A DNA stretch of 64,000 nt. Origin: Dioscorea cayenensis subsp. rotundata. Taxonomy: Eukaryota; Streptophyta; Magnoliopsida; Dioscoreales; Dioscoreaceae. The stretch lies in NCBI RefSeq assembly GCF_009730915.1, contig NC_052475.1:26659016-26723015 (forward strand), read 5' to 3'. The position numbers and the translations under genes are program-made. The notes beneath the pieces were generated by a model. That model saw nothing but the letters and a program-made list of their open reading frames with translations, was not told the origin of the DNA and did not search any database. The stretch's first letter is position 1. Every line of letters begins with the position of its first letter. Positions 1-64,000 of the stretch are shown piece by piece.

Positions 1-1
1 T

Positions 2-398
2 GAGATACCCAAGTCCTCAGAGATGAAAACAGTTATCATTCCTTCAGACTCTCCACCACTTGACTTGAATCTCTCCATTAGCGTTAGTCCTGTGCAATCA
101 GCTACAGGTGAAGAGGTTCAAAAGCAGCATCAGAAATATCCAAATTCTGAAGCAACATACGACTGAGCAAATTCGACTGGCTGCTGTAGAGAAGGCTTAT
201 GCAGAGAGAGTACGGGAACTGACAAGGAGGGAGATGGAGCTAGCAGAGAAGGAGTTTGCACGAGCAAGAATGGTGTGGGAGCGAGCTCGGGAGGAGGTAG
301 AGAAGGCTGAGAGGATGAAAGAATTGGCCACCAAAAAAGTTGGCGCCACATGCATGGAGATTACCTGTCAAGCTTGCAGACAACGCTTCAGGCCATAG
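2..398 (+). CDS. C-terminal part of an INDETERMINATE DOMAIN (SGR5/LPA1-type) zinc-finger transcription factor; frame conflict
   Basis: The last 80 or so residues are typical of the SGR5/LPA1 (IDD14-16) branch of plant IDD transcription factors: a long charged helix (EQIRLAAVEKAYAERVREL, then REMELAEKEFARARMVWERA) followed by a terminal CMEITCQACRQRFRP cysteine motif and a TAG stop at 396-398. The zinc fingers lie upstream of the window. These nuclear factors act in shoot gravitropism and branch or tiller angle (family knowledge). The upstream part (2-163) reads in another frame and contains PPLDLNLSISVSP, which resembles the acidic/LxLxI segment of the family, then meets a TGA. The C-terminal frame opens at 69 and joins family-like sequence at LKQHTTEQ near 152. 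The shift lies around 145-160, where TCTGAAGC is followed directly by AACATACG. A lost copy of a short CTGAAGC-type repeat would explain it. A real splice site is less likely because both sides look coding. Confidence 0.8.
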
Positions 399-920
399 AC
401 CAGTATCATGGATGCTTCTCAAAGTCCGAGCCTTCTTGTGAAGGAAAACTTGTTAGATTTCACCAAACCTGTTGTGTCTACCTCACCTCAAAAGTAAATT
501 TGCTCTGAATGATATTTCTTCTCTCTTTCTTTTCTTCCAACAATGCTCAAATGAACCAACAAATAGCTTGGTTTGAACAAGAAAAGAATCTTTGGAACAA
601 GGTAATTCTAACCTTCTTGGGTGGGTGAGATCAGCGTATGAGAAGAGACTAGTGTTTAATTGGTCTGTCCAATCGTGGCATTCACACTAAGAATTCTAAC
701 TTACTCTGTGATCCACGATATTCCTGCAAATCAGAAGCCAAACAGGTCCTTCAGCTGAATGAGATTTAATGATATAAGTAGACACCCATAACATGTGGTT
801 GAGTTAATTAAAGAAACCTTTAACGTAAATATATAAATATCAAAGTATTTACCTTTGGTTTCTTATAGATCTTCTGCGTCCAATTATTCTACTTTGAACC
901 ATTGTTTAGGAGTTTGAAAA
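399..920. other. 3' UTR and flank of the IDD gene
   Basis: AT-rich sequence follows the IDD stop codon. No convincing coding sequence is seen. The first 150 bases or so are probably 3' UTR. Confidence 0.4.
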
Positions 921-943
921 TTGAAAAGGGGGGCAAGCCCATT

Positions 944-1366
944 TTATGACAGAACCGAAAAGGGAAACCAATGGCCATTACTGTGTGATCTTTGCTTATT
1001 TAATTTTATGAATACTCTGCATCCATCATCAACTTCCTTTTCATCGATGATAACAATAACATTAGGACTATTGGTAATGCAGACAGGATTATCAGACGTG
1101 CGTGCAAATGCTTTGAGCACCAACATGGGTTCCCTCTATACTTTTGAGCTTTTTCATGAATGACCTCAATCATGAATTCATGCTGCAATACCTCTGATGT
1201 CCAAGTCACTGATGCTGCATCTTGCAGTACCTCAAAAGAAAGGCGAATATCACTTCTCTGCTGCAGCGTGCCCAGAAGACCACCAAAACCAAGTAGGTGT
1301 CTCGTCATGATCGAAACAAACGCAGAAGAAGAAGAAGAAAGATTTAGACCTGATAACAGCATATGA
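944..1366 (-). other. Possible exon of an unrecognised minus-strand transcript
   Basis: On the minus strand this stretch is less AT-rich than its surroundings and stays open in two overlapping frames (118 and 60 codons). The first contains SDIRLSFEVLQDAASVTWTS, the second SDNPVCITNSPNVIVIIDE. Neither matches a family I recognise. A pyrimidine-rich tract ending in an AG lies just upstream on the minus strand near 1370. It could be the 3' exon of the transcription unit that seems to begin near 4090, a pseudogene exon, or chance. Confidence 0.2.
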
Positions 1367-1369
1367 GAG

Positions 1370-3880
1370 TTACAACCACAGCAGCAAAAGAGGCAATCAG
1401 GTATATATTGGTTTGTTAAAATCTTTCAATAAGGACATGTGACGCAGAGAGTAAATGACTCATGTACATGTTCTCACAAAAGCTCAATGTGAAGAGAAAC
1501 ATAGTGAGCTATATAACTATACGGTAAACAGTTGCTAATTTCAGTAATGCTCTCATGAACTTCACTACAAGCAAGAATATTCTATCAAAGATATCATCAT
1601 AGCCTTTGCGAGAAGTAAAATATAAAACGAGAAATTATTAACCATCTGCAAGCAATTTGATATTCTACTATCGAACAACCCACCAACACTGAATAACACA
1701 AATTAGGATAAACATGAAAAAAAAAAGCATGAAGGACTGCCGTAAGTTATCACTGACAGGCCATGAAAATTAGTCCTATTCTGTCAAAAATCAAAATCAG
1801 CTGTTGAAAGAAACTGGCATTCCTTAGGCTGGAGTAAATAAATTGCATCAATACGACCAATGAACATGACTACTTTTCAACGGAATAAGCATCATCATCA
1901 TAAGAAAACTACCACCACCAGCAAGGATGGATGAGCGCCTGACACATAAGGCATCCTGCTAATTTGAGCTACAAGAAGGACAAAGCGTTCACAGCTTTAC
2001 CCAGCATACTAGGAGGCTGTTTTCCCACCTTGATCCTACAACACTTGGCCTCCAACAAACAACCTTAATGATGCGCCAAGTCTTGCCTCCAAAAACCATT
2101 GATTGCCACTAAAAATCAATAACAACATTCTATTACATTTCCTTATGAAAAGCAATGACAAATACAACGCCACTTGTTCCATTGCCAACGAATGGGGCCA
2201 TAAAAGAAACATATTTTATTCTTTCTCTGTCAGAGAAGTGGCAAGAATCTTAATGATGTAAGGAAACCCAACTGGGGAAGGAAACAAAGACTTCAGCTCA
2301 AAGGACCTCAACGAGAATATACTTCTATTAGAAATGTCAAATGAAGCCATGGAAAATATTAGAAGCTAACTTTAGGGGGTTTTAGAAATACATGTGATGC
2401 TTGCCCAGAATAATTCACTATTGTCGTTCAGTATACAAGCTTTTTAACTCCAAGACCAGGTTTATGGTTGATGAAGCAAATTAAAGTTTTTTCATTTATA
2501 TTTTGATTTAATTTATTTTATTTTAAAGAGACAGACTGGTCATATGACACCAACAGAAATAAACTAAAAGAAATATCAGCAAAAAAATGGGGCTAATCAA
2601 ATGGAAATAATTGGAATCAACATGACATGGGGAAGAGAGAATCTGATTTAGATCAGCCAAACTTTCCAAGTCAGCTCCAAATCAAGCCAAATAAGAACTG
2701 CACGAGAATGGCTCTAGTTAAGTTAGCTTGCCTCGACTTTTGCCTCAGCTAATATTCTCAAGGGTATGACTTGCCCAAAATAAACAAATAAATAAATAAA
2801 AATAAAAAACATAAAAAAAATGAAAACGGCTCCAGGTAGATTCAAGTTCAATTGATAGTATGGTACGGCTATTATCGCAGAAAAACATGAAAATACAAAA
2901 GCAAACTCCAGCTAATATGATTTCAGCATCTGAGCTTAGCCAAGCAGCTCACGCTTGGTTTATGCATCAAATGATAGAGCCAAATTAAAGTTGTTCCCAG
3001 AACACTTACATATTTAAATGGTCAAGCAAAGCAGGGAAAAGGTGCAAATGAGCATTATTGTATTCAGTATCATACTTACTCCATCCAAGTATAAGAAAAC
3101 CCATTCTCCTTATTGACTAAAAGTATATTTGTAATAAACTACCTAAAGTAATAAATGCATGCTCTTTTGGTTTATCTTGTGACGACATTATTCATCCAAC
3201 TTTCATGATATAATTAACACATACTTAGAATGTCACAAGCATTTCTTTTCCACCACTATAAGAATAATTTTCATAGAAGTCATAATACCTAATAGGCCTA
3301 CACAGCCCATGAGTTACCCTCTACACTTGGTCTAATTAAATAATTGCGCAAGTATTATGCTCATTAGACCTTCTCTTCTTTCACCATTCACAAAGACTGT
3401 CCATGAAATTGCACTAAGGACAATGTCTAACAACCTAGCATGCTACAAGCCTCCTGTTCCTTCTCTTTTGTTCTTCAAAGAGATCCTATGGAGTTCATCC
3501 TCAAAAAATAACCTCAAAACTCAAAAATCCCACATATTACACCACAAGTGCAAGTTTCTTCGGTCACTAGCAAAGACAATCAAACAATTGCTTACATATA
3601 CGCAAAGCTACAACAACACACATAAACAAGATGCAAATACTGTTCCAGAAACCAGAATGATAAAAAGCCATTCAAAGAACAGAATCCTAATAAATAGCAA
3701 AAGGAGATCAGTACCAGAACAAATCGTTAAATCAGAACACAGTAAGATGGAATCTTGGACATTCGATCATGGAAATCCCTAGAGCTGTCTCCCCATTGCA
3801 ATAAAGACACTCCAATTGATGGAAAACGAAACAGATCAGATAACCCCTTGCTTCTGTGATAAAACAGGGCATTGCGCAGA
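1370..3880. other. Non-coding interval
   Basis: About 2.5 kb of AT-rich sequence with no supported coding region. An open frame at 3357-3782 has the composition of non-coding DNA and no recognisable motif. If 944-1366 and 3889-4086 belong to one minus-strand transcript, this is its intron. Confidence 0.4.
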
Positions 3881-3888
3881 GATCGACC

Positions 3889-4086
3889 CTAGCTAACGAA
3901 ATAAGGAGTGGAAAGAGGATGAGGAAATGGATCTAAACTTCGAGGTTTGTAGAGCTTGTGGCACTCCTCGAGGGATCGCCGGAATGCCACCGTGCCGGCG
4001 ACGTGGCGGCCCCATGAATCGCGAGCTCTCAGATGGTGAATCTCAGCGGGGGCGCACTGCTGTTTAAATAGGGTGGCAGCCAGCAC
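3889..4086 (-). other. Possible 5' exon and promoter of a minus-strand transcript
   Basis: A local GC-rich island on the minus strand, just downstream of a TATTTAAA box near 4065-4072. It can be read as a 65-codon frame (MLAATLFKQQ...) or as a shorter in-phase alternative (MGPPRRRHGG...). Neither is recognised. The island-plus-TATA arrangement is what the first exon of a plant gene looks like, but coding capacity is unproven and it may be 5' UTR. Confidence 0.25.
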
Positions 4087-4099
4087 GATTAATCCGTCC

Positions 4100-5380
4100 G
4101 CGACGAGATGTGCTATCGGATCCGTTTTTTAATTGTTATTACGGATCAGAATCCGAACCCGTTAGTGTAATTTCGGATCTTTGATGATATTCCAAATTTC
4201 CAATTTCCAATTAATTTTTACTTCAGTTTACCATAAAGATAAAATTGAAAAACCTTTTTAACTTGTTTTTATAAATAAAATTATTGAGAATTATGACCAC
4301 ACCATTTTAAATGGAGATGTTAACTCTCAATTGGCCAAGTAAGTTGAATATTAAAATAGTAAAAAAAATTATGATTTTATTTTAAACTTTTAAATTATAA
4401 AAATTTGAACCTTTATCTTTGGTCACTTGGTTATTGTAGTTATAACTAAGTACTGGTTTATATTTTGATGCAATGCCCATGTGGAATCACACACATATGT
4501 TTGAATGTTTGATTTATTTTAAATGCTTCATATATATATATTGTTCATTGGTTGATCAACATTGTAATATATTTTGGTTGTTCAAACAATGTTAACATTT
4601 GATTGTTCATACACATGTTATTTAGAACTTAATTATGCTATTGCAAATGTTGTATTATGTGTTGATTGATTCGATTATAAAGAAAAGACATGATATAATG
4701 TAATAAGAAATTAAATTCCAATTTCGAGTAGATTGTTTGTAAACAATTTTTTAATTATGTACAAGTATTATTTAATGTAAAATATATAAATTCTATGAGG
4801 TAAGTTAACATGAGTTTTACTAATATCAATAGCAACCGCTATGTTATATTTTAGTGGCTATTTTATTACTTATGATTTTTTTTTTGGTTTTATGCGGGTT
4901 TTTTTTTAATAATTTATTACTTTCAATTTATTTTTATCTTTTAAAGAATATTTATATCAACTTAAATTTGTTTTAATAAATAAAAATAATTAGTTATGAC
5001 ATAAAAAAAAAAAGTTCATGTCAATCCAAACCAACAATAGTTGCATGTAAATGATCTTCTTTAAATATAAAATTCAATTCCAAAAACCTTGATTATTTTT
5101 ATTTTATCTAAAATTTATCGGAAATTTACAATTTACTGTTGACTTACTAGTCAACCTGGTCAAAAAGGAGATTAAGGTATAACATTTACTCGATTCCAAA
5201 TATTGTATTTCAGCCATTTTATTTTTATTTTTATTTTTTTTCTAAAAAAAAGTTTTATTTATGTAAATACGAGTCTAATAAGCGGGTCGGGTTTGAGACA
5301 TACCGGATCAAAACCCGTGCCCGATTCACACTCACCCTCGTTTACAGTTTCCCATTCCTCTTTTTTTCCTCCAGTTTTTG
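4100..5380. other. AT-rich intergenic DNA
   Basis: Very AT-rich with poly-A/T tracts. No gene, structural RNA or delimitable repeat was recognised. Confidence 0.5.
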
Positions 5381-5385
5381 AATTA

Positions 5386-5466
5386 ATGGCGCCAAAGCAG
5401 TGGGTGAAAACAGCGCGAAAAGCAGAGAAGGCACAAAGGACTCGTATTGCCCTGGCGAATTCCTAG
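5386..5466 (+). other. Possible 5' exon of a plus-strand transcript
   Basis: A short GC-richer stretch encodes MAPKQWVKTARKAEKAQRTR and a few more residues, then stops at TAG, just ahead of a TAGGGTTT motif (5464-5471). A plausible donor (CCCGGTGAAT near 5490) and a later acceptor (TTGTGCAG ending at 5760) suggest a spliced RNA, but no downstream coding exon is recognisable before the minus-strand DUF579 gene. It may be a non-coding transcript or the remains of a gene. Confidence 0.2.
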
Positions 5467-5469
5467 GGT

Positions 5470-6660
5470 TTGGTTGCTTCTTTTCCCGGTGAATTCTTTC
5501 TCAACCTTGATTTCGATTTCATTATATCATTGAAGACATCTAAGACTTGTTTAATTGTAATTCATTCTACTTTTGTGATGTTTTCCATGATTTGTATGGA
5601 AACAGGGTTGATTTGGTTGAAATTAGGGGCCCATTTTTATCAAAACGAATGCGTAGTTTTGATTTTATTTGGTTTACAGTCTCTGTTAGGGAAATTAGAC
5701 TGCTTCTGGCTTTGAACTTTGTTTGATTTCTTGCACTTTGAGGCATTCTGATTGTGCAGCATTGAGCATACATTGGTTAGCTGTAAAGGATGGAAATGTT
5801 TGTCATATTTAGTTTCTTTGTTTCAAAGCATCACGTATTGTAACTGTATATTGAATGAAAAGGTAAAGGATACAAACTGTCGGAAATCATTACGGACAAC
5901 ATATACTTTTGTAATCTTGTCAAATGTGGATACTATGATCAAGGAATTGCATAAATTAAGGATTCATAATAATTACCGGTTAGCTTCAGTATGATGCCAA
6001 TATGCCATGTCAATAGTCTGGGAAGCATTATTTGGATTTGTATGATTATATTATTTGCTTTGTGAGCTTTTAGCCAACTTCATGAGTTAGTATTGGAGCT
6101 TTTGATCCTCATGTCCAGCATTGCATTTGTTTTTTTTGTTAAAACAAGCGTGTGCGTCTATATATACCATTTGGATAAAATTAAGTAGGCATTTCAATTT
6201 GCATTATTGTTTCATCTCTATCCTTGTTTCAACAGCCCTGGGTACATTATCATCTGATTTCACCTAAATAGAGTTGTCATTTGAGCTAAACTAAATAATT
6301 GTTGTATCTGAATTCTTTAAGGTTTGGGACCATTACAACTACCCATGAAATCAACCTCAACCAAATGGTTGGTTCCCATTTTTTTTTGCTCTTTTTACTC
6401 AGGAATGCTTCTCCAGCTTGAAAACTGCTCATTTGGAGGTTATTCACTTCTCCGCATGTTATAATTTTGTATTTGAAGAGACATTGGTAATGCCTTTAAA
6501 TTTCAGTTGCCACGTTGTGCTACTGAATAAACATATTTTCTCAGCTAGTAACTTGAACAACTAATACGAATTATACATCAGCCATAATATATGAAGTTGG
6601 ACATTAAATCACAAAAAAAAAAACCATGCTTTACGAGATATAAATGTTGAGAAAAAAATT
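5470..6660. other. Non-coding interval
   Basis: AT-rich. Open frames here are short and without motifs. The sequence could be intron or 3' part of the putative transcript starting near 5386. Confidence 0.35.
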
Positions 6661-6662
6661 AT

Positions 6663-7514
6663 TTATGAATTCCTACTCATGGCTGAAGCATTGCCCTCGC
6701 AAAAGCTAGCCGAGCTTAAACCACCTTTTCCTTGAAAATGCCATAGGTTTCCTTTGGATGAAACCAGATTTTCTTGACAAAGAAACTCCCTTGAATACCA
6801 CTTCTCAATCATATGGTTTGTATCATGAACAAAAACATCTGTTGAATTTCCAGATCTAGCAAGCATACCTGCTGTGTATATTGCTCTCATTCTTCCTGGT
6901 GCCTCTGGCTGGTCTCCTCTTGGTCCATCAATCACCACCACATCCCATCTTCTCCTGTATATTTCATTTGGCAAGTTAGTCAGTGCTAGCTTGCATTGTG
7001 ATTCACGAAGTTTTCTGGCCTTTGGTTTGCACTCAGGGTGTTCTCTAGCATGCTTAAGCAGCTCAAATGCTTCACTTGCTTTATCCTGGTACTCCACACT
7101 GTAGACTTGTACAGCATTGGTTTTCAGGGTTCGGTTTCTGAGTTTTTGAGCATCATCTTCAAGGAAGATAGTGGTGCCTCCTTTGTTTAGCTTGGAAATG
7201 TCAAGGAGTTGAGCTTTTAGTCCAAATATGAGGAGGTTGCAAGGAGCTCTGTGTGAAATGACGTCTGAAATAAGATGATATTGTTTGTGGTTGAGGGGCT
7301 CTTCTTCAGAAGAGCTCCTATACTTTGCAAACCTTTGGGACATGTGTGGAATGCGGTCTGGCAATGTAGTGTTTTGATGCATCAGTGTGTTCAGAAGTGG
7401 TGGATGCTGAGAATAGGAGAAAATGTTGAGTGTGATTCTGAAGAGTCTGATGAGGCATACGGTTGAGAGAATGAAGAAGAGGGTTAGTATGAGATTCTTT
7501 GTGGGGATTTTCAT
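6663..7514 (-). CDS. IRX15-L: DUF579 protein, IRREGULAR XYLEM 15 / IRX15-like type
   Basis: Intronless, 283 residues. An N-terminal signal anchor (about residues 7-29, LILTLFFILSTVCLIRLF) indicates a type II Golgi membrane protein. The DUF579 domain spans about residues 75-260. It has HLISDVISHRAPCNLLIFGL, then TTIFLEDD, WDVVVIDGPRGD, EAPGRM, TDVFVHDTNHMIEKWYS and EFLCQENLVSSKGNLWHF. The block around IFGLKAQLLDISKLNKGG and the end pattern fit the IRX15/IRX15-L group rather than the xylan methyltransferase group, where the equivalent is FGLGHDSLMW. In Arabidopsis IRX15 and IRX15-L are needed for normal xylan chain length in secondary walls; their biochemical activity is not settled. Slightly shorter than the usual 310-320 residues. 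A second DUF579 gene lies 6.8 kb away on the same strand. The start is the first ATG before the membrane segment. Confidence 0.88.
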   Translation of the reverse strand: MKIPTKNLILTLFFILSTVCLIRLFRITLNIFSYSQHPPLLNTLMHQNTTLPDRIPHMSQRFAKYRSSSEEEPLNHKQYHLISDVISHRAPCNLLIFGLKAQLLDISKLNKGGTTIFLEDDAQKLRNRTLKTNAVQVYSVEYQDKASEAFELLKHAREHPECKPKARKLRESQCKLALTNLPNEIYRRRWDVVVIDGPRGDQPEAPGRMRAIYTAGMLARSGNSTDVFVHDTNHMIEKWYSREFLCQENLVSSKGNLWHFQGKGGLSSASFCEGNASAMSRNS

Positions 7515-10385
7515 GGCTCTCTGTTCCTAGTCCTAATGACTAATTGCTGATGGCTCCAAGGCTCCTTTATGTAATTGCTCTTGGCCAAGAAATATGGCCT
7601 TGTGATTCTCAGAAGAGATGGCAGGTGAGTTGATTATTTGTTCTTGTTCTGATTTTAAATTGGCCTAAGCTTTCTTGTGATCTAAGGAGGTGTTTTTTGT
7701 TGCTCTTTAAAGATTTCCCTTCATTGAAGGAATAAAACACAATAATTCTGAATTGTTTCTTAATCCTTATTGTATAACAGAAAAAATATTCAATTTTACT
7801 CAAGTTGTTTTCATGTTTGTTGCTCCATTTGAGTGACTTGGAAGACAATTGATTACATTTTTCTTTTTCTATAATTCTGTGGAGAAATTCAACTGATACC
7901 CATAGACAAGACAGGTGGTAGTTCTCATGGATCTAAAATTTATTAGTTGCTTTCCCTTTGATAACAAACATTCCAACCTCTCCAGCCCATCTATGATTAA
8001 GAATTATTAAGCATGGTGTGACTATATTCTAGTTGTACAGTTGATCAAGAAGGCCCTAATTTTCATTGAAAGTGACACCCTTGTATATAATTGGTAAGGA
8101 CAGGCCCTATGATATCTTCATTTATACTCATTCTGACCATGAATTTTAATTATTCAGATATAATGCATTGATGCTTACTGGAAACCTAATTCTAATGAGA
8201 TTGCCAGGCCAACCAAATGGTTGTTTGTGCAAAATATTGTTAACGAAGGGAGGTTGAAACTGGTCAATGATTTCTAGAATAGTACCCTCACACCTTCCCT
8301 AAGAAGGTTCAAGGTTCTTTTTACCTTTATGCTCCTCAGTCCTTATTGCCCTAGTTTTGCAGTATCACTAAATCATTCCCTTCTATATTGCCAAATTTCA
8401 ATGGAAAATCTCTGCGAATTTTAAAATTTCTAATTAGTACCATAATTATCTTCACTTTCTTGTTTTTGGCACTTTTTGCAATCCAAATATATAGAAGCAT
8501 TGTGTATATTTTTGCTGTGAAGTAATGGTAGTCTCCACTGATGGATCATCTCTAGATCCATATCTAGAAAGGTCTATGGAGAAAATTGCAAGTGTGTGTA
8601 TATATATATATATATATTTGTATTTTAATGCTTTTTTCTCTCTGTTTCTTCAGGTTTTCCATCCTGTTGAATAATGTTTCAAATTGAGGTAAAAATTGCT
8701 GCTCTTAACTTTTTTCAGCCTATAGAACAAAATTTTAACTTATCCCTTGAATAGCTAAAAATAGTTAGAACGGTCATTCAATAGTTAACTGCAAGTCTTG
8801 TTTTATTTTTCGTGTGTTCTAGTATGCTTCCTATCTGAAACTGCAGGTTAACATTGTTTTCATCTACACAAGTCACTGCAATTCACCAAGTGGTGGAAAA
8901 TTATTGTTTTGCAGTGATTTCCGACAAGTGAAAAGGTTATCCATAGTCTAACACTATCATTCCATAACCTTAACTCTTGTTTGCTTGCACATTCACTTTG
9001 ACTCTTTGCAACAGCCCATCTGCACAACTTGTTCCTGGCTATAATGTTGATTTCTTGATTGCAAGTAGAAGGCACTGAGAAGTTACTATGTATTACCCTG
9101 CATTCCTAAATGCTTGATGTTGCTCTTCATTCACTGCTAGCAATCATCAACTTAATTCTTGCATCACAAATTAATCCTTTTCCCCTTGTGAGACCCGACA
9201 TTCTTTAATTAAGGGATAGCAACCAATCACTGACCTTTTCCTATTTTAAGATCTAATCAGATTGGTTGAGTATAAACCATCTAAATCTTAATTTGGAATA
9301 GTTTTAGTTGTTGAGATCATATTTACTAAAAACTCTTTTTTTTCAGCAATTGTCTATTGTTTGTTTTTTTACTTTCTGTCAAGGTTGTTTGTTAGTATAA
9401 AAGTTGCTGATAATCCAATCAATAGGGCATACTCAACCCTCCATTTTGAATAATGTTCCATAGACAGAACGTTGTCTTTTTGGCGGGTCATGGTATAGGC
9501 TAACATCTTAATCTTAATTCGTTTTCTCTTCTGAAACCGTTTCATTTGCCAAACAAGAGGTGTCTTCCTTTAACATCTTGACAAATACCTCTCTATCTTT
9601 TGTTTAGGAGAGTAGAAGAATATCTGCATGAGAATTCAAGTTTAAGTTTAACAAGGTAAATCAATTATTCAATCAATCCCTCTTTCATTGCTGTTCTGTT
9701 TCTGAATTTAGACAGTTTCACTGCTAATGCATTGACAAATTAATTTGTCTCACAAAAAATGCAAACTTATCCATTCAAGAATTCTGCTTTACCGATGTCT
9801 TGCGAACAATCTCAAGCAAAAGATCAAACAGTATGCAAATGAAGGTAAATCAATCTTCCTTCTTGAATTATTGTTCTGTTCAAGAATATATAACAGCATT
9901 GCATGGTCTTGATTTCAGATGCCTCATTGATCTACTACAAGCCATCAATATCTCCAAAGAAAGGTAGGTGAAAATCTATCAAGAAAACTCTAGAGTATAG
10001 CTCATCCAGGTAAGAATCCTACATTTCATGAAACTTTGTTCCAATACCAAAGATTTAATCTCAAAACTGGTCGAGTTCTCAACCACTATGGATTAACAGC
10101 AGATGAATGATAACATGGTAGTATTTCACTACAAATTATAAGGATGAACTGTTGCTGCTAATAGGTATGACTACTTAGTATTATGACGTGCAGACTGTGT
10201 AAAGCAAATTTATTAGGATTCAAAAGAGTGATACAAGCGCCATGAACATTGGTTAAATTTCAGGATCAAATGTGAGAAGCACAAGGTTATAAGGAGTATT
10301 CAATGCAACATATTTTAGAGGTACGGTGGAATTAATAACATGTCCTTTGGCGCTGTGCCGGCTTCCAGGACTGCATGCCTTTCGG
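7515..10385. other. Intergenic region, perhaps holding a spliced non-coding transcript
   Basis: No coding sequence can be supported. Between about 9600 and 10390 several acceptor- and donor-like sites frame short stretches (an AG at about 9919 followed by AGAAAGGTAGGTG near 9965; GGTAAGTGG near 10384), which hints at a spliced non-coding RNA or a decayed gene. A short (AT)n microsatellite lies near 8597-8618. Confidence 0.25.
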
Positions 10386-10659
10386 TAAGTGGAAAATCAT
10401 TCTGTTTCATAAAGTTTGGTTTTATAGTATGCTTGGGATTTTGTTTGAAATGGTTATTCAAAATAGTTTTTTTTTTTTAAAAAAAAAAAACTATATTAAT
10501 GGGAAATATTTCAAAATCAAACACAGATAAAAATTCCATATTGGTTCAGTTACCAGTATGATAATTTTCTAAATTAATTTAAATTTGATAATTTTTCTAT
10601 CTAAAAAGGTTTTATTTATTTTGTCTCCCTATTAGTCGTGCTTTTGTTATGTGATTTGT

Positions 10660-10674
10660 TGATGTTTGATATTA

Positions 10675-10705
<31 letters not shown>

Positions 10706-10720
10706 TTTATTATAGTTTTG
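10660..10720. repeat. Simple repeat, ATT then ATTT
   Basis: Tandem ATT units run into ATTT units. Ordinary microsatellite. Confidence 0.8.
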
Positions 10721-10904
10721 CTGTGGTGGTTCAAAGTTTAAGAAAGTTTATAAATAAACTGTATTTTTATCTCCATTAATTAATCAGATGACATGGAGGT
10801 AGCTAGTATGTAAAAGAGGTTATTCTAAGCACTAAATTAACTCTGGACAAGATGTCTCATATTTAAGGGCCTCAAGGTACAGAAATCTAAATCTAAATCC
10901 CTGA

Positions 10905-11180
10905 GTTTAGATATGCACCCTCCACCCCTACTGTGCAAATTAAGACCCAGCAAGGCTGTAGGCATAGGTGGTAGGACAATACAAGTTAGTGGTTGTGAGT
11001 CTGTGATCATATCGCCATCTGTCTGATGGCCTCCTTATAAATATTGGTCTATTTAAATGCTCATTAAATTAATCTTTCATAACATTAATTAGCAAATAGA
11101 ATGTGTCCATTTTAATTTTCCCTAACTTTAAAAAAAAAAATTCCAGTTAAAAATGGTGTGAGCACATCTTATGGTACTTT
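10905..11180 (+). repeat. Diverged direct duplication, copy A
   Basis: Shares ordered blocks with 11880-12055 and 12665-12758: GATATGC followed by CC, GGCTGTAGGCATAGG, AGGACAATA, TATAAATATTG, and AGAATGTGT.CATTTTTAATTTT. The offset is about 1 kb for the first blocks and larger for the last, because copy B has been interrupted. An old local duplication with no coding content. Confidence 0.6.
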
Positions 11181-11879
11181 ATAATTATGTTCTTTCCTTA
11201 TGAGTAAACTAAAATATTTTATAGAATTTTTTCCCTAATTTGATCGTAATTTTTTATATTTACAATGATAGTTTTATTTTATTTTATCTATTAAAACTAT
11301 CCTAGAGGTCATCTTAAAAATCACTAAAATGTTTCTGCTGTTAAAACTTATGGATTTATTTTAACCCTTTTTTTTAACTATTGAATTTCTTTTTTTAAAA
11401 AAATCTATTTATCATTATAGTAGATAATATATTAAAATAATATTTTTTAGGCTTATAAATAATTAAGACAACAAATAAAAATAAAATATATACAAAAATA
11501 AATAAATATATATGACTTTTACATTTACAATAAGCTAATTTGTTCTCTATTGATATTAAATAATATAATAATTGTTAATTTAGTTTAAATATGCGAAAAG
11601 AGAAATGTAAAAGGAAATCATGTCCAATTTTTTTTAAAATAAATTGTTTTAAACAAATTAAAATACAAATGAATTTTAGAAAATGTGGGAGGTTTGCTAT
11701 TTTAAAAATGATATAATAATTTTTAAAAGCAATCGATTGGTATGCATTTGTGCTGACTACACATTTGACAAAATATCTCCATAATTTTTTTATGAATAGC
11801 ATTGAGACTGTTATGATACATGCCAAAAAACATAAAATGAAATGAAATAAATTAAAACAGGAAAAAGTCTAAAATCCTA

Positions 11880-12758
11880 GTTCTAGATATGCTCCCCATT
11901 CGGCAAACTGAGACCAAGCAAAGGCTGTAGGCATAGGACAATAAGAGTGAGTGGTGGTTGTGACCGGATCTAATCTCATCCTCTCTTTATAAATATTGAT
12001 CAATTCAAATGTACTTATGAAATTGATCTCTCATAAATGTTGGATTTGGAAATGAATTCCGTAGCTAACCAAAAGTCTCCTATTTTTGACTCTAACTAGT
12101 TCCCCTTTTCTAATTTTTGAAGTGGGGTAAATTTTTAAGTGGATTGTTACATTTTGACTTATTTTTATTTTAATTATCAAATTTTAATTTATATTAATTT
12201 AGTCATTCAACATTAATTTGATTTTATTTGGTAGTAAATCAAGGGACTTTGGCCTCAAATGAATAATGTGACTTATTTTTGATGATATGTACACCTCTAA
12301 TAGACTCAATAATCTATCATAGAAAAAATTGACTCAGATTTTTAAACAAACATATAATCAATGGGGGTCAAAATCTTGGATTTATTACTTGGTGACATCA
12401 AATTAAAGTTGAGTAATCGAATTAATACAAATTAGAGTTTGGTGATCAAAATAAAAATAAAGCAAAATTTAGTAATTTAATAAAAAATTTACCCTTTGAA
12501 ATGAGTTGAGTTCCCTTCTTCTTTGGCTACCAGCTAGACTGCCCTACCCAAGTTATTAGAATGAATTGTCAAAGCCTTTAATTCGCAAACAAAGAATTCT
12601 TCTCTTTTGGAAACTAGTGGAAGTGCTATTCCATAATCAATCCTGCTTTCTTTGGTTTATTTAAGACATTCGGTTGCCATTAGAATGTGTTCATTTTTAA
12701 TTTTACTAAATTTTAATTTTCTCCCAGCAAAAGATAGTGTGAAAATTCTTGATATAAT
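11880..12758 (+). repeat. Diverged direct duplication, copy B, interrupted by a MITE
   Basis: The first half (11880-12055) and last part (12665-12758) match copy A at 10905-11180. The intervening 0.6 kb includes the 370-bp MITE at 12125-12494 plus about 240 bases I cannot assign. The order of events appears to be duplication first, then insertion into this copy. Confidence 0.5.
12125..12494. mobile_element. MITE with long terminal inverted repeats and 9-bp target duplication (Mutator-like)
   Basis: Inverted repeats of about 120 bp begin GGGTAAATTTTT on each strand and share blocks such as TTATTTTTATTTT, TAATTT.TATTAATT and TTTAATTTGAT. The element is flanked by TTTGAAGTG (12116-12124) and TTTGAAATG (12495-12503), a 9-bp direct repeat with one mismatch. 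A 9-bp duplication plus long inverted repeats is the pattern of non-autonomous Mutator-like elements. No coding capacity. The inverted repeats are quite diverged, so the insertion is not recent. Confidence 0.75.
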
Positions 12759-12855
12759 TTAATTTATTTTTTTAAGAAATCATGTATGGAACTCTCATAT
12801 TTTACTGTTTGATTACACAAATGTTGGTTGTATTTTGGGTTAGTGCTTTAGGCCT

Positions 12856-13055
12856 CTTTTTGAGAAAAGGCGACAAAGATTAGAGCCGGGCGACGCTGAC
12901 GCTGTGGGGAGGCAGCGCCAGCCGAGCCCACGTGCTCACCTGCAGTGGGGACGTGAGGTTCGATCTCGGGTCTCCCCGAAACGAGCAGCCCTCTGTGAAA
13001 GGCCTGTCTCAATTGACCCAGCGCCGTTGGTCTTTTGCGCTTTTTATCAAAAAAG
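12856..13055 (+). mobile_element. GC-rich 200-bp short interspersed element
   Basis: A sharply GC-rich island in AT-rich DNA. The ends form imperfect inverted repeats: CTTTTTGAGAAAAGGCGAC on the left against CTTTTTTGATAAAAAGCGC read from the right. The middle contains GAGGTTCGATCTCGGG, close to the RNA polymerase III B box (GGTTCGANTCC), about 95 bases from the left end. The B box argues for a SINE, the paired ends for a MITE. No target duplication is evident. Related ends occur at 20467-20494 and 58486-58515. Confidence 0.55.
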
Positions 13056-13059
13056 ATAG

Positions 13060-14069
13060 TTTAATAAATAAATTACAAAAGAAATCACGAAATAAAAGGA
13101 TCAAGTAATAATGAACAATAAAATTTCATGCCTAACAGACGTATAATATATATATATATATATATGCTTGAAAAGTAAAATTTAACTACATGATGGAATG
13201 ACTGGTGTTCATTCACTATTTCACTGAGATAGAAAGAGGAGAGAACACAAAACAAAGTGTGTGGGTCCATTCGGCCGTTCTAGCATTGCTTCCAAATGAG
13301 TTACATGAAATGGAATAAATGAGGAAAGAGATAGGTGCATGCATTGTGTCTTGGGGTGCCATGAATGCTCACTTACTATATCAACAATATATTATATCCT
13401 TTTATAGGAGAGATATTATAATTATTTACATATATATGCATAGTCCACTGCCATTTCTTTTTTTAAAAAAATAATTAAAATATATAACTATCATTGTCTC
13501 TTTATTTATCTTTTTGTTTTTACTTGAGTTATTAGCCTAATTCTATCAATATATAAAGTTGAAATCTTAGACTTGAATAAATGGAGAAGGTACCAAAATA
13601 ATAATAATAATAATAATAATAACATTTGTGTAAGTTAAATGTGAGTTTTTGAGTAAGTGACTTAGGTAGGTTTCATTTTTAAAATTTAATTTTAAGACAG
13701 AATCAAACTAAAACCTACCCTAAGTTTAAAACAAATTTTTGAGAACTTAAATCTACCATTAGCAGTAAATCATGAGTTATTAATTTTTTTTTTCTTCCAA
13801 TAACCATATCTATATATAAAATTACAAAACTAAGTTTTCATGACAATCAAAATCATCTTTTTTTTTCTATTCAATGAAATTTTTTTTTCCTATTTAGATC
13901 AAACCTAATTCCCGAAGCACTCAAATGGTCCACAAAGCACTGACTCTCCAAATAAGGTTCATTGCAAAACTAGAACATTCTCTGTTTTTACAGACAATAT
14001 ATGATGATGATACTATGGTTGTTCTATTTTTTTTTTAATCAAATCATAATAAAGTTTTCTTTTACTTTT

Positions 14070-14101
<32 letters not shown>

Positions 14102-14270
14102 CCCCTCTATCCTCCCCTGAATCTATATATATATATATATTTAAAAAGCAAATAAGAACTACAATATAAATAGAGAAAAATAGTAAAAAGTGCAGCGCCA
14201 TTAACTTGCTCTAAATTTTTATATAAATAAAAAAAGGGAAACTTGCGAAGAAGACCCTTAAGTTTTGGAG
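13060..14270. other. AT-rich non-coding DNA with microsatellites
   Basis: (AT)n at 13146-13164, (AAT)n at 13598-13622, and two (AT)n tracts at 14071-14096 and 14126-14140. No gene is recognised. The end of this interval is the 3' flank of the minus-strand DUF579 gene. Confidence 0.6.
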
Positions 14271-14274
14271 AATC

Positions 14275-15087
14275 TCAACAAAACTGGGTGGCAGAGGTAT
14301 GGTTCTTAGCCGGAGGGATTTTGAAATGCCAGATTCTTCCGGTGCCGCCGACCAAGTACTTCTTGCAAAGGAATTCCATGGCGAACGTCTTCTCGACCTT
14401 GCGATCGACGTCGTGAAGGAAGACATGGGTGTCACCGGGACGAGTCCTGGAGCGGGCCATCACGGCGGCGGACCAGATCGCTCCCATCCGGCCGGGTGCC
14501 TCGTTGAAGTAGCCTCGTGGAGCGTCAATCATGATCAAATCCCATTCGCGATCGTAGATCGAGCTTGGGAGGTCGGCGAGGGCCAACGGGCAGCGATGAT
14601 TGTCCTTGAGATAAGCGTGCGGAGGGAGGCATGAGGGCTCGGATTTGTAGCTCTGGAGGAGATGATCGGCGTCGGAGAGATGGGTGGGGTAACGGACGGT
14701 GTGGGCGGTGAGATCGGGGGCGGATTGGAGGACGGATTGGGTCCATTTGGGGTCTTCTTCGAGAAAGACAGTGGTGCCGGAGGGGTTGAAGGAGGTCCAC
14801 ATGATGGAGTCATGGCCGAGGCCGAAGACGAGGAAGTTGCAGGGAGAGATGGATCGAAGGACGTCGAAGGAGAGACGGATCTCGGAGAGTGATTGTTGGG
14901 GAACGATTGAGGATGTGGCGTAGTGGAGGATGGCTGGACGGAGATCGGAGCTAGCGGGAGGGATGGGGCAGAGTGATGGGATTGAAGGGCGGAGGACGGT
15001 GGAGATCATCATGGCGCCGCAGATGAGGAACGCCGCCGTGAGGAGGATGAACCATGGCCGTTCCGGGAACGACCTCATCATCACCAT
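14275..15087 (-). CDS. GXM: DUF579 protein, glucuronoxylan 4-O-methyltransferase (GXM/GXMT) type
   Basis: Intronless, 270 residues. Residues 12-33 (FILLTAAFLICGAMMISTVL) form the Golgi signal anchor of a type II membrane protein. The DUF579 domain follows: AILHYATSSIVPQQSLSEI, the SAM-binding-type block PCNFLVFGLGHDSIMW, TTVFLEEDPKW, CPLALADLPSSIYDREWDL, IMIDAPRGYFNEAPGRM, HVFLHDVDRKVEKTF and EFLCKKYLVGGTGRIWHF. FGLGHDS.MW and the D-A-P-x-G-Y block distinguish the GXM/GXMT group, which transfers a methyl group from S-adenosylmethionine to O-4 of glucuronic acid side chains on xylan, from the IRX15 group found at 6663-7514. GC content is far higher than the surroundings, which is why its antisense strand is also open over long stretches. 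Confidence 0.9.
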   Translation of the reverse strand: MVMMRSFPERPWFILLTAAFLICGAMMISTVLRPSIPSLCPIPPASSDLRPAILHYATSSIVPQQSLSEIRLSFDVLRSISPCNFLVFGLGHDSIMWTSFNPSGTTVFLEEDPKWTQSVLQSAPDLTAHTVRYPTHLSDADHLLQSYKSEPSCLPPHAYLKDNHRCPLALADLPSSIYDREWDLIMIDAPRGYFNEAPGRMGAIWSAAVMARSRTRPGDTHVFLHDVDRKVEKTFAMEFLCKKYLVGGTGRIWHFKIPPAKNHTSATQFC

Positions 15088-15172
15088 CGCCGGCGATGGA
15101 TTCCGGGATTCTTTGCTTCAACTCGGTACGTCTCGTTGCTCTTCTCTCTTTCGCTTGCCTTTTTTTTAAAAA

Positions 15173-15199
15173 AATTAATTAATTAATTAATTAATTTTC
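15173..15199. repeat. (TTAA)n simple repeat in the GXM 5' flank
   Basis: Six or so AATT units, 90-110 bp upstream of the GXM start codon. Confidence 0.8.
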
Positions 15200-15343
15200 G
15201 TTTGCCGGGGAGATGATTGCGGTGGTGAGTAATATAGGGCTTGGCACCGTACTATTGCACTTGGAATGACGGAAATGCCCTTACGGTGGTAGTAATGTGA
15301 GGGGTCGGTGCTTGGTTTTACCTTGGAATTTGATTTGTATTAA

Positions 15344-15640
15344 GGCCCGTCTGGTGGACATGATAAGATATGGACAAATATAATATGAGGACCGGATAAA
15401 AATAGGAAAGGATATATATCTTATCATTTGTTTAATGCGCACCTGATAAACATTAGATAACAATTTTGTTATCATATTTTATGTTTGAAGTGAATATGAA
15501 TGATATGTAGGGAGATAAAATTACCTTTTATAATATATAGTTATATGTTCTTTTTTTTTAAAAAATAGACTAACAGATAGTAGCTAGATATAATATATTA
15601 TCATATCCTATTATTTTTATTATGTCCACTAAACGGACTC
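15344..15640. mobile_element. Tourist-like (PIF/Harbinger) MITE with TAA target duplication
   Basis: The ends are inverted repeats: GGCCCGTCTGGTGGACATGA on the left against GAGTCCGTTTAGTGGACATA read from the right. TAA precedes the left end (15341-15343) and follows the right end (15641-15643). A three-base TWA duplication and termini of the GGSCCGTTTGG type are the hallmark of Tourist-like MITEs mobilised by PIF/Harbinger transposase. At 297 bp it has no coding capacity. It sits 257 bp upstream of the GXM start codon, hence in or near that promoter. Confidence 0.85.
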
Positions 15641-15644
15641 TAAA

Positions 15645-18140
15645 GGTTAATATTAATTTTAAAATATAATATTCAAATAAATCATAGGTATTTAATTCTT
15701 TAAAAGGAATATTGATGTTTATTTTTTCTTGAACAAAGACAAAAGTAGACTTCCAAAAATGGTTGATAGTGTTGTTGCCTTTATATATAGCCATTGGCCC
15801 ATTGATATATAGAAAAATTGTACAATGAGCGTTATGATATGTAATAAATTTTTGAAAATTTGGTAGATAATCAAATTGATGGCCAATTAAATAACATGGA
15901 TCAAAACTGGTATTTTAAAAACCTAACACACATCTCACTTTCCAAAATTATCAAATAATTAGTAATAATCAAGTGAATGATAGCGTGTAATACACATACT
16001 CAATCTAGCAATTTTTTAAAGTCAATCATCAATTACAAGACTAAAATTACAAGTAAAAATACACTTTTAAGATAAAGTTTTTAAAATACTTGAAGACCGA
16101 TTCACTAAACATATAAAGGGTACAAAGACATCCAAGATAAAATATATGTAATTAATAGTCGCTACGCAACAATACAGCATTAATAAAACATATATGGAAT
16201 TATAAGTCGCTACCCAACAAAAAAAATATATTCTTTTGTATGTTGGTGAACAAACAAAGAAATGTAGCAAGGATGCAGATGTTTTAATCATGGTAAATTA
16301 TAAGGGGGTAAATTTGGGGAAAAAAAGATATTTAAGAGGATATCAGTTGGTCACGTGAATAATTGTACGGGCAAAAGATAGTGAGGGGGACACGAGGAGT
16401 GAATCCAGTAGTGTAGAAAATGTCAAAAAGTTTTGGTGCTGTGTACTACGTGTAAGGCTTGGTTTGGTTCCACGCCATGCCACTAGTCCCAATTCATCCT
16501 CTCTTTGTGTTTTCTATCTTGTCTCCTTTACACCTTTAAAAGTCACCCATAAAACACACCTGAAGGTGCTCACCTCACCCTTGATATTTTACCCTGGAAC
16601 TGCAATTCCCAATAGAAGTTTGACACCTGTATTGGTACAGTTGTTTTTAGTTTTCCCTAGTTAATTTTTTATTTGTACTAAAATTATTTACAATTTGAAT
16701 CCTTTCCCAACATTCCATGCACCCACCTAAAGATTTTGGGAAAAAAAGAAGGCTGAATCCACTGAGGACCCGGGCGACGCTGCATGGCCTCGGTGAAATA
16801 AGTGGGGGTGGGGCATGCACTTGGGCACTTGGAACCATCCGTACTACAACTACTATTCACAACTCACGAAATGCGCCTCACTCAATAATCAAACTCTCAT
16901 CACTGCTGGGAGGCTGCGTCGACGACCAGTGTACTAATGGGACCCAAAGGTCATTGGCTAAGGGAGAAGTTTTTGCTTTCATCCTTTATTGTTAGTGTTT
17001 GCTGAGATTTCATTTTACACGAGTAGCTTTTAGTTTAAAAAAATACACATATGAATAGTAATGAGTAAAAATAATAATATTTTTATTTTTTATTTTTTAA
17101 CTAAATGAACTGTACAGTAATACACATAGAACCACCTTCACAAGTTTTGTGGATACTTCCGGTCACAATGCTGCATTTTACTTTTCCATCTCTTCATCTA
17201 CATATATATTCATATTGTTAAAGGTTGTTTATACTTTCTAGTACGAGCCATTTTAACATGCTGAATATTAAAGAAATGGATGCAACCCTTTGAAATTGTA
17301 TCATTATTAATGTAATTAAGTTTTTTATATAATAAAATTTCAAGTGGGACTTGATGACGAGTGTTGTAGGAAATTAATATTGGCATATTGGCATATTGGC
17401 AAATTCCAATAAAATAAAATAAATAAATAAATAAATAAAAGCAGTACTCCTTGGTTGGTTTGATAGGTAGTAATGAGGAAACTGTGAAGGAGATCATACA
17501 AGTGGCAGTACCGTCTGAAGGTAAATGACTGTCCAAATGAATAACACTAAACGATAATTAATGTGTTGTCTCTATTGCATATTCTCTAGGATGAAATGCA
17601 TGATAATCAGACATATAACTTGCGATTCTTGCTTCTTGGAGGCCAATAACAAATTAAGTGAGGGTAAATATTATAATTTTCATTAAAAGTGCCATTTGGC
17701 CACTAGCTCTTCTTTCTGTTCTTTCACACATACATACATAATATTGTCATTAATTTTAGATAATTGCTGATGTAGTTAATTATATATGCGTTTAGACTTT
17801 TATATAATGACAAACACTGACGCTTAATTATCTTTGTGTTATATTACAAGTAATTAATGTGGGAGAAGTGAAAAATAAATACGGTTGTATTTTTATTCAG
17901 AAACTCTAACAAGAATTTAATTAAGTACCATCTCAATTGGTAAAACACTATACATTTATCTTTACTTATGAACTTATGAAAGGAGATCAATCATGCATTC
18001 CTGCTACAATTCTTATTTCTCAAATAAAATATCTTTTTTTTAAATTCATTCAAAAGGCCCAAGTTCTTATTTTCTCAGCCCATCCACGCAGGTACACGTT
18101 TAACTTATCAAGCACCTTCGAAAGAGGCCTCACCAACCAA
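15645..18140. other. Intergenic DNA
   Basis: AT-rich except for a moderately GC-rich patch at 16690-16990. That patch stays open for 92 codons on the plus strand (MHPPKDFGKKRRL...) but shows no recognisable family. A short triplication of CATATTGG lies at 17382-17400. Nothing else is supported. Confidence 0.4.
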
Positions 18141-18186
18141 ATTGAAGCAGTCCATCTCCAAAAACCCACCGAGCACGAACAAATCG

Positions 18187-18225
18187 CCACGTGTCCAAAG
18201 ACGTGTCATCCCCTCAACACGTGCC
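18187..18225 (+). promoter_or_regulatory. Cluster of ACGTG (ABRE/G-box-like) elements upstream of the DUF7733 gene
   Basis: Three ACGTG cores within 40 bases: CCACGTGTCC (18187), ACGTGTC (18201) and ACACGTGCC (18217). They lie 140-180 bp before the start codon. Two match ACGTGKC, the abscisic acid response element bound by bZIP factors. Spacing and clustering support a working site and suggest ABA or stress control of the gene downstream. Confidence 0.5.
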
Positions 18226-18366
18226 TCTCTGCATGCTTCTCTCCTACCTTTTTTCCATAACCACCCTCATTCTTCTCCAAAATTATACCTCTCTAATCCC
18301 TCTCCCTCATATCCCATTCCTACTCTTCTTCACTTCTCTGTCTCACTCTCTCCATTGCTCTCAAAA

Positions 18367-19581
18367 ATGTCAGGTCTATCCCTTGGTGTAGCTCCACCGT
18401 CCGATCATGTTCAGACGGAGGAGATCAAGCCATCATCATCAAACCAGAAGCAACCAACGGTGATGAGCGGTGTGATGGGATCCCTCCGTGTGATTGAGCT
18501 CCAACTTGTGGCCTTCATCATGGTCTTCTCCGCAAGCGGGCTAGTCCCATTCCTGGATCTCATATTTCCAGCCTTCGCCTCGGGATACATCCTCCTTATA
18601 TCCCGTCTAGCCTTCCCGGCCGTCCGATCCAGATCGAACGGCGGGAGGGAAATCTTCAATGGTGGTAAGTTGTTCCGCGGCTACGTGGTAATGGGGACCA
18701 CTGTTGGATTGTTCCTCCCGCTGGCATACGTTTTGGGAGGGTTCGCCCGCGGGGATGATCATGCAGTGCGGTCTGCTACTCCGCACCTTTATTTGTTATC
18801 GTTTCAGATACTAACGGAGAACATAATAAGTGGGCTGGAGATATTCTCACCGCCGGTGAGGGCAATGGTCCCGTTGTTATACACAGTGAGAAGGATTTTT
18901 GTGGTTTTGGATTGGTTGTATGATGTTTGTCTTAACAAGACTTTGCCCGCCACCGCCACCTTTCAGGTATATATATACATATATTATTAATTAAATTCGT
19001 ACTTAATTCCTAGGTAGAACATCTTATTTAATCTCTCTAATATAATCACCGGCTCTCTAATATGATTGCTCCTAGGAGATTTTTCTGTGGAACTCATGTC
19101 AGAGACAATTATGTTATAGAAACACAAATTAAATTATATTAGAGGGAGGTATTTATATTTCTCAAAATTTAAAATACAAAAATTTTTTAGGAACAAATCA
19201 TAAAAAACAAAGGGGAAGATTGACTATATTAGAGTGATTAAATATGGTATTTTATTTAATTTTTATGCATTGCACTTATTTGTTGTTATTTGGTTGGTTT
19301 AATCTATGTATATATGTATGTATGTTGATTTGAATTAGGATGTAGCGTGGATGTGGTTTGGAAGGGTGTTAGCCATGGCGAACATGATATACTTTTGCAT
19401 CAACCTGTTTGGGTTTCTACTGCCCCAGTTTCTCCCAAGGGCTTTTGAGAAGTACTTCAAGGAAAGGGATGAGATCTCTGCAAAGATGGCTGAAGACAAA
19501 AGGGCTAGTGCCCCAAATATTCATGGTGGCAGTCAGGATCATGAAGCTAATAAGTCACATGAGACTAAGAAATCTGACTGA
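18367..19581 (+). CDS. DUF7733-type plant membrane protein of unknown function, two exons
   Basis: Exons 18367-18966 and 19339-19581. The phase-0 intron has GT at 18967 and AG at 19337-19338. The product is 280 residues. A hydrophilic N-terminus of about 40 residues is followed by hydrophobic segments near residues 43-66 (ELQLVAFIMVFSASGLVPFL), 67-84, 108-129 (YVVMGTTVGLFLPLAYVLGG), about 145-180, and 208-228 (VLAMANMIYFCINLFGFLLP). It ends in a charged tail. The order and wording (LVPFLDLIFPAFASGYILL, DVAWMWFGRVLAMANMIYF) match an uncharacterised plant membrane family (DUF7733). An upstream in-frame extension is open but looks like 5' UTR, so the ATG after TCTCAAAA was chosen. The intron carries a MITE; ACGTG boxes precede the gene. 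Confidence 0.85.
19022..19258. mobile_element. MITE in the DUF7733 gene intron
   Basis: Imperfect inverted repeats: TATTTAATCTCTCTAATATA on the left against ATTTAATCACTCTAATATAG read from the right. The interior shares blocks with the element in the first COBRA-like intron (32633-32893): ATACCATATTTA, CTCTAATATAAT and GGGACAAAT/AGGAACAAAT. No clean target duplication was found. It occupies most of the 372-bp intron. Confidence 0.55.
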
Positions 19582-21374
19582 ATAAATGAATTAATGCGTG
19601 TACTATTTGCTTAGTTTTGTTTAATTAGTCACTCACAGCAATCTTGTGTGCAAATTAATGCTAATATGCTTTTATGAGGTTTTTTTTTTGGTGTAAAAGT
19701 TAATGTATTTTGCTTGATGGAAGAGTTCGTTTTTTTTGGGTTTGTTTAATAAGTGACTGGTTTTATACTGTGACTCTCTGTTTAATCTACCGGTTTTTAT
19801 AAGAGTATGGTTTATGGTGATGTTATAAAAAAATTGATTTTAAGTTTAAATTGTAAATTTTAATTTGTATATAACCGTAAGAGCAAATAATGATCATTTA
19901 ATTAAGGGTACATAAATGGGGAAACTCGCGCGTGATTGTTTAACTTTCTTTGAGAAAGCAACAATGTTAGTTTTGAGGAGAAATTAGTTAATACGTACCT
20001 TGAATAAACATCATATTATTTCCATCTCTCAATTTAATAAAAAAAAGTTATCATTTTATAAAAAATATTTTATTGTTTAGGAATTTCAAATTTGTACAAA
20101 AAAAAGGAATATTGAAATAGTTGTGAAATAATAATGTCTCATCACCCAATCAGACCAAATTCGGATGTCTCACTGTCATTCTTTTACACCGACATCGTCT
20201 AGTCAGATGCGGACACTTTTTTTTTCTTTACTTTTTTACCCACACGAAACAGATAAGTCACACCTAACGTACATTTATTTCTTTATTTATTTACATTCTT
20301 TAGAATTTCCTTTTCATAATTCTTATATATTAATACACCCATATTGTGGCCATGTCAAAATTGAAACTCTTTAAGCATCATTATATGATAATATGCTTGA
20401 TCCATTAACAAGTTGGTTTAGTCAACATGAAAAAACTATGAAAATATTTTTTTAACTACAGAGTTGATTGTTTTTTTCTGACAAAAGCGACAAACCCTCT
20501 ATATATATATATATATTAAGAGTGTGTGCATGGGATAGAAATTAATTATCTAACTTGTGCATTCAACCAGGGATAAAAAATTTGGGTTGTGAATCGCACC
20601 AACGGCTGCTGATCCGTTAAGTATTACTAGACTATGAGCCCATAATTATAATTAATTTATTAAAATATTAAGAGAAAAAACCATTTTACTCTATGCTCAA
20701 ATTTTTGCATACATGCTATTTGGATTACAGAGTGGATAACATGTTCTTTAAAAAAATTGATATGGTCTTATACGTTTTTAAATTTCTGTTATAAATTTTT
20801 TATATCGAATAAGTACATGAAAAAGTGTATGAAATAAGGGGGGGAAAAGTAGAGATAATTAAATATTGTTCCTTGTGAGTGGTTCTCCTTCACACACCAA
20901 TAATGGACTGTCATATGTCCGAGAAAAAGCCCAACCAGTTAAAGCCATTTTGTTCTTGTGTACACGCCATAGTTCATTGATCCTAATTGGTCCCAAACAT
21001 ACCATGAAGAATATATGCATGTATGTGCCTATCTTCTTTTTGTATATTATATATATATATATCTTTAAGAGAAATTTGGTATATTAACAAAATATAAAAA
21101 ATTAAAAATAAGATCAGCAAGAGTAAAAAAATATTACTGAAAACCATTTAATCTATTAGTATTGAGTCCCCACACAAAATATGTTGTGGCCGATTAAAAA
21201 AACAAATTCAAGCTTTAATTCATAGAAAATAAGAGCACAAAGATTATATACCATCTGTTAGCGTTTTACGCAATATGTTCATGCTAGATATATATACATA
21301 TTGGTTGTTTATAATTACAAGAAAAATAAATAAATAAAAATTAAAAATACAAACTGATGGTTCCGGTGGGGGTG
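19582..21374. other. Intergenic DNA
   Basis: AT-rich with (AT)n tracts near 20502-20516 and 21048-21061. At 20467-20494 the sequence CTGACAAAAGCGACAAA resembles an end of the 12856 element, and 20570-20640 (GGTTGTGAATCGCACC...) is a GC-richer patch that may be a repeat fragment. No gene is recognised. Confidence 0.4.
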
Positions 21375-22704
21375 TGATGTGCTAATGTCACTCAAAAACT
21401 CACTCAAGATTTGAACACACACAGTCAAGCATCAAGAGAAAGAAGACAAGCAAATTGGTAACCCAGTTCGGCACAACCTTACCTACATCTGGGGGTCAGA
21501 AACAATAAACTAAAAGAGGTATAAGAACAAGGTGTACAACACTCTCTCACTCTGTCAATACAAAGAATATCCTCTCAAGATTGTCTGACGGCCACACACT
21601 CAACTCTCACCGAAGAGTTTCTTACTTGTTGGCTTATCCTAAATCTTTAAGCATGATCTCTTATATAGACGCACCGATGTCTAATAAAATTATCTCTTTT
21701 AGAATTCTCCGCGGCTTCCTAACTTGGACACCTTCCAAAGTTAGATGTTGCAATACCCAGTTACAACATGACCCACCTTACTGAACATGACTGAGTTCTA
21801 GCCAGATGCACCCGAATCTGCGACCTTCAAACTCCCGGTTTCTTCAGTCTGTCTCGTAGCAGTTGACTCGACCAGAGCTTCTCCTGCCTGCAGCTGCTTC
21901 CTTCCTCTAGTCACTTCAGTAGGTCACCCTCTCCCGAGGACGTGCCTACCAAGGCACACGCAACCATCTCACCAAAGATAGCAACCGAAGATCTCCCGAT
22001 ATTCTTTCCAAACTTAGCCCAAGTTTGGTCTTCCCAAATGATTTTCGATTGACTCTTACAAATATTGTTACAAACTTAATCTCATCTTCATCCAAGTTTA
22101 GCCTTCAATATCTTCAAATATGATCTTCAATCATCCATGCTTGGATCTCCTGAATTTCTAATTATATCTCTTACAAGCTCTTATCAATCTCCTCACATGA
22201 TTTAGACTCCATGAATAATTCCGCCCATAGATAGCTCTTGGATCTTCCTTCGAATAGTGTTGCTAAATATGGTATTGCTAATCTCCTTGGTTTCTTCTTA
22301 CATTGTTTAGTTTGTGTTTTGAGATACCTTCACACCAAACTAAGCCTTGTGTCTTCTAATAGCTTCATACAATCTTCATAATCTGGAATTTTAGCCAGTG
22401 ATAGAATATCCTTCTCTCTCTCCAAATAAATCTTTATTAAAAGGAGTTATATCAAAGATATGAATCATGGATCTTACCAATGATAGATAATCATTCCTAA
22501 AATAAAACTTACCTTTCTTGAAGAGATCCTATAGACTTGATGGATTTTTCAAAAATAGTTTATCATCACATGACTTTAATGAGAGGAAAATCTTCTAAAT
22601 AAAATCTCCACCTTGATCTTCATATCTTTGAAGCTTCATTAATATTTCGTCACATCATCATTCTTGTCACCTCTTCATTTGATGAGTAACCACATTGCAC
22701 ATCA
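21375..22704 (-). mobile_element. LTR-retrotransposon relict, probably a single LTR (Ty1/copia-like), fossil
   Basis: About 1.33 kb that begins TGATGTGC and ends GCACATCA, a perfect 8-bp terminal inverted repeat with the TG...CA ends of an LTR. Near 21470-21500, read on the minus strand, it holds CCCCAGATGTAGG and TGTGCCGAACTGGG, the signature seen in many plant copia-type LTRs. No internal domain and no second LTR are visible in the window, so a solo LTR or decayed remnant fits best. No matching 5-bp flank duplication was found, which points to an old or rearranged copy. Family assignment rests on these short motifs only. Confidence 0.5.
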
Positions 22705-23504
22705 CCTTTCTCTTGCCATGTGTTGAAATTAATATGAGACTAGGTTAAAAACAAGTTATATTATCGAGGGGGGTTGGGGGTGATGAGTGCCCATCAACCT
22801 TTATATTAAAGATCAATAATAATTAGTAAATAAATAAATAACATAGGCGCTTGCTTCTACTACTAAACATAATAAACCAAGTTAGATGTCACTCCATAAT
22901 TATTATATGCATGAATAGCAGCATCTCATGATTCAATGTATAAAAAAATAAATAATAAAATTTGAATTTAATCAAAAGTGATCTATGAAAATATAGAAAG
23001 ATATTAATTACTATTAGTTAAAAAAAAAAAGAAAGAAACTCAGAAAAGATAAAGTAAAATCAAAGACTAATACGTGGATCAAATTGTTAATCCCGTGATA
23101 CAATGGTGAGTCATCATAAAAAGAAAGGAAGGACACTAGCAAATCTTTCGGTTGCCAAAGGCTCATGCCACTAAAAGCCAGACCGCTTTCTTTAAGTTAA
23201 CAGCCACCCTGCTCATTTCTAGAAACACCCCTCTAAAATCTCTAAACTTTTTCTTTCTTTCTTTTTTTTCTTTTTGATGGAAATTGATAAAAACACTCCC
23301 AAAGTTTACAATATGCACAGATTCTCCCCCTAAATTTGAATATCCAAAAAAACCCCTTTTTTTTAAATACAATGATTTTTTAACCCCCCAAGCATCTAAC
23401 AGTGATTGGTAGAGTTAATTTGGAATTTTTTTTACGAAATTGTATTTTGCTAGGGAAGTTGTGGCAAGTGTGACATGGTTTGGCCATAATGCCATTGAGT
23501 GCAA

Positions 23505-24400
23505 TGAGTTTCTATTTAAACATGAGGTTTCTGTTTAAAATATGAGATTTCTATTTAAAATATGAGGTTTTGTTTAATAAGTACATGCATTACTCTTCGT
23601 TATAACCTAAATTCTTTTTTAGAAACTTATTAAAAATTTAATGTAAATATCGCTATTTCCATATAATAAAGAACGACCATCTTTATGCTTCTTGTCTTTA
23701 TTTAACTATCGATGTTTTTGTTTAATATATTGTCTTTATATTTAAAAAAGTGTTTAAATATCGTTGTTTCTATTTAAATATATACGAGTGATCAAGATTA
23801 ATTGGTTTTTATACCCAAGATTAATTTGTCATGTAAATATTGGTTTTTCTTTGTAAATATCAGTATTTCTGTTTAAAAAATAAGTTTTCTGTTCAAGAAA
23901 TGAGGTTTCTATTTAAGAAATGAGTTCTCTGTTTAAGAAATGAGTACATGCATTACTCTTCATACTAACATAAATTCTTTTACTTGTAGTTATAAATTTG
24001 TTTGTAGTTATAATGTAATCATGCTAACCTAAATTCTTTTCCACAAACTTATTAAATTTTTAATGTAAATTTCGTTATCTCCATATAATAAAGAACGATC
24101 GTCTTTATGCTTGGTTGTCTTTGTTTACCTATAAATGTTTTTGTTTATTATATTGTGTTTACATTTAAAAAAGTGCTTAAATATCGTTGTTTCTATTTAA
24201 ATATGTACGAGTGACGAAGATTAATTGGTTTTTATACCCAAGATTAATTTATCACGTAAATATTGGTTTTTCTTTTTAAATATCAATATTTCTGTTTAAA
24301 AAATGAGTTTTCTGTTTAAAAAAATGAGATTTCTGTTTAAGAAATGAGTTTTCTGTTTAAAAAAATGGGTTCTCTGTTTAAGAAATGAGTTCACTGTTTA
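23505..24400 (+). repeat. Higher-order tandem repeat: minisatellite arrays alternating with two copies of a ~360-bp unit
   Basis: Blocks of an 18-19 bp motif close to TTTCTGTTTAAGAAATGAG occur at about 23505-23580, 23868-23945 and 24290-24400. Between them are two copies of a longer unit starting GTACATGCATTACTCTTC at 23581 and 23944. Shared internal blocks include CCATATAATAAAGAACGA, TTTAAATATCGTTGTTTC and TTTTATACCCAAGATTAA. The second copy has about 60 extra bases near its start. Divergence between copies is modest, so the duplication is fairly recent. No coding content. Confidence 0.8.
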
Positions 24401-24728
24401 ACATATTATTTTGTTTTTGTTTCTGTTTAACAAAAAGGAATGCAAAAAGAATGAAAAAATTTATGCAAAAAGATATAACATGATGTGATTGGGTGGTTGT
24501 TTTCCCACCATTTTTAAGGGTAATGATGGAATTTCATAACATGGAACCAGTCCTAGTGACCTTAAAGGGGCAAAAAAGAAGTGAAACAATAAAGAAGGGT
24601 TGTCTGAGGTAGTCAAAATTCACAGGGGCTGTTTGGGAAGTTTTAAAATGTTTGAGAGATAAACAGTAATTTTCCTTTTTTTCCGTATAAACCTCCCGTA
24701 GAGTAGTATTAGCATGGGAATATGTTTT

Positions 24729-24936
24729 GGGAATGACTTAGGTGAAGTTAGATAGATGTAGTTTGTATAGTTCACCATTAATATTGTGACACGTGTTCCA
24801 AATATATATAAATATATAACAACTTTCCTATAATGCCCTCACTTTATTTTTAAATTACTTATCTCATGCCACGTGTCAAACATCCAATAATGAACTACAC
24901 TAACTACATCTATATAACTTCACCTAAGTTATTCCC
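24729..24936. mobile_element. MITE with ~46-bp terminal inverted repeats and 9-bp target duplication (Mutator-like)
   Basis: The left end reads GGGAATGACTTAGGTGAAGT and the right end, on the other strand, GGGAATAACTTAGGTGAAGT. The similarity continues through GATGTAGTT and TAGTTCA for about 46 bp. Both ends are bordered by ATATGTTTT (24720-24728 and 24937-24945), a perfect 9-bp target duplication, as made by Mutator-like transposases. The inverted repeats differ at only a few positions, so the insertion is young. The interior has two ACGTGT cores (TGACACGTGTTCC near 24787 and GCCACGTGTC near 24870). Confidence 0.88.
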
Positions 24937-24945
24937 ATATGTTTT

Positions 24946-26940
24946 TGCTTATGTACCTTATTAAGGTTCTCGTGTTAAAATTTTGGTTTGGGTTTTTTTT
25001 TCCGTTTAATTAAAAGTTTAACTTTGGGTTGCCATTGAATATATATATATATATATATATAATTATTAAAATATTAATAATTTTAATTTGTATGGAAAGT
25101 GATTTTTTTTTTTTCAAACTTCATTACTTCAACCCGCAATATATGAAATAATTTAAATAAAACAATAAGATTATTATATTAAATAAAATTGATATTTGGT
25201 GATAATAATAAATATTATGGCTAACCAAGCATGGATCTTTAAATATTTTTGTTTTAAAATTTTATATTTAGATATATTTTTATTGAATTTATCAATACAT
25301 TATAATTAATTTTTTAGAATATTAATGTAAAAAATAGTAAGAACAAATAAATAAAAAAAAAACTGCTATCTCAAAATCTCTAATAAAATAATCGGGTGAG
25401 ATTATTATGTTTTTTTTTCAACTTCCGGCTTCCGAGTATATTTTAACTTTCACTGCAGGGACTTATTATGTTTTTTTTTTATTTTTTATATCTAATTTAA
25501 TTTGTTTAATTTTGGTGTGATTATTTGTTGTCTAAAAATATTTTTTATATTTATTAAATAATTATTGGATATCTATTAAATATTTGTTTATTATTTGTTA
25601 TGAAAATTGTTGTAATAATTGTTAGATATTTGTTGTGATTAACTGCTATAAAAATTGACTATTTGTATATGATTTGTTAAATAATTGTTACATAAATGGA
25701 TTTAAATTGTGAATTTGTGCTAAATTATTTTTTTAATTGTATTATTTGTAAATTTAGTGTCTAATTGATAATTGAGTTATTTGCTAATTATGTAGATATG
25801 ATAGGTTTTTTATACATAAATCAAAACTTTTTATATGGATGTATATTTTATTTTTGAATTATTAATTATTATTATCTCAATTTTGAATTAATAAAATTAC
25901 TTAATATTCATAAATTTTTAAAATTTTAATTCAGCACCTCCTAAATTTTGTTTCTAGTTTCGCCCTGTATCTAGGATTGGTTTTTTTTTTTTATTTAGAA
26001 AACACCTTCTTGGTTTTATTTTCCTGAATTACAAAATCGATGTCGTTCGTCAATTTTTTTTGTTTACAATAAAGACTAACCATTCTACACACGCACTTTT
26101 TTATTATTAGATCAATATCATATATTGGGACAAGTCAAAACCTCCACATCATATATGAGAGTAAAAGTGTTTTAATTAAACAAATCATATATATATATAT
26201 ATATATATCTACAGTTAAGCAAATATTCAATTCTGCTCTATTTACCACAATCACAACAGAGTATTGATCTTTTTCTATAGTAATTTAAAACATTATTTTT
26301 ATGTATAAAATTGTACATAAGGTAGATTAAATTCAAATGAGACAAAATCTTTAATCATGAGTCAATATGGTCCACAGTTTCTACTTATAGAAACGTCATT
26401 GCAAACAAGATTATATGATAACTTAACCGCACTAGCAAAACTTCGTGATTAAGTATTCAAAATCCATTTGTTTTTTTCTCTATTCTGGAAATTACAATTT
26501 TAGATATAAAACACCGGCAAATCCAAAAAAATTAAGCTAATAATATATATTTATAACAATTAAAGTAGTTAATATCTAAGTTCAAGCAAAAAAAAGGGGT
26601 CAAGGTTTCCTACCATCGGGGCCAGATAAAGGCCCTACTTGCCCATCAAACGTAAATGAACGGCTGAGATTTCGCAGAGTCACGGGACAAAATAGGTCAG
26701 ATACCAGATCAACCTCCATCCCATCGTACGGCTCTTATACCTCCACATCAGCAACTCTTCTCTTCGTACATAAAGAGGTAACCGCACCGGGCAGTGCGAC
26801 TATGCTAATCTCGCTGTCCGACCAGTAAATTTTATATCCCCAGATTACCCCCTATCTCCCTTAGCAGTTATCCCAAACGGTACCCGTTTAACCGCCATAA
26901 TACGGGTTAAAACAGTAATTACACACAAAAATTTTAAACA
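24946..26940. other. AT-rich intergenic DNA
   Basis: Long A/T-rich stretch with (AT)n at 25040-25062 and 26187-26208. From about 26600 the base composition rises as the promoter of the next gene begins. No gene is recognised. Confidence 0.5.
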
Positions 26941-26960
26941 AGTGCGGCGTTCGTCGCGGG

Positions 26961-27131
26961 AAACCCTAGTTTTACCGGAAGTGAGCGGTTACCTTGGTGT
27001 ACGAGTAACATAGGGTCACCGGTCATACCCGGTGACGGAGCGCGGGTACCGAAGAGCTCTACTCTTATAACAGCTACCCACCTTCCTTTCCCCTTCCGTG
27101 CTTCCCAAGATAAAGCTAACCAAAACCCTAG
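26961..27131 (+). promoter_or_regulatory. Promoter region with two telo-box motifs
   Basis: AAACCCTAG occurs at 26961-26969 and again at 27123-27131, 37 bp before the start codon. Telo boxes are frequent in promoters and leaders of plant genes expressed in growing cells. A TATA-like TCTTATAACAG lies near 27063. Confidence 0.4.
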
Positions 27132-27167
27132 TTTCTCTCTCTATAGCTCTTATTTCTCTCTCTAAAA

Positions 27168-27860
27168 ATGAAGACCATTTACCCTAAAGGGAAGGGCAGG
27201 ATACACCCCTCCCCGGCGCCGCCGTCCAACGGCGCCGGCGATGCTATGGCGATATTAAGGATCTTGCCCGCTACTATACTGACGATGATTGCGGTGCTGA
27301 GTAACGAGGACAAGGAGGTGATGGCGTACCTGGTGGCGAGGTCTGTAAGTGGTGCTGGGCTGGGAGAGGAGCGGCCGCGGCGGAAGGGGGTTCATCCTCC
27401 GGCGCTTGATTGTGGCTGCTTCGTTTGCTACACTAGCTTTTGGTCACGATGGGACCGATCGCCCCAGCGCGAGGTCATTCACCAGGCGATAGAGGCGTTT
27501 GAGGAGCATCTTGCGGCGTCTGAGCGGGCGGCCGGTGGTAGTGCGCGGTCTCGACGGAAGGATCGTCGTGAGAAGGGGAAGAAGGGGAAGGGGAAGGAGA
27601 TCAAGACGGTGGAGGACGAAAAGAGGGTTGTTGAAGAGCATGTGAACGTTGGGGATGGCGATGGTGTTGGCAGTACATCGGTAGAGGAGGGGAAAGAAAC
27701 AGAGATGGAGGACGGAGTGGGCGAGGTGGAGGAGGGGATGGAAAGCACGGCGGCGATGGCGGTGGTGCCGGTGGTGGCCGGAGATAAGAGAAAGGATTGG
27801 GCGGACGTGATGGGAAGTGTTGTTTCTCGTTTATGGAGTCTTTGGAGTCCGGGTGACTGA
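27168..27860 (+). CDS. Conserved plant protein of unknown function, intronless
   Basis: 230 residues, no intron. It begins MKTIYPKGKGRIHPSPAPPS, followed by a hydrophobic stretch (about 28-42, MAILRILPATILTMIAVLS), NEDKEVMAYLVARS, and a cysteine block CGCFVCYTSFWSRWD (about 82-96) that runs into REVIHQAIEAFEEHL. The second half is low-complexity: basic (SRRKDRREKGKKGKGKE) and then acidic. It ends with a conserved-looking short motif, VMGSVVSRLWSLWSPGD. This pattern matches a small plant-specific family (MKTIYPKGK start, DC.CFxCY..YW.RWD core) whose role I do not know. The C-x-C-x-x-C spacing could bind metal. The GC-rich coding strand makes the antisense strand open too. Confidence 0.8.
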   Translation: MKTIYPKGKGRIHPSPAPPSNGAGDAMAILRILPATILTMIAVLSNEDKEVMAYLVARSVSGAGLGEERPRRKGVHPPALDCGCFVCYTSFWSRWDRSPQREVIHQAIEAFEEHLAASERAAGGSARSRRKDRREKGKKGKGKEIKTVEDEKRVVEEHVNVGDGDGVGSTSVEEGKETEMEDGVGEVEEGMESTAAMAVVPVVAGDKRKDWADVMGSVVSRLWSLWSPGD

Positions 27861-28767
27861 AAAGCTCGGAGAGAGAGAGATTGGAAAAAAGGCGAGGCGA
27901 AGGAATTATGAAAAATACGAAAAATGGGATAAAAATATGGTGTGTGTTTCTATCTTTCTCTTTTTCTTTATTTGTAATTTTGTAAATTCTTTTTTGTTTT
28001 TTAAGCTTTTTTTCCGGTGGTTTTGGTCGTCTCGCCGGTGAATATTTCTGGAAATTTTTTTTGGAAATGTTCCTTTTTTTTTTGTTTATTTTAATTTTTG
28101 GTTTAGTTGGTAGTGAAGTGGCCTTTAAAGCTGAAATGACGAACAATTAGGAGATTGACACATGGTCTAAGGTTGGTGAATGGTTTTGATTTGGCATTAA
28201 GATTATTATTAATTGATAATTAATACTAGTTGGGGATAATTTTAATGTTTTATTTATTGAAATTAAAATCCGTGGTCGAGTAAAATTTGATTGAAATTAA
28301 AATCCGTGGTTTAGATTTGTTATTGGAATAATTGAGGTATTTAAAATTTGATTAAAAAAAAGAAAAGCAAAGCTTTATTGGGTTTTGGTGAAAAGGAGAG
28401 TAGTAACCCTACTAATCCTCCATTACTTTTCAATGCCTCGAGCTCCAAACCCACATGTTTTATGCTTCCTCGATGGTTAACAAGATATGGTACGCTTTGT
28501 TGGTTTATGTTTGTGTTCTTACTTCTTTTTAATTAAATATTATTCTTGTTTATATATAGATTGATTAATTCCATGCTTACTGCTTAACTAGTGTGAATTT
28601 ATTTCTTTAATTTCCAAAAATATTTGGCCAAAAGTTTTATAATAATGCATTGTAATAATGGTCTTCCAGCATGGAGTATTTATTGAATTTTATAATTTTG
28701 ATTTAAATGAACAACTTGTGAAATGAAGCTGATAAGTGTTGAGAAACATAACTTATTGGGATGTGTG

Positions 28768-28864
28768 GGTCCCCTAAGAAATAAGATAAGACATGTAATT
28801 AATGGGAAATTAATCGGGTCCTTAGAAATAAGATAAGATATATGCAATTAATGGGAAATTAATC
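28768..28864 (+). repeat. Tandem duplication, ~48-bp unit, two copies
   Basis: Copies start GGGTCC at 28768 and 28816 and end with TAATGGGAAATTAATC. Few differences separate them. Confidence 0.75.
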
Positions 28865-29886
28865 GTTTAAGAATGCCATAATCTAGACTGACTAAATTGG
28901 TCAATCTGTTGACATGTTCTCTTTATTGAAAGTTGGTCAATTTGAGACTATTGTTAGTCATTCCGTTGCAATTAGTGTTGGAAAAATATTATGTTGAATA
29001 TTTTTGGTGTGCGTTCAAGTTTTTGAATTTCAACAATAGGTGATCATTCCATTGTTCTCACCCTTATTTACCCAAAAAAAATCAATAAAATAATTTATTT
29101 AAAAAAATGAAACTCAAAAAGATTAACCAGAAATGGAATACCTTCTTGCAAGATATGCATGAATTATTATAAATGTTTTTTTTTAATAAGTGAATTATTA
29201 AAAATATGGTGCATCATATTTTGGGCCCTTGGGGCAAGAAATATCTTGATTAAAGTAATGAGGTGTGTTTATCATTAAGACGTCAACAAATGTATTTCAG
29301 TGTTCAACTTTTGTTCTTTCCCCATGCACAATCTTCTTAACTTTGGGGTTTAGATTTGTTTCTTCAATTAAACACCATCATGTGTAAAAAAACCTGATTA
29401 CTTTATGGTGAAATCAACATCATTGTCATCTATTCATCAGTATTTATTTTATTTTTTTTTTAGAGTAAGAGTTTTATATCATTCTCATGACACTAATGAG
29501 AAGATAGATAACAATGCATCATGAAACTGGGGCAGTGCTACTATATGTATTTAACTATTTAAAAATGAAGTGGTTGTGGTCCTTGTGGGGGGAGAGGTGG
29601 GAAGCAAAGGCCAATGTACTTGTTGGCTTGTAGCAAGGACATAATAATAAAGGCCCTGCACAAACATCTCATCCATGTCCAAACCCTTGCTGACAAACAG
29701 ATGACACACCTCATCCTCATTCCTCCCTTCTCCTTGTTCCTATTATCCACTATTTTAATTTTTTTTAATCATTTTTCTTGTTTCTATATACTGAATATTC
29801 TCATAGATACTACATGGTATCCGTACCAGAATTTATAAAATTAAATCAATCAAAATATGGTTTTGGTATAAACGATTATGTGAGAT

Positions 29887-30067
29887 GTGAATGATAGGAA
29901 AGCGAGTATGATATATATATCTTGTCCTTGAAAATGATCTTTTAAAATAATTATCAAATACTCATGTAAAGAGGTTGTGAATGATAGGAAAGCGAATATG
30001 ATATATATCTTGTCCTTGAAAATGATCTTATAAAATAATTACCAAATACTCATGTAAAGAGGTTGTG
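29887..30067 (+). repeat. Tandem duplication, 90-bp unit, two copies
   Basis: Units start GTGAATGATAGGAAAGCG at 29887 and 29977 and are nearly identical (a shorter AT run and two substitutions in the second). The array ends about 85 bp past the COBRA-like stop codon, so it may fall in its 3' UTR or terminator region. Confidence 0.85.
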
Positions 30068-30151
30068 TCAAACGATGAAAATACATAAGTTTTAAGGTTA
30101 ACTTATTTATTTCTTAAAGATAAACAAGAGCAAGTGAAGAGGTTCTCAACC

Positions 30152-33100
30152 TCAAGCTTTGAGGAGAGTTCTTGTGGCAGGCATTGAACAAGGATAACCA
30201 TTGAAATAGATGGCCAAGGGAATGTATGGAGGCTCAACAGTGCCATTGTGAATGCTGCCATTCTTGTAGCTATAAATAACCTCCCAGTCCACAACGGAGC
30301 CCTTCATTCCAGCTCTCTTGATCACCCTATTGTATTTTTTTATGCCCCAGAACATATCCCATTCACCTGTAATTAATGCATAATCAAATCCAGTTATCAA
30401 GAAGCTTAAATCAAAGTATAATGCATGCAGAATAACACTCAAGATACACATAAATATGGATTATAATCAGTGATGGGATTACTAATTTGTTAACTTTTTA
30501 TGGTGAAAAGAATTTGCTATCAAATTTACTCACTGTTCTGGATTAAGAAAGGCTTGTGATTGGCGTGAACAATTTTAATGAAGTGATTGGATTGAGGTAG
30601 ATGGAGCAATGTGGCCCAGTCAGAGATATTTCTTCTCAGGTTGTAGTTTGTGATTGAAACTCTAGCACCCCAATTATCTTTGCTTTTGGATGTGAGATGC
30701 CAGTTGATATTAACTGGACAATTGTGGTTGGTGCATTTCACAGCTGAAGGCAAATGCGCAAGCCTTTTCTGCACCTCCTTTCCTGCAAAATTATGATTCA
30801 AAAGATTCAAAGATGGCTCTTTCTTTTCTTGCTTTGATGAGCCTGATAAATATGAGAACAACATTTAATTTGATCAACTTAAGCTTCTGTCAAGATGAGC
30901 AAATTTAGTATGCAAGCTTTGTTTTATGGAAGGACAGTTTTGAAAGCTTGCAAGGTATTTGGTCACAATCCTTTTGTTAACAAAGAAAGATAGATAGTTT
31001 TCTACGTATGCTTTTCATCAAAGGGTATGCTATCAATATAGCATCTGTGTGAGTTATCCATTCATTCTAGATTATTACATTCAAAGCTAAATAAGGAAAT
31101 CAAAAGGCTGATCAGAGCTAATTCATCGCCAATTGGCTTTAAACAGAGAACTGGAGTAAATTCAAAACAAGATAACAAAATAACTATCCACTCACCCTGT
31201 ACAGGCCATAGATGCATTCCGACAACCACAAGCACAATCCTTGCATGAGGAAGACAAACGGTGATCGGCTGACGACAATGACACACAACACACTGGCTTC
31301 TTTACTAAGAAGGCTGAGTATGTGCACACAACCTTCCATGTCACTGACAAAAGAGAAAGAGCATACACCAATGTTAATGATTGATCAACATTACACCTTA
31401 GTGTTTTAGTGCATCAAAGAAGCAAAACCATGTCAATCACTGGTTCAAAAAAATCCTGTGTGCTCAACTTCTAAGAAGGTTAATGAATGACAATTTATAC
31501 AATGTTCCTAGGAGAATTTTGATCTTAAATCTAATGCTTAGTGTGATTTTCAATTCAAAATACACAAGCACATTCACCTTCCATCTCAAGTTCCAATTTT
31601 TCATCCATTACACTTACACCTTATAAAAGGTGATCAAACATTTTCAATTTTAAATTAATCCTAAAAAGTTTACTATCGTGATTTCAATTCAAAATACTAG
31701 TACTCGTGTCTCCTTCCACTCATTGAGGCAACATCCCAAGTTCCAAAATTTCGCCCATCAAACTCTACACAGTCTGCTAGACAGAAGGCATTTTATTTAT
31801 ACAAATAGATCCTAATGCTTGATGTTCTAAACTCACTGAGGCATTTAACCAAACACATTGCAGTCATATCACGAACATGAAATTGTCTATTCCCAAGTTC
31901 CATTTTTTCACCCACTAAACCTTACAGTAATTTGCAAAATAAGCTCTAAACCTTCAAAAAAGCAGTAATACGCAAAATCAAAAGAAAGAAACTACTACTC
32001 ACTCAGCGCTTGGGTCACTCTCCTCCCATCCGGGGTGAAGAACCGAGTAGGCCTCATAATTTTAGCAGGTCCACAGGTATATCCTCCCCCTTCCACCCCA
32101 AAAGTAAAATTCTTGGGCACCCGCACAGTCTTATTGGTATTACCGGCAGCGCCAACTGTGAGCTGGAACCCGGCAGTGGAGAGATATGGATCGCCGAAGC
32201 CCATGGGCGCGAGCACGCCATCGCGGCAGCATCCGGAAATTTGGTCGTTGTACGGAGTTCCAGGGAGGAGGTCTACGATGGTTGGGCTACGTTCGCAGGA
32301 GTGAGGGATGATGCCTTTAAAACGGGAGCAGTCGCCCTGGGTGATGGACTGAGCTCCGACCATGATCCAGATGACTTCCTGGCGTTCCCATGTCCAGCCG
32401 AGCTTCCATCCCGGCTCCGACACCGGACGGAACTGTTGCTCGTTGCTGATGTTCACCACCGCCTGAGTTCCAATGGGGACAGTGAATGAAAGAAGACATA
32501 CAAATTATCGATAATAATTTTAATGAAATCACACCTCAAGTGTATGAAAATTATATTTTAAAAAAATTTGCTTCTATACCCTTATAAAAGTGGATAATTA
32601 CTAATATTTTCTTTACATCCCTATAAAATATAAGTAAAATACCATATTTAGTTTCCCAATATAATCAATTTAACTTTAGTCTCTCTAATATAATTCGTCC
32701 ACTAAAAGATTACTCTATTTCAATATTTTGTGACATGTAAGTCACTCTTCCCATATAATTTGTCTTTAAATGTCCTAAAGAGGGACATATATTTTTTAAA
32801 TATTAAAATAAAAAAAAAATTTAGGGACAAATTATATTAGGTAGACTAGAGATACAGATTGATTATATTAGATCTAAATATGTTATTTTACCTAATATAT
32901 ATATATATATATATATACACCCATTCTCCTTCAGTTAAGAATCAACTTATCATATTTTATAAAAATACCTAATAATTTTTATTTTTAATTTTCCCCCCTA
33001 ATAAGTAATAACAATAAAAATAGGAGGATGCAAAGTAGTTTAAGGAAATGAGAATGATTTATAAAAAATATGTAATGCAAGAAAAAAAAAACACCCATTA

Positions 33101-33376
33101 TATATATATATATATATATATATATTCTATCAATATTTTTGAAAGTAAAATCATGAAAAGAAGTAGGAGAAATAACAAGGGGAAAGAGTGACTCACAACA
33201 TAACCATCAGGAGTCCAACTCATAATATCCCATGTAATGGTGATGTTTCCATATGGATCAAGAGAATCATATGAAGAAACAATGGAAAAGCACAGAAGAG
33301 GGACAAAGAGAAACAAAAGGTTCTTAGCAATGGATTTTGAAACAACACATTGAGATTTCCTCATCTTCTTCTCCAT
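30152..33376 (-). CDS. COBRA-like protein, five exons, no GPI-anchor tail
   Basis: Exons in coding order: 33376-33197, 32462-32003, 31343-31197, 30842-30534, 30366-30152; about 436 residues. A signal peptide (about 1-36) is followed by the N-terminal COBRA region: YDSLDPYGNITITWDIMSW, WKLGWTWERQEVIW and GAQSITQGDCSRFKG. Next come TIVDLLPGTPYN, NKTVRVPKNFTF, GGYTCGPAKI, the VCCVSLSS (CCVS) motif with CKDCACGC, CTNHNCPVNINWH and MFWGIKKYN. COBRA proteins are extracellular, usually GPI-anchored, and guide cellulose deposition and oriented growth. Two oddities: the protein ends at FNGYPCSMPATRTLLKA without the hydrophobic GPI tail, and the third intron has a phase problem. The only good donor there (GGGTGAGT) leaves one base too many for either good acceptor of exon 4. 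Other junctions fit. Divergent member of the family. Confidence 0.85.
32633..32893. mobile_element. MITE in the first intron of the COBRA-like gene
   Basis: Inverted repeats: AGTAAAATACCATATTTAG on the left against AGGTAAAATAACATATTTAG read from the right, continuing through ATATAATCAAT and CTAATATAATT.GTCC (about 70 bp). The flanks are AT-rich, so a target duplication cannot be fixed. Same family as the element in the DUF7733 intron at 19022-19258. Confidence 0.65.
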
Positions 33377-33699
33377 TTGCTTCTTTCTCTTTCTCTCTCA
33401 ATTCGCTTCAGCCCACCCTTGTAAACTATTTCATTATCTTCTTCTTCTTCTTCTTCTTCTTCTTGGGCATGCTAGCTAATGATATAGTAGCTTGCAAGGC
33501 TTGCAAAGTTTGACCATTGACTTCTTATTGGGGTCTCCATTGACTTGTCATGCCATACTTGTCTCACTGTGCTTAATTTTTCATTCACTGATTTAACTAT
33601 TGGCCATGTGCTTGCTAGCTAGACCATTGACTTTTTCTTTGACTTGCCGACTGACTTTTCATGGCTTTATACTCTCCATGCACCCAATATTTCATTAAC

Positions 33700-33733
<34 letters not shown>

Positions 33734-36300
33734 GGATAAACCATAATATTGTTAAATAAAAAAAATGATTACAAACAAACAAATAAAACAAATATAATAT
33801 TTTAACTAAAAAAATCACAAATTTTACCGATGATGAAGGTTAGGACAATTACGAAGTAGAGAAGTAGACAACAAACAAGTAAAAAACACTAGTAGTACTA
33901 ATATATATATATATATATATATTTTTAGAGATATATCATCCATCCTAGATGATATTAACATAAAGAAAGATTTGAATGTATTAGTTGAGTTTGATATTAG
34001 TCATTATACCATTGGGGGCAATGACACAAGAATAAAAAAAAGTCAAGTTTATATTTGATCGTAGAAACACAATATTTTGGCATGATTTTTATTTAAACTA
34101 TGGATATTAAAAAAATAATCATATGATCAGCTTTGATTAGAACCAAAAATAGAATACTTGAATAAGAATGGTAAATTGAGATTTCTCAACGAGCATTGAA
34201 CTTTGTATTAATCTAAATTCTTGACCTTTGATTGAACTCATATTCATTGATGGAAGAAGAGTGATGAAATTAACTTTTTCTTTGTATATATCTATGGAAA
34301 AAAATATCTAGTCTCAAAATGATAATTAAAACTTGCACCTATTTATTTACCTTTTATAAAAAAATTTAAAAATTAACTTGTAAAACTTTTTAATAAATGA
34401 AAGAACATCAAACAATGAGAATTGAGCATGGGCCAGCCCACAAAATCCCTATCATGCTTCCCATAAAGACGGCCCAGTGATATTAACAACAGAATTTATC
34501 AACCCAAAAAATATATATATATATATATATTTTGTTATAATTAATTATTAAATAAATCAGATCCTTAATAGCGAATGAGGGGGATTTGGGGTGTTACACT
34601 TGGCCCTATTAAATTTACATCTGATTTTCACTTTTATTTTTATTTTTTAATTTGTACTATTTGATTAAATTCATATGTCAAGTTACTATTTACTATATAA
34701 ATCTTATTACTATTGGAAATTAAACAGATAGCCTTTGGATTTCAATGCTTTTCTAATTATGTATGCAATATCTCATCAATCACATGGAGGTCTCTATCTT
34801 TTTTAGCATAATGAAAGAATTGATCATGACTTGATGAGTAAAAGAATATCTAAATCACTGTGATGAACAATGTGGAATCATGTATTTGAATAGTTAAACA
34901 TATAGGTGTAAAAGCAAGGAAATTATATAAAAAGTTTGTTTCTGATACTCTGAAACAAAGAGGATGAACCAACATTAAGGCCCTATTCACCAACTTGAAA
35001 GGAGTGAATGACTTGTTGTGATTTATACATTACACCAACTTGATTAGACACAAATGTGATTAATTTCTTTGCACAATCTTAATCTTTGCGAAAACATTTT
35101 TTGTTTTGCTGTTTTTAAGGAAATATGTTATTAGACATATCTAGTTTAGATTAAAAGTTGGTAAGTTTGGAATTTTTAACTTATGAAAGAGCTTTTTAAT
35201 TACATGAATTTTAGTTAAGTTATTTAAGATTGTAACTAGAAAAATAATATCAAAGAGAGTCTTTTCGGAAAAAAATTTAAAACCGATACTAAATATAGTC
35301 GGAATAAAAAAACCTAAAATTTTTAGAAGTTAGGTGTTATTTATAAAGTCTAACAATACCTTTGTTTTTGTATAGGCAATAATAAGATGTTTATATATGT
35401 TATTTACTTTTTTTTACTTGTTTAATTCATGATTGAATATTGTTTTGATTAATTTGACTTTGTAAATTGTTTTACCAAAACTTGCTTAGAAGCATTATTA
35501 GTTTTGATTAAATCAATTTTGATTTATAAACAAATCAATTTAACTAGATCATTTTTAATTTCTCAAATAAAATTGTTACATTATTTAGAAATCAAACTCA
35601 TTTGATTCACATTAATCTCATGGTTCGTTCAAAAGTAAAATAATTCAAAATAAAAAAAACTTAAAAAAAAAAGCATTAAGCTACTACACACTTTATCTAT
35701 ATTATTCTTTGTATGAAAAAATTACTTTTATTTTAATTTCACAAAGAGTTAAAAAAAAAAAATCAATAAGCACAGAATAAAATCTTCCATATATATATAT
35801 ATATATATATATATTTTTATATAAAATGTAAACTAGTCATTATTTTTAACTTTTTGAATTGAGAGCAATTTAAATCATTTCCCTCTTTCTTTTCTAAAAC
35901 TGGATAAAACCATGCATTAATCGAAAAATAAAGTCTAAAACAACATCCACTAGAGTGGGTAAGAACAAAGATCTGAAAGAAAACAAGGTCGGAACAAAAT
36001 AACATAACAAGATCCCTAACCCACCCAAAGGTTATGGTCAAAAAATCATTCCCTTTTAACTTGGGCGGGGAATGAAATATTACTCTCTTACTGTTTTTCT
36101 AAATCAAGCATAACAAAAACATAATATTAATTAATATTAATTAAAGATATTAACCTTGCACCCTTGAACTTTCAAGTTACTAAGCCTCTCTTATTGCATG
36201 CACAACTTGTGCTTGTTAGGTTGTTGTGATTTGATTAGTATGTGGCCTTTATTGTCATTATCTCCCCCTTTTCATCTTTGGGTGGAATCTGTTTGTTTCC
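33377..36300. other. Intergenic DNA upstream of the COBRA-like gene
   Basis: A CTT-rich tract at 33438-33463 and (ATT)n at 33699-33734, plus (AT)n at 33901-33920, 34510-34530 and 35791-35812. No gene is recognised. Confidence 0.5.
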
Positions 36301-39300
36301 TGCTCTTCTCCATCTCCTTGCATTTTTCTCTGCCTTTTATCCTTCCCTTCCATTTTAAGAAACTATAGCTGCCAACATCCAATTCATGATGTGAAAATGG
36401 AGAAAATAACGCCATCTTTTTTTTTGTTAGAAAAAAAGTTTAAAAACTCTCAACTCTTCCCGGAAGATGAAGAGCGGAAGTTATGATTAGTAATAGAATA
36501 GATCAAATAGTGAAAAATTACATTAAAATTTGCCAATTATAAATATTACAGATAGGTACATTTATCTTGAGAGAAAGCCCAAATGTAAAGAAAGTCATCT
36601 CGTCTGGTTTCAGAACTAGGTTATTTTCTGGTTCTCCTCTATCATAACCTGACACGTATGCTATTATTTTTTTATGTTGTGGTTGAGAGACACGTATCAG
36701 ACTATGATAAGAGAAAACCAGTGGGAATAATCTCAAACAAGCGAAATGACTTTAATGTAGAGTGCATTTAGCTAGCTAGTCTTATCCATGCTTCAATTTT
36801 GTTGATTTATGTATCATAAATTTTTAAATTGAAATCAAATCAAAACAATTAATTAGCACTGAAGAAAAAATGCAATTTTTTTCAACATTAACTTTTGTTA
36901 ATGTGTATTCAAATTCATTAACAAGCATTTTTTTTATTAATATTCTATCAATTATTTGTTAATTGCCAAGTTAGTTTTATATTTGGCTAGACATGTAATA
37001 TATTTCATGTGAAACTAAATAAAGTATTATCAAATACAAATGATTTCTCTTACTAATTACTTTTGTTTATTCCAAATAATTCAATTATTTGGGTCAAATT
37101 TTTTATGCAAATTTTTATTATTCAATATTACACGATAAAATAGGTTAGGGGTGCGGGGCAATACCTCCGTGTACAGTACATGGGTATTTTAATAAAATTA
37201 TATTATGTAAAATTTTTGTATATTCATGTAATATGTAACCCTAATTTTTTAATAAAAAAACAATAGCATCTCCGCTTAAAAGGATGTAGGTATATTATGC
37301 CGAATTTTGTTAAAAATCTCTTGTGTTTGTGATTGATTTTCCCTTTGATTTTGTGCTCTATTTTTTCAATAATTTCATATATTAGTAAAACATAAAATTC
37401 AAAAGTTAGTCTCCATGTTATATATATATATATATATATAATAAAATAATATCTTCAACCACCAAAAATGCGATGAATTGGGAAAGAAAAAAGAAAAAAT
37501 AATGGTTGGATGAAAACCACAGGAAACAAGCTGGAAAGGGACTAGAGAAGGCAAAACTTTATATAAAAAGAAAAAGAGGAAGTTATATATAAAAAAAAAA
37601 ATCATGTGGTTGATGATAACTATTTGCTCACCACCACCACCACTTGCATGAATGAGCTAGCTCCATGACTCCATGCCTCCTCTCATTTTCAATGCTGAGG
37701 CCTTTCATCTTTTGCAAAAGAGACTACTTGGTTTGGTATATGAATCACAACATTCATAGGATGACAAGAATGTTATTATATCCATTACTTTGTTAGATTG
37801 AATTTCATCATCTTTCCCCATCCCTTAACAGTAACCTCCTACTTCAATGTACTAATTATCAGTAACAAAACATGTTAAATGTCCCTACTTGTCCTTCATT
37901 TTCTTCTTCTTCTTCTTCTTCTTCTTCTTTTTTTTATTATTATTAACTTGTGCCTTTAAAGAATTAGTATTAGACTAAGTCTTATTAGAATTCTTCATAA
38001 ATGCGAGCAACGGAGAGTTAATATCTTAAATAACTTGTGTCATGCTCTATATGAGTTGAGATTTAAACTCACTTTTTTATTGATGATAGGAAGACTCCAA
38101 ATATAAAATTTGGTGTCAATAGACTAAGAGATCATTGATCTTATAATAAAATTTTATAATTTATATATATATTTACGTTTTTCTATTGATAGTTTATTGT
38201 TTGTTTCTCAAATCATAAAATTATAGGATTTACTTTTCTAGGAACTTTTTTTTCTTCTATTTTTTAATTAACATCCCAATTATAAGAAAAAAAGTTAATT
38301 TATTGTGATTTATAATAAATGGGATTTTTTACAAACTTATTGGTAGCAATTATTCATTCTGTGGGGAATATAAAAAAACCATAAAAAATACAAAAGTGCA
38401 AATATAAAACCTAAAAGAATTTAATCCTTGACCTTTTGGGATGGATGTGTCATAGATCTAGTTTCATTTGTTTGTCTCTTGCTATCTAGTCATCAATTTG
38501 TTGCACATATTCGAACCATCTTATCTTCTTTTTCTAAGTTTATATATATGATATATATATATTTGACAAGATAAGAATGAAGAGGGATGTGATTGATAGG
38601 TCTCTTTACCTACAAAACTTACCATGCATTGGTTCACTATTGGCCCATCCCATGTCCATATGACAAAAAAATAATTATATTTTTTTAAAAAAATCAATAT
38701 ATTTATATTAATTATATTTACATACATACATATACTACGAATTCCAAATTTTTTGTTTTTAATTTGAGAGGAGAATAAAATACCAAATATGTTATTCTTA
38801 AATAGTATATATATTTATTCTTTTTTAAATCATAAAATAGTATGTTCAAATGTTTAATACATATATATATATATATATATATTAATATAGCTAGTGTATA
38901 AAAAATAAATTATTGACAAGTAGTACTCTATAAAAAATCTCTCGTAAATATTGAGCATTCTTTCTCACAACTAGCGTCAAGGATGTATTCTAACCCTAAA
39001 CTTGGTTGATCTATTGCATTGCTCATGCATGGTTTTTCAGACCCTTGACTATTTTGATTGCAACTAATTAACTGTCTAAAACCACAACAATTTTGTAATT
39101 TTTTATGAGGTTTAAGCCCTAAACCATAAATTAACATAGCAAGTGCACAATCGGGGATTAATTTAGCTTGATCTTTAATGACTTTTTTAATATTAAGGAA
39201 TAATCCCCATAATCCTAGACCTAAAAGGGCCACATTAAAAACACTTCCCTACATGTTTCATCTTTTCTCACCACTTAATAATTCATAACTTTTCTTTAAA

Positions 39301-40480
39301 ATTGCCCAAAAACAGAGACTTAAATATGATTTTATCATTATTTATATTTTGTCCAAAAGTAAGTCTACAAAAGCATTCACAACAACAACCAAAACCATTT
39401 CAAAAATGTCATGTTAATGTTATCCAGAAAAAGTGATAATTTGCTAATATATATAGTATTAAATATTTTACAAGTCTTCCTTATAATTAAGTAATATCCA
39501 ACAATGCAAGCTAATTAACTAGATTAATAGTAAAAATATAAATGGCTAGTTACGGAATGAGAGAGGGATCCACATGTAAACTCAACTAATAACACTGCCT
39601 TTATATCTAAGTTTAAAGAAGGTCATGTAGCATTTGTTTTGGAGCATGACCATCGCTTGTTATTTCCATTGCTTGGTGTGTCATTTCCAACAACCAAGTG
39701 ATATTTTGGGGTTCTACAGATGAGCATATATATAAATATAATTAACTTGATTGGATATAGACTGGTTGCAATTAGAGTTTGAATATCATGAAATATATTA
39801 TTGTTATTATTCAATTTAATCAACAATAGAATTTATTAATTAAAGAATCTTGAGGTGAAGGTGATGGTGAGGGACAAGTTGACAATTTGTTCTATAGTGA
39901 ACATAAACTTAACAACACATCTTTTCATTAAAACATTATTATGAGATCATATTATTTATCAAGGACGCATCAAATAAGATGTGCAATCAAAGAGAAGAAG
40001 ACATGCTAGCTTTGTGAGATAAGGACTTGTGTGATTAGCCTACAATGAAATGAACCACATATATATAATTTCTCTTCAATTTAGCTAGACATAAAGTAAC
40101 ATATATATATTTAAATATATATGTATGTATGTGTTTAATTTCAAAGGTTATTGAACTTATTTGTTTATTGTTTGATAAATGCTTACGTTATAATAATAAT
40201 AATAATAATAATAATAAATCTTGGGAACAATATTGTCGGAGAGAATATAAGAGAAAGTATGCATGTTAGGCTCACTGGCGATTTTAACTATTTGAAGCAT
40301 TATCCACATGTCTGCATGCAAATGTGTTTATTAGCCGCAGAATTTGCTGGCATTAATATATGGAGATGATCAATTGGATCTTTGATGTCAAACTTTTAAT
40401 GGGTTTTTATCATATTTTATTTCACTGTCTCATCATATATATATATATATTGAAAAAAGGACTCTAGAAAGCTATATATA
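36301..40480. other. AT-rich intergenic DNA
   Basis: Microsatellites (AT at 37421-37441 and 38860-38882, CTT at 37901-37929, TAA at 40190-40217). An open frame on the minus strand at 38928-39233 (MALLGLGLWGLFLNI...) sits in a slightly less AT-rich patch but has no recognisable motif. No gene is supported. Confidence 0.45.
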
Positions 40481-40484
40481 TATA

Positions 40485-40750
40485 GAGAACCCATCATCTA
40501 GGGACGTCCCTAGATTTCAAATCTCAAGGGATGTCCCATAGAAATACTGCATCGGATAATCGGCGACTCTTGCTCATTATGAAAAACGATGAAAACGCGT
40601 TCTACGGTGTTATCTGATGATCGTGAAACAGTAAAAAGTGTACAGATGTTTATATAATCAATCAGCCCATGGATGATGATCCAGCCAAACTAGATTTAAA
40701 AACATCCCTAGATTTAAATCCCAGGGGACGTCCCTAGATGATGTTTTCCC
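40485..40750. mobile_element. MITE with terminal inverted repeats inserted in an (AT)n tract
   Basis: The left end GAGAACCCATCATCTAGGGA and the right end read backwards, GGGAAAACATCATCTAGGGA, share CATCATCTAGGGACGTCCC and then ATTT.AAATC. The element is 266 bp and non-coding. Both flanks are pure ATATATATA, which is compatible with a 9-bp duplication but uninformative. Confidence 0.75.
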
Positions 40751-40873
40751 ATATATATATATATAGATATATATTTTATGCTTATCTGTTGCATTTATTT
40801 ATAATAAATATATACATAGAGCCACATGATGACTGATGAGCTAGTTCTACTAAACAAGGTAAATTAATAAACC

Positions 40874-40877
<4 letters not shown>

Positions 40878-40924
<47 letters not shown>

Positions 40925-40925
40925 G
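40878..40925. repeat. (TTA)16 microsatellite
   Basis: About sixteen uninterrupted TTA units, the longest simple repeat in the window and likely polymorphic. Confidence 0.9.
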
Positions 40926-41361
40926 GAGAGTACGTAAAAAAAAGAAATAAATTGCATGTAATAATATATATAACAGTAAAAACGCAAAGAATATTAAATG
41001 AAACTATTTACTCACATGGTGCAATCAATTAATTTCATGCACGTAGAGTGCCCCGGGGGAGAATGGGTTAAGGAATAAGGAGCCCACAATCCCCATAAAC
41101 ACACATGATTTGATATACAAAAACAGGGTACAAAAGAGAAGCTACCTCTCTGGCTCTTCCTTCTTGTTTCCCTCTAACCACCAATCCCACCCCTCTCCTA
41201 ATTAAACACCACCACCCTATCAAAACCCTTCTTCCTCCCATACACCACTCACTCACTCATTTAATTAATTCACTCACTCTTTCATTCCAAATAACACACT
41301 TTGTGTTTTTTGTTCTAGCTCCCATTCTTCACAATTCCCTCCTCATCCTAACAAGAAGAAG

Positions 41362-44300
41362 ATGAAGGTGATCACCAAACTCTCTTTCTTTCTTTCTTTC
41401 TTTTTTACATTACAACAACAACAACAACTACTACTAATAATAATAACATTAATAATAATACTTCTCTTGTTTATATTATCATTATATCATTGCCATTGAT
41501 ATATATATATATATATATATGTTTATTTGCTTATAGCTTCTTGGTTGGATGCACCGGAAATTTCGGCAAAACAGTGGCGACATGTTCAAAGATTTCGCTT
41601 CCGGTGAGCTTTATATATATATATATATATTCAGTTGGTTGACATAGTGATTTTACTTAAAAATTTTAAATATGATTAAAAAAATCACATGCAAAGACCT
41701 CATCCCAAGACAAACATGTGGTGGATTCAGTGGTACCACTTTAAGCGGGATAATGTGAAAAGTGTTAGGGCGCATGATAGTGTTGAGGGGATAAGTGTTT
41801 GCTAAAATGCGCTGACTGTCTCTTTTACAGCTCAAGCTTGTAACTGTCTTCCCGGGCCGTGCGCCTCTTGATTACAAGGCCCGGCCGCCGGCGAGGGATC
41901 TTGGCCTCCTGGAGGCCGTGGGAGAGGATGAAGGGGAGCTCTTCGACTCTGGTGCTGTGCTGTTCGGTGGATTCCTCACCATTGGAACGCTTGGATCCGC
42001 TCCGATTCCTGAGAACTCGTCGGGATCGGGGGAGGATGAGGATGAAGAGATCCCTAATGGGATGGCTACGCCGACGTTTGGGGTTCCGTCGGTGGACGCG
42101 ATTGCTGAGAAGGGAGCGGAGGCGACGACGGAGACGGATCTGATGGTGGTCAGCGCGGAGATTGAGAAGGTTCTGGCGGCGGAGGCGGAGAAGGGGGTTA
42201 ACGGCGGTGGAGCGGCACGGATCTCGTCGGCGAGGGCGAGCTATGCCAGTGGGAAGTCGGTGGCGGAGGCGTACCCTTTGCAGGGGTACTTGTTTGGATC
42301 GCCGATCGAGGTGGCGGAGACGAGGAGGGAGAGGAGGGCTTCGTTGGGGGAGCTGTTTTTGAAGACTAGGATGGAGGAGGAGACGGGTCCCGGCGGAGAG
42401 GGGAGAGCGGCGGCAACGGCGTCCGCGGCCGCTGGGAAGAAGGCGGTGAAGCGGCGCTCTGCAGCAAAGGCCTCGGATTTGGGTGGCGCTGCCGATGGAT
42501 CCTCGCCGGCGGAAACCAAATTCCACAAGGTATGTTTTGTTTTTGTTTTTCATTTACACCCCCGAAAACTATTAGTATTTTTAAGAGCTTTTGTTCTCAG
42601 AAATTTGGATCTTTGATTCTTTTTCAAGTGCAAAAACTTCTTAGGCTATCAAATGATTGAACTTCGAAATAAAATAAAAAAAGGAAAAGAATAAAATACT
42701 GCTTTTTTTTTTAACGACAAATATATAATTCAAATCGTCCGGATCTGTTTTTTTTTCCTTTATTTTTAGCAGATGAAGTATATGTTTGATTCTGATTTTT
42801 GAAATAATAGAAATCATGTTTTGTTCGTAAAAATCCAAACTTTATACATTTGGACCAAAGTGTGAGATTTTATATTAAGCTTCAAGGCTAGTGTGCAATT
42901 AACTTAACTATTATGTGATTTATTTCTGAGGAACATCCTTCAAACTTAATAAAAATACCAATTTTCTTGTTTTATGTCTTCCTAGTGGAAATGTGTTAGC
43001 AAATATATCTCTTTTCACAGTACTTCCTTCAAATCATGACTTTGTTGTTGGTGAGATGTTTGGACGGTAGAATTTGGAAATATGTAGCTCTAAATCCTGA
43101 TTAAGTGTTAAAATGTGAAATTTTATCATTAGCTTCAATTGTGAGAAAAAAATTCATTATAAGCACACACTATTTTGGGTTGTTCTAATAACTGATTATA
43201 GATTGAACTCAATTCTAAATTACCCCAAACTCTTGTAAGTGTGGGTTTAAGGGCAACTACCCATCCCTTTCCATATATCCATTAGAAGGTACTTGCCATA
43301 GCATCTCTTTCATATTGAGCATCAATCTTAGTGCTATGTTGCATGGCAAACATCTTGTACTTGTTTGGCTCAATTGATACCTTACCATTGATGGAGAAAC
43401 TTTGAGAATTCCTTTCCATAAAGTCATGCACTCATGCTTGGCTGTTCCCTTATCTCGGGAAGTGCTAGCCCACCATGGCCTCCATTTATGCCATCTTCTG
43501 CGGGCCCATCCATTTGAAGTATCTGCATCATTGTTCTGCTTGTACTGATTGGGATGATGGGTGAATTTTGGCAGGATTTTTTCTATTTGTTGGTGCTATT
43601 GCACCATAGCAAATAATCACATGTCACTAGATTGAAGGATCTGATCATTTGTTTTTTATTGCTTGGATTTTTTTCTTTCTGACTTTTATCAGTTCACTGT
43701 TACTATGTTCAATTCATAGCTCAGATAATTTGTTGAGAAATTCTTGGATGAAATGCCATCAGTAGTCGAGATAATCACATTTTGATATATTAAACCTCAT
43801 TTGTTTTGTTCTATCTAGTTGTATTCTTTTTGCTCTACTTGTTTCACCATTATTATGTCTCATTCCTTAGTTCTACCACATCTTTAGTATTTGTTTGGAG
43901 ATTCTTGAATGAGTGAATTGTCATTGATACTCTAAAAAGATAATCAGAAGGTAAATCAATGAAACGTCTTAGACACTATAGAGATATTCACTTTCACCTT
44001 ATCTAACATAATTTTATGTTTTTTCTTTTCTCGTTGCATTCTTATTGGCTTTACTTGTTTCACCATTAGATGGGTGAAATGTCACTAATACTCCAGAGGT
44101 TGATAAGTTAAATGAATGAATGTCGAATTTCACTGTTGAGATGTTCACTTTCACCTTATCAAACCTAATTAATTTTATTTTTTTCTCAGTTGGAATTTTT
44201 CTTTTTTCATATTACCATGTTCAGTTCATAGCTTATTCATCAGCATTTTATTATCTCTCTGGGAATATTTGGTGTCGGATGAGTGATTCAGCATTGATAC

Positions 44301-44891
44301 TCTAAAGGATAAGAATGTGAATGAGTTGATGAATGAACAAATGCATGTGGATATAATGACACTGTTGAGCTTTATTTATGAATTATGATTGACATCTTTC
44401 CAGCCTCATCATGAATTGTATGACTTCTGCATTGCAGATCCTGCAGATATTCCACAGGAAGGTTCACCCAGAGAGCACATTGACCACAAAGAAATCTTTC
44501 AAGGCCATCAAGCAAGACAGTAGGGAAAATTCATCCCGTGACGGCGGCGATCACTCTGGTGTCATCAATGTGGATCACACACTAACTGATTCAAAAAGAG
44601 CTTGTAAAAGAAGGGCCATCCCATGCTTCAAGTGTGACTCAAGCAGTCCATCTCTTATGGTGGATGGCAATGATCCGAATGGGACTCGCGAGTATTGGAT
44701 CAAGACCGACGCAGATTGTAAGTTTTCATTCACTACAACTTCCTTTTTTTTTTTTTCAAAACATGAGTCTTGATTTGGATGGTTTATTCATGATCTTGTT
44801 CAGATTGAATTTTTCTTTTCTAATTTATATTGAAAATTTTTTGAGACTTTTGATTCTCATTGGCAATGTAGACTTGGTGTTGGAGCTGTAG
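41362..44891 (+). CDS. LAZY1: LAZY1 (IGT family) shoot gravitropism protein, five exons; frame conflict at start of exon 3
   Basis: Exons: 41362-41367 (ATGAAG), 41537-41603, 41831-42529, 44438-44717, 44872-44891. This is the LAZY1 gene plan, with a two-codon first exon, a 1.9-kb third intron and a tiny last exon. Conserved blocks in order: MKLLGWMHRKFRQNSGDMF, ACNCLPG, GGFLTIGTLG, ETDLMVVSAEIEKVLAAEA, YPLQGYLFGSPIEV, FHKILQIFHRKVHPES, and the C-terminus YWIKTDADYLVLEL. LAZY1 links statolith sedimentation to lateral auxin flow and sets shoot, branch or tiller angle. The exons sum to 1072 nt, not a multiple of three. After ACNCLPGPCAS the frame set by exons 1-2 meets TGA (41869-41871), while the continuation LDYKARPPARDL lies in the next frame. 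Loss of one CT from CTCTCT at 41866, or one extra base, would explain it. As written the product stops after about 38 residues. Confidence 0.9.
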
Positions 44892-46113
44892 AAGGAGAAA
44901 GAGCTCTCTGCATGGAACTGAAAAGACAAGAAGGATTATAGCCCGAGTGATATGAGCATGAATAAGTATTGTGTTTAGTGTGCTAGTATTACTTAAAGAG
45001 GGCTAGTTAAATACTTATTAATGAATGATATTTTGCCCTCTAATGTGGTTGCAATAAAAATGAAAACCGCTTCTCTCTATGAAATGCTACTTTGGCTACT
45101 AAGGGTTCCTTCAATTCTAGTGATGCCTTCTCTTGCTTGTGGATGGTGTTACATAAGCGTGGCTTTGTATTTTGTGAGCTTACTTTGTTCAATTATATTA
45201 CCCAATTGGTTTGAAATTATTTTCATATTTATTTGTTTACCTCTTAGCCTATTCACGATGTTGTTAATTTTGTGCATACGCTTCACATTAGTGCACATTT
45301 GTGATTATTAATCTTAAACGGGGATGTTTATCGTCTAATGTGTAAAAAAAATGCTAGATGTTTATCGTCTAATGTGTAAAAAAAATGCTAGAGTATGGGA
45401 TGATCTCGAGAGGGTTTATTCTTTATATTTTATTTTATTTTTTAAAATAAATTTCTCATTTGACAAGAGAGTTATATAGTATCACTAAAAAATAATTACT
45501 TAAATATTTTAAATAAAAATAATTTTTTAGTTTCTATTTTTCCATTTTTTTAAAAAAATCTCAAATGAAAGTTCGGAATTCTTTACATGTAAGGTTTATT
45601 AAACAAGCCAAATAGCCAATCCATTCATTAATAGCTTGAGTTTGATTTGCTAAAACTCATTTGAGTGATAAATTAGTTGAACTTGGGTCATCATTTTAGG
45701 TTTAATTAAGTCAGTCAAAATTAAACAGACCCAACTCATTTAACAATTTATACATATATTAGTCTATTGTATGTTGTATAATAATTGTAAAATATTTTAT
45801 ATTTATTAATAGTTTATATATAATAATAAATTTTATTTGAAAAAGAAAAACCCAATTATAGGTTTTGAGTTCATTGGAAAAAAAAAGTTCATTTGCAAAT
45901 TTTATTTGTAGTAAGGATACAAGGACCTTCACAAAATTTTCTCATTTATTTTTCTTTAAAAAAAGAAGAGAAAAGAAAATAGATAGCTAGCTCCGCAAAC
46001 GAGTCGCATGCGTTATAATCGGATCGGATCTATTTGGCAAAAAGATCCGACCCGTTTGTAGTTGAAGAGCTCTTAGCCTGAAGAACTCCACAACCACCCT
46101 CAGTTCATCCCCA
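44892..46113. other. LAZY1 3' flank and ABCI11 promoter region
   Basis: AT-rich. It holds a 34-bp tandem duplication at 45323-45390 and no supported gene. Confidence 0.5.
45323..45390 (+). repeat. Perfect 34-bp tandem duplication
   Basis: GATGTTTATCGTCTAATGTG followed by TAAAAAAAATGCTA occurs twice without a mismatch, at 45323 and 45357. It is therefore very recent. Confidence 0.9.
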
Positions 46114-48959
46114 ATGCCGGCGATGGAGGCCGCCGTCTCCTTGTCCAATCTCTCACGCTCGCCATCCAAGTTTCTCCGGACTACGATCCATACGAGCTCC
46201 CGGAACGCTTCCCAGCATCTCGGTCCTCTCGGGAAATCTCGGGTTCTGAGCCTCTCTGTTCGGCATTCTTGTATTGAAGTATGCCTCCCTTCGCTTACCG
46301 TCCAATTTAATGCAGGAATTACTTGCTTAATGCGTTGATGATTTCTGGAGTTGTAGTTTGTGATTTAGGGTTTGTATGATAACAGGCGAACGTGTTCTCT
46401 GGTTTTGTTGGAACAATTTCTATGGTTTGGATTTCTGGTTGTATTTTAGGGTTTATATCTTAGAGTCATTTTTGGGTAATTTCTATTCATGAGAAAGTGA
46501 ATATGTATATATATATATATATAAAGGAGCTAATATTATGGTTGTATGCCACTAGGAGTGTTTTACCATTTTTTTTTCTTTTCGTAATTAGGATTATATG
46601 ATACATAATATGAAGCACATTCACTTGAATTATCTGTTTTCTGGCACAATGAATATAGAGGCTAATCACTCTTTGAGTAAATTTTTTTTTTTCTTTTAGA
46701 ATCATGGAATATTTCTTAATGTATCCAAAGTTGTTGCACTAAAATGTCATTGTAACATGAATAAGTGAGATATCACAGAATGCTTGTATTTGTTGTGATA
46801 ATAGTTAAAACTACAATGTTTCCTTTCAAAAACAGTACTCTAAACACAAGCACCAAATGAGTATTTAGTCACTTATGGTCTGGTCTTGAAACACTTATCA
46901 TGTTATCATCCATAGCTTCTTTTGTTTTACCTCTCTAGAACTCGGTAAGTCTCTTGAGTTGGTTCATGCTCAAACCAAATTATTTCTCAAGATAAAACCT
47001 GTAATACATTTCGGTGATTTGTGCAAGAGAATTGAATGCTTTTGTGACATTTAAGTTGGTTTTTCAAGGTAAAGAGGGTTAATTATCGGCCTCCTGGGAC
47101 TCAGCACAACCTATTGAATGATGTTAGCTTTTCCCTTCCAGAGAAAAGGTATAGAATAGTTATGACGTAAATTATTAGTAAGCTATAAATATCATTAAAG
47201 CCTATGATTTTATCAATGCCTCTTGATAGATTGATATGTCTTCTGTTTCCTGCAGCTTTGGCTTGATTTTTGGACGAAGTGGTAGTGGTAAAACCACTCT
47301 GTTGCAGGTTTTCTTTCAATGCGTATCTTTTTCAATGACAGCTTCTTGCTAAGTTTACTTCCTACTAAGTTTATTTCCTTTATCTGTTGCAGCTTCTTGC
47401 TGGACTTTCAAAGCCTACATCAGGCTCAATTTATGTTCAGAGATATGGAACAGATGGAAATGCAAACTCTTCTCCTGAGAGTTTGTCATCAGAAAGGGTG
47501 GGCATTGTCTTTCAATTTCCTGAGAGGTGTGGATAACTTCCTTTCATTTTGTTAACTTTATTAACCCTGGATGAGAGCCATCAAAGTTTTCAGTTTTACA
47601 GATAGAGTTGGAATTGTTTTCAACTTCCTGCTAGACACTGACTGTTACCTTTGATCCCATAAGTTTTAACTTATTGTAGATCAACAACCCCAATGCCTGC
47701 CCTTTAGTTAAACAAGCAAATCATTCAATGTGGACCCTTGGAGAGACACTAATGATAAGATGAGCAAAATGCCAATCAAATTGGACACAGTTTGGTTGTT
47801 ACAAACCATTGTTGGGTTGGCTTTGGTGGAGTGTCTTCTTCTAACTAGGTGGAAATTTGTGCAATTGGATAGTTTCTGACATATATGATGCTAATACAGT
47901 TGCAAAATACATGTCAGAACATATTGGCAACTTCATTCAGTAAGAAAACTTTAAAATGTTGTCCTGATTATGGTTTTTTTTTCTTATTCTGTTAAAAGAT
48001 AACTGTAGTTTGGGAAATTTCCTGGTTCTACATGAAATTTGGTTTTCTTAGTTATTATATACAACTAGTGAATTGATAGTGGCAGTAGTTTCTAGGTACT
48101 TTTTGGCGGATACTGTACTTGAGGAAGTAACCTTTGGGTGGCCAAGGCAGAAGGCAGATCTTGCCATGAGACAACGACTTGCTCTGAATCTCCAGTATGC
48201 GATCAACTCAGTACGCAATCTCCAGCAAGCATTTCTCTGCAGTTTGAAACCATTTCTATTCTCTGTTTATCTGTCATTCATATACTTGTATCATAAGCTG
48301 AAGTTATTAGTCATTTATTTCAGGCTGGATTGAATACAATTCCCTTGGATGAAGACCCACATTCTTTAAGTGGTGGCTATAAGAGACGCCTAGCCTTGGC
48401 AATTCAATTAGTAATAATTTATTACAGTCACTGGTACATATGTCTGTGTTCACCAGCATTGCAGTTTTGATCTCTAAAAGTCTTTTGCAGGTTCAAAAGC
48501 CAGATCTTCTTTTGTTAGATGAGCCTCTTGCAGGCCTTGGTATGTGCTTAAAATATACTTATTTCTTTCTGTTGCAGCTTTGACTTGCAGTAACTTAAAT
48601 CTTGAAACATTTTTTTATAGTTGCTTTTTCTTTGGATGAATGATAGCTCATTATGTTCCAGTTTTGTGAGTCTAGATTGGAAAGCTCGTGCGGATGTGGT
48701 CAAGCTGCTAAAGCATTTAAAGAAAGAGCTAACTTTGCTTGTTGTGAGCCATGACCTTAAGTATATATATTCCCCCATCTCGCATTCCCCGACTTTCCCA
48801 CAAAGAAAACAATTTCAGTTTTTCTGTTCTCAGAGTGATTCATTGAATTTCTGCTGATTTTGGCAAATAAAAAACTGCAGGGAACTCTCAGATTTGGTAG
48901 ATAGATCATGGAGAATGGAAATGGGAGGAGTCCTGAAAGAGGAACCTTTGCCAATCTGA
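46114..48959 (+). CDS. ABCI11: ABC transporter I family member 11, chloroplast-type ATPase subunit, nine exons
   Basis: Exons: 46114-46278, 47069-47148, 47256-47307, 47393-47526, 48096-48210, 48324-48410, 48491-48539, 48676-48760, 48881-48959. All phases agree, giving 281 residues. The first 55 residues are rich in Ser/Thr/Arg and poor in acids, like a plastid transit peptide. The ATPase core has Walker A GRSGSGKTT (88-96), Q-loop VFQFPER (about 138-144), the signature LSGGYKRRLALA (197-208), Walker B LLLLDE (217-222) and the H-loop VVSHD (250-254). Sequence around FGWPRQK and DWKARADV is characteristic of plant ABCI11/NAP14, a stand-alone nucleotide-binding subunit implicated in plastid transition-metal balance. 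It carries no membrane domain and must work with partners. The gene converges on the sphingosine-1-phosphate lyase gene; the stop codons are about 390 bp apart. Confidence 0.93.
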
Positions 48960-49350
48960 AGTTCTACTCATCAAACAGGAATTCAATCAAAGAATGTATC
49001 ATCGCAGTGCTAGGAGCCTCAATATTGTGCATTTTTTTCTGTGACAAAATTGAGTTCAGTACCATTGCACATATTTGTGAAATAAGAAATGAAAATCAAT
49101 TGTCAGCACATGAGACAATCAGTTATGTTGTGTAATGTCCCATGATATTAATGATACGTTTTTCATAATGTTACCTGAAACATGTAAGTGAATGAAATCA
49201 TCTTGCTAAATAAATATAATTGCACATGGCGGACATTATATGGGACATATATAAAAATTCACTAATCATGGGCAAATAGATCTTCAATGAGAATTGGATG
49301 AAAAGATTACAAAAGTAAAGTTTGGGTATCAAGACGCCTCCAGAAAAGAG

Positions 49351-52300
49351 CTAGCAAGAGTTGTCCATGAATTCTACCAAGAGATCCCGTACAATGCCTC
49401 TATCCGGCATCTTCCCTGCTGCACCATAGATTGGAGCAGAACCCCCGCTAATCGGACCGGGGTTTTCTTTAACCTAATTTGGTCAAACCAAAAAAGTGAG
49501 AAAATTAAATTGCAAGGAAATATTTCAAAAATAACTTGTAAAAAGGCACCCACTGTTTTCGCCGACTCCTTAAGATCTCTCAGGAAGTCTTCAAAAACTG
49601 GAACATGCTGAAGGGTCACACAGATATGGAGGCTGGAGAAAAATGATCAGTTATTGTGTTTTGACAGGTTGGTGAAAGTAAAACATTAATAATCAAACCT
49701 ACCTGTCAGGTCTTTGCATGGCATTTAAGTGCCAGCCTTTTGATGACATTTGATCATTGACTTCGAAAATATTAACATCATTGGAACCGAAAGCAACAAC
49801 TGTCATGTGCGGTTTTCCAATTACAAACAGCCCTTGTATCTCCTCAATCCTGTGATGATTAGAAATTGTAAGCAATAGGCAGACATTGTTTAAGACCTGT
49901 ACACAGAAGAAAGTTAATTACCCTTTCTGTATGTTTTTCGATGCTTCCATGATCTTTTTTGTATTCTCCAGGTATCCTGAAAGAAGGAATAGCCTAGTGT
50001 GACAGGAAGAATGAAGATAAAAAAAGGACTTCGTTTTTCAAAAAATGGTAATTGGAATGCCATGATTGTTACCAGGAAGCCCCAGTGACATCATCGCCCC
50101 CCAAGCCCCCGCAATAAGCCCACCAGGTCTGCTTCCAGCCACAGTAGGCGAAACATACAGCCCACCTGACCATTCTGTGACTGCAAGAATCCAGACGATG
50201 AACGGAGTGACAAAAGCCAAGATTGTTGATAATTGCACAGCTTATTTTTAGCAGTTAACACTGTTGCTTGAAAATCTCAATAAGCATGTAGTTGGATGTT
50301 TTTAAGCATTTCAGAGTTTACTCATAGAACCATTGCTAGAAAATGCTTGGGAGAAATTTCTGACTACATTCCAATACATAAGCATAGCAAGAGATATATC
50401 CAGCCTTGATATTGATGTCTAATTGTGTAAATACATGACAATTTTGGTTTGGCAGGTTACAATGATGCCTTGGTTTTTAAAAATGATGCCAGCTTAATAT
50501 TTTTGGGAGACTAACAGGTGTGTTATAATGATCTCTTCAGAGTGTAAATATACACATTTCAAATAAATGCATTTGAAAGCATGCTTCCACTATGCAAGGG
50601 ACACATATTAACAAAAAAAAAAAAAACAGTACATATTAATAAAAACTAACAGTAAATAAAATAAATAAGAACTCATTATGGTACAATATTGATATTCATT
50701 TCATATGAATGTTTAAAGAAAATACTTAATCACAGAAATCAAAGAAATGGTTGCATATAGCATCACTGAAATTTTAAAAACACATACCAGCTACAAATTG
50801 GTGCTGTTGTGGAGATGGAAGAGGAACAAGCCGCACAACAACCACAGAGATTAAAAAGTATTAGCACCTAATCACTAAAGATGAGGTAAGAAAGATAACG
50901 CATGTAAGAAGAATAAAAAAGATGCTTGTTCCTTTAGCAAGAGAATGCTAGCATTTTTTATTTTTTAAGCATTGGGGCATGTTCTCACAACCATTACAAG
51001 TAAGAAATGTGGGTATTGTCGAGTTTTGCCATTTATTGAAGTTAGAAAAGAAGATGGTATACATAAGGCTTGCCAGTAGCTACAACACAAGCAGGTACAA
51101 TCTATTGGAATACTTGAAAGAATTTAAATCCCAAATAGCCGAGAAGGTAAATCAGAAGTTTATACATAATTAAAGAAAGCCTAAAAAGTGTTTCCAGAAG
51201 CTAAGAAAAGTCTGCAGGTGCTTTTACCAGACAGAAGCTTAAGTCAAACAAGAACAAATCCATAGTAAAAACAGAACCAGGGAAAGGAGTTATGATGTCA
51301 AATATCAAATACATAAAAATAGATTCAAATATCTGAGAACTCAAATGCAATCATTATCTATAGAAGTTAGCTCAGATGCTTCCCAACCAAAGAAGATATT
51401 ACAGAATCTTCAACAAATGCTATAATACCTTCCTAATTTCATGATTCCTGTAAAGAACTATACTTGTGCCCTTGGGAGCCAGTCCATATTTGTGAACATC
51501 TGTTGAAATTGATGTAACACCTTTGACAGAAAAGTCGAAAGGTGGAATTGAATACCTACATTTAAAAGAAAATAATCAGAAGTGCTCATAAAAGACGAAT
51601 AGACTGCAGCAAGCCAAGCTAATAAAATGTCACACATAGACATGAGCAATCCATTCAAAAACGAACTTGACAAGAGACAGTAATTTAAAAAAATTAAAAT
51701 TAAAAATCAATCCACTAAAGATACTGGAATATATGCAGAAATAAGACCGCAAATAGAATTAGCGCAAATAATATGAAATTCATCCACCATTGACCAATAT
51801 AATAATTAACAATAAATATATCATTTCATGGAATTTGACAATAAGAAAAAGAACCAAAGAGTTACATATTCAGGTTAATCTGCATGGTAGAATGACTGGA
51901 ATTCTTGCATTTTGTTTGAAAGCCTGAGTAATCAGGCTATTACAGAAGTTATTTACATCTAATTTATGGCCCTCCCATGTTGGCATGGATATATGTATCA
52001 TTAGGCTAACTTTCTACACCAACTGCTTTCATCCAGAAAATAAGAATGGTTCCTTAAGGGAAACCTCAGAAATATTAACAATCTCAACAACCTATAGAGA
52101 CCCAGCATTCTTGAAAAGTTTAGTCTTTAGTGGAATTGCACCAATGTGCAAGTTATCAGACTCATAACAGCAAGATAGACTTAGGCCACCAAGACAAAGG
52201 TCAACATGGAAAATCAAGAAATCACAATACAACTTAACATACCCAAGCTGGCGAGCAAAAGGCAAAACAAAGCCACCAAGACAAAGGTCGACATGGAAGC

Positions 52301-55055
52301 AAACACCATAACTTGATGCCAGTTCCCCAAGCTCCTGCATATAGATCATAAGGATAGGCGCGCATGACTACTTGTGAAGAAAAAGATCAACTAAAATAAA
52401 TTACAGCAGGACAAATTCACATGACATTTGCTATAAAAATAAGGGTGAAATGGCATACTTCAATAGGATCAATAATCCCATGAGGATATCCTGGAGCAGA
52501 TCCAACAATCTGGCAAAATTAGAAAATATGTTGGTTATTGGTAGGAATTACAAGTTGACAAGAATGCAGCCAAATAATGGCATTTGGAAATCCAAGCGCA
52601 GATATAACAATCTGCATTGTAGAAAGCATGCAGCTTGAACTCTAAAACTCTCACAAAACTATAACAATTTGGCCAACCCTTTACCAATACTTTACAATTT
52701 CTAAGAATGGCATAGGCAGAGACACTTGGTCATTCATCATTTCAACTTTATGTTTTGAGCCAGAATCCATTAACTGAAAAGACCAAAATTTCTAATTGCC
52801 AATCAGTGTGACTCAAACTACAAAATGGGCCATAAAACATATAGCTCACCAGAAAATCTTAAGAATATGACAGACAAGTCTCAAACATTTGATGATAGTG
52901 CTCAAAAGATTCTTCAATAGAAATGCCTCCTGAAATTTATTATCATTGCTTTACATTTGTTTAAAAACCAATTGTAGATAGAAATATTTCAATAACTGTC
53001 AAGACTTGTCCCTGTTATGCATTTGCATAAATTATTACAAGAGTCAACCTGTGCAAATAAAAAAATTTCAAAAAATCAAACAATCACATCTTATAGCTTA
53101 TATGGCAAGCAAACACAAAGATAACACACACAAACAAATGAGTCTGCATAACACCCATGGGTTGATAATCTGAAACAGGTATTGGCACTATTGTCATTAT
53201 TTCAAAGCTTCAGGTTCTAAATCAATCAGGTTGAAAATAGAAATGACCAAGCAATACATCTCCATGTTGATAAAGAAAAGCTTGCTTACCAAAATAGTGT
53301 TATTATTAATACATCGTCTAATCCCTTTCACATCTGCAACAAATTCTTTGTTTACAGGCACACGGCAAACCTTAATATTAAGGTATTGTGCAGCTTTGTC
53401 ATATGCAGGATGTGCAGACTCTGGAATTATCCTGAAAATAAAAAGAAAAGAAATATCACATTGAACAAACTTCGGCATCAGCAGCATAGAAGTATAGAGG
53501 ACAGTGTAGCAAATCTAACATTTCTGGTTTTTTAATTCCTCTTTTTGCTTTCATATAATCGCGTGATGTTTTCACAGCCAAAATGATGCTTTCAGTCCCT
53601 CCAGAAGTCATGTTGCCACATATTTGTCCCCCAGAGGATTTCTCTTTGCTGCCAAGAAGTGCAGCTGCCATCGCAACGACCTCTGACTCAAACCGTACAA
53701 CACTTTTAAATACATCCGGATGCAATGGATTAGTGTGTGAAAACCTGAAATGGCATGATCACTGTGACAACCATTTGAACTTGCAAAAGACAGTAATAAG
53801 AGAAGGGAATATTGAATGTCATGAACATGAATGCCCTAGAAAACAACAGATCCATGTTGCATCAAATAAAAGGCCTTACAATGAATAGGCCTCATTTGTC
53901 AGTGAAAAATGGCCCTCTGACTGACTTCCACCAATATAGCTGCAATACATACATCATAGTCAATGTCAAAACATTCAATGCTCATAAATCATTTCAAAAT
54001 GGTTCTCAACCATAACTAGTCTGAGACAGACATTGCTAAACATACACTGTTCCAGAGCATTTGCCTTGCCAAACGCCATCCTTATTTTTCGCATCTCCCA
54101 AATACTCAATAACCTCTCTTCCAAGCCCAATATCTGGCAACTCAGTTCTCCAGCCATCCTTGGACCCACTCCTGGCCTGTAATTGCTCCACTACCTAACA
54201 TATATTTCAGATTAAGTTTATTAACAAACCTCATTCATTTAAATGTACAATCAGTACAGGAAATAGAAAAAGGAGAAAGCATTTCAGTTTTGCCATAAAT
54301 CATCCTTCAAGAATGTACAAGTATCAAGTACTCTTGCAACAGGAGTCCTTCAAATATACATATAATCTAAAGCACTAGGTTTTCAACAATAACCAACAAA
54401 AACAGCTCAAGACTAATCATCCAGCAAGAACAACACATTATACTGAGCATCTAAAACAGACCCAAAAAAAAAAAGCCACTGTGTTGTGGAAAATAGCAAT
54501 TTCAACCTTTGAATTGAAAACCTCAATTCAGGGTACACATGCCAAAGCTAACATTAAACAAACTTATCTAATCCTTCAAATAGGATCATATGCATATGTA
54601 AGCAACAATCTAATTATCAAAACAGATTCATATAGATCAAAGAACACTACAGCCTTTCCACTCCCTTGCACCACTCACACCAAACCTCCATCAATCAAAG
54701 AAGAAAACTCATAACAAAGAACAATCACCAACCTTTTTCTTCTCAGATTCAATGTAACTATTCACTCCAGGAATCAACCTGCTCAACAAACCAAAACATC
54801 TCCAACAAAAATTAATCCACGAAACGAAATTAAATCAAACCAAATACAATAAAATCCAAGAACTCACTTTACAGCACCCATACCAAACCCTAGAACCACC
54901 CCTTTGATTCCCTTCTCCTGAAGAAGACATACGATCGAATGGAGAACCTTGGCGACGAGCAACGCAAGCAAGGGCCCAACAACGAGCACGATCGGCTCAT
55001 ACTGCGATAGGAGCGAGTTCGCCGAGCTCCGGTAGCGAGCGATGCAGGCCTCCAT
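49351..55055 (-). CDS. DPL1: Sphingosine-1-phosphate lyase (PLP-dependent), 15 exons, complete
   Basis: Exons in coding order: 55055-54868, 54778-54733, 54194-54046, 53939-53880, 53744-53520, 53431-53290, 52509-52459, 52334-52243, 51555-51429, 50803-50788, 50180-50073, 49976-49922, 49849-49703, 49632-49554, 49473-49351. They total 1608 nt in consistent phase, giving 535 residues, close to the family's usual 540. One membrane segment lies near residues 20-41 ([20 protein letters not shown]), placing it in the ER membrane facing the cytosol. The PLP fold follows: [63 protein letters not shown] with Lys340 as the cofactor-binding lysine, and [20 protein letters not shown]. It cleaves long-chain base phosphates to phosphoethanolamine and a fatty aldehyde, the exit step of sphingolipid breakdown. 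Exon 10 is only 16 nt. The start ATG is the second in frame, chosen because it precedes the family-like N-terminus. Confidence 0.95.
52184..52298 (-). repeat. 27-bp direct repeat: part of exon 8 copied into the adjacent intron
   Basis: GCCACCAAGACAAAGGTC then (A/G)ACATGGA occurs at 52184-52210 inside the intron and at 52272-52298 inside exon 8, where it encodes FHVDLCLGG near the PLP pocket. The offset is 88 bp. Splice sites of exon 8 are unaffected. Confidence 0.8.
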
Positions 55056-57390
55056 CTCCGGCGAGAAGCAACCAAAGAGTGGCGAACAGAGCAATGAACG
55101 GAATATTTTATCGGATGAGGGAAACGAAGACCAGAATCGGGAAACGGTTTCCCATTTGCACCGTCCTTGTTGATTCTTTTGACGTTGCTTTCACGAGTCC
55201 GGTTTCTCAACACTTGCGGTGTGATTACCGCCCTCCTTCCCAAATAGTTTACCGGATCTCGAAGAAGGATCCGAATCAAATCATGTTCTCTTACTTATTA
55301 AACGATAATTGAACTATTAAAAAAAGTCTTTATGTATATATATATAGTGGATTTTTATTTAAAAAATTGTAGTCAAATGTTTGGTTAATAAAGCCTTTGT
55401 CATATTTTTCATGAATTTTGATTAATTTTAAAACTAATATAATTTTAGATGAAAAAAATGTAATGCTATGAAATGCTACAGTGAAATTAAATGACTGCAA
55501 TAAATATTTTTATAATATTCATGTGCTAAAGTGATATATATATATATATATACAATTGAAAAACAAATAATAGATTCTTTTATAATAATTAAAATTCTGA
55601 AAAAAATAGTATCAAGATAAAATGTAAGTGATGGAAAATATATATAATTTAAAATATCAATAAAAATTACCTCATTAATAGAAAATCAATTTATTTTTTA
55701 TTTTTTATAAAAAACTTTGTGATATGAAACTTTTTATATTTACTTATAATTAATATTTTGATTAAAAATTTTATATTTTGACGAACAACGCTTTAATTTA
55801 TTAGAACCAAGTTTTTTATACTCTGTCATATAAAATGAGAATACATGGTCACCTGGTTTATTCACATTCATTAAAAAAAAATTGGTGTTAATAGTTTATA
55901 TTTCATTAAAATAACAATAAACTAATGTGAACTATTGGATATTTTATTAATAACATGGCATATTAACACATTCCATATATTAAATGTTTCAGATATTATA
56001 TATGTCAATCACCAAAGTCTGGCATTGTATTATGTAGACCAACTAATTTAATTTCATTCATAATATTGGATCACGGGTCCGGATCCGAAATACAAAGGGC
56101 CTTCTTTTTACTCACCGCGGGTGATTGGAACACTCATGGGTTTCAATTTGCTCACACGCTCTTCCTACTTGCTTTTTCTAAATTGTTAATTTCGTGTCTT
56201 AATCCAATAAATGTTATCACCAATAATCCCTATTTATTAACATATACTCTTGTTTTTTTTATCATATTTATTAGAGCGAAAATTTTCCATTTTGTCATTT
56301 TACTAATTAGCGAAATAACCAAAAAAAAAATAACTCTTTTATACGTTACATTTTTTGGAATTATATAACAAAATATACTAATATAATTATTTTTTATTTG
56401 TTACTTAACTTCATATTTTAGAATATTTTGTTGGGATATCAACACAAACTACTATGCTTTTAATAGTGTGAATGATAAGAGGCTATATTTTTGACAGCTT
56501 GTTTTGGAATTGGTCAGCTTGTGGAACACCTAAATTATTGAGGTCATTTAATTGGTTGTTGAGCTAACAAGCCATTAGAAGTAATAATTCCATTATATAA
56601 GTACAAGCTTGATTTTAATTGTAAATTGTGTGGATACCTTTTCTTCTCATTATTTTAAATGAATTTATTCTTATATCCAAGTTTTGTGTAACATATATCA
56701 AATGTACAACTAAAGTATGATTGATTATTTACTAGTGATGTCAATTGGTTTTTTTGTGGAGACATCGTTTGAAACAACTTTTAATTATTTATTTTTAATA
56801 TTTTCCTTATGTCCACATAGGTTTAGTGGTCGAGATTTATGATATGTGAATTATTATTGTAACTTTCCCGTTGAAACTTTCAATTTTAAGATTAATTGAG
56901 AATTTCGATTTGAGGTGTCATATTTATAGTTACATTAGAACGAGGATTAGAATTTGTAAAACTGTGTTAATGCCATGTTGCTCTTAAGTTTTTAATTTAT
57001 GCATAACATTTACACTATTGTGCAATTTTGATGCATACTGTTTATTACTTACATATAATAGTGTTGGGGATTGGATGACTGTAATAATGAGAACCCACAA
57101 TGATGTTTGAGTTTTTCAACGAAGTTTATGTTCACAGTTCATGTCTATGTATATTGTAGTAGCATTGTTTATATATATTGTTCACATATATGATCTTCTA
57201 TACGGGTGCATTCCAGTTAGCCCTCATGATTCTCTAGATGTCTTGTGTGGCTTCTTGTGCGAGCACACACTTCCCCACACAATTTTTTGGACATGATATG
57301 CATCTTCATATACGGTTGTGAGCTTGTATGCTTGCACGTATGTTTCCCTAAACCTTCAAATAAAGCTCTAAAAACACTTCAAACCCTCTT
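55056..57390. other. Intergenic DNA upstream of the lyase gene
   Basis: The first 200 bases or so are the lyase 5' UTR and promoter. The rest is AT-rich with (AT)n at 55534-55551. No gene is recognised. Confidence 0.5.
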
Positions 57391-57393
57391 TAG

Positions 57394-57640
57394 TGTTAGA
57401 ATGTGATATAAACCAGCAAAACAAGCTAACAACATGATTTTAACATGAAAAGCCCTTTAACATTGAAGAGAAAAATCACGGAACTCCTAAAACCTCTTAA
57501 CCATTTCACTATATCAACAATGAGATAACAAGAGGGTTTTCTCTAGATACAACTAGAGGTTAATAACAAAAAGCATAACAAGTCAAGAATTTACTCTCAA
57601 CAACACACACCATTACTCAAAGATGGATAATAATGATAAT
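57394..57640 (-). mobile_element. LTR-like relict of a Ty1/copia-type element, fossil
   Basis: Read on the minus strand, the stretch contains GGAGTTCCGTGATTTTTCTC, AAAGGGCTTTTCATGTTAAA and TGGTTTATATCACATTCTAA followed by CA, the typical 3' part of plant copia LTRs. The TG...CA convention puts one border at TGTTAGAATG (57394). The far border is not clear and the length given is approximate. No internal domain is visible. An old, partial copy. Confidence 0.4.
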
Positions 57641-58334
57641 AACATCAAAAAAAGATCAAATCAAGTAGGTTATGAGAGCTGGCAGCAAGGTTTCACCACT
57701 CTAAATCTGGGCACGAAATCCAGTACTATTTTGCCGTCCGATCATCTTACTTGCTCTAACCTTCTTGCTTCTCTTCATCTTCTCAGTTTCATACCCTCTT
57801 TCTTGTTTCTTTTTTCCTCACTCTCTCACTTGGTTTTCATTAGCTTAGTAAAATGGTCACTTTGCCATCAAGTAGCTCCATAGTTGATGTAGTTTTTTTT
57901 TTTTGTTTAATTTAAGTAATGTGCTGAAGCCCAATTTTATTGCTAGCTCACAAATGGACTGAAGCCCAACAAATAGTTTATTATTTTTATATAAAAGTCT
58001 ATTGCTTTCATAAAACAATTTTTTTCTATGATATATTTAGTGGGATACTAATATTTAATTATGGTTGTTTTTCTCAACCCCTCATTGTTTATACCCACAC
58101 ATGGGTGAACAACCCCATGCACGCTTCTTTTCCTTCGTCTGGTGTTTACCGAAGTATTGATTCTATCTGTTAAAGTTTTTAAGAATAAAGAACATTTTGA
58201 GCATGAGTTGGCTTGATATACACTATTAAGAACAATTATTATTCATCTTTTTAAAAGAATGACAAGCAATGTGTTAGTGCCTCATGTAACGCAAGGGTTT
58301 TATGCAGCATGTATGTTCATACCTAATGCAAAGT

Positions 58335-58377
<43 letters not shown>

Positions 58378-58400
58378 CCCTCTACGCTCACAGCCCCTAT
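57641..58400. other. Non-coding interval
   Basis: Includes an (AAT)n microsatellite at 58337-58374. Open frames here are artefacts of simple repeats. Confidence 0.5.
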
Positions 58401-58419
58401 GGCATCCATCTATTCAATC

Positions 58420-59190
58420 ATACTTCATTGAATAAAATTATCAAAATAAATTCAAAATATTCACCTAAAAAATATAAATTTTTGATCAATTTTTTTTTTT
58501 TTTTGATAAAAGCGACACGCACCAAATTTAAAAACATATAAATATATAAAAATATATTAGTTACGGTGTAATAATCCACAAGTTAATTACAATTGAATTA
58601 GCCCACAATTTAAAAGAATATATATAAATTTTCATCTCACATGTGTGTACATTTATTGTAAAAAAAATAAGGAAAAATCTCTCATTTATAACTTTTTTTC
58701 ATTCTTCTAAAAATATGTACCTTGATAATTAGAGTCTACATAAAAATAACTTTCACTTAAAAATAAAATAAAAAATCATCTCTAATCAATGGTACTTTTG
58801 AAGCAAAGGACATGCCCAACCACGTGAATCAAGCCTCTGAAAGCATGATGATGTTCCCATTGATTCATGACATCCTGATTTCAATCCTTTTCAATCCCTT
58901 CAAATGTTTTTTAGCCCATTGTCTCATCATCTTAATTTTCTGTGGGATGTGTTTTCTGTCTGCTAAATTCTTGTGTGCTAATAAATTCTTTTGTCTTGAC
59001 TCTTCATCCTTTGCATGCATCACAGGATCATCAAGTTGGTACTTGGTAGTTCTTTATTATTTTAAATTTAATATTTTTTTAATCGACAGAAAATGGAGTA
59101 AGTAAGCAAAGTTCGATTTTTTTGTGTATTTTGAAGTTATGTAGACTGTAGAGTTCTAGATTCTATTAATTGAGTTTGTAGAGTTTAATT
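58420..59190 (+). repeat. Duplicated copy of the dehydrogenase gene's 5' region (copy 1, no coding part)
   Basis: Matches 59785-60720 in the same order. Shared blocks are CATTGAAT(A/G)AAATTAT, AATATAAATTTTTGA, AACAATGGTA-type, CATGAATCAAG-type, CTGATTTCAATCCTTTTCAA, GTCTCATCATCTT, GTGTGCTAAATTCTTGTGTG, CTTTTGCATGCATC-type and TTCTAGATTCTATTAATTGA. The offset is about 1.36-1.55 kb. Copy 2 ends at the start codon of the short-chain dehydrogenase. Copy 1 has no coding exon after it, so it is a duplicated promoter/leader. Confidence 0.75.
58486..58515 (-). repeat. End fragment of the 12856-type short interspersed element
   Basis: A T-run followed by GATAAAAGCGACACGC resembles the right end of the 200-bp element at 12856-13055 read backwards (TTTTTTGATAAAAAGCGC). 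Only the end is present. Confidence 0.35.
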
Positions 59191-59784
59191 AATTATTAGT
59201 TTATTACCCCTACAATGATAAAGGCATAGTTCATTTTCCTTCTAAATCAAAAGTAGAGGGTTTAGCTTATTTTTAATGCAGTAGTTGGACTACGGTTCTA
59301 CCCATACACATAACGAAAAGAAAGAAATTTAAGATAAAAATAACATGTTTTTATGTTATTTTTTTTATTATCATATATCTTAAGTCACAAAACTAATTAT
59401 TACATAAACAAGAGTTTTTGAGCATTACACCTAGCAATTCTGAAAATAACAACTTTGATTAAAAAAATAAACACAAATTTAATAGCACTGGTAACTCTAA
59501 AAATACATGATAATTAAATTTATTTTCAAGCAATTCATTATAAAGATATTTTTGAAAACATTAAAAAGTCGAAGGGATTTTAAAAAACATTTACACTCAT
59601 CAATTCCAAAGCTAATGACTTTGAATACGAATAAAAAAGAGTTTGAATAGAAAAGAATATTGCTTTAATATTATTTTTTTATATTTTTTTTTAATTAATA
59701 TGAATAAGTTATGGACTCTAAGAGAAAATTACTATATTTAAATCTATCTTATCCCATATTGCCTGACATTTTATCTCTGCATAA

Positions 59785-60720
59785 TCTCACTTTATTGAAT
59801 GAAATTATTTAAATAAATTCAGAATTTTCATCTAAAAATATAAATTTTTGACTTAAAAAATATTTTTAAAATTTTATATTAATCTCATATAAATGTGCTT
59901 ATATATAGATTGTTCAAAAATATCTATATATATATATAATACTTTTGAAATATGTGCTTTAATTTTTAAGTATTTACATACAAAGGATAAAAAAACAAAA
60001 ACAAATAGTAAAAGAAATATAATAGATAATGGTCAAATATTATATATAATACCATTAGACTGTGAATTCTTTGGTAATTAAGATAATTTTTTTTATTATT
60101 ATTTAAAACGGAGAGTTTTATATAAAATAATTTCTTCCAAAATTAAAATAAAAAAGAGTCAACTTTGAACAATGGTATTTTAGAAGCCAAATCACATATG
60201 TCCACATGAATCAAGTCTATTAAGGCTTTGTGTTCCCTTTATTCATGCCATTCTGATTTCAATAGTATAATATCCTAGTTGGTCCCTCTACTTTTCTCTC
60301 TTTTTGGTCCTCTACTCTGTGAAAGATTTGCATCACATTTCTAAAAGTAGAGGGACTCGATTTGTGAAATGATTTTTTTAAAGCTAAGCGGGACATTTTT
60401 CAAAAATAAAAAGACTAATCGGGTACTATTTGGGTGATTATACCGATTTCAATCCTTTTCAATCTCTTCGAACTATTTTCGCTTGCTGTCTCATCATCTT
60501 CTTGTTGTATTTCTGTGTGCTAAATTCTTGTGTGCTGACCGCTGAATCGTCGATCTTTTGCATGCATCGCAAGAAGAGCAAGTAGGTATTTGCTTTTGCT
60601 TTGACTTGCCAAAGGAGTGAGTGAGAAAAATTGGATTTTTTCTCTTTATTTTATAGTATTTTTTTGGGTAGATTTTGGTGTTACTTAGGGTTCTGGATTC
60701 TATTTATTGAGTTTGTGGAG
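59785..60720 (+). repeat. Duplicated 5' region of the dehydrogenase gene (copy 2, attached to the gene)
   Basis: Partner of 58420-59190, interrupted by the 181-bp MITE at 60264-60444. It includes the probable promoter and leader. A donor-like AG/GTATTTG at 60585 and the AG right before the ATG (60743-60744) suggest a 5' UTR intron, 60586-60744. Confidence 0.7.
60264..60444. mobile_element. MITE with 9-bp target duplication, empty site preserved nearby
   Basis: Flanked by GATTTCAAT at 60255-60263 and 60445-60453. The paralogous segment at 58877-58885 carries a single GATTTCAAT and no insert. The ends are short inverted repeats (GTATAAT near the left, GGTATAAT read from the right). Internal TTGGTCCCTCTACTTTT and GTAGAGGGACTCG are of the type common in Mutator-like MITEs. 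No coding capacity. Confidence 0.88.
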
Positions 60721-60744
60721 TTTGTGTTGATTTTGTGTGGGCAG

Positions 60745-62961
60745 ATGGAGAGATTGGGGAAGAAGAGGGTGCTGATAACTTCTAATGGAGATGAGATCTC
60801 CAAGGGCATTGTTTTTCATCTGGCCAAATGGGGATGCAGGTTATCTTCTCTAAAGCCTTCTTTTTTATTATTTTTTGGGGAATCTTTGTTGGTTTTCAAG
60901 GGTTATTTGTGATTGGCTTCTGAAAATTAAATTATTGCATTGTTGATTTAGATTATTGGGATATTGGAAAATCTTATAAACCTTTTTTGATGATTTTTGT
61001 GACTTCCTTTGGGGAGAATTGTTGCCCTTGAATTGAAGTTAAAATCATGGTTTTCCTGTTGTTGTTGTTTTTGTTTTGGATGGGAGGAAAAGAGGAGTAT
61101 GTTATGGATTGATGAGAGGTAGAGGAAAATAATGGTTTCACCAAGAAGGATTCTTTTTCATTTTTGTCTGGTTGAATCACAAAATTTTTAGATGGATAAT
61201 CAAATGAAATGAAATGATATGTGCCCATAACTAAAGAGTTTTCTTTCTTTTCTTTCATTTTGTTCAGAAATATAATTTATAATATTAGTTTGCTTAAATT
61301 ATGCTGAATAGGTTGGTTTTGATGGGTGATGAGAGTTGCCTGCGTAGCATGGTGGCAGAAATCTCAAGTTCTTTGAAGGAAATTGAACCAATAGAAGTGG
61401 TAGGATTAAATTTCGAAGATGATGATGAAGCGGTGTTTGATGCAGCTGTGGACAAGGCCTGGAATGCTTTAGGAGCATTGGATGCTTTTGTCAATTGCTA
61501 TCTCTATGAAGGTAATAACCAAACACGGTATAGCAGTGTTATTTGATTGCAACTTTGCTTATATGCATTCCTGGATTATATGATATCTAGGGTCCTGTCT
61601 TCCTGGCCCTAAATAGTTGAATGCTCCTCCATGATAAAAATTCCCAAAGTTTTGCTATCTGCATGCATTTCAAAGCAATTCCCCTCAATTTAGATTTGTT
61701 ATGAACTCCAGAAATTCTCATGGGCCTATTTGTACATATCAACTATTTAGTAGTTCTTGCAAAGAATCATACATATACATTTATGATATTCTGTGTTTCT
61801 GATATATGTGTTTCCATACTTATCTGAATAATTGGCAGTTCACTTCTTAAGCATCCTTGACTGATAAGATATGTATAATTATGTAAGTGCATATTTATAT
61901 CTTTTTATGCTCTAGCATTCACCTTAAATATATGTCTGTGCAATTGCCACTCTTCTTTTAGATAGGTGTATTTGAGTCCTGAATTTTGGGTTGATTATTA
62001 TGCACTGGCATGCGTTTTTATGCTTAGAATTGCAAAAAGTGCCTAAATCTATATTATTTGATTATACCCGCTGAATCTTTGCCTTCTGTTCTTTTGTCAA
62101 ACAGGAAAGATATGTGAACCTTTACTTTTAACTGAGCGTGAATTCAAGAAAACAGTCAAAATTAATTATATGGCACCCTGGTTTCTATTGAAATCAGTGG
62201 CTAAACGAATGCGAGATAGCAAGTTGGGAGGATCCATCGTTTTCCTGACCACAATTTTAGGTTCTGAAAGAGGATTATATCAAGGAGCGGCTGCCGCAGG
62301 TTCATGTATGGCTGCTGTCGAACAGCTAACTCGAGTATGTGTTCTAAACGCTAGAACTTAAATTACACACATATTGCACGTCCAACAAAATAAATTTAGC
62401 TGCCAATGTGAAGAAAATTCAATCTGTTTACTTATGATGATCATATTATTCACTATCACACAATATACAAACCAAATTTCATTGCTTGCAGCAATGCTCT
62501 ATCTCTATGGAAGAATTATCAGTGACCAGTATTCATAGATAAATTCCTGACTGTATGATATTCATTTTTGTGGATCTTGTTTTGCTGGGAGGGTAATACA
62601 TGAGATTATTATCATCGAACAACTCAATCAAGCATCGAGACAACTTTATTTCTCATAGCTGATACTTTTATATTCGGCACAGATATCAGCAATGGAGATC
62701 GGGAAGTACAACATCAGAGTCAATTCAATCTCTCGTGGCTTACACTTGGGCGATGCATATCCAACTTCGATCGGAAGGGACAAAGCCGAGAGGTCCACTG
62801 AACATGTAATGCCATTGCAAAGATGGCTCAACCCGAAGAATGACCTCGCTTCCACAGTGATCTACTTGATCTGTGATGACTCCCGCTACATGACGGGCAC
62901 TTCTATCTTCGTCGATGGAGCTCAATCGTTGGTCCGGCCTCGAATGAAATCTTTCCTGTGA
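60745..62961 (+). CDS. Short-chain dehydrogenase/reductase (FabG-like) with degenerate catalytic motifs, four exons
   Basis: Exons: 60745-60839, 61312-61511, 62105-62334, 62683-62961. Phases agree, giving 267 residues. It has a Rossmann fold with [16 protein letters not shown] in place of TGxxxGIG, a conserved VKINYM asparagine (N119), GGSIVFLTT, then [57 protein letters not shown] and [10 protein letters not shown]. The order and the RPRM.S ending match a plant group annotated as 3-oxoacyl-ACP reductase FabG-like. The catalytic YxxxK is missing: the tyrosine position (by alignment with AAAYGSS in relatives) is alanine 163 and the lysine position is methionine 167. The catalytic serine site reads TT. 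It may bind a nucleotide or a partner rather than act as an oxidoreductase. The ATG follows an acceptor-like GGGCAG, so a 5' UTR intron is likely. Confidence 0.88.
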
Positions 62962-64000
62962 TCGAATCAATCACCGTCCTGTCAATCCTTTGAGCCTCTG
63001 AGAAATGTCTGCATATCAGAATAAACATGAAATCTTTATCAAATAATAAATGTAGAATTGTAAAACATGAGTTATGTTTTGAACTACTCCTTTTTCATAT
63101 GGAAATTGGTGAAGATTGCTTCAGTGTATGTCTTTGATCCTAAATTTGCTGAAATTCTGATGTATTTGTGTGTTGTTTTTCTTCATGTCATTTTAGAAAT
63201 TTCAATTTTTATTGAGATTTTTCTTTTTGCACTAACACCCCTGAACTATGTTAATTTTACATCATAACTTGTTTGAATGAGTAACCTTTAACCACGGTCC
63301 AATTCAAAAGAAGGATAATAATTAATGCAATTAATAAGACAAAGTGAGACAAAAATAAACACGGTTTCAATGAAACCGATGTAGAAAAGGGGTATATATG
63401 TATAAATATATGTATATATTAATTATATTCAAATTTGTTAGATTATTATACTTTTTTAATGTTCAATGGTTACATTATTCATGAATGGAACTACCGAATC
63501 ATCAAATATTAGAGGTCCAAGTTTCTTAGGTAAACTTCTGCCATGAAACAATCAATTTATTTTCAACCATTAATTAAAAAACATGATTGTCTCAATTAAA
63601 AAAAAAGAATAATTATCCTCATATTCTTCTAGAAGACATTGACCTCTAACTACATTCAAGAATTTTAATGTAATTGTCCCAGTCTGCCAAATTGGCATGC
63701 ATCTTGGTGGTCCAGGGATTTTGTAATTATCAACAGTGGAATTTCCATCCATTTCGTGATTAAGTTGGTAACTAAGGAAATAATTTTATTTTTGAAAAAT
63801 AAAGAAAAAAAATTATTTTGGAAAATGCAAAATAAGAATGTGAGAAGAGCCCAAGGTCAATAACATGAGATTAGAATATTTGAGTCTTTAGAAATTAGAC
63901 CATTCTTAAATGTTGGGAGACTATTATACGTACATGTCATGAAACCAGAATTATAAATCCATGTGCAAATTTAGTTTCTAAGAATCAATTCTATTTTCTT
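62962..64000. other. 3' flank of the dehydrogenase gene and AT-rich DNA
   Basis: AATAAA-type signals near 63020-63050 may end the transcript. Nothing else is recognisable to the end of the window. Confidence 0.4.

Follow-up and report, generated by a model that had tools for sequence, protein, structure and literature searches.

Loss of LAZY1 leads to wide or prostrate shoots, according to PMC12150781 and PMC10165344, and rice lazy1 mutants are cited in the former as showing reduced circumnutation; further LAZY1 literature includes PMC3909067 (maize), PMC13128126, and PMC9010478. The conserved regions of LAZY1 are described in PMC7142156 and PMC10165344, which also describe the C-terminal block that is conserved in the LAZY clade and missing from the TAC1 clade. 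A search of the paper library for the motif letters of outside orthologs returned no paper. The motif letters used for identification, including the GWMHRKF-type block, are those of the rice and maize LAZY1 proteins. The yam gene described below resembles rice and maize LAZY1, members of the IGT/LAZY family, in its N-terminal MKLLGWMHRK block, its CNC motif, its IGTLG motif, and its C-terminal LVLEL block, and differs from them in that its assembled frame is interrupted at codon 38.

The LAZY1 gene of the window and its paralog

The window is a stretch of 64,000 nucleotides of Dioscorea cayenensis subsp. rotundata DNA. Its LAZY1 gene is made up of the following features.

41362-41367, plus strand: LAZY1 exon 1, coding part (6 nt, encoding MK only; a coding exon of 6 nt is likewise found in the paralog L003)
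41537-41603, plus strand: LAZY1 exon 2 (67 nt, LLGWMHRKF... in the ATG frame; length not a multiple of three)
41831-42529, plus strand: LAZY1 exon 3 (699 nt; ATG frame at the start, with the CNC motif, then the next frame, with IGTLG)
41848-41868, plus strand: LAZY1 frame-change interval (net gain of one base or loss of two bases)
41869-41871, plus strand: TGA stop of the LAZY1 ATG frame (codon 38)
44438-44717, plus strand: LAZY1 exon 4 (280 nt, shifted frame open)
44872-44891, plus strand: LAZY1 exon 5 (20 nt, C-terminal LVLEL and stop, shifted frame)

The five coding exons lie between 41362 and 44891, every intron is bounded by GT...AG, and the coding lengths add up to 6+67+699+280+20 = 1072 nt, which leaves a remainder of 1 on division by three. 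The ATG frame runs for 37 codons, MKLLGWMHRKFRQNSGDMFKDFASAQACNCLPGPCAS, and includes the GWMHRKF block, encoded by exon 2, and the CNC motif before it meets the TGA at 41869-41871. Read in the +1 frame, the joined exons are free of stops from the second codon until 44889-44891; this frame carries the IGT motif (LTIGTLGS) in exon 3 and, across exons 4 and 5, the C-terminal block, ending in EYWIKTDADYLVLEL. Beyond the frame conflict, no further lesion was found across the 1072 nt, and exons 3 to 5 are open in the downstream frame. The identity of the gene, the conflict between the frames just after the CNC motif, the exon total, and the class of the change (two bases lost or one gained) all agree with the initial annotation, which also allowed for a consensus error. 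The one feature of a LAZY1 gene that the locus lacks is a single uninterrupted coding frame, and we attribute this to the assembly, as discussed below. The peptide of exon 3 had no match in Pfam-A up to E = 10; to our knowledge, no Pfam model covers this stretch, and the null result was therefore not counted against membership in the family.

A protein search of the yam's own genome recovered a second LAZY1 gene, L003, at G000:C10:20087216-20090425. The match was confined to residues 14-78 of the exon 3 query (219 residues), with 52% identity. L003 follows the same plan of five coding exons, with a shorter exon 3 (6/58/494/256/20 nt), and its 834 nt form one open frame ending in YLVLEL and a stop; its version of the N-terminal block is GWMHRKL. 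The distance from the CxC motif to IGTLG is 141 nt in L003 versus 142 nt in the window gene. Since the downstream frame of the window gene bears IGTLG and the C-terminal block, and since L003 shares its plan and spacing, the frame conflict is present in the assembled sequence and is not a product of chance. A weaker match on C7 (L004, 45% identity, E 0.3) was dropped as unrelated.

Position and class of the frame change

The break fits anywhere in 41848-41869, i.e., between the CNC codons, which end at 41847, and the TGA. Within this interval, CCCGGG encodes Pro-Gly whichever of the two frames is read, and the sequence by itself therefore does not pin down the position of the break. In the protein alignment with the paralog, the best placement is 41850-41859, where the score is flat, and placement at 41868 costs 2 points for a gain of one base and 7 points for a loss of two. 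Codon usage along the gene did not decide the position, and the spacing in rice LAZY1 would also favour the earlier spot. The loss of a CT from a CTCTT run, which had been proposed at the outset, is thus possible within the interval, though it is neither established nor favoured, given that the alignment is best at 41850-41859. The site is the GC-rich start of exon 3 and not a long homopolymer; the DNA fold of the 61 nt around it beats most shuffled sequences, 5 of 200 being at least as good, a result from which we draw no conclusion.

As for the class, the paralog alignment scored 392 for a two-base loss versus 382 for a one-base gain. This preference of 10 points amounts to about one gap penalty between proteins that differ in length, and it is no more than a weak hint that LAZY1 may differ from the other loci described below, where one-base gains are typical. 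To that extent, it speaks against a consensus error and for a real frameshift allele in the plant.

We also considered that the break might be real and tolerated, by skipping of exon 2, by use of other splice sites, or by +1 ribosomal slippage at TCT-TGA. Joining exon 1 directly to exon 3 does give a 1005-nt open frame ending in LVLEL and a stop; acceptors within exon 3 at 41925 and 41934 give open frames that retain GWMHRKF and IGTLG, and cryptic sites offer further open routes. However, a 67-nt exon rescues any change of this class by simple arithmetic, so the skip carries no evidence of design, the two acceptors are weak and have no pyrimidine tract, and the RNA fold around the stop is no better than that of shuffled sequences (z -0.14), which argues against slippage. 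The paralog, moreover, needs no such bypass. A tolerated break is rated as very improbable. Less probable still is the combination of a true frameshift allele with exon 2 skipping; the resulting LAZY1 protein would lack GWMHRKF and CNC but retain IGTLG as well as the C-terminal block, and this twining crop would have an intact second LAZY1 besides.

Frame breaks elsewhere in the assembly

Long-read assemblies are subject to indel errors, and we take the yam genome assembly to be the second, Nanopore-based assembly of TDr96_F1. For TDr96_F1 (D. rotundata), PMC5604175 gives a genome of 570 Mb by flow cytometry, a GC content of 35.83%, and over 1.4 million sites that are potentially heterozygous. 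The sp1 primers published there for D. rotundata each have a single match in the genome, at C11:242716-242736 (minus strand) and C11:241883-241907 (plus strand); they enclose 854 bp, which is the amplicon size given in the paper, and the contig has the same number as its pseudo-chromosome 11. The genome is thus that of D. rotundata or of a very close relative, which might share these primer sites. The likeness to long-read errors is that small indels in this assembly, mostly one-base gains in runs, break conserved coding frames; the difference is that LAZY1 is affected at one place only.

GRAS genes, which are mostly intronless, served as a yardstick. After 63 matches had been merged by eye into 47 loci, 29 of the 47 were single uninterrupted stop-free matches, 10 were frame-changed where an intron would not fit or where the gaps did not exceed about 60 nt (L012, L035, L037, L038, L040, L041, L043, L044, L045, and L046), and 8 were gapped, carried multiple lesions, or were fragments. 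When the 10 frame-changed loci, i.e., L012 plus nine of 14 fetched regions, were aligned with frame shifts allowed, 13 changes were placed, of which 12 were of the +1 class found in LAZY1, or 10 of 12 if the two +1 changes lying 31 nt apart in L044 are read, as they equally well may be, as a single change of the opposite class. The other fetched regions stayed outside this alignment: L036 has a 158-nt gap in which an intron is possible, L042 has gaps of about 80 nt, L047 and L048 were likewise left aside, and L039, with its many lesions, was used in the copy comparison instead. L040 and L045 are copies of one GRAS gene broken at different places. Set against about 50 kb of coding sequence, the 13 changes (10 when L040 and L045 are excluded) correspond, very roughly, to one change per 4-5 kb. 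At that rate, chance alone would put a change into about one in every four or five genes of 1 kb.

Intact sequence was also common among PPR-DYW genes and within the window. From 150 scored DYW matches, 30 loci were fetched, and 20 of them were open across the full 1500 nt upstream. When the other 10 were aligned, frame changes appeared in six, nine of them in L058 alone, and none in L059, L061, L066, or L068; the remaining five frame-changed loci rest on weak homologs (L063, L065, L069, and L074, +1; L075, -1) and are not counted as proof. Four DYW matches listed as two adjoining pieces were fetched as well (L082-L085), and L084 was examined further. In the window itself, an open frame with a Pfam match was present in five of the eight other scanned stretches, including two parts of a COBRA-type gene, which indicates that errors are not everywhere in the assembly. 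Together with the intact GRAS and PPR-DYW loci and L003, these open stretches count against reading the LAZY1 conflict as an error.

Near-identical copies allowed indels to be set against substitutions. Over the first ~1790 aligned columns of the PPR-DYW loci L058 and L062, there are 7 substitutions, and L058 carries 9 insertions that L062 lacks; eight are of 1 nt and one is of 2 nt, and 8 of the 9 lengthen a single-base run. By blastn, gap openings outnumbered mismatches in four of six near-identical pairs, three of which lie within one trio of copies of a single gene (L039, L040, and L045) and are not independent: L058/L062 (28 mismatches, 31 gap openings), L040/L045 (5 and 9), L039/L045 (7 and 23), and L039/L040 (9 and 25). 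Over a longer stretch at the same places as L045/L040, the pair L021/L024 gave 27 mismatches and 41 gap openings. The balance was milder in MAFFT alignments, with 7 substitutions and 8 gap events for L040/L045 and 20 and 18 for L039/L045. In the two other pairs, mismatches exceeded gap openings (L054/L057, 19 versus 10; L055/L084, 3 versus 1), which also weighs against the error reading, as does the class of the change in the last pair. There, the alignment of L084 (chromosome-size contig C19) with L055 (small contig C1614) spans 1752 columns and shows 3 substitutions and a single base that L084 lacks; this loss breaks the frame of L084 within the DYW domain and is of the class opposite to that of LAZY1, whereas the DYW frame of L055 is open (780 residues). 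Indel numbers on a par with substitution numbers in coding DNA point towards consensus errors. Some of the broken copies may nevertheless be real pseudogenes, which counts against the error reading, as does the divergence of L058 from L062 in the 3' flanks.

Two arrangements of these copies were observed in passing. The three near-identical GRAS copies L039, L040, and L045 lie on one contig (C15:1.09-1.31 Mb) and differ largely by indels; they are possibly an artificial duplication or unpolished haplotypes. A near-identical PPR locus of 3.5 kb is found twice on C8 (L080, 4973-8449; L081, 4645-8104), L058 lying within L080.

Origin of the conflict and its meaning for growth habit

Across the assembly, unrelated conserved genes thus often carried similar indels. 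Because these breaks in other coding loci are mostly of the class seen in LAZY1, and because LAZY1 is otherwise intact, the simplest explanation of the conflict is a consensus error in an otherwise ordinary conserved gene, to which we give a probability of roughly 0.84. The consensus would contain one surplus base, or lack two, at the GC-rich start of exon 3 (41848-41869), and the plant would probably carry an intact LAZY1 at this locus. That the particular change in LAZY1 is also an error is suggested by extension from the other loci.

A real, recent frameshift allele, perhaps heterozygous, appears unlikely, though it is considerably more plausible than a tolerated break. In its mRNA, codon 38 would be a stop that precedes two exon junctions; the transcript would likely undergo nonsense-mediated decay and would yield at most a 37-residue peptide; the paralog on C10 could then alone carry shoot gravitropism. 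The assembled sequence itself shows the conflict, the paralog alignment scores the two-base loss above the class that dominates elsewhere, and the intact paralog could buffer the loss. Yams are propagated clonally, which we also count in favour of a real allele. In addition, the weeping form of a birch cultivar has been suggested to stem from a premature stop codon in its LAZY1 homolog (cited in PMC12150781). Against this, unrelated genes of the assembly share breaks of mostly the same class, so the sequence alone weighs little. A DNA search of the genome (584,211,761 bases in 2249 contigs) with exon 3 of the window gene returned one match, exon 3 itself; the second haplotype copy that might have accompanied a heterozygous allele was not found among these contigs. 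Among the top-listed matches in open-licence papers, there was no report of a yam LAZY1 allele.

The suggestion that the lesion would matter for growth habit is weak, because the assembly breaks other frames and because an intact second LAZY1 exists. Indeed, given L003 on C10, even a true lesion in the window gene need not abolish LAZY1 function. The example also serves as a warning that frame conflicts in the yam assembly are not readable as broken genes without the reads. Were the lesion true, it would be a natural variant through which LAZY1 could be tested in a twining monocot, and both LAZY1 copies are useful in themselves for work on yam shoot architecture.

The surroundings of the gene hold a few further features. 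Some 610 nt before the ATG of LAZY1, 24-nt inverted repeats that are 92% complementary and 214 nt apart (40487-40748) look like a small MITE-type insertion, and a short tandem duplication of about 34 nt, seen by eye, lies downstream of the gene at 45325-45392. Elsewhere in the window, two open genes of the IRX15/GXM type (PF21729) are found on the minus strand at 6666-7523 and 14278-15117, about 7 kb apart.
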